Virus record (IMG/VR): IMGVR_UViG_3300042914_001626
Span: 1-24,871 of that record
DNA length: 24,871 nucleotides
Reading direction: 5' to 3' (one strand)
Source of the DNA: a virus
Every line of letters begins with the position of its first letter. Within the stretch, counting starts at the first letter, position 1. The notes under the pieces were generated by a model. It made no database searches and had not been told where the DNA came from. It saw nothing but the letters and a program-made list of their open reading frames with translations. Below, piece by piece: positions 1 through 24,871 of the stretch. Both the position numbers and the translations under genes were made by a program.

Positions 1-45
1 TTTACAATCGGAGGCGTCAGATATAAAGTAACCTTAGTCCCTTAA
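1..45 (+). CDS. C-terminal end of an unknown protein (partial)
   Basis: Reading from base 1, the frame gives FTIGGVRYKVTLVP and then TAA at 43-45. The gene continues beyond the left edge. The short beta-strand-like tail would fit a structural protein, but 14 residues are too few for any assignment. It lies 12 bases before the next start and on the same strand, so it is probably the preceding member of the same late operon. Confidence 0.5.
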   Translation, partial: FTIGGVRYKVTLVP

Positions 46-57
46 TTAAATTAAATC

Positions 58-375
58 ATGAAGAAATTAATTACAATAGCAGCGTTATTTTTAACGCAGG
101 AGGCAATTAGCCAAACGGAGGTCATATACACAGATACTGCATGGTATCAAGGCTACACATTGAATAAAATAGTAGCCGATTCAGTTGATACTATTTATAG
201 TCATCTAACGGTCAATGTTAAGGTTACAAATGGAACATTAGGAGGATATACATATGATACTTATGACCTATATGTTGTAACTCCTAAGTCATTTACATTC
301 TACTATACTGAGGCAATCTTCAGACAAAAATCCTTCGCATTATTTCAAAAAGTATTCCCATCTACTACACGATGA
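58..375 (+). CDS. Small exported protein of unknown function
   Basis: 105 residues. The N-terminus (MKKLITIAALFLTQEAIS) has two lysines, a hydrophobic core and a plausible cleavage after AIS, so it looks like a Sec signal peptide; there is no lipobox cysteine. The mature part is rich in T, Y, D and V and looks like beta structure. No family is recognised. The leader before ATG is AT-rich without a Shine-Dalgarno sequence. The stop overlaps the next start (ATGA at 372-375), so it is co-translated with the membrane proteins that follow. Its place beside the membrane proteins and endolysin suggests an envelope role in lysis or superinfection, which is inference only. Confidence 0.65.
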   Translation: MKKLITIAALFLTQEAISQTEVIYTDTAWYQGYTLNKIVADSVDTIYSHLTVNVKVTNGTLGGYTYDTYDLYVVTPKSFTFYYTEAIFRQKSFALFQKVFPSTTR

Positions 376-563
376 CACATCACCACTACAATGCATCAGC
401 TATCCTTAGCATCTTAACTGCCATTTTTGGATATTTTATTCCAATGATAGTAGGCGTTTCACCTGAGATTCTATCATGGTTTCAGTTGTTTGCTTTCATC
501 TTTTCGATAGCTGCTTCCTTAATAGTAATTTACAAATTCTTAAAAAATAAAGAAAATGCTTAA
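372..563 (+). CDS. Two-helix small membrane protein, holin candidate
   Basis: 63 residues. After a His-rich start (MTHHHYNAS) there are two hydrophobic stretches, about residues 9-28 (AILSILTAIFGYFIPMIVGV) and 34-55, separated by a short polar turn, and then a basic tail (KFLKNKENA). Size, two membrane segments and charged C-terminus are those of a small class II-like holin, and a GH19 endolysin lies four genes downstream. There is no sequence match I can name. It overlaps the previous gene by 4 bases and the next by 8 bases. Holin is a positional inference; an antiholin or other small inner-membrane protein is equally possible. Confidence 0.6.
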   Translation: MTHHHYNASAILSILTAIFGYFIPMIVGVSPEILSWFQLFAFIFSIAASLIVIYKFLKNKENA

Positions 564-747
564 AATCGACAAACCTTCACCAAAATGGTATCGTATTTTC
601 AATACTATTTACCCAATCGTTGAAAATGCAGTCATAGCTTGTGCAATGATATATGATATCGAGGCAAACGCTAAAGGATTACTGGTTTTCAAGCTTATAT
701 CATCTACCATTAGGCAGGTAGTTGATTCAGTAATTAGCGAAGAATAA
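556..747 (+). CDS. Small protein with one hydrophobic segment, lysis-module neighbour
   Basis: 63 residues. The central part, about residues 18-35 (YPIVENAVIACAMIYDIE), is moderately hydrophobic but carries charges, so it may be membrane-associated or an amphipathic helix; the C-terminal third (LISSTIRQVVDSVISEE) is a likely helix. No family recognised. The start overlaps the preceding stop by 8 bases and the stop is one base before the next ATG. It could be a second lysis membrane component, but nothing in the sequence proves it. Confidence 0.55.
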   Translation: MLKIDKPSPKWYRIFNTIYPIVENAVIACAMIYDIEANAKGLLVFKLISSTIRQVVDSVISEE

Positions 748-748
748 C

Positions 749-1738
749 ATGGCAAATACAGCACCTTATGTGGAAGAAGTTAAAGAGCATTTAACTTTAT
801 TCCCAAATGCGCCAACTCTTACAATTGCTAAAATGATTGTGGACAAATATCCGCACTTTAATATTGATAATGTAAGGTCAAGTATTCGATATTACAGAGG
901 AAGTGCTGGAGCAGAACGTAAAGAAAAAGCTATGAGAAATAATCCGCAATTCATCCGACCTTGGGATGGTAAGTTTGCCGTTAAACCAGTAAACATCTCC
1001 ACAGAGGATTACATCTTCAATCAAAGCAAACCATTAATTCTGTCCGATATACATCTACCATATCATGACATTGATGCTATTTCTGTTGCTCTGGAGAAAG
1101 GATATAAGGATGGTGTTGATAGCCTTTACCTTAATGGTGATATTCTCGATTTCTATCAAGCTTCACGATTCACGAAGGATGGAGGAGCGATGTCGGTAAA
1201 GGAGGAGAGGGATATGTTTTGGGAATTTATCGGATGGATTAAATCTAACTTTAGCGTTCCAATTTACTTCAAGGCTGGAAATCATGAGGAGAGGCTAGAG
1301 AAATACGTTAATGAGAAATCGCCCGAGTTGGCACAATTACCTGAACTTAATCTAAAGAACTTCTTGAAACTCTATGAGCATAATATTACTTACATTGAAG
1401 GTAGGCAAAAGGCAATAATGGGTAAATTGATAGTAGTTCATGGACACGAATTTGGTGAATCAATCTTCAGTCCGGTCAACCCGGCAAGAGGTTTGTTTCT
1501 TAGAGCAAAATCCTCTACATTGGCAGGGCATAACCATCAGACCTCCGAGCATCACGAGAATAACCTAAGAAATGATTCTATGGCTTGCTTTTCCACAGGC
1601 TGCCTATGTCAGCTAACTCCTAAGTATAGACCATTTGCCTACACTAAATGGAATCATGGATTTGGCATAGTTGATATTGATGGCGATGGCTCATTTGAGG
1701 TAAATAATTATCGAATTATTGATGGTAAAGTAAGGTAA
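749..1738 (+). CDS. Calcineurin-like metallophosphoesterase
   Basis: 329 residues with every motif of the metallophosphoesterase superfamily in order: DIH at D100/H102, GDILD with D131, GNHE with N178/H179, HGHEF at H231-H233, and GHNH at H261/H263. These residues build the two-metal centre that hydrolyses phosphomono- or diesters. Residues 1-60 come before the catalytic domain and look helical (TIAKMIVDKYP..NVRSSIRYY), possibly a helix-turn-helix; phage phosphoesterases of this type often carry such a DNA-binding-like front end. The substrate cannot be read from the sequence. It sits in the middle of the predicted lysis operon, one base after the previous stop and one base before the next start, which is an odd place for a nucleic-acid enzyme. 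Confidence 0.9.
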   Translation: MANTAPYVEEVKEHLTLFPNAPTLTIAKMIVDKYPHFNIDNVRSSIRYYRGSAGAERKEKAMRNNPQFIRPWDGKFAVKPVNISTEDYIFNQSKPLILSDIHLPYHDIDAISVALEKGYKDGVDSLYLNGDILDFYQASRFTKDGGAMSVKEERDMFWEFIGWIKSNFSVPIYFKAGNHEERLEKYVNEKSPELAQLPELNLKNFLKLYEHNITYIEGRQKAIMGKLIVVHGHEFGESIFSPVNPARGLFLRAKSSTLAGHNHQTSEHHENNLRNDSMACFSTGCLCQLTPKYRPFAYTKWNHGFGIVDIDGDGSFEVNNYRIIDGKVR

Positions 1739-1739
1739 G

Positions 1740-1955
1740 ATGCAGAAGCAAATATATGAGTACAACAAGACTGGAAATATACCAGTTGATTCCATTGTAA
1801 AAATTGGTGAGAGTGTATTAACTTTCATAGTAGCTTTGTTTTCACAAAAGAGAAGCAAGGATAAGAGATTGGATGACCTTGAAGCAACCGTAAAGTATTT
1901 ACTCAATGAACTTGACGAAATTAAAAAATCTAATACCAGATTCAGTCCTAACTGA
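1740..1955 (+). CDS. Small amphipathic/coiled-coil protein
   Basis: 71 residues. Residues about 15-34 (IPVDSIVKIGESVLTFIVAL) form a hydrophobic helix, followed by a basic patch (SQKRSKDKR) and a heptad-like helix (LDDLEATVKYLLNELDEIKK) that could be a coiled coil. This shape, a membrane-leaning helix plus a cytoplasmic coiled coil, is common in phage holin or antiholin partners, but no family is recognised. The last 50 bases overlap the endolysin gene in another frame, so translation of the two is probably coupled. Confidence 0.6.
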   Translation: MQKQIYEYNKTGNIPVDSIVKIGESVLTFIVALFSQKRSKDKRLDDLEATVKYLLNELDEIKKSNTRFSPN

Positions 1956-2499
1956 GTTGCCTAATGCCATTCAGATGGCTAAATTGGATACTCCTTTAAG
2001 ATTAGCACATTTTCTTGGTCAAACTGCTCATGAGAGTGCTTACTTTACTAAAGTTGTTGAGAATCTAAATTACACTACTCCTGAGAGGTTATGTGCGATA
2101 TTCCCAAGTAGATTTAAGACCGTAAGAGATGCTCAGTTGTACGTTAGAAACCCTGAGAGATTAGGCAACTTAATTTATGCCAATCGGATGGGCAATGGAT
2201 CAGTATTATCGGGTGATGGATATAAGTATAGAGGCAGAGGTTATATTATGCTAACTGGTGCAGTTCAGTACTTATTATTTGGTCAGAAAGTTGGAGTTAA
2301 GCTATTGCAAGAACCCGACTTAGTTGCTACTAAGTATCCATTGACCTCTGCTGCTTGGTTTTGGAATCGCAATGATATTAACAAGGTTGCAGACCTAAAT
2401 GATATTGTGAAAGTTACTTTACGAGTTAATGGTGGTAAGATAGGATTGGAGGATAGGATAAAATCATTTACCAAATTCTACGACATATTATCTGAGTAG
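1906..2499 (+). CDS. GH19 (chitinase-class) endolysin
   Basis: 197 residues. The motifs of phage glycoside hydrolase family 19 lysozymes are present: a helical N-terminus ending TPLRLAHFLGQTAHES (catalytic Glu probably E43), a VVENLNYT stretch with conserved E52, LGNLIYANRMGNG, GDGYKYRGRGYIMLTG, and a C-terminal TSAAWFWNRNDINKVAD. The enzyme would cut the glycan strands of peptidoglycan during lysis. There is no signal peptide, so it needs a holin for export, consistent with the small membrane genes upstream. The start at 1906 lies 50 bases inside the previous gene; it is kept because the first 30 residues are part of the family fold. It is the last gene of the plus-strand block and converges with the RusA-like gene. 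Confidence 0.88.
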   Translation: MNLTKLKNLIPDSVLTELPNAIQMAKLDTPLRLAHFLGQTAHESAYFTKVVENLNYTTPERLCAIFPSRFKTVRDAQLYVRNPERLGNLIYANRMGNGSVLSGDGYKYRGRGYIMLTGAVQYLLFGQKVGVKLLQEPDLVATKYPLTSAAWFWNRNDINKVADLNDIVKVTLRVNGGKIGLEDRIKSFTKFYDILSE

Positions 2500-2819
2500 G
2501 AGTTAATTTTTATATCAATAAATTCATCTCCTTTTTTTACAATTTTCTTAACTAGGACCAGCTTATAAATGTCCTTATCATTAAAGTTGTATTTCTTGCA
2601 TAGTATGTCGGTAATTAACTTCTCAGGATTACCCAAATCGCTTAATACGCTGCTAAATCCAATAATGTACTCAATCTCTAATGGCGAAGGAGGTATCTTT
2701 AATGCTGGCAACTTTAGGAGAAATTCCTTCTCATAACTTAAGTATTCTTTAGTCTTAAATCTTCTACCTTGCCATGCTCGATTGACTGATAGCGGCTTAA
2801 TTTGAACTAGCAATTTCAA
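2478..2819 (-). CDS. rusA: RusA-family Holliday junction resolvase-like protein
   Basis: 113 residues, the usual length of RusA. Evidence is the N-terminal IKPLSVNRAWQGRRFKT, typical of RusA proteins in Bacteroidota phages, and the metal-binding region SDLGNPEKLITDIL..NDKDI. RusA cuts Holliday junctions and branched replication products. In E. coli RusA the core reads D-x-D-N (Asp70 and Asp72), with Asp91 further on; here the second Asp is Gly (GGT), so the metal site may be weakened or altered. An in-frame TAA directly precedes codon 1, and there is no internal ATG, so translation must begin at a TTG (2819), overlapping the previous gene by 23 bases. It converges with the endolysin gene and overlaps its end by 22 bases. 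Confidence 0.78.
   Translation of the reverse strand: MKLLVQIKPLSVNRAWQGRRFKTKEYLSYEKEFLLKLPALKIPPSPLEIEYIIGFSSVLSDLGNPEKLITDILCKKYNFNDKDIYKLVLVKKIVKKGDEFIDIKINSYSDNMS
2498..2538 (+). terminator. Rho-independent terminator of the lysis operon
   Basis: AGGAG (2498-2502) pairs with CTCCT (2528-2532); inside, TTTAT and ATAAA form a second helix around ATCA. Seven T (2532-2538) follow immediately. It begins at the endolysin stop codon and lies inside the 3' end of the convergent RusA-like gene, so the terminator shares bases with coding sequence. Confidence 0.6.
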
Positions 2820-3054
2820 TTATAAAGGCATTAAAGTCATCAAATGAATAAGGGATTATTACTTTAAATCCATTGACAAAAGATATACCGGTGCAATCAT
2901 TATCCTCTTCGTAGTAGTGAGTAAGTTGATCATAGAAAAATGATAGCTTAAGTAGTTGCTCATCGGACTCTGATTTAATTCCTAAAGACTCCAATTCGGT
3001 ATTTATGACTTGATAGTATCCGGTAGTTGTTATAATGCCATTCGTATATTTCAT
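2797..3054 (-). CDS. Unknown small acidic protein
   Basis: 85 residues starting MKYTNGIITTTG, mixed alpha/beta with an acidic middle (HYYEEDND) and no recognisable motif. It is the first gene of a two-gene unit with the RusA-like gene, which it overlaps by 23 bases. A terminator ends 26 bases before its start, and a TATTTTTG box lies between the two, so this pair may have its own promoter. Confidence 0.6.
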   Translation of the reverse strand: MKYTNGIITTTGYYQVINTELESLGIKSESDEQLLKLSFFYDQLTHYYEEDNDCTGISFVNGFKVIIPYSFDDFNAFIIEIASSN

Positions 3055-3069
3055 TGATGTATTTTTTTA

Positions 3070-3077
3070 CAAAAATA
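3070..3077 (-). promoter_or_regulatory. Putative -7 box for the 2478-3054 gene pair
   Basis: On the minus strand the bases read TATTTTTG, matching the Bacteroidota -7 consensus TAnnTTTG, 15 bases before the ATG at 3054. No TTG is found 17-23 bases upstream, so only half of the promoter is supported. Its position just after a terminator favours it. Confidence 0.4.
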
Positions 3078-3079
3078 AT

Positions 3080-3111
3080 GGAAAAAACAAAAGCCATTGA
3101 TTAAAATGGCT
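3080..3111 (-). terminator. Rho-independent terminator of the leftward early transcripts
   Basis: On the minus strand AGCCATT and AATGGCT form a perfect 7-bp stem with a 6-base loop (3092-3111), followed by TTTTGTTTTTT. It lies downstream of the small accessory genes and would end most leftward early transcription. Confidence 0.7.
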
Positions 3112-3186
3112 CCTGTCCTGTTTACCTAATTTCCTCCTATTGAAAATAATGGGAAATACTTATTATTTATATCCCCTATATGCTAG

Positions 3187-3393
3187 TTATGTGCCATTTT
3201 TTAGGACAGCGTACACATTATCGGCTTCTTCTTTTGTATCATAAGCACCTATTGATGATAGTCTGTTATTTATCTTAATCCTAACTATCCATTTTTTTAT
3301 TATTTCACCAAAAGAAACGCCTTCAACAGTTTGTTCTGTTTTATCTCTACGTTTAGTTTGTCTAAATGAATTTCCGTAATTTAATCCTGCCAT
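3187..3393 (-). CDS. Small AP2-domain-like DNA-binding protein
   Basis: 68 residues from ATG at 3393; an extension to a TTG at 3420 would run into the inverted repeat upstream and is rejected. A basic N-terminus (RQTKRRDK) leads to WIVRIKINNRLSSIGAYDTK and then EEADNVYAVL. This W-x-V-x-I ... G-x-(Y/F)-x-T-x-E-E-A pattern is that of the AP2/ERF-like fold found at the DNA-binding end of phage and mobile-intron homing endonucleases. No nuclease domain is present, so it is either a stand-alone DNA binder or a remnant. Its stop codon (TAA, 3187-3189) lies inside a GTTATGTGC box similar to the ones beside the neighbouring small genes. Confidence 0.55.
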   Translation of the reverse strand: MAGLNYGNSFRQTKRRDKTEQTVEGVSFGEIIKKWIVRIKINNRLSSIGAYDTKEEADNVYAVLKNGT

Positions 3394-3413
3394 AATCTGA
3401 ATAAAAACGGCAC

Positions 3414-3504
3414 ATAACAAGGGATTTGCGTAATAGCCCTATCAAGTGTCGTGGTTAATTTTAAGTTTATACTAAAGGCAACTACGCAAAGCCCCAAACG
3501 TTAG
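3414..3504 (-). repeat. attC-like imperfect inverted repeat, site 1
   Basis: On the plus strand GGG-A-TTTGCGTA (3421-3432) is complementary to TACGCAAA-G-CCC (3483-3494) with one mismatch; GCC/GGC (3436-3438 and 3477-3479) can extend the stem. About 50 unpaired bases lie in the middle. The outer boxes are ATAAC (3414-3418) and GTTAG (3500-3504). Long imperfect arms bounded by AAC and GTT boxes are the architecture of integron attC sites. The 3501-3692 gene ends inside the GTTAG box. Confidence 0.5.
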
Positions 3505-3692
3505 TGGTCATGCACCTTGCATTTTTCACACTTACGCCTCATATCATTATCCTCATTCGGGTTTACCCAAATCCATTCGTGATTGCACGAACCACTAACA
3601 CTAAATAAACGCAATAGCTCACTTAGTGCTTGTTGAACAGGCATAGTGCCTTCATCAACTTTTATCAATATATTTTCAATTTGTTTTTCCAT
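3501..3692 (-). CDS. Small putative zinc-binding protein
   Basis: 63 residues. A helical N-terminal half (MEKQIENILIKVDEGTMPVQ and onward) is followed by SCNHEWIWVNPNEDNDM and RRKCEKCKVHDH. The C-x-H ... C-x2-C-x2-H pattern in the last 30 residues could hold one zinc ion. No family recognised. It stands alone between two attC-like sites, with 100-180 non-coding bases on each side, unlike the tightly packed phage genes around it. The TAA stop (3501-3503) is part of the GTTAGTG box. Cargo-like accessory gene is the best description. Confidence 0.5.
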   Translation of the reverse strand: MEKQIENILIKVDEGTMPVQQALSELLRLFSVSGSCNHEWIWVNPNEDNDMRRKCEKCKVHDH

Positions 3693-3714
3693 ATCGCTAC
3701 TGCGTTTATTATTT

Positions 3715-3871
3715 TACGTTATAGGCAATAAAATTAAACGCCAACGCTCTTAGTCACTTCGTCAATCTTTGCATATTTTAATTAACTTATATCGCCCCAT
3801 CGTCAATCTTTGCACATTTTAATTAACTTACATCTTTCAGTACATTCTACTAGCTGCAAACCGTTAGGTGC
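3715..3871 (-). repeat. Degenerate attC-like site, site 2
   Basis: Outer boxes CGCCAACG (3740-3747) and CGTTAGGTG (3862-3870) are complementary with one bulge; GTTAGGT fits the integron core GTTRRRY exactly. A further GTTATAGGC box is at 3719. Inner arms are not clearly complementary, and the middle is filled by two copies of a 33-base direct repeat, so this is a weak or decayed site that is supported mainly by its position between two single-gene units. Confidence 0.3.
3760..3833 (+). repeat. Two 33-base direct repeats, 41 bases apart
   Basis: Copies at 3760-3792 and 3801-3833 begin CGTCAATCTTTGCA and contain ATTTTAATTAACTTA. They differ at only two positions (T or C at the 15th and 31st base). 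The spacer is 8 bases. There are only two copies and no third related unit nearby. Confidence 0.85.
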
Positions 3872-3875
3872 AACC

Positions 3876-4091
3876 CTAAATGACATCCTCTAAAAATTGA
3901 TTAGCCATTCTTATTGCAACTTGTTCAGAATTTATTTCAGTCTTTTGTTTGTAATTTGTATTTATAACCCAATCGCCAAACATTGCTTTTGTAAGGACTT
4001 GTAAAAAATATTCATACCCATTTTGTATCGGACTTTTTTGACGATAGATTTGAACTTTACGATTGTTTTTTTCAATTTCTTTATGTAACAT
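3876..4091 (-). CDS. Unknown small protein, cassette-like
   Basis: 71 residues, basic N-terminal half (MLHKEIEKNNRKVQIYRQKS) and a helical C-terminus (SEQVAIRMANQFLEDVI). No motif recognised. It is bounded by attC-like sequence on both sides: its start is 32 bases from the GCTAAC box at 4122 and its TAG stop is 5 bases from a GTTAGGTG box. Isolated single genes with long flanks are unlike the phage operons on either side and suggest separate acquisition. Confidence 0.5.
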   Translation of the reverse strand: MLHKEIEKNNRKVQIYRQKSPIQNGYEYFLQVLTKAMFGDWVINTNYKQKTEINSEQVAIRMANQFLEDVI

Positions 4092-4114
4092 TTTATTATT
4101 GATTTATGAAGAAG

Positions 4115-4250
4115 GTCAGCCGCTAACAAGTGCTATACAATATGGCGGCTGACGTGCTTCAATTAAATATTTTTACTAATTCAAACTTTAGTGCTTCGTA
4201 TCAACTTTTGTGGTAGAAATCCGCCACATCGTATAGCACCGATATGTTAC
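4115..4250 (-). repeat. attC-like long inverted repeat, site 3 (best formed)
   Basis: GTGCTATACAATATGGCGG (4130-4148) and CCGCCACATCGTATAGCAC (4221-4239) are complementary at 17 of 19 positions on the plus strand. In a minus-strand transcript the two mismatches become G-U pairs, giving a continuous 19-bp helix with a 72-base middle. Outer boxes are CTAAC (4123-4127) and GTTAC (4246-4250). A competing perfect 9-bp hairpin, GTCAGCCGC (4115-4123) with GCGGCTGAC (4145-4153), uses part of the left arm. The stop codon of the 4247-4477 gene lies in the GTTAC box. Confidence 0.55.
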
Positions 4251-4477
4251 TTCACCTTCACATAAACCCTATCACCAACTTGCCTTACAAACTGCCCCTT
4301 AATGGTCAGGACTGAATCCTTTCCAACTTTACCGAGGTTGTATCCGATTGGGATTTGGTTGTTTATGATTGGCTTTGGCTGCGAGTGGTTCTTTGTGGAA
4401 AGCGTTCCTAGCCACATCAAAATCAAAAACCCAATTGCAATGTAAATGCCTAACAAGAGTTTATAAGAACTATCCAT
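4247..4477 (-). CDS. Small single-pass membrane protein
   Basis: 76 residues from ATG at 4477, chosen because GGAGG lies 6 bases upstream; the longer frame has no such site. Residues 7-23 (LLLGIYIAIGFLILMWL) are a membrane helix; the remainder, containing IPIGYNLGKVGKDSVLTIKG and ending RVYVKVK, looks like a small beta domain facing outside or the cytoplasm. No family recognised. The start overlaps the previous stop by 8 bases, so it is the last gene of a three-gene coupled set, and its stop sits at the edge of the attC-like repeat. Confidence 0.65.
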   Translation of the reverse strand: MDSSYKLLLGIYIAIGFLILMWLGTLSTKNHSQPKPIINNQIPIGYNLGKVGKDSVLTIKGQFVRQVGDRVYVKVK

Positions 4478-4607
4478 TTTCCACCTCCTTTTTAATGATT
4501 TGTTCCTTCTCCAGCCTATCCCTTTCAATCTTCGCAACCTTCAATATCTGCTCATAGTGGCAAGGTTGACATCGTAATTGGATGCGTTTGGTTCTTGGTT
4601 GTTTCAT
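4470..4607 (-). CDS. Very small basic helical protein
   Basis: 45 residues from ATG at 4607, preceded by AAGGAGGACAAATAATG: a strong Shine-Dalgarno sequence and a TAATG stop-start overlap with the upstream gene. The longer frame would need a TTG far inside that gene and is rejected. It begins KQPRTKRIQLRCQPCHYEQI with a Cys-x2-Cys-His cluster and continues as a charged helix rich in K, E and R. Function unknown; nucleic-acid binding is possible from the charge alone. Confidence 0.6.
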   Translation of the reverse strand: MKQPRTKRIQLRCQPCHYEQILKVAKIERDRLEKEQIIKKEVENG

Positions 4608-4894
4608 TATTTGTCCTCCTTCAAAATTACTTTGCACCCCTTTACCTCCGAGACGATTTGAATAAGTTCGGATAGGGTAAAAGATTGGATTGGTTGGGCG
4701 TTTTGCCAAATAAAATATTGATTTAGCTTTTCATCAAATTCAACATATTTTTTACCGCCATTGTGTTCGAATGTCATTATAACTTTGCGTTTTACTTTTT
4801 TATCGCCATTTTTGTCCCAAACCTCCATATCACAAGGGAAATTAATATCCTCCAATCCAAGTAGAGGATTAGTTACGTTGTTTATTTTTTTCAT
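4607..4894 (-). CDS. Unknown early protein
   Basis: 95 residues from ATG at 4894 (leader AATTAAAAAG, typical of this genome); the longer frame uses a TTG and is less likely. Sequence features are a basic beta-rich centre (KNGDKKVKRKVIMTFEHNGG, then YVEFDEKLNQYFIW) and a C-terminal helix (SELIQIVSEVKG). No family recognised. First gene of a coupled trio with the two smaller genes downstream, and 72 bases from the methyltransferase gene. Confidence 0.6.
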   Translation of the reverse strand: MKKINNVTNPLLGLEDINFPCDMEVWDKNGDKKVKRKVIMTFEHNGGKKYVEFDEKLNQYFIWQNAQPIQSFTLSELIQIVSEVKGCKVILKEDK

Positions 4895-4916
4895 CTTTTT
4901 AATTGTTATTGACTTG

Positions 4917-4924
4917 CAAATGTA
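4917..4924 (-). promoter_or_regulatory. Putative -7 box upstream of the 4894 gene
   Basis: The minus strand reads TACATTTG, matching TAnnTTTG, 23 bases before the ATG at 4894. It lies in the short gap after the methyltransferase stop. The expected upstream TTG is only matched as CTG, so support is weak. Confidence 0.3.
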
Positions 4925-4966
4925 GTACAAGTTATTAAATGGAGTACAGAAATGTTTAATTATTTT

Positions 4967-6301
4967 TTAGAGTTTTAATTTAGAAATTATCGCAGCAAGT
5001 ACACCTACACAAATAGAATTACCAGCTTGTTTGTATGCCTGAGAATCAGAAACAAGCCAAGTGAATGAATCAGGAAAGTCCATAAGGCGAAACGCTTCAC
5101 GAGGAGTAAGTCTTCGAATTTGATGTGTTGATTCAAATACCTTTTTACAAGAATCAATATATTCCTTTGATGAACCTTGCCTACCTATTGCTTCTGTTAT
5201 GCAATTATGCACAATAACAACATTGTCTTTTTGAACACTTGTTAATGTATTGCTTGTTCCATTTGTATTTATTTCTAATCTTTGTTCAGTTTTAATACCA
5301 AGTGTTCTATCAGATGAATTATTAGGATTTCTACCTCTGAATGCTCCTATCATTACCCCTTGATTACAAGCAGTTTCTAAAGTTTGTGCAACTCCTTTAC
5401 CTACTCTACCTCGCCTCGTTTCTGAATTGATTTGGCTAAAATTAATCGAATCTCCAGCGGTGGCAATTTCATACCCTTGTTTGGTGGCTGATTTTATTTT
5501 AATGTATGGATCTTCTGCGCCTGACTTATAATACCTTGATGTAATTGCCGAAGAATATCCATTTTCTTCTAATGGAAATTTATTACAGCTTTCCCTTTTT
5601 TCTCTATGCTTTAAAATCCAACTAATTAATTTTTCACTCAAAAAGTATTTATTATCGACCACCGGCTCCAAAACATCCTTTAATTTCCTTTGCAATAGCA
5701 TTTCCATAGGCCAAGTAAACCTATTATCCTGGTCATCACGTATTCCAATAATAAAAACTCGTTCCCTATTTTGCGGAATATTAAAATCCTTGGCATTCAA
5801 AACCTTCCAATAGATATGATAAGGTACTGAATCTTCGTAAGGAAATAGTACCGAATTTCCGTTTACAGATTTACCACCAAGCATATTAATCCACTCGCTA
5901 AAGGTTTTACCTCGTGAATCTGAAAGCAACCCTTTCACGTTTTCAAAGATGAAAAAACGAGGTTTATTTTCTTGGATAAATTCCTGGCTATTAAAAAATA
6001 GAATGCCTCTTTTGTCGGCTTTTCCAAGTCTTTTTCCGGCTAAACTAAATGCTTGACAAGGAGGCGAAAACATCACCAAGTCAAGTGAACCATACTTTTC
6101 GTTAATCAAATCAATAGGTGTATCGTTTACATCCTTTGTATAAATAAAAGGCTCTTGGTAGTTATGTAGATACGTTTGTCTTGCGTACTTATCCCACTCG
6201 GCTTGATAAACATTTTCATGTGGTATGTTTAACCTTTTTAAGGCTTGGTCAAATGCGCCAACACCCGAAAATTGACCACCTACTTTAATTTTCTTTTCCA
6301 T
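4967..6301 (-). CDS. DNA (cytosine-C5)-methyltransferase
   Basis: 444 residues from ATG at 6301; a TTG at 6319 is possible but the ATG follows the upstream stop by one base. The ten-motif order of C5 methyltransferases is intact: motif I (QFSGVGAFDQA, near residue 10) for S-adenosylmethionine, motif IV SPPCQAFS with the catalytic Cys near residue 80, motif VI ENVKG near 120, motif VIII QNRERVFIIGI near 180, a long variable target-recognition region around 200-395, and motifs IX-X (RRLTPREAFRLMDFPDSF, QAGNSICVGVL). It transfers methyl groups to cytosine in double-stranded DNA. No restriction endonuclease gene is beside it, so protection of phage DNA from host restriction is the likely role. 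Target sequence cannot be read. Confidence 0.92.
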   Translation of the reverse strand: MEKKIKVGGQFSGVGAFDQALKRLNIPHENVYQAEWDKYARQTYLHNYQEPFIYTKDVNDTPIDLINEKYGSLDLVMFSPPCQAFSLAGKRLGKADKRGILFFNSQEFIQENKPRFFIFENVKGLLSDSRGKTFSEWINMLGGKSVNGNSVLFPYEDSVPYHIYWKVLNAKDFNIPQNRERVFIIGIRDDQDNRFTWPMEMLLQRKLKDVLEPVVDNKYFLSEKLISWILKHREKRESCNKFPLEENGYSSAITSRYYKSGAEDPYIKIKSATKQGYEIATAGDSINFSQINSETRRGRVGKGVAQTLETACNQGVMIGAFRGRNPNNSSDRTLGIKTEQRLEINTNGTSNTLTSVQKDNVVIVHNCITEAIGRQGSSKEYIDSCKKVFESTHQIRRLTPREAFRLMDFPDSFTWLVSDSQAYKQAGNSICVGVLAAIISKLKL

Positions 6302-6302
6302 T

Positions 6303-6518
6303 TTATTTAGTTTTTCCAATCAAATTCGCAATCTCGTTGCCATAAATTATCTCGTCCTTGCGTTTCAAATTTACTTCTTTCCCTACTGACCTCCATCTTT
6401 CATTAATTCCTCCGCAATACTTCATTAATGGAGGGTTAAAGGTTCTTTTGAATAATCTTGTCTTGCCATCAATCACATCGGTAATTTCTAAGCAGTTTGG
6501 TAATTTGTAGACGGTCAT
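6303..6518 (-). CDS. Unknown small protein between helicase and methyltransferase
   Basis: 71 residues, starting MTVYKLPNCLEITDVIDGKT. Mixed charge, with CGGINERWRSVGKEVNLKRK in the centre and a likely C-terminal helix. No motif recognised. It starts 10 bases after the helicase stop and ends one base before the methyltransferase ATG, so the three genes form one transcript. Confidence 0.6.
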   Translation of the reverse strand: MTVYKLPNCLEITDVIDGKTRLFKRTFNPPLMKYCGGINERWRSVGKEVNLKRKDEIIYGNEIANLIGKTK

Positions 6519-6528
6519 TTTGTTTTAA

Positions 6529-7878
6529 TTAAAAGTTATTGTTCGGTTGAATTTCGGAAAGGCTGCTGCCTTGTTGCTCATATCTTACTGGGCAAATAAA
6601 TTGCGTAGTGTTCGGATGGAAGTACATTGTAACTTTACCGGTTGCACCATTTCTATTCTTAGCAATAATCGCTTGTGCATCCATTTCGATTGGAGGAGTT
6701 TCCATATTATAGTAATTTGGACGATGCACAAAAACAACTATATCGGCATCCTGTTCGATTGAGCCACTTTCTCTAAGGTCCGATAGTTGAGGTATCTTTT
6801 CGCCTCCTCTCTGTTCAACGGATCGTGATAGCTGGCTAAGTGCTATGATTGGAATATTCAATTCTTTTCCAATTGATTTTAGCGTTCGGCTAATCTCGCT
6901 AATCTCTTGCTCTCGATTTCCTTTGCCTTTATTGGTGATAAGTTGCAAATAATCAATATAAACTGCTTCTACACCATACTTAACTACCATCTGTCTACAC
7001 TTGGACCTAATTTGAGTTAACGAGTTAATCTTATCCTCAAAAATGAAATTATCATTTAATTGCGTTTTAACGGCTTTAATTTCTTTTACCTCATAATCAC
7101 TCAACGAAACAGATTTAATGCGTTGTACGCTAATTTTCGTATCAATAGCGATAAGTTTATTCATTAATTGTTCGCTGGTCATTTCAATTGAGATGATTCC
7201 TACCTTCTTTCTCATCAAAAAGGTAGCTGATTTTGCAGAAGATAGCATTAAGGATGTTTTGCCCATTCCCGGTCTCGCTGCGATAATTATAAGTTCTCCC
7301 GGTTGCCATCCTCCAGTTAATGAATTTAAGGCAGTTATTCCGGTATCAATTCCAACTAACTTATTTGGCTTTTTAAGCGTTTCTTCGATGTGGTTTACTA
7401 CATTTTCATAAACCTTGCCCCCTTTTACCTCGGATGAAATTGTGGAGGTATTTAGTGCTTCGCTAAGTTCTTTTTGCATACTTTCCATAACTTCCAAGGT
7501 ATCGGATTCTGTATGGAGTCTATAATGATGGCTTTCGGTGATTCTATTTACTTTCCGAGTAATCCACAAGCTATGCAAGCTATAAACGATTTTCTCATAT
7601 CCTGAGGTATAAGGTAAGTTCTTAGTCAATTCCATCAAGTAGATGCTATTTTGATAGCTTTTAGATCGTAGGTCGATTAACACGTTCATGCTATCAACCA
7701 TCTCTCCTCGATTGAATAGGTCCACCATTGATTTAGCGATTGTCATGTGGTCGGGATGGTCGAACATATCAGGCATAAAGATTTGAATCGTGTTAAATAG
7801 CACATCGCTATTCATCAGGATTCCACCTAGTGCTTGTCTCTCCTGTTCGTGGTCTATGAATGTTTTTTTAGTTTCCAT
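6529..7878 (-). CDS. dnaB: DnaB-type replicative DNA helicase
   Basis: 449 residues, the normal length of DnaB. The N-terminal domain starts with ERQALGGILMNSDVL, the usual helical bundle that forms the hexamer collar. The RecA-like motor follows GWQPGELIIIAARPGMGKTS (Walker A near residue 200), then a Walker B VYIDYLQLI near 307 and the DnaB hallmark ALSQLSRSVEQR with LSDLRESGSIEQDADIV. The protein unwinds duplex DNA ahead of the phage fork. Three bases separate it from the replisome-organizer-like gene upstream, which probably recruits it. The start METKKT is an ATG with no alternative upstream. Confidence 0.95.
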   Translation of the reverse strand: METKKTFIDHEQERQALGGILMNSDVLFNTIQIFMPDMFDHPDHMTIAKSMVDLFNRGEMVDSMNVLIDLRSKSYQNSIYLMELTKNLPYTSGYEKIVYSLHSLWITRKVNRITESHHYRLHTESDTLEVMESMQKELSEALNTSTISSEVKGGKVYENVVNHIEETLKKPNKLVGIDTGITALNSLTGGWQPGELIIIAARPGMGKTSLMLSSAKSATFLMRKKVGIISIEMTSEQLMNKLIAIDTKISVQRIKSVSLSDYEVKEIKAVKTQLNDNFIFEDKINSLTQIRSKCRQMVVKYGVEAVYIDYLQLITNKGKGNREQEISEISRTLKSIGKELNIPIIALSQLSRSVEQRGGEKIPQLSDLRESGSIEQDADIVVFVHRPNYYNMETPPIEMDAQAIIAKNRNGATGKVTMYFHPNTTQFICPVRYEQQGSSLSEIQPNNNF

Positions 7879-7881
7879 TTT

Positions 7882-8511
7882 CTATAATCTTCCTAAGTGA
7901 TCTAATGATTGCATTGCTCCTCCGCTATATCCTTGTACTGGTTGTTGTGGTGATTGCTTCTGCTTATCTCTTTTTAACCAATCCAATGCAGTTAAGTAAA
8001 GTGATTTATAATTTTTGTTTTTAGCATAATTTTCTATTTTCAAAAGAACTTCATCAATTTGGATTTTTGTAAATCCAGCGTCTAATAGTTTTTGATTTTC
8101 TGAAACTGAAATTTTTAGGTGTGCGAATTTTCTGTAAACATTCTTATCTTCATTTACATTTACATTAACATCCTTATCTACATCTAAATCTACATCTACA
8201 TCTACATCTACATCTACATCTACATCTACATTAGCTTTCGGTTTGCTTCCTGTTTGCTTTCCTTTTGCTTTCTGTTTGCTTTCTGTTTGCTTTGCTTTTG
8301 CTCCTTTTAAACCATTCTCATATCTCCGCAAATTAGCGTCAATATTGGGTTTTATGAGTTTCCAAATAACAGAGTTAATGCCTATCAACTTTATCTCTTT
8401 TTGGTCTAAACCATAGCTAAAAATAGCATCATAAACTTGTAATCTTTCGCTATCAGGTAGGTCTTTTAATGCCTCATAAAATGACCTGTAAAATACCATC
8501 GAATCTTTCAT
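7882..8511 (-). CDS. Phage replisome-organizer-like protein with Val-Asp repeat linker
   Basis: 209 residues from ATG at 8511 ([19 protein letters not shown]); a GTG at 8595 would add 28 residues encoded by the hairpin leader and is rejected. The N-terminal region ([34 protein letters not shown]) resembles the domain, known as DUF6291, found at the front of replication proteins in Bacteroidota and Firmicutes phages. A low-complexity linker follows: Lys/Gln-rich repeats, then about 14 VD/VN/LD dipeptides, encoded by a TACATC hexamer tract. The C-terminal part ([33 protein letters not shown]) resembles the end of replisome organizers. Position just before dnaB supports a role in origin recognition or helicase loading. 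The assignment is by pattern and context. Confidence 0.7.
8191..8230 (+). repeat. Hexanucleotide TACATC tandem repeat
   Basis: Six perfect TACATC units and a partial seventh, flanked by further imperfect units back to about 8151. It encodes the Val-Asp dipeptides of the organizer protein. Because the unit is six bases, gain or loss changes the linker by two residues and never the frame. Confidence 0.95.
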
Positions 8512-8608
8512 GGTAAAAAAATATCCCAAATCGGGTTTGGAAGTGCAGTTCCTCCCCCAACTTGGGATGATAAAGTTCTTGTATGATTTCTGCACAAATC
8601 ATTTTTCT
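8512..8608 (-). promoter_or_regulatory. Structured leader with two hairpins and complementary loops (candidate attenuator)
   Basis: Read on the minus strand. Hairpin 1 (8583-8602): ATGATTT/AAATCAT, a perfect 7-bp stem with loop GTGCAG. Hairpin 2 (8523-8568): ATCCCAAGTTGGG pairs with CCCGATTTGGGAT over 13 bp (two G-U), then a 3x3 internal loop, a 4-bp stem GGAA/TTCC and loop CTGCAC. Seven T (8515-8521) follow hairpin 2, and ATG of the organizer gene is at 8511. The loops GTGCAG and CTGCAC are exactly complementary over six bases. This looks like an intrinsic terminator with a kissing partner in the leader of a replication gene. Confidence 0.55.
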
Positions 8609-8614
8609 AATACG

Positions 8615-8643
8615 CAAAAATAGTAAAAAAACTATTCAATCAA
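8615..8643 (-). promoter_or_regulatory. Promoter for the organizer-helicase-methyltransferase operon
   Basis: On the minus strand TTG (8641-8643), an 18-base spacer and TATTTTTG (8615-8622) match the Bacteroidota pattern TTG-N17-23-TAnnTTTG. It overlaps the end of the 8632-8841 gene. Transcription would begin near 8608 and give a leader of about 97 bases that holds the two hairpins. Confidence 0.6.
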
Positions 8644-8841
8644 TAAATTATACTCGGATAGTTTTTCTCTTAACTTTTCCCTGCTATCTTGATAGGCAAT
8701 ATACATATCTTCAGGCAGAGTCTCATATTTGAGTTTGCCTCGCAGATACTGGTCATATTCAAATATAGCCGCAGCATACTTACTGCCATTAATTGCTAAT
8801 TGCGCTTCTTCGATTGTATCGAACTCTAGGACTATTTTCAT
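8632..8841 (-). CDS. Unknown small phage protein
   Basis: 69 residues. It reads MKIVLEFDTIEEAQLAINGS, then a helix with AAAIFEYDQYLRGKLKYE, and SREKLREKLSEYNLLIE. A beta strand followed by helices, with the 'NGSKY ... EFD.LR' pattern seen in small early proteins of many phages; no function is known to me. Two bases separate it from the upstream gene. Its last codons overlap the promoter of the next operon. Confidence 0.6.
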   Translation of the reverse strand: MKIVLEFDTIEEAQLAINGSKYAAAIFEYDQYLRGKLKYETLPEDMYIAYQDSREKLREKLSEYNLLIE

Positions 8842-8843
8842 TG

Positions 8844-9299
8844 CTAAATAAATTTAAGTGTTTCTTTCGATGAGTAAACAGGAGGATAAATGGTATAGAC
8901 TTCGCCAGTCTCTTTGTCTAGGACATCCATTGGCGATTTTAAAGATTTAAGGAGCTTCTCAATATCTGCAATCTCTTTCTTTAGTTCATCCATCTTAGCG
9001 ACTAATGAGTGGTAAACTGGATGATTGCAGTTAGAATAGTCATACTTTGCTCCAGCATTAATTACACTAATCCTATAACCATTCATCTCAACCTCCTTGC
9101 CATACTTAGCCAATTCTTCTAGTCCTAGAGGTAGCACCTTGTCTTTTATCTCAGACAAGGCACTCTCTAGTGATTTAACCATAATTAGCTGCTTTAACGG
9201 ATTGGAATTACCTTCAAGTACTGACTTGATTACTTGGTTAGCCAATGTGTAACTAAGTTCCTTAGCATTGCCATTATTTTCAATTGTAAGTAGTTCCAT
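8844..9299 (-). CDS. Unknown early protein encoded next to ERF
   Basis: 151 residues from ATG at 9299, one base after the ERF stop; an extension into ERF is rejected. A helical N-terminal half leads to a short beta region (EMNGYRISVINAGAKYDYSN), a coiled-coil-like helix (VAKMDELKKEIADIEKLLKS) and a C-terminal DKETGEVYTIYPPVYSSKET. The coiled coil suggests an oligomer. Tight linkage to the annealing protein suggests a recombination accessory role, which is inference; no family was recognised. Confidence 0.6.
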   Translation of the reverse strand: MELLTIENNGNAKELSYTLANQVIKSVLEGNSNPLKQLIMVKSLESALSEIKDKVLPLGLEELAKYGKEVEMNGYRISVINAGAKYDYSNCNHPVYHSLVAKMDELKKEIADIEKLLKSLKSPMDVLDKETGEVYTIYPPVYSSKETLKFI

Positions 9300-9300
9300 C

Positions 9301-9873
9301 TTAGCCGATATTAAATAGGTTAACAATGTACTCTCTATCTTTTTGGCTAATCTTCACCTTCTGCTCTAACTCGTCAAGTGATTTACCTTCATTGAAGAAT
9401 GTCTGCAACCTTGCTAATACTGCCTGATTTGGACTGCCATCTCTTTCAATCAAGTTTAGCCATTTCTTATCAGATACTGTAGTAGTAGGATTAGATGCTG
9501 CATTGCCATCGTCATCGTCAGCACCGATATTAACGAACGATTGTAAACCATACCTTCTTGCGTAAGTAATTCCTGATCCTTGGGACTGGGCATCATTTGG
9601 TTTAGCAAATAGAATCTCAGTAAAGGATTCCAATGACTCTCCTGACTCATGTAGTAGTAAGGTCTTAACGAAGTTCCTACCATCAATATGAACGGTTGGT
9701 TGTAAGACTACTATTCCATGTCGATTAAGTACTGGAATCGCTACCTCTCTAATCGCATTAAGGTCAGCATACTTGGATTTGAAGTAGGGGTTATCGCTGC
9801 CTTTTTTAGCGTTTCCCATTTCGGATTGAGCAGCTAATAAAGCTACTGCAATGGTTGATGTTTTTGTTGCCAT
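9301..9873 (-). CDS. erf: ERF-family single-strand annealing protein
   Basis: 190 residues. The ERF signature is clear: helix with LLAAQSEMGNAKKGSDNPYF, SKYADLNAIREVAIPVLNRHG, and QGSGITYARRYGLQSFVNIGADDDDGN. ERF proteins form rings that anneal complementary single strands and drive phage recombination, often to circularise genomes or repair forks. The C-terminal 60 residues are a variable tail (LIERDGSPNQAVLARLQTFF). It is followed at once by an unknown gene and, further on, by the replication genes. The leader is A-rich (AAAAACAAAAAACGATG), similar to leaders at 11802 and 12083. Confidence 0.9.
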   Translation of the reverse strand: MATKTSTIAVALLAAQSEMGNAKKGSDNPYFKSKYADLNAIREVAIPVLNRHGIVVLQPTVHIDGRNFVKTLLLHESGESLESFTEILFAKPNDAQSQGSGITYARRYGLQSFVNIGADDDDGNAASNPTTTVSDKKWLNLIERDGSPNQAVLARLQTFFNEGKSLDELEQKVKISQKDREYIVNLFNIG

Positions 9874-9889
9874 CGTTTTTTGTTTTTAT

Positions 9890-10270
9890 TTATGATTGTT
9901 TAATTGTTTGCTTGTACTCTTCTTTTTGCGCTGAGACAATGGATCTCAGTCCTTCAATCGCATAGTGTAGGTCCTTGTTAACGGATTGACTAAGCTTTAC
10001 ACAATATAGCGAATCTCTTAATGTCGCATCGATGTAAAGCCTGCGTTCTGTTGCATTAAAAGACTCAAATATGCCTGATTGAATTAATTTATTGATCTCC
10101 TGATTGTATAGATACTCTGACCTACTAATGCACTCACTAGAGTTGCCTAGATAGCATATTAGATTATTTAATTTCTCAATGCAATCTAATGGATTGTCAA
10201 TCGCAACTTGTCGGACCATTTCCTCAATTATAGATTGATTCATGGCATTTATCTCTGAAGTAGTTTTCAT
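9890..10270 (-). CDS. Unknown all-helical early protein
   Basis: 126 residues, predicted helical throughout, starting MKTTSEINAMNQSIIEEMVR, with four Cys and a polar C-terminal helix (SIVSAQKEEYKQTIKQS). No motif recognised. It begins an operon: a near-perfect promoter lies 12-41 bases upstream. Sixteen bases downstream is the ERF start, whose leader includes this gene's last codons. Confidence 0.6.
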   Translation of the reverse strand: MKTTSEINAMNQSIIEEMVRQVAIDNPLDCIEKLNNLICYLGNSSECISRSEYLYNQEINKLIQSGIFESFNATERRLYIDATLRDSLYCVKLSQSVNKDLHYAIEGLRSIVSAQKEEYKQTIKQS

Positions 10271-10281
10271 TATTTGATTCG

Positions 10282-10311
10282 CAAAAATAGTTATTAATTT
10301 TAATAATCAAA
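10282..10311 (-). promoter_or_regulatory. Promoter of the ERF operon with palindromic spacer
   Basis: Minus strand TTTG (10308-10311), an 18-base spacer and TATTTTTG (10282-10289), a full match to the Bacteroidota promoter. The spacer carries the inverted repeat TTATTA-ATTT-TAATAA (10291-10306), which could be an operator or chance in AT-rich DNA. Confidence 0.65.
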
Positions 10312-10329
10312 GAAAATAAAAAAATATTT

Positions 10330-10710
10330 CTATCTAACTGGATTCAAGCCATTAATCTCATAGTTAGGTTGCCTATCACCTGTGATGCGTAGCGGAAATC
10401 CATTCTTCAATCCACTTTCTCCGATTGTAATGATCTCATAGGACTCTAGTACCTTACTAGCATCTCTATTGGCAATCATATAATCGCAGATGTTAACTGG
10501 CTGATTAATTTCTTTCCGGGCATCCCAAGCATATTTAAGCTTAATCTTGTCGGCATACTTTCCTGATATTTCGAAGCGATAAAAAAACTCCTCAGCGAAG
10601 ACTTCAAAATTTAAGTTATTCATTTTGCACAATATCGCAAACCAGTTAGCACTAATATTATCGGCTATATGCCAAGTTGATTGGTCAATTTCAAAGTATT
10701 TCATATTCAT
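10330..10710 (-). CDS. Unknown early protein
   Basis: 126 residues starting MNMKYFEIDQSTW (a second ATG is at 10704). Aromatic-rich N-terminal half (NWFAILCKMNNLNFEVFAEE), then a mixed region ending GDRQPNYEINGLNPVR. No family recognised. It overlaps the upstream gene by 20 bases and is the last gene before the ERF-operon promoter. Confidence 0.55.
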   Translation of the reverse strand: MNMKYFEIDQSTWHIADNISANWFAILCKMNNLNFEVFAEEFFYRFEISGKYADKIKLKYAWDARKEINQPVNICDYMIANRDASKVLESYEIITIGESGLKNGFPLRITGDRQPNYEINGLNPVR

Positions 10711-11014
10711 CGTAATTGTCTAGGTGATTATCAAGTTCGTCAAATTCAAATTCGTTAGCTTTAAGAATATTGTAAGGAATGTCCTCGTAGTATTGCCAGT
10801 CCATCTTGGTTCCATGCTTGGAAATTAATTCATTTAGCTTTACCTCGCCATAAGACTCTGCTATCTCGTCCTCCTCTATTTTTCTGCACTCCTTACAACA
10901 GAGATAGTTGTGATCTTGCAATGATGAGTACATCTCATCACTTAGAAAGGTATTGCAGCATTGCCAACAGGTGAAGGTCAGAATTTCAGGATTCTCAATT
11001 TCTTTGTATCTCAT
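10691..11014 (-). CDS. Putative zinc-ribbon protein with acidic tail
   Basis: 107 residues. Two Cys-x2-Cys knuckles near the N-terminus, in FTCWQCCNTF and YLCCKECRKI, are 17-20 residues apart and would bind one zinc ion. The C-terminal third is strongly acidic (EFEFDELDNHLDNYDEYEIL), reminiscent of DNA-mimic or protein-binding tails. The start overlaps the stop of a 30-residue peptide gene (ATGA at 11011-11014). Function unknown. Confidence 0.6.
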   Translation of the reverse strand: MRYKEIENPEILTFTCWQCCNTFLSDEMYSSLQDHNYLCCKECRKIEEDEIAESYGEVKLNELISKHGTKMDWQYYEDIPYNILKANEFEFDELDNHLDNYDEYEIL

Positions 11015-11103
11015 CTTGCTAGTAGATTAGTTGCCATAAATACTATTGCGATTAGCATTAATCCAAATAGGATAATCAGTAGGTCCATTGTTTTTCTTTT
11101 CAT
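11011..11103 (-). CDS. Tiny membrane peptide, 30 residues
   Basis: Reads MKRKTMDLLIILFGLMLIAI and then VFMATNLLAR. A basic N-terminus is followed by one membrane helix of about 20 residues. It is linked by 4-base ATGA overlaps on both sides (with the 27-residue peptide gene upstream and the zinc-ribbon gene downstream), which supports translation. A second in-frame ATG is five codons in. Function unknown. Confidence 0.5.
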   Translation of the reverse strand: MKRKTMDLLIILFGLMLIAIVFMATNLLAR

Positions 11104-11183
11104 AGCAAGTTAGATAAAATGATTACTAGAATAAATGCGATGCAGCAGAGGATTAACACATCCTTATGGTCAATTCTTTTCAT
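11100..11183 (-). CDS. Tiny membrane peptide, 27 residues
   Basis: Reads MKRIDHKDVLILCCIAFILV and then IILSNLL: a basic start and one hydrophobic helix with a Cys pair. It overlaps the upstream gene by 14 bases and the next peptide gene by 4. Both peptides begin Met-Lys-Arg, suggesting a duplicated or functionally paired unit. Function unknown. Confidence 0.5.
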   Translation of the reverse strand: MKRIDHKDVLILCCIAFILVIILSNLL

Positions 11184-11373
11184 AGATGTCAATTAGTTTT
11201 TTGCTGAAGTAGCTGCAAATGAAATCGGTTGATTTCTTGGTAGTTAACCTATCAGAGTTGGTGTTCAACCATCTTACCAATGTCTGAGGTGTGATATCCA
11301 TAGCTATGCAGTAGTGCAAGTTCATAGGATGATTCTTCAAGCCTTGCTTGATTTCTTTTCTAAGTGTTGCCAT
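11170..11373 (-). CDS. Small helix-turn-helix-like protein
   Basis: 67 residues from ATG at 11373, which overlaps the preceding stop as TAATG; a second ATG at 11385 is also possible. After MATLRKEIKQGLKNHP, the sequence CIAMDITPQTLVRWLNTNSD has the spacing of a helix-turn-helix (turn ITP, recognition helix QTLVRWL). This could be an early transcription regulator. Position near the start of the leftward transcript fits that, but the length is short and no family name is justified. Confidence 0.5.
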   Translation of the reverse strand: MATLRKEIKQGLKNHPMNLHYCIAMDITPQTLVRWLNTNSDRLTTKKSTDFICSYFSKKLIDIYEKN

Positions 11374-11594
11374 TATATTTCCCATTTAAAGTTAGTAACG
11401 TAATTTTCAGGATTAGTGTGGTAATTGTCCAATTCAGACTCTACCTCTTTCTTCGTATTTGCGAAGTTGATCAACTCAAATGTCTTAATGGTCAATTGCT
11501 CGCCATCAGTAATTTGGATTTTTTCGAATGATACTAGCACATCAACAGAAATGGATAGTATAGTGGTAGTGATATTAGGGTTTAGCTTATCCAT
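11373..11594 (-). CDS. Unknown small protein
   Basis: 73 residues starting MDKLNPNITTTILSISVDVL, beta-rich in the first half and helical and acidic in the second (NTKKEVESELDNYH). No motif recognised. It overlaps both neighbours (8 bases upstream, TAATG downstream), so it is translated as part of the early operon. Confidence 0.55.
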   Translation of the reverse strand: MDKLNPNITTTILSISVDVLVSFEKIQITDGEQLTIKTFELINFANTKKEVESELDNYHTNPENYVTNFKWEI

Positions 11595-11802
11595 TGCTCA
11601 TAGTGATTAATTGGTAAACATTCGGATGCTGCTCTTGAAGCAGTTCCCATAGGTGTGCCTTAAGGTCCATATACATATCAACGCTGCATTCAGGTACTGC
11701 CATCTTGGTCATGTACATTTTCTCACTCTCAGAGTAGTAGTATTGGAATGGACATTCGAATGTCATATCTCCAATTTGTAAATTAATTGATACTTGATTC
11801 AT
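11587..11802 (-). CDS. Unknown small protein
   Basis: 71 residues starting MNQVSINLQIGDMTFECPFQ, with several Met and Tyr, then a helix DLKAHLWELLQEQHPNVYQL. No motif recognised. Its leader shares 23 bases before the ATG with the leader of the 11871-12083 gene. Confidence 0.55.
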   Translation of the reverse strand: MNQVSINLQIGDMTFECPFQYYYSESEKMYMTKMAVPECSVDMYMDLKAHLWELLQEQHPNVYQLITMSNG

Positions 11803-11825
11803 CGCTTTGTTTTTTTTGATTGTTT
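11803..11825 (-). repeat. Shared A-rich leader, copy 1
   Basis: On the minus strand this ends AAAAAAAACAAAGCG directly before ATG. With the ATG it is identical over 26 bases to 12081-12106. Probably a duplicated translation-initiation region; in Bacteroidota, A-rich leaders replace the Shine-Dalgarno sequence. Confidence 0.7.
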
Positions 11826-11870
11826 GATTTATTGCAGTTGTTAGGATGCTGCTCCCCTTGGGGGGTTAGA

Positions 11871-12083
11871 TTAATCTACTATGTTTACTACTGTATCATA
11901 ATTTAATAAACATCCACAATTAAAAGAAAATACACCTTTGGAATCAATCCATTCGCCTGCTACAACTTTACCGTTGAAAACATAAAGTTTGGTTAACTCT
12001 ACGCAGTCAAATTGTTTTTTAAATGCTTGTAATGCAGTAGAATAAAAAGGTTTGCTTTTTGATAGTTTTTTGATGCTGTTCAT
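11871..12083 (-). CDS. Unknown small basic protein, first gene of the leftward transcript
   Basis: 70 residues from ATG at 12083. A longer open frame reaches 12233 but its extra part covers the promoter and is hydrophobic nonsense, and the shared leader repeat ends at this ATG. Basic helical start (MNSIKKLSKSKPFYSTALQA), then a beta-rich part with VFNGKVVAGEWIDSKGVF and a CGC motif. No family recognised. The following 68-base gap holds a short CCCC-TT-GGGG hairpin. Confidence 0.6.
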   Translation of the reverse strand: MNSIKKLSKSKPFYSTALQAFKKQFDCVELTKLYVFNGKVVAGEWIDSKGVFSFNCGCLLNYDTVVNIVD

Positions 12084-12106
12084 CGCTTTGTTTTTTTTGA
12101 TTGTTT
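12084..12106 (-). repeat. Shared A-rich leader, copy 2
   Basis: Identical to the leader at 11803-11825, again ending AAAAAAAACAAAGCG before ATG. A looser version (AAAAACAAAAAACG) precedes the ERF start at 9873. Confidence 0.7.
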
Positions 12107-12113
12107 CGATGAG

Positions 12114-12142
12114 CAAAAATAGATTAAATAATGATACGCAAA
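12114..12142 (-). promoter_or_regulatory. Main leftward early promoter
   Basis: Minus strand TTTG (12139-12142), 17-base spacer, TATTTTTG (12114-12121). The upstream TTTG is itself part of a second TATTTTTG (12139-12146), so two overlapping promoters are possible. Transcription would start near 12108 and read the whole early block. Confidence 0.6.
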
Positions 12143-12208
12143 AATAAATATTAAAAATAATTATCAGAATATATCTAAAGCATTGAAAATCAGAACAATA
12201 AATTTTAG

Positions 12209-12241
12209 TTGACAGAAATTGGCAAATAAGCACTAATTTTG
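12209..12241 (+). promoter_or_regulatory. Rightward promoter of the 45-residue gene
   Basis: TTG (12209-12211), 22-base spacer, TAATTTTG (12234-12241), within the permitted Bacteroidota spacing. The ATG is 28 bases downstream. Together with the leftward promoter it makes 12084-12269 a divergent control region. Confidence 0.55.
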
Positions 12242-12269
12242 AAGGAGTTAACCATCTAAATCTACTACA

Positions 12270-12407
12270 ATGCCATTAAAGAAAGGCTATTCAGCCAAAA
12301 CCATCAGCAAGAACATCAAGACAGAGATGTCATCAGGAAAGCCGCAAAAACAAGCCGTAGCTATCGCATTATCGGTTGCGAAGAAGGCTAAAGGAAAGAA
12401 AAAGTAA
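12270..12407 (+). CDS. Conserved-looking 45-residue basic phage protein
   Basis: Reads MPLKKGYSAKTISKNIKTEM, then SSGKPQKQAVAIALSVAKKA and GKKK at the end. This pattern (MPLKKG...TISKNI...G-(K/R)-P-x-K-Q-A-V-A-I-A-L) recurs in small proteins of many phages and I recognise it from pattern, without a known function. Net charge is strongly positive, so DNA binding or capsid-internal roles are possible. It has its own promoter and terminator and so is expressed alone between the early and late blocks. Confidence 0.75.
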   Translation: MPLKKGYSAKTISKNIKTEMSSGKPQKQAVAIALSVAKKAKGKKK

Positions 12408-12448
12408 TATCTTTGCTTCAGTTTTGTTTTTTTAATTATTTGATTAAG

Positions 12449-12485
12449 AGCCGGTACTCGCCATCAGTATCGGCTTTTTTTATTT
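12449..12485 (+). terminator. Rho-independent terminator after the 45-residue gene
   Basis: AGCCGGTACT (12449-12458) pairs with AGTATCGGCT (12466-12475) through 10 bp with one G-T, loop CGCCATC, followed by TTTTTTTATTT. It isolates the small gene from the terminase operon. Confidence 0.85.
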
Positions 12486-12492
12486 AATTTTG
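12485..12492 (+). promoter_or_regulatory. Putative -7 box of the terminase operon
   Basis: TAATTTTG, 26 bases before the ATG at 12518 and just after the terminator. No TTG at the expected upstream distance, so late expression may need a phage activator or read-through. Confidence 0.4.
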
Positions 12493-12517
12493 CAAAAACT
12501 ATTTTAGATTTATTAGA

Positions 12518-12796
12518 ATGGCTAATTTAACTGGTCGCAAGTTTGGAGGAAGGACCAAAGGAACTCCGAATGTAGACAATAAACCAATAAAAGAGAAGTT
12601 TGACCAACTACTATCAAAATATTCAGTTGAGCAAATGGCTGATGATTTAATGAGTATTGAGAATCCAGCAGATAGATTGAAAATTATAATCGGATTAGCT
12701 GAGTTTCTTATTCCAAAAATGGCAAGAAGTGAGGTGTCAGTTGAATCAGGAATTAAACCTATTATCTTAATACCCGGTGAGCCAACAGATAATTGA
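12518..12796 (+). CDS. Putative small terminase subunit
   Basis: 92 residues. The N-terminus TGRKFGGRTKGTPN is the Gly/Arg/Lys-rich start common in small terminase-like proteins of Bacteroidota phages, followed by helices (IKEKFDQLLSKYSVEQMADD, ADRLKIIIGLAEFLIPKMAR). Small terminases bind phage DNA and load the large subunit. The gene overlaps the large terminase gene by 20 bases. It is shorter than typical TerS proteins, and the call rests on context as much as sequence. Confidence 0.55.
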   Translation: MANLTGRKFGGRTKGTPNVDNKPIKEKFDQLLSKYSVEQMADDLMSIENPADRLKIIIGLAEFLIPKMARSEVSVESGIKPIILIPGEPTDN

Positions 12797-14066
12797 TTTT
12801 GCTACCTATGCGGATAAATTATTCAGCAAGGTATTTTATCAGGTCCGCAAAGTCAAGAGTAGAATAGTTGTAATCTATGGAGGAGCCGGATCCTCCAAGA
12901 GTTATTCCGTTCATCAGAATGAATTGATTAACCTAATGAGTAGTAACTATGATACTCTAATGCTAAGAAAGACTGGCAGCGATTTAAGAGATTCATCGTA
13001 TAAGCTATTTGAGCAGCTAATTGATAGCATGGGTTTAAGGCATCTATTTACTAGCAGCTTTTATTCCGATAATAGGCGAATAACTTACATACCAACTGGC
13101 AAGTCATTAATCTTTAAAGGAGTTGATGATTCGGAGAAGTTGAAGTCAATAGTTGGCATTCAGCGAATCGTAATGGAGGAGGCATCTCAATTCGATTTTG
13201 AGGACTTCCTTGAAATCAATCGAAGGGCAAGAGGTGTGGATAATATTCAAATCACTTTAATCCTTAATCCGGTATCGGAGAAGCATTGGATTAAACGTAA
13301 GCTATGTGATGAAGGTAGTCCTTATGCAAATGATACTACGGTCCTAAGATTTACCTATTCAGATAATAAGTTCTTAACTGCATCCGATATTGCAGAATTG
13401 GAAAGGTTGAAGTATGTCAATGAAAATCAGTATCGAATTTATGTTTTGGCAGAGTGGGGAATTGATGACAATAGTAATCGTTTTGCCTATTCATTCAATG
13501 AGGATAAGCATACAGGATTATGTGAGTTGCTGGATAAGGAAGCGATATACCTATCCTTTGACTTTAACCGAGATCCGATTTCATGCACCGTATTCCAAGA
13601 GAAGGATGGAGTGATAAGAGTGCCTTATGTCATTAAATTAGCTACATCGAATATCTACGAACTATGCGACCATATCATTGCCAAGTTCGGCAGAAAGCTA
13701 TTTATGGTAACCGGTGATGCTACTGGTAAATCGTCCTCTGCAATGGTCCAAGACGATATTAACTACTATACCATCATTCGGCAGAAGTTAAACCTATCTG
13801 CTGGTCAACTCCAAGTTCCATCAGTCAATCCAAGAGTGCGAGAGAATAGGGTGCTAGTCAATGCTATTTTAGAGCATAAGAAAGTGCTAATCGATAAAGT
13901 CAATGCAGCACCTTTAATTTACGACCTATTATATTGTGAGGTTGATGGCAATGGCGATTTGGTTAAGGATAGAAGTAATGACAAGAGAAAGGCTGATATA
14001 TTGGATGAGTTTAGGTACTATCTTAATACCTATCACTCCGATTTTCTTGAAATGGTTGGAAGATAA
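12777..14066 (+). CDS. terL: Terminase large subunit (PBSX-like, terminase_3 family)
   Basis: 429 residues. The ATPase has a Walker A YGGAGSSKS at residues 34-42, an adaptor-like arginine stretch (LMLRKTGSDLRDSSY), and a Walker B IVMEEASQF near 131-139. The nuclease domain shows acidic residues in SFDFNRDP (about 263), VTGDATGKS (about 311) and a C-terminal Asp pair near 404-415 (KADILDEFRYYL). The enzyme drives DNA into proheads and cuts it. No in-frame ATG comes before the ATPase core, so the start is a GTG at 12777 inside the small-subunit gene. A promoter begins four bases after its stop. Confidence 0.93.
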   Translation: MSQQIIDFATYADKLFSKVFYQVRKVKSRIVVIYGGAGSSKSYSVHQNELINLMSSNYDTLMLRKTGSDLRDSSYKLFEQLIDSMGLRHLFTSSFYSDNRRITYIPTGKSLIFKGVDDSEKLKSIVGIQRIVMEEASQFDFEDFLEINRRARGVDNIQITLILNPVSEKHWIKRKLCDEGSPYANDTTVLRFTYSDNKFLTASDIAELERLKYVNENQYRIYVLAEWGIDDNSNRFAYSFNEDKHTGLCELLDKEAIYLSFDFNRDPISCTVFQEKDGVIRVPYVIKLATSNIYELCDHIIAKFGRKLFMVTGDATGKSSSAMVQDDINYYTIIRQKLNLSAGQLQVPSVNPRVRENRVLVNAILEHKKVLIDKVNAAPLIYDLLYCEVDGNGDLVKDRSNDKRKADILDEFRYYLNTYHSDFLEMVGR

Positions 14067-14069
14067 TTG

Positions 14070-14099
14070 TTTGATATATCAATTTATTTTCTATTTTTG
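14070..14099 (+). promoter_or_regulatory. Near-perfect promoter directly after terL
   Basis: TTTG (14070-14073), 18-base spacer, TATTTTTG (14092-14099): a full match to the Bacteroidota consensus, with the same TATTTTTGC core as the early promoters. Start of transcription would be about 14105. No protein gene follows within 400 bases. Confidence 0.65.
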
Positions 14100-14104
14100 C
14101 ATCG

Positions 14105-14200
14105 AAGTGTGGAGACTTCATTAAAGAATTTTTGTTTTTGCTTTTTTTCATAGCTACCAAAAAGACCCCGTTGCTCTCCATCTTCGGGGTTTCTTTTTTG
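14105..14200 (+). ncRNA. Predicted small RNA of about 95 bases
   Basis: Bounded by the promoter at 14070-14099 and the terminator at 14163-14199. It begins with a small hairpin GAAGT/ACTTC (14104-14119) and has a U-rich centre (TTTTTGTTTTTGCTTTTTTT within 14130-14148) that may be single-stranded or bind an RNA chaperone. No ORF of useful size on the plus strand. It could also simply be a short leader to the terminator after terL. Confidence 0.4.
14163..14199 (+). terminator. Rho-independent terminator downstream of terL
   Basis: AGACCCCG (14163-14170) pairs with CGGGGTTT (14185-14192) over 8 bp with one G-T, 14-base loop, followed by TTTTTT at 14194-14199. Confidence 0.85.
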
Positions 14201-14512
14201 GTTACTCCCCGATTCTAAGAAACTATGAATTGAATAACCGAAGGTAACGTAAGACCACCGAAAGTTTTGCCGAAAGGACTTTGATAATCGGGTATTACAA
14301 ACATTCGATAAATCTTGCTCTGTCCATCCTGACAACAAGTCCATGAAGCCGAAAGGATAGAATGTTTGCGTGTATGGAGACACGATGTCTTAAAAGTTGC
14401 TCGAATTTTGGAAGTTTCAATGTTTTCCAAAGTTCAAACTATGTTGTATTAGTATTTGCTAAATCAGTAATACCTTTACTTCATGGAGAAAGGATAGGTA
14501 TGTTTAAAAGTG
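14201..14512. other. Non-coding interval with nested stems, possible structured RNA
   Basis: No convincing gene. Perfect stems are CCCGATT (14208-14214) with AATCGGG (14286-14292), and CAAACATTC (14298-14306) with GAATGTTTG (14360-14368). Inside the second stem, CTTG/CAAG and TGTC/GACA (14314-14339) form a further hairpin with loop CATCCT. The decamer GCCGAAAGGA occurs twice, at about 14269 and 14348. The interval is less AT-rich than its surroundings. Minus-strand open frames of 71 and 99 residues cross it, but have no start signals, overlap each other and run through the terminator. Confidence 0.4.
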
Positions 14513-14520
14513 TAATTTTG
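14513..14520 (+). promoter_or_regulatory. Putative -7 box before the GT25-like gene
   Basis: TAATTTTG followed by C, 17 bases before the ATG at 14537. The -33 TTG is missing. A promoter here is expected because a terminator separates this gene from terL. Confidence 0.4.
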
Positions 14521-14536
14521 CAGTAAATATCAATCA

Positions 14537-15154
14537 ATGCCAGTCGGACCATTCCTAAATCAATTCTTCCAATCGGTTAAGTTCATTAATCTTCCAAGTA
14601 GCGAAGACAGATTGAATCATTGCATCAATCAGTTTGATTCGATTGGATTAAAGGCAGACAGGGTAGAAGGAGTATTGATGGAGGATAGACGAGTTGGATG
14701 CAATATAAGCCATTTAAAAGCATTAAAGGAAAGTACCGGGCATTCATTAATATTCGAAGACGATGTCATTTTCAGTTCATACATTTCCGAACTAGAGCAG
14801 ACACTTATTGATCTACCTGATGATTGGCAGATATTCTACTTAGGTGCAAATCATAAGCAAGAACCAACTCCAATTAAGGATAACTTAGCAATAGCGGTTG
14901 AGTCATATTGCACTCATGCCTATGCAGTTAATGAATCATTTAAGGATGAACTGATAAACATCATTGAGTCTGATGGAAGGATAATTGATTGGGTTATTGG
15001 AGAACTGGTCCTAAAAGGTCAAATCAAAGCATATTGCTCCAATCCTAATCTAGCATTCCAATTGCCTAGCTACTCTACTATTGAAGGACGATGGATGAGT
15101 TATGATTTTATGGTTCCAAGTCGAGATTTAGATAGGTTAGAACTATTCAAATAA
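14537..15154 (+). CDS. GT25-like glycosyltransferase
   Basis: 205 residues. The family pattern of LPS-type GT25 glycosyltransferases is visible: VKFINLPSSEDRLNHC at the N-terminus (nucleotide-binding strand), a short middle with GCNISHLKALKES, the acidic motif FEDDVIF near residue 77-83 that would hold the metal and sugar nucleotide, and DDWQIFYLGANH. The family transfers sugars to LPS, or to hydroxylysine in animals. In a phage late operon it more likely decorates virion proteins or alters host surface sugars. It stands alone between two putative promoters. Donor and acceptor unknown. Confidence 0.78.
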   Translation: MPVGPFLNQFFQSVKFINLPSSEDRLNHCINQFDSIGLKADRVEGVLMEDRRVGCNISHLKALKESTGHSLIFEDDVIFSSYISELEQTLIDLPDDWQIFYLGANHKQEPTPIKDNLAIAVESYCTHAYAVNESFKDELINIIESDGRIIDWVIGELVLKGQIKAYCSNPNLAFQLPSYSTIEGRWMSYDFMVPSRDLDRLELFK

Positions 15155-15159
15155 TTTGC

Positions 15160-15167
15160 TAAATTTG
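15160..15167 (+). promoter_or_regulatory. Putative -7 box before the 15182 gene
   Basis: TAAATTTG followed by C, 15 bases before the ATG, in a 27-base gap. No TTG at the expected distance (TTAG is nearest). Weak on its own. Confidence 0.3.
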
Positions 15168-15181
15168 CCAAAACTATTCCT

Positions 15182-15433
15182 ATGGCTAAAAGCAAACCAA
15201 TACCAAAAATTACTAAAGGAAAAGGTAAGACATTCTTGCCAATTTCGCAAGGTGCTGGAATGACCGAGCAAGGAAGGAAGTTGTACAATCAGCTAAATGA
15301 TTCTAATCTAAAACCACCAGCACCCAATCCAAAGACTGATGCAGACAAGAAGCGTAAGGATTCATTTTGTGCAAGGTCCATCGGCTGGACAGGGGAACGT
15401 GGTAAAGCCGCAAGAAAGAGATGGAACTGCTAA
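15182..15433 (+). CDS. Small basic conserved phage protein (CARS-GW motif)
   Basis: 83 residues, very rich in Lys. The C-terminus KRKDSFCARSIGWTGERGKA followed by ARKRWNC matches a motif (SFCAR-x2-G ... A-x2-(K/R)-W-x-C) that recurs in short virion-associated proteins of unrelated phages; I believe it belongs to a domain of unknown function (DUF6321-like), recalled from pattern only. High charge and position at the head of the structural operon suggest a capsid or DNA-associated component. It overlaps the next gene by 13 bases. Confidence 0.65.
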   Translation: MAKSKPIPKITKGKGKTFLPISQGAGMTEQGRKLYNQLNDSNLKPPAPNPKTDADKKRKDSFCARSIGWTGERGKAARKRWNC

Positions 15434-15744
15434 TCTTTAAATATATGCTTACTACATCATTAATCACTGCATTTATCATTATAGGCATTACCAAAGCTAC
15501 TGAGGAAGGTTATATCTTAGAGCCATTAAAGCTATGGGCAGAGCAAGAAGCTGAGAAGTCAGAACTAGTAAGATTCATATTAACTCCAGTTGTACTATGT
15601 TGCTACTGCATGAGCAGCGTTTGGACAATAATTGTCCAATTACAAATAGGATATACATCACTTATATCTTTGTGCGGTTCGATATTTCTAACTCTAGGAA
15701 TGGTTGTTTTAATTAAATCAATAGTTGACAAACATGACAATTAG
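15421..15744 (+). CDS. Integral membrane protein of unknown function
   Basis: 107 residues with about three membrane segments: residues 10-23 (LTTSLITAFIIIGI), 53-73 (LTPVVLCCYCMSSVWTIIVQ) and 79-100. The central loop is acidic (LWAEQEAEKSE). A Cys cluster lies in segment two. Start at 15421 overlaps the previous gene by 13 bases; an alternative ATG is at 15445. Membrane proteins are unusual within a head-tail operon; it may be involved in superinfection control or assembly at the membrane, but no family was recognised. Confidence 0.6.
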   Translation: MELLIFKYMLTTSLITAFIIIGITKATEEGYILEPLKLWAEQEAEKSELVRFILTPVVLCCYCMSSVWTIIVQLQIGYTSLISLCGSIFLTLGMVVLIKSIVDKHDN

Positions 15745-15961
15745 CGAAGTAAGTCAGTCATTGATGGCTGCTGGGTTTAAGAAGATGCACTCTTGCGGAT
15801 GTGGCGGTGGTGAGAGTAGTTGGAGTAAAAATGGAAGCACTAAAGTAATTCGTGTTCGATTTACTCCTAAAATAATCGAGATTAGGGATAGGAATCGTCA
15901 TGGTAAGATATTGGCATCATTTAAGTTAGATCAGGTAAATCAAGTAATAGAATCAGTATGA
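15734..15961 (+). CDS. Small protein with Cys-Gly cluster
   Basis: 75 residues from ATG at 15734; a TTG three codons earlier is ignored. After a helix (TISEVSQSLMAAGFKKM) comes HSCGCGGGESSWSKNGSTKV, then beta strands (VIRVRFTPKIIEIRDR) and a C-terminal helix. It overlaps the gene before by 11 bases and the next by 4 (ATGA). Function unknown. Confidence 0.6.
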   Translation: MTISEVSQSLMAAGFKKMHSCGCGGGESSWSKNGSTKVIRVRFTPKIIEIRDRNRHGKILASFKLDQVNQVIESV

Positions 15962-16596
15962 TTAACAAGTTAAAAAAAATATTAGCAGCGTTAAAGGTCC
16001 AATCCAAAGCACCAACATTTGCAACCGACAAGCGAATTGTAGAGGCTTTTGTGCTTGATGGAATAACTTACTATACCTTTGACGACATCTTCAATATTCC
16101 AGTTGAACGTGCCTTCTCAGCGATAGACCACTACAATGAGATGCAGCAGCGATGCACTAGAGACTACCTAATTAGCCATCTTGATGCTCAGAATGAGATT
16201 CTATCTAGCAAGAAGATTGACATCACTAAGTTGGCTCAACTGAATCTTAATTTAAAGGAAAGGTTGGAGATGATATTCGATGCTGATTTATTATATAAGT
16301 TGGCATCAGTAGTCTACTTTGACTCGTCCGAATCACCTTACAAGTACGATTATAAGTATGGCATTGAAAAGATTAGAAGGTTCAAGAAAGCTGATGTGGA
16401 TGCTTTTTTTTTGAAGACTCCCATCAAAAACTATCTTCCCTTCAAGGATATATCACCAGACGATTTGAGGACCTACATAGCGGTGGGCAATCAGGTCAAC
16501 CTAGTTCATCTGAAGACTCTTTCACAAAATCTATCCAAGAGCGAATCGAAGGAAGGTTTATTGAAAGAATTAGAATTGCGGGACATTTCAATATAG
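15958..16596 (+). CDS. Tail assembly chaperone, zero-frame product (G-like)
   Basis: 212 residues, starting MINKLKKILAALKVQ. A domain around residues 20-150 is mostly helical (TFDDIFNIPVERAFSAIDHY). The C-terminal part after the slip site (FLKTPIKNYLPFKDISPDDL and onward) is zero-frame specific. It is assigned as chaperone because it lies directly upstream of the tape measure gene and contains a frameshift signal, as in lambda G/GT. Sequence alone does not identify the family. If there is no frameshift, 105 non-coding bases would remain before the tape measure start, unlike all other gaps in this operon. Confidence 0.7.
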   Translation: MINKLKKILAALKVQSKAPTFATDKRIVEAFVLDGITYYTFDDIFNIPVERAFSAIDHYNEMQQRCTRDYLISHLDAQNEILSSKKIDITKLAQLNLNLKERLEMIFDADLLYKLASVVYFDSSESPYKYDYKYGIEKIRRFKKADVDAFFLKTPIKNYLPFKDISPDDLRTYIAVGNQVNLVHLKTLSQNLSKSESKEGLLKELELRDISI

Positions 16597-16700
16597 ATCC
16601 CGAACACTTAAGCCATTATTCATTCTATGAGTATTGGTTACTTAAAGAAGCCTACATTACCGAAATAAGGCAATTAAATAGTAGGCATAATACTGATTAA
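15958..16700 (+). CDS. Tail assembly chaperone, -1 frameshift product (GT-like)
   Basis: 247 residues if ribosomes slip by -1 in the T9 run. After codon GCT-TTT-TTT the frame continues as EDSHQKLSSLQG, then KSIQERIEGRFIERIRIAGH, NIDPEHLSHYSFYEYWLLKE and ends RQLNSRHNTD. The YSFYEYWLLKEAYI ending resembles C-termini of tail assembly chaperones, where the extension binds the tape measure or tail tube protein. The stop (16698-16700) is one base before the tape measure ATG, as expected for a real, coupled frame. The -1 frame is closed by TGA at 16391, so the shift must happen after that. Confidence 0.65.
16404..16413 (+). other. Slippery site for -1 programmed frameshift
   Basis: Nine T followed by G. 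In the zero frame this reads T TTT TTT and T TTT TTG, both of the form X XXY YYZ. No other heptamer of this form occurs in the 205-base overlap of the two frames. Immediately after, GAAGA (16413-16417) can pair with TCTTC (16434-16438), a weak stimulator. Confidence 0.6.
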
Positions 16701-16701
16701 A

Positions 16702-19200
16702 ATGGCAGTAGAGAGAGTAGTAATCGAGATTACAGGAGATACAAGTAAGATTAAGTCAACCATCGCTGAACTGGAGAAGTTAGGCAAGGTTGACAGGGAT
16801 AATGCTGATTCCTTCAAAAGAAATAATAAGGAATACAATGACCAGTTAAATAAGACTAAGGGGAATATAGGTTCGTTTGCAGAGCAAATGAATAGCTTAA
16901 AGCAGCAAATCATTGGTGCATTTGCTATAACCTCTATAGTAGAATTTGGAAAAGAGTCTCTTAAGACCTCAGCTAAGATTAATTCAATAGGCAACTCATT
17001 AAAGTTTATTACCGGATCTGCTGCTAATGCGGAGAAAACAATGGAATATCTTAGAGACCTATCCAATCGTCTAGGTCTTGAGTTTGAAAGTACCGCACAA
17101 GCATTTAAGCTATTCGCCGGTGCTACTACTCAGTCAGGAATGTCGCTAAGTGAGAGTAAGACTATCTTTGAACAAGTAAGTAAGGCAGTTACGACTATGG
17201 GACTGTCTGCTGACGATGCAGAAGGTGTGTTCCTAGCCCTTTCGCAAATTATGAGTAAGGGCGTTCTGTCGGCCGAGGAATTGCGTCAACAAATTGGGGA
17301 ACGGCTTCCCGGTGCGTTTGCAGCAGCAGTAAAATGGTCAGGCAAAACTGAACAAGAGTTCAATAAATTGCTTGAAACTGGTCAAATATTGTCTAAGGAT
17401 TTTCTTCCCGGATTCGGCTCACAAATTGAAAAAGACTTAGGGGGTGGTTTTGAAGATGCTGCAAATGGAATGCAAGCCAATTTGAATCGCTTGCAAAATA
17501 TGTGGACTGATTTCAAGAATTTCTTTGGTGCATACATAGTTTATCCATTAGTTAGTGCAGTGAAAGGATTACTTGTTGATGTACCAAAGATGCTCCTTGA
17601 TGATTTAACAAGGGTATTTTATAAGAAGACAATATTTGATATACCTGAGATAAAAGCCCAATTTGATGCAGTTGAAGCTAATTTCATTAAATTAGGAGTT
17701 AGAGTTGCAAATGCTAAGACAATTAAAGATTTAGAAGTATTAGGTTCAACAACAACTAAGTATTTCAATAGTCTATCCTCAGGCATGAAAGAACTAGCTA
17801 ACTCACAATATATGTCGGTTATGGATCAACTTAGTGATAAATATAAAGATGTAGGAAATTCGGCAACTGCTTCAAAGATAAACTTAGATAAAATCATAAA
17901 AACATTTAAAGAGTTTGGTAAACAAGCTAAAGAAGCTAATAGTAAGGACGATATAACTAAAATTGGCAGAGGTGTAAGGGACTTCTATTCATCACTTGAA
18001 AAGGGAGTAAAACCTGAGGTTAAAAAGTATTATTATGAGGTACTTGACTTACTAAAGGCTCAGGGTATTGAATTGGGTAAATTAAAAGAGAAATTAGGTG
18101 CGTATGATGATCTCCTTAAGTCTGCATCTGAGGTTGAAAAAGCACTTCAAAATTTATATGCTAGTGGAGTACTCGCTAATACTCCGCTAGAAATAAAGCT
18201 AAGAACCGTACTTGCTCAGATTGATATGATTAATGAGAGGGTAAGACAAGCTAAGGAAGGATTTGATAAAATGGAAACCACAAGTGGAACAGAGAAAGGT
18301 GGAACACCAAAGGCATTTACAGAAGCTATTACTGCATTTGGCAAACCTTCTGAAAATAAGTTGGCAATCGATCAAATAGTTGAAAATGCAAAAAAAGCAA
18401 ATGATGAATTTGATAAGATTGAAGAAGAAAGAACAAGGAAGTTTAAGGAGGAGCAAGAAAAGCGAAAAGCGGCAGAAGAAGAATTTTATAATAAACTACC
18501 ACAATTTGCATCACAAGCCATTAGCATTATTTCACAATATCAAAATCAGGCGGCAGAATATGAGTTACAAGTATTGAATGAGAAGTTGGCGGCAAAGCAA
18601 ATAAGCGATAAAGAGTATGATGACCAAAGAAGGAAGATATTGACCAAACAAGCACAGGACCAAAAGGCTGCGGCAATATTACAGGCTACGATTGATATTG
18701 CAGGTTCTATTATGTCAACTTTAAAACAATTTGGAGGCACTCCATATGGTATTGCAATGGCTGCTATAACTGCTGGATTAGGTGCGGCACAATTAGCGGT
18801 TATTCAAAGCCAAAAGATACCAAAGTTCAAAAAAGGTACTGACTATGTGTCGTTAAATGGAAACCCTAAAGGAGAGGATACCATTCCTGCCTTGCTAAAT
18901 GAAGGAGAGGCGATTATAAGGACAGAAGAAAACGCTAAATATCCCGGACTCGCTAAGGCTTGGAATGATGGCAAACTGGACGAACATATTTACTCAAAAT
19001 GGATTACTCCTGAGTTGATTTTAAAGAAATCAATAGAACGTGAGGCTATTGATTATGATAAGTTAGGTCAATCAGTTGCAGACTCGATTAAAAAGAATCC
19101 ACAAGTTAAAGTGTCATTCGATAAGAGTGGATTTGCTACTTACATAATTAAAGGTAGTAGTGTTATTAATTACCAAAACAATAGATATTCTAGCAAATGA
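16702..19200 (+). CDS. Tail tape measure protein
   Basis: 832 residues. The N-terminal 250 residues show the TMP pattern: VVIEITGDTSKIKSTIAELE, a long helical region, then KTSAKINSIGNSLKFITGSA, LGLEFESTAQAFKLFAGAT, GVFLALSQIMSKGVLSAEEL, RQQIGERLPGAFAAA and NGMQANLNRLQNMWTDFKNF, known from tape measure N-terminal domains. The middle is helical and charged (coiled coils around 390-490 and 560-600). Hydrophobic Ala/Gly-rich stretches at about 650-700 (IDIAGSIMSTL, AMAAITAGLGAAQLAVI) precede a C-terminal FKKGTDYVSLNG and EDTIPALLNEGEAIIRTEEN. It sets tail length and enters the host envelope during DNA injection. Length implies a tail of roughly 110-130 nm by the usual 1.5 angstrom per residue rule. 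Confidence 0.92.
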   Translation: MAVERVVIEITGDTSKIKSTIAELEKLGKVDRDNADSFKRNNKEYNDQLNKTKGNIGSFAEQMNSLKQQIIGAFAITSIVEFGKESLKTSAKINSIGNSLKFITGSAANAEKTMEYLRDLSNRLGLEFESTAQAFKLFAGATTQSGMSLSESKTIFEQVSKAVTTMGLSADDAEGVFLALSQIMSKGVLSAEELRQQIGERLPGAFAAAVKWSGKTEQEFNKLLETGQILSKDFLPGFGSQIEKDLGGGFEDAANGMQANLNRLQNMWTDFKNFFGAYIVYPLVSAVKGLLVDVPKMLLDDLTRVFYKKTIFDIPEIKAQFDAVEANFIKLGVRVANAKTIKDLEVLGSTTTKYFNSLSSGMKELANSQYMSVMDQLSDKYKDVGNSATASKINLDKIIKTFKEFGKQAKEANSKDDITKIGRGVRDFYSSLEKGVKPEVKKYYYEVLDLLKAQGIELGKLKEKLGAYDDLLKSASEVEKALQNLYASGVLANTPLEIKLRTVLAQIDMINERVRQAKEGFDKMETTSGTEKGGTPKAFTEAITAFGKPSENKLAIDQIVENAKKANDEFDKIEEERTRKFKEEQEKRKAAEEEFYNKLPQFASQAISIISQYQNQAAEYELQVLNEKLAAKQISDKEYDDQRRKILTKQAQDQKAAAILQATIDIAGSIMSTLKQFGGTPYGIAMAAITAGLGAAQLAVIQSQKIPKFKKGTDYVSLNGNPKGEDTIPALLNEGEAIIRTEENAKYPGLAKAWNDGKLDEHIYSKWITPELILKKSIEREAIDYDKLGQSVADSIKKNPQVKVSFDKSGFATYIIKGSSVINYQNNRYSSK

Positions 19201-21563
19201 TATTCTACTTCGATATAACCGTTATAGATGATAATGGCAACATTCTAATATCTTACCCTATTGAGGAACCAGTTGGATGGGATTCCATTGGGTTGAGAAT
19301 AAAGCGTGATGAGAACTGGCATGGTTTCTTTGACTTTATTGACGATTCTATTTCTAATATGAAGTTCGTTGGTGAAGGGATGACAAGAATAGAAGATGCT
19401 TATTATTTAGCTGGTATAGATGCTTCATTAGGTTTGAAAGTTAGCCTACAATGTGATGACGATAATAATAAGGTGGACATTTATGAAGGCAGATTCAATT
19501 TTGATACATTTCAGAAGTTCTGTGGCGATTATTGCTATGTAACTTGCGGCATTGAATCGACCTCTTGTATCATGAAATTCAAGAATCGCTATGATACGGC
19601 AGTTGATATGGAATCGCTGCAGAGTATTTCAGCACAATTTGACCAAAGTGGTGATAATTTAACGGATTATGGCGATTATACTGTTGACATTCCAAGTAGA
19701 GGCTTAACTAATAGGCTACTACTTGAATATGACAATAAGGTTGTAACCGATTGTGATACCGTTAACCAAATTAATCCCGGTCAATGCGGATTTCCTGTTA
19801 CTGGACAAATCTATTCCCACTATTATCAGTTTGAGTTTGATATAGTTGAAAATACTTTTCAAAATACTGGTATTTCATATCATAAGCAAGAAGGAGAAAT
19901 AGGTAGCCCTTTTGATGGATGCTATATTACTTGCGGTAGCGGAGTAGGTCCTGATGTTACTGGACCTTGTTTGCTTGATCCAACAGTTCCATTACTTGAC
20001 AATGTTTTTGATACGTCATTAATTTGCGTTACAACGTTTGATTGGTATATTTCAATGAAATGTATTGTAACAATTTGTGCTGGAAATTCAAACCTAAATG
20101 CTGCTGTATTTTTTGCTCTTTGGCATTACAAGTTGGATGGCAGCAAAGAGGCTTTATGGAGTACCACATTGTTTCCTGCTTGTACTGCTGGAACATACAT
20201 TGACGACAATGATTGCGAGTCATTTTTGCTTCAAGGCTCAGGATTTGGATCAGTTGATTTACAAGTTGGCGAAAGATTGTTTTTCTGGTGCAATGTTCAG
20301 AACATTTACTTTACAGGAGTAAGCGGAGTATCTACACCATACAACATTGAATTTGATTTTGAATATTGTAACATTGATATTTCAGCAGTAAGTAAATGTG
20401 AGCCAACTAGCGCAAAATCATTTCTAATAAATGAAACCTTATCTCATATCTCTGAGTCGATTACCGACAATTGCCTACCAGTTTACTCAGAATGGTACGG
20501 AAGGACAGACTCATTGCCTTATGATGTAGCGCAAGATGGATATGGCTCTATGAAGTGTGTTACCAAAGGTAGTATGATTAGAAATATTATTTTCAAGAAC
20601 GGCACACTACCAAGATTGCAGCTAAGTATGAAGGATTGCTTTGATGCACTAAATGCTATTGAATGTATCGGCATGTCGGTTGAGGAAAATACTATTGATG
20701 GTGGGAAATGGTTAAGAATTGAACGATTTAACTATTTCTATGACCAAAATATCATATTAGAGTTACAAGGAGTAAATGATGTTGCAATTAAGGTTAAGAG
20801 TAGTGCCTTTATAAATAATTTTAAAACAGGCTATTCAACATGGAGGAGGGAAGATATTACAGGTCAGGGCGAATTTATGACCACAAGAGAATATACTACT
20901 GGCATAAAATCTTCATCCAATCCTTTTGAAAAAATATGCAATTGGATTGCGGCTACATTTACAATTGAATTGACACGAAGGCAATATGGTTACAATACAA
21001 GGGATTGGGATTATGATGAAAATACATTTTTATTTAGCTTACACAGATTTAACGGCAAGATAGAAGTTGAGACTGCTGACTTTTATTCGAATCTAAATAA
21101 TGTTAGCGACCAAGCGTCCTTGTATAATTTAAGGATTTCACCGATAAGGATGGCATTAATGTGGTTGCAGAGGTTGTACCAACAATACCTATCTCCGACA
21201 GGAACAAATACGGCTGGTAACTTGGTTTTATTTACTAAAGGCGATGCTAATATAGTTGCTGAAGGCGAGTTGACTAATAACAATATATTTAAAGCATATC
21301 CATTACAGGAAAATGACAATCTTTATGGAGACCAATTTGCAACAGATGATTATTGGTTCCCATTTTTAAGAAATGAGATAGCCGAATTTTCTTATCCTTT
21401 ATCATTCGAAAATTGGTTACTTTTGTACGGCAATCCAAAAGGATTGATTAAATTTAATTGTGGCACAGAGGTTAAATATGGATGGATATTGGACATAAAT
21501 TATAAACCTACAACAGGGATGGCTGACTTTGTTTTACAACTTGCAAACTACACCGAGGACTAA
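19197..21563 (+). CDS. Large Cys-rich tail or baseplate protein
   Basis: 788 residues, starting MIFYFDITVIDDNGNILISY and overlapping the tape measure stop as ATGA. The first 160 residues look beta-rich and carry a stretch with WDSIGLRIKRDENWHGFFD, of a type seen in proteins following the tape measure in Bacteroidota phages. It contains about 30 Cys (for example FCGDYCYVTCGIESTSC), many in pairs, unusual for a tail protein and suggesting disulfides or metal sites. The C-terminal third (SFENWLLLYGNPKGLIKFNC) may form a separate domain. Distal tail or tail-associated protein is inferred from position; no family was recognised with certainty. Confidence 0.6.
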   Translation: MIFYFDITVIDDNGNILISYPIEEPVGWDSIGLRIKRDENWHGFFDFIDDSISNMKFVGEGMTRIEDAYYLAGIDASLGLKVSLQCDDDNNKVDIYEGRFNFDTFQKFCGDYCYVTCGIESTSCIMKFKNRYDTAVDMESLQSISAQFDQSGDNLTDYGDYTVDIPSRGLTNRLLLEYDNKVVTDCDTVNQINPGQCGFPVTGQIYSHYYQFEFDIVENTFQNTGISYHKQEGEIGSPFDGCYITCGSGVGPDVTGPCLLDPTVPLLDNVFDTSLICVTTFDWYISMKCIVTICAGNSNLNAAVFFALWHYKLDGSKEALWSTTLFPACTAGTYIDDNDCESFLLQGSGFGSVDLQVGERLFFWCNVQNIYFTGVSGVSTPYNIEFDFEYCNIDISAVSKCEPTSAKSFLINETLSHISESITDNCLPVYSEWYGRTDSLPYDVAQDGYGSMKCVTKGSMIRNIIFKNGTLPRLQLSMKDCFDALNAIECIGMSVEENTIDGGKWLRIERFNYFYDQNIILELQGVNDVAIKVKSSAFINNFKTGYSTWRREDITGQGEFMTTREYTTGIKSSSNPFEKICNWIAATFTIELTRRQYGYNTRDWDYDENTFLFSLHRFNGKIEVETADFYSNLNNVSDQASLYNLRISPIRMALMWLQRLYQQYLSPTGTNTAGNLVLFTKGDANIVAEGELTNNNIFKAYPLQENDNLYGDQFATDDYWFPFLRNEIAEFSYPLSFENWLLLYGNPKGLIKFNCGTEVKYGWILDINYKPTTGMADFVLQLANYTED

Positions 21564-22609
21564 TGGCTAATACTAGATTATTTCCCGAACCATTTTCATT
21601 TGTTCAATTAAATGATGAGGTAATTGATTATGCTGATCCGACTCTGCCTAATTGTATAAGAGAGAATCCTCTTTGTCTTCCATTGTCAGACTTTGCCAAC
21701 ATTGACTTCAAAATGAACGTGGTTCAGTTTAGAAATATTGAAGGACTTTATTCTGTTACTAAGTTTTGGGCTATTCCGATTAAAGGCTGCTGCGAATGTG
21801 AATTTCCTGAAGGCTATTTTCCATTTATGGGTGCATTGCAAGGAGAGATTTATGTCAAGGATGGATTAACATTAGACAACTATACCTATACCTCAGTTGA
21901 CAACCTAAATACAGATGACTTTGATGGATTAATTAGATTCAATCAAGCCGTTACTTTAGATCCAAGTGAGACTCCTATTACATTTGATTATTGGAACGCT
22001 AACTATGCCAATGAGCCAATTGAATTGAATGATTGCTTTAGATTTTACTTTGTTCAAGCGTATTATACACAAGAAGAAGATGGTTTATACTTAGAAGCGA
22101 TTGACCATTTAGGTTGTTCAAATTGCTTCACAAGAGCAGTAGAATGCTGGAATAGTGTATTAACTTATTCTTGTAATGAGAATACCAATGGGTTTAATTA
22201 TTTCCCTGATACTTCCTTCACAAATCCATTGCCTAATAAAATAGAGGCTAATTTCTTTCTCAAAAATCCTCAATTAGCCTCTACTGAAAATTCTTACAAA
22301 AAGTCAGATGGCTCATTCATTAAATTAAGTGAGGTAATTGATGAGACGTATGATTTGGAGACAAACCAATGGACTCACAACTGGCATCGTAGATTAAAGA
22401 TTGGCATTTCAAGTGATACCGTATTAATTAGCAATCCTAATATAGTTCAGCAGACAAGAGGCGATTGGGCGGTTCAGATTGCTCAATTTATATGCAAGGA
22501 TGAGTATGAGATAAGTTGGCAAAATAGACCAAGGACAATCGGAATGGGTAAAACCAAATTGACCAATGCAAAACCATTATTAATGAAAAACTCAAACTGC
22601 AATGACTAA
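21563..22609 (+). CDS. Structural protein of unknown function, tail region
   Basis: 348 residues, starting MANTRLFPEPFSFVQLNDEV at a TAATG overlap. Beta-rich, acidic, with Cys clusters (IKGCCECEFPEGYF, HLGCSNCFTRAVECW), like the preceding protein. The C-terminal half includes YDLETNQWTHNWHRRLKIGI and SDTVLISNPNIVQQTRGDWA, beta-rich and reminiscent of tail-tip assembly proteins. No family recognised. Probably a baseplate or tail-tip component working with the 788-residue protein. Confidence 0.55.
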   Translation: MANTRLFPEPFSFVQLNDEVIDYADPTLPNCIRENPLCLPLSDFANIDFKMNVVQFRNIEGLYSVTKFWAIPIKGCCECEFPEGYFPFMGALQGEIYVKDGLTLDNYTYTSVDNLNTDDFDGLIRFNQAVTLDPSETPITFDYWNANYANEPIELNDCFRFYFVQAYYTQEEDGLYLEAIDHLGCSNCFTRAVECWNSVLTYSCNENTNGFNYFPDTSFTNPLPNKIEANFFLKNPQLASTENSYKKSDGSFIKLSEVIDETYDLETNQWTHNWHRRLKIGISSDTVLISNPNIVQQTRGDWAVQIAQFICKDEYEISWQNRPRTIGMGKTKLTNAKPLLMKNSNCND

Positions 22610-23561
22610 AAATAGAGGCATACTACTACTAGCATTAGGTCAGCCGCATTATGGCAACTATGCGGCTAACTTGGCGATGTCGATTAAATTTAATTGTCCG
22701 GATATGCCAATAGCATTAATTCATGATGAAGGTGCAATTAGACATATATCGGCTGACAAGAGACTGCAATTATTTGACGAATTAATTGAAGCACCAAAGG
22801 AGACATATGTAGTTAATGGACAATCTAAGTATATAAGAGCCAAGAACTTCATATATGAGTTAAGTCCATTTGATGAGACTTTATTCTTAGATGCAGATAT
22901 CGTTTTATTTCCAAACTCAACGACTAAGATAAATGACCTATTTGCAGAGTTGAATAACTATGAGTTTACAATGTCAAATCGTGGGACCTTTGATATGGCA
23001 AGTCTTAAAAAGGATGATTATAGCCAATGGGTTAACTTACACGATGTGAAGAAAGCATACGGTATTAAGACCGGAAAGTATTATGGCATTCACTCTGAGT
23101 TTATTTGGTTTAAGAAATCAGCCAAAAATGATAAATTCTTCTCACTTGTGGCTGATATCACTAAAGACTTTGACGATTATACCACCATATCAAATGATGT
23201 TAAGGCTCATCATTCTGCGGTTAGTTTAATTAATGAGACTATTGTCAAACGTGCGGTCTTTGGAGGTGGAACACCTGACGAGTTGCCTTATGCTATTGCG
23301 ATTGCTAAATTAAAGCATTATCCTCATAAGGATGATTATAACTGCATCTATTGGGAGTTAGCCGATAATGTTAGGCTTATTCATAATGTAAAAAATCTTT
23401 ATAGTCAATATATTGGTTTAAGTTGGGGTGGCAATCGCACTCCAGCCGAAACAACAAAATTATATAACCTATTGGTTAAATTTTACTGCGGCAAAGGTGG
23501 GTATCGTTATTTCCCACTAGTAGCTAAAAAGACATTCGCAAATGGAAGAAATAATTTCTGA
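22602..23561 (+). CDS. GT8-like glycosyltransferase
   Basis: 319 residues. GT-A fold features: N-terminal strand RGILLLALGQPHYGNYAANL with a nucleotide-sugar position, IRAKNFIYELSPFDETLFLD, and a DAD motif (FLDADIVLF, residues 97-99), the metal- and donor-binding site of GT8 and related families. The remaining part (SRGTFDM missing here; instead MSNRGTFDMASLKKD, GIHSEFIWFKKS) carries acceptor-side loops. It overlaps the structural gene before by 8 bases and the portal-like gene after by 20, so it is made with virion proteins. Sugar modification of tail or head proteins is a reasonable inference. Confidence 0.72.
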   Translation: MTKNRGILLLALGQPHYGNYAANLAMSIKFNCPDMPIALIHDEGAIRHISADKRLQLFDELIEAPKETYVVNGQSKYIRAKNFIYELSPFDETLFLDADIVLFPNSTTKINDLFAELNNYEFTMSNRGTFDMASLKKDDYSQWVNLHDVKKAYGIKTGKYYGIHSEFIWFKKSAKNDKFFSLVADITKDFDDYTTISNDVKAHHSAVSLINETIVKRAVFGGGTPDELPYAIAIAKLKHYPHKDDYNCIYWELADNVRLIHNVKNLYSQYIGLSWGGNRTPAETTKLYNLLVKFYCGKGGYRYFPLVAKKTFANGRNNF

Positions 23562-24871
23562 TGAAATTAAGGCATTAGAACTCCTTAAAGAGTACGACAA
23601 CAAAGTTGGTGGTCAGGATAATTCTCACAAGAGGCTATACGCTGAGATGTGCGATTATGCTCACCATCTAGAGTTCCATTCTAGAGGCTATCAAGTTCCT
23701 CACTCAACCGTCCTAGCATCTAGTACTTATGCTAATTGGGATAATCCTTACTACCTTAATTGGAATTATGGCGATTATCATCAGAACATATGGTTTGCAA
23801 GGTTGATTTGGTCAAGAAGACCGGGAGAGGATAACGAGATTAAAGCCTATCGTGCTAACACTTGGAAGCCTGTTACTAAAGTTCCAATCAGCAAGGTAAT
23901 GAATGTCCTTAGTAAGATTAACAAGGCATCAGACTTTGCCGTTGACTTCAGCAAATCACAACCATCAGCCAAATTAAGTGAGGAAAATTCACTATTTGAA
24001 TATGTTGTTAATAGCTATCCTGAGTATCACTCAGTAGAGCATCATGTCTTTGGATATTTACTCAGAGAGTTAATTGCATCCGATCCTAACACATTATTAG
24101 CAGTAAAGCCATTGGAGCAGTATGACAATACTGATTTGCCGAAGCCATTCATTTACGCATATTCAAGTCATCAACAGATATGTTATGAATCAGGAGAGTA
24201 TGCGATAACTAAATGCGAATGCGATTATGAGTGGATAGACTCTACCGGTAATGAAAGAGAAAGCAAAATTTATGAGATATGGACTCCGAATGCAATTTAT
24301 TCTGCCTATAAGAATGAAGATTCCTATCTGATTATCCCTGAGAAAACTATCATCCATAACTTTGGTAGGTTACCAATTTGGAGACCAAGAGGACGAGTAA
24401 GGAAGATGAATGAACGGACTCCAATATGTATATCCTTCATAGACGAGATGCTGCCATCACTAGACAAGGCTGCTGGAGAGTTGAGCGATATGGATGCAGA
24501 GGTAGTTCAGCATATCTACTCTACTATGTGGTACTTTGCTGGTTCCAATTGCTCATTCTGTAATGGAGTGGGAAAAGTTACTAAAGATGGCAATGCAGTA
24601 GTCTGTACTAAATGCGAAGGACAAGGAGTTATGTCTAAATCTCCATATCAGGATATTGTGCTTCGTCAACCAAGGAATAAGACATTGGAAGGCGAGAGCA
24701 TTCCAACTCCTCCTGCTGGATATGTTGAGAAGTCAACTGAGATTGTTAAACTACAAGCTGAAAGGATTAAGGACCATATTGACTCTGCAATGTCAGCCGT
24801 TAATATGGATTATCTTAACAAAGTAGGTCAAAGTCAAGCTGGAATTGCTAAAAGATATGATAGAGACGAGG
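23542..24871 (+). CDS. Putative portal protein (partial, 3' end beyond window)
   Basis: 443 codons are present, open to the right edge, from ATG at 23542 inside the glycosyltransferase end. N-terminal part: MEEIISDEIKALELLKEYDN, LYAEMCDYAHHLEFHSRGY. Middle: NSLFEYVVNSYPEYHSVEHH, YLLRELIASDPNTLLAVKPL, a shape I associate with portal-like proteins of Bacteroidota phages. Unusual is a pair of CxxCxGxG motifs at residues 337-344 (CSFCNGVG) and 355-362 (CTKCEGQG), the zinc-finger motif of DnaJ. It ends in a helical stretch (AERIKDHIDSAMSAVNMDYL). Portal rests on pattern memory and on the absence of another portal gene in the window; location far from terminase is not typical, so alternatives remain. 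Confidence 0.45.
   Translation, partial: MEEIISDEIKALELLKEYDNKVGGQDNSHKRLYAEMCDYAHHLEFHSRGYQVPHSTVLASSTYANWDNPYYLNWNYGDYHQNIWFARLIWSRRPGEDNEIKAYRANTWKPVTKVPISKVMNVLSKINKASDFAVDFSKSQPSAKLSEENSLFEYVVNSYPEYHSVEHHVFGYLLRELIASDPNTLLAVKPLEQYDNTDLPKPFIYAYSSHQQICYESGEYAITKCECDYEWIDSTGNERESKIYEIWTPNAIYSAYKNEDSYLIIPEKTIIHNFGRLPIWRPRGRVRKMNERTPICISFIDEMLPSLDKAAGELSDMDAEVVQHIYSTMWYFAGSNCSFCNGVGKVTKDGNAVVCTKCEGQGVMSKSPYQDIVLRQPRNKTLEGESIPTPPAGYVEKSTEIVKLQAERIKDHIDSAMSAVNMDYLNKVGQSQAGIAKRYDRDE

Follow-up and report, generated by a model that had tools for sequence, protein, structure and literature searches.

The window, by which we mean the whole stretch of 24,871 nucleotides that was analysed, is a 24.9-kb virus record with genes for a terminase, a tape measure protein, an endolysin, a DnaB-like helicase, ERF and a cytosine methylase. 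Judging from its relatives, it probably derives from a tailed phage of Bacteroidota-type bacteria; the host itself is not shown. A megablast of the window against deposited phages returned no DNA relative, and scanning relatives of the DnaB-like gene for an array-free phage returned none, leaving no comparison phage without the array described below. The window proteins scanned gave no match to recombinase or integrase families. In the interval separating the terminase from the tape measure genes (14066-16702), neither a portal nor a capsid family was identified; a glycosyltransferase-like ORF is situated there at 14537-15154.

On its minus strand, the window holds at positions 3186-4249 a four-unit array, one unit being broken, with three hairpin sites that fall within 840 bases. 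The minus-strand ORFs that the original prediction had placed at 3187-3393, 3501-3692 and 3876-4091 are all present. Read in gene direction, the upstream phage gene (4247-4480, minus strand) ends at TAA^C, its own stop codon TAA being made by the TAAC box of site A, and is followed by unit 1, the broken unit, unit 2, unit 3 and then phage sequence. Unit 1 consists of site A, ORF 3876-4091 and a tail to 3863. Site A (4124-4249) is a 126-nt hairpin site of the form TAAC...GTTA (112 bits, 3e-21; fold z -3.9) and belongs to ORF 3876-4091, which it precedes, not to ORF 4247-4480. Next come a leader, GTTAGCGGCTGACCTTCTTCATAAATCAATAATAAA (4092-4127), common to many unrelated ORFs in other contigs, and the ORF itself, which encodes 71 aa of no known family and has relatives in other contexts (L002-L010). 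The tail at 3863-3878 joins the stop codon to a right-hand box, TAGGGTTGCACCTAAC, and reads TAGGGTTGCCGCTAAC in the relatives.

The GTTAGGT at 3863, earlier noted only as a box close to an ORF end, is indeed such a box, namely the tail box of ORF 3876-4091; beyond it comes the left arm of a further, broken unit, the fourth (3722-3862), which the prediction had not distinguished. This unit contains a left-arm remnant, GGTTTGCAGCTAG, and a repeated stretch; the paired right arm is absent and a covariance model search gave no match within 3722-3862. The unit is filled by two near-identical copies, at 3745-3843, of 'cgtcaatctttgca(t/c)attttaattaactta(t/c)atc'.

Unit 2 comprises site B, a 126-nt hairpin site at 3596-3721 (52.3 bits, 5.6e-9; z -3.2), and ORF 3501-3692, which encodes 63 aa with a weak zinc-ribbon match and reads through the GTTAG box. 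The start codon of this ORF lies in the loop of site B, so that the ORF is not preceded by a plain spacer. Unit 3 comprises site C, an 89-nt hairpin site at 3415-3503 (47.8 bits, 4.9e-8) with the weakest fold of the window sites (z -1.9), the ORF that it precedes (3187-3393) and a tail to 3186. The ORF encodes 68 aa with an AP2/HNH-associated DNA-binding-like domain (PHROG 99 4.5e-8; AP2 0.0046), and its tail AAAAATGGCACATAAC (3186-3201) is an inverted repeat of its own leader GTTATGTGCCGTTTTT (3403-3418). The array is partly decayed. It is co-directional with the phage early genes and is therefore probably transcribed together with them, which is an inference.

Two gaps had been described as carrying long inverted repeats with TAAC and GTTA ends, 4130-4148/4221-4239 (17/19 complementary) and 3421-3432/3483-3494. 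Both repeats are there, and far beyond chance: across 828 kb of related loci, an arm-pair scan for TAAC...GTTA ends detected 121 sites, vs 5 in locally shuffled sequence. The scan also revealed the third window site, 3596-3721, which the count of two gaps had overlooked (52 bits, 5.6e-9). An earlier, stricter site scanner missed nearly all sites. The sites are hairpins of 60-130 nt with variable arms. Alignment of 40 diverged sites showed constant ends and freely varying arms; AAC and GTT were invariant or nearly so, and the outer three box letters often deviated from the attC core consensus RYYYAAC and GTTRRRY (e.g. GTTAGCG, GTTATGT). Both sides changed in 18 of the 23 pairs of a hand-drawn helix, and the covariation score was 0.615 vs 0.157 after shuffling and no more than 0.135 when the structure was slid. 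One pair position was occupied by G.T in 39 of the 40 sites. No constant bulge, that is, an extrahelical base in one arm, was seen in this alignment, and the invariant G.T pair may play the same part as the extrahelical bases of attC. The training sites were picked for paired arms, which biases the proportion of paired cells but touches neither the fixed G.T nor the success on new sequence.

A covariance model was trained on the 40 sites, which came from other contigs; the three window sequences were excluded and close copies of site A were included. The viral site set had been seeded from one family and then widened. A search of the region with such a model had been proposed as a check of the prediction, and the model built here scored 112, 52 and 48 bits for sites A, B and C, all on the minus strand (3e-21, 5.6e-9, 4.9e-8), with E-values that rest on a short calibration. 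Rfam gave no family in the window or in three arrays, and its weak below-threshold matches were chance. Since no integrase was found in the window, the array is CALIN-like, and with our model it meets the CALIN criterion of at least two attC sites close together and no intI nearby. The proposal of an integrase-less, CALIN-type cassette array in a phage is thus supported by the covariance model matches, by relatives that vary at the boxes themselves and by the absence of an integrase family among the window proteins scanned; neither of the refuting conditions given with the prediction arose.

To define the unit that moves, we examined copies elsewhere. A 17-mer of site A was present in 30 viral contigs, and 28 near-complete copies, the window's own included, could be aligned. 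Upstream of TAAC the sequence differed from contig to contig, with the change falling exactly at the TAAC box; downstream lay either of two main leaders, followed by unrelated ORFs. An independent search with the tail TAGGGTTGCCGCTAAC recovered many ORFs that stop exactly at the TAG of the tail and start after the leader, the remaining matches being chance and outside frames. Relatives of ORF 3876-4091 had common sequence up to CCGCTAAC and diverged immediately beyond. The comparison of relatives for boundaries at the boxes, also suggested with the prediction, accordingly found variation exactly there. In 11 pairs of homologous ORFs in different contexts, identity was 0.87 in the preceding site and 0.545 in the following sequence, vs 0.54 for random sequence, and this test rejected the arrangement in which each site follows its own ORF. 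Beyond the core, leaders were complementary to their own tails at 8.3/12, vs 4.2 (SD 0.2) for other partners, as measured in units not starting GTTAGCGG. The pair identities and the complementarity of leader and tail together indicate that the mobile unit is site-leader-ORF-tail. Its boundaries fit a cut at G^TT, although no reaction was seen.

We also considered that the constant leaders and tails might be a new kind of end around random ORFs, and dropped this idea because in the circular form tail, site and leader run together without interruption, a situation comparable to that of the shared Vibrio VCR sites. In two contigs (L002, 3000-3260, and L003) the ORF of window 3876-4091 occurs without the hairpin, within a duplicated gene start and with TAACTAATGGCTATG on both sides, which may be the trace of a different insertion route.

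The built-in site direction, TAACG...TGTTA, corresponds to the bottom strand of a classical attC. Around 20 canonical IntI genes the sites pointed toward IntI by 45:6 and genes mostly had the classical orientation (33:12), validating the direction rule. In viral contigs, genes ran with the TAACG direction by 98:1, and by 76:3 in 33 contigs when the commonest site was left out; in Chitinophagales chromosomes they ran against it by 17:2. Likewise, the gene strand folded better in viral sites, by 100:9, and worse in chromosomal sites, by 5:16. The orientation of some sites was based on short ORFs. Gene direction and strand folding indicate that the phage cassettes are inverted: the site is at the 5' end of its own gene, opposite to classical attC cassettes. 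The classical layout implied by the original prediction, an ORF followed by its own attC, must consequently be abandoned, as unit boundaries, polarity and strand stability all place the site before the ORF.

About a quarter of the distinct sites (26/105) have an ATG inside the hairpin that opens a frame reaching at least 35 codons past the site, vs 9.4 expected with the loop shuffled; window ORF 3501-3692 is among the 26. Another contig (L036) carries the site and N-terminus found in ORF 3501-3692, joined to a different C-terminal part. The two copies differ by several silent codon changes; for one amino-acid change, the opposite arm shows a change that compensates it. The peptides encoded in four further sites (L038 6361-6487, L067 3765-3890, L099 6203-6329 and L033 701-827) have a motif like S(D/N)EAxxP...AV(S/I), which they have in common because a single reading frame runs over conserved loop letters.

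A XerA-like gene is missing from most of the phage records that have sites. In one phage record (L113), a 270-aa tyrosine recombinase adjoins a seven-site array; a homologue adjoins an array of eight to nine sites in a Bacteroidales MAG contig (L112), and another, of 267 aa, directly follows a twelve-site array in a viral contig (L115). These site counts shift slightly with the score threshold. The best NCBIfam match of the recombinase is NF040815 (XerA type), and it falls below the integron-integrase cut-off of TIGR02249. The associated recombinase lacks the IntI-specific I2 insertion: in an alignment to IntI4, an 83-residue IntI4 stretch is opposed by 35 residues in the query, and two of the catalytic motifs are spaced 53-63 residues apart in 31 homologues vs about 99 in IntI4. 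In the predicted model (mean pLDDT 76, weak C-terminus), the extra helix at the position of the IntI4 insertion is absent, and the best fold match is XerA, with IntI4 next. Between cassette array and recombinase, L112 has an opposite-strand ORF (12472-13368) with a C-terminal nucleotide-binding/TIR-like look, possibly a defence gene.

The association of sites with this recombinase was followed in bacterial chromosomes. Around 20 XerA-like genes of Chitinophagales we found 27 sites vs 1 in shuffles, and around 20 XerC/D-type genes 6 vs 4; the covariance model gave 26 matches (best 6.9e-20) around the former vs 2 weak ones around the latter. A survey of 296 Bacteroidota genomes, whose completeness is not given, used a cut-off of E <=1e-30 for XerA-like genes; the cut-offs between recombinase subfamilies were set by us. 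XerA-like genes occurred in 93 and sites in 139 of the 296 genomes, the two co-occurring with an odds ratio of 15 (p = 1e-20); 13 of the 93 XerA-like genomes had no site. Among the matches listed, 54 of the 55 sites within 30 kb of a XerA-like gene pointed toward it (35/36 loci). IntI exceeded its curated cut-off in 84/296 genomes, a frequency far above what the literature examined suggests for Bacteroidota. On chromosomes (e.g. Chitinophagales L158, L161, L166) the XerA-like gene was mostly on the strand opposite to the site direction, 49/54 among the matches listed, and in L112, L113 and L115 it was on the same strand.

We consider it probable that this tailed phage carries here a small array, by now partly decayed, of integron-type mobile cassettes, whose likely enzyme is a XerA-like tyrosine recombinase. 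This interpretation builds on the observed site anatomy and family, covariation, unit boundaries, inverted polarity and association with the recombinase. In gene direction, a cassette would consist of a hairpin site (TAACG-arm-loop-arm-TGTTA), a short leader, one small ORF and a tail ending YAAC. The site would serve as a folded-strand recombination site in which the recombining (bottom) strand is the gene strand, a single-strand chemistry that we infer. Cassettes may be mobile in circular form, with the cut at TAA^C / G^TT; if this inferred exact cut is right, the moving unit is site plus ORF. The enzyme would be the XerA-like tyrosine recombinase that adjoins such arrays in some phages and in many Bacteroidota chromosomes; its identity and the present mobility of the cassettes remain inferences, as no recombination was observed. 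Because the window shows no XerA-like gene, its array would rely on a copy elsewhere or be frozen. Lying 5' of the gene, the site would also supply the leader and sometimes the start codon, so that a newly inserted cassette could be read along with the co-directional early genes of the phage; its transcription from the phage operon is likewise inferred. More broadly, and with less assurance, we lean toward a second integron class, widespread in the chromosomes and phages of Bacteroidota, whose XerA-like recombinase lacks the I2 helix and moves single-strand hairpin cassettes with an invariant G.T; in its phage branch the cassettes would be inverted, the site doubling as leader and start codon.

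It is possible, although we judge it unlikely, that canonical IntI integrases of the host move the cassettes in trans and that the XerA-like gene merely shares their neighbourhood. IntI is present in the 84 genomes mentioned above, a site of Polaribacter phage P12002L is functional with IntI1 (PMC9892861), and our model finds weak matches in IntI arrays, in the expected direction. However, IntI showed no positive association with sites, which occurred in 10/59 IntI-only vs 59/68 XerA-only genomes (49/144 with neither enzyme). Model scores beside XerA-like genes (best 6.9e-20) greatly exceeded those beside IntI (best 3.8e-4), and the phage records L113 and L115 have a XerA-like gene and not IntI. 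The genome co-occurrence table thus weakens IntI as the sole explanation.

In the promoter early stem-loop cassettes of T4-type phages, a constant stem-loop comes after an early promoter, and the cassettes are spread through homologous recombination. If the present sites were regulatory stem-loops of this kind, their hairpins would promote shuffling via ordinary homologous recombination. Both settings have hairpins between small early phage genes; the hypothetical genes here are small, hairpins and leaders are held in common, and some exchange inside shared sequence is plausible. Nevertheless, we regard this account as very improbable: the arms vary freely with compensation and the cores are fixed, which homology-driven exchange does not need, and neither the direction toward the recombinase in 35/36 loci nor the same sites in chromosomal arrays would be expected. 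We know of no recombinase, free-arm covariation or site polarity in the T4-type cassettes. Transcription terminators or chance palindromes between genes, for which one may cite the AT-rich intergenic hairpins and the divergence of 2/3 window sites, are hardly credible, given E-values down to 3e-21, the excess over shuffled DNA (121 vs 5), the absence of an Rfam family and the surplus of start codons inside hairpins (26 vs 9.4). The unit boundaries and the polarity refute them as a full account.

For Bacteroidetes proper, IntegronFinder 2.0 listed a single complete integron, and Bacteroidota were put on record as nearly devoid of complete integrons (PMC9024848). With sites in 139/296 Bacteroidota genomes, a large bacterial and phage cassette pool seems to be unannotated, which points to an extensive system of gene shuffling that apparently escapes standard integron searches. 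Acquisition of the I2 helix is regarded as the step by which integron integrases came to recombine single strands (PMC7790495); hairpin-site arrays with a XerA-like enzyme without I2 would be a living alternative or intermediate, making the I2 step directly testable. Sites that bear start codons would allow phages to attach new protein ends at a constant position. We found neither XerA-type integrons nor systematically inverted phage cassettes described in the open-access literature searched, subscription papers and preprints being mostly outside our scope; relative to that literature, the integrase type and the inverted cassettes appear new.

In canonical cassettes the site follows the gene. 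The present arrays resemble canonical integrons (IntI, attI, attC; Vibrio VCR) in their single-gene cassettes, TAAC/GTT cores, structure-conserved arms, array polarity relative to the recombinase and near-identical sites common to many cassettes. They differ in that the phage sites lie 5' of their genes, that sites contain start codons, that an invariant G.T pair perhaps takes the place of bulged bases and that the recombinase has no I2 insertion. The window array meets the canonical criterion of structure-conserved paired arms with a better-folding bottom strand, but not that of an intI gene bearing the I2 helix. Xer (pdif) modules have short conserved 28-bp duplex XerC/XerD sites at both ends, unlike the variable-arm hairpins of 60-130 nt here. 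XerA-type tyrosine recombinases (PDB 5hxy, 4a8e; NF040815) are the nearest family and fold of the associated enzyme, but known members resolve duplex sites, and none is described with hairpin cassette arrays in the open-access literature searched. The closest precedent is the CALINs published in virulent phages, notably phage P12002L (Qi et al. 2023, PMC9892861), which similarly has small genes between attC-type sites and no integrase. One of its sites was shown to recombine with IntI1, and classical cassettes and 'divergent directions' were described, the sites being tied to IntI (PMC9892861). Our covariance model finds the P12002L sites, on the gene strand, and gene P12002L_0042 starts inside a site. 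In contrast to that account, inverted cassettes are the rule here and the partner is XerA-like.
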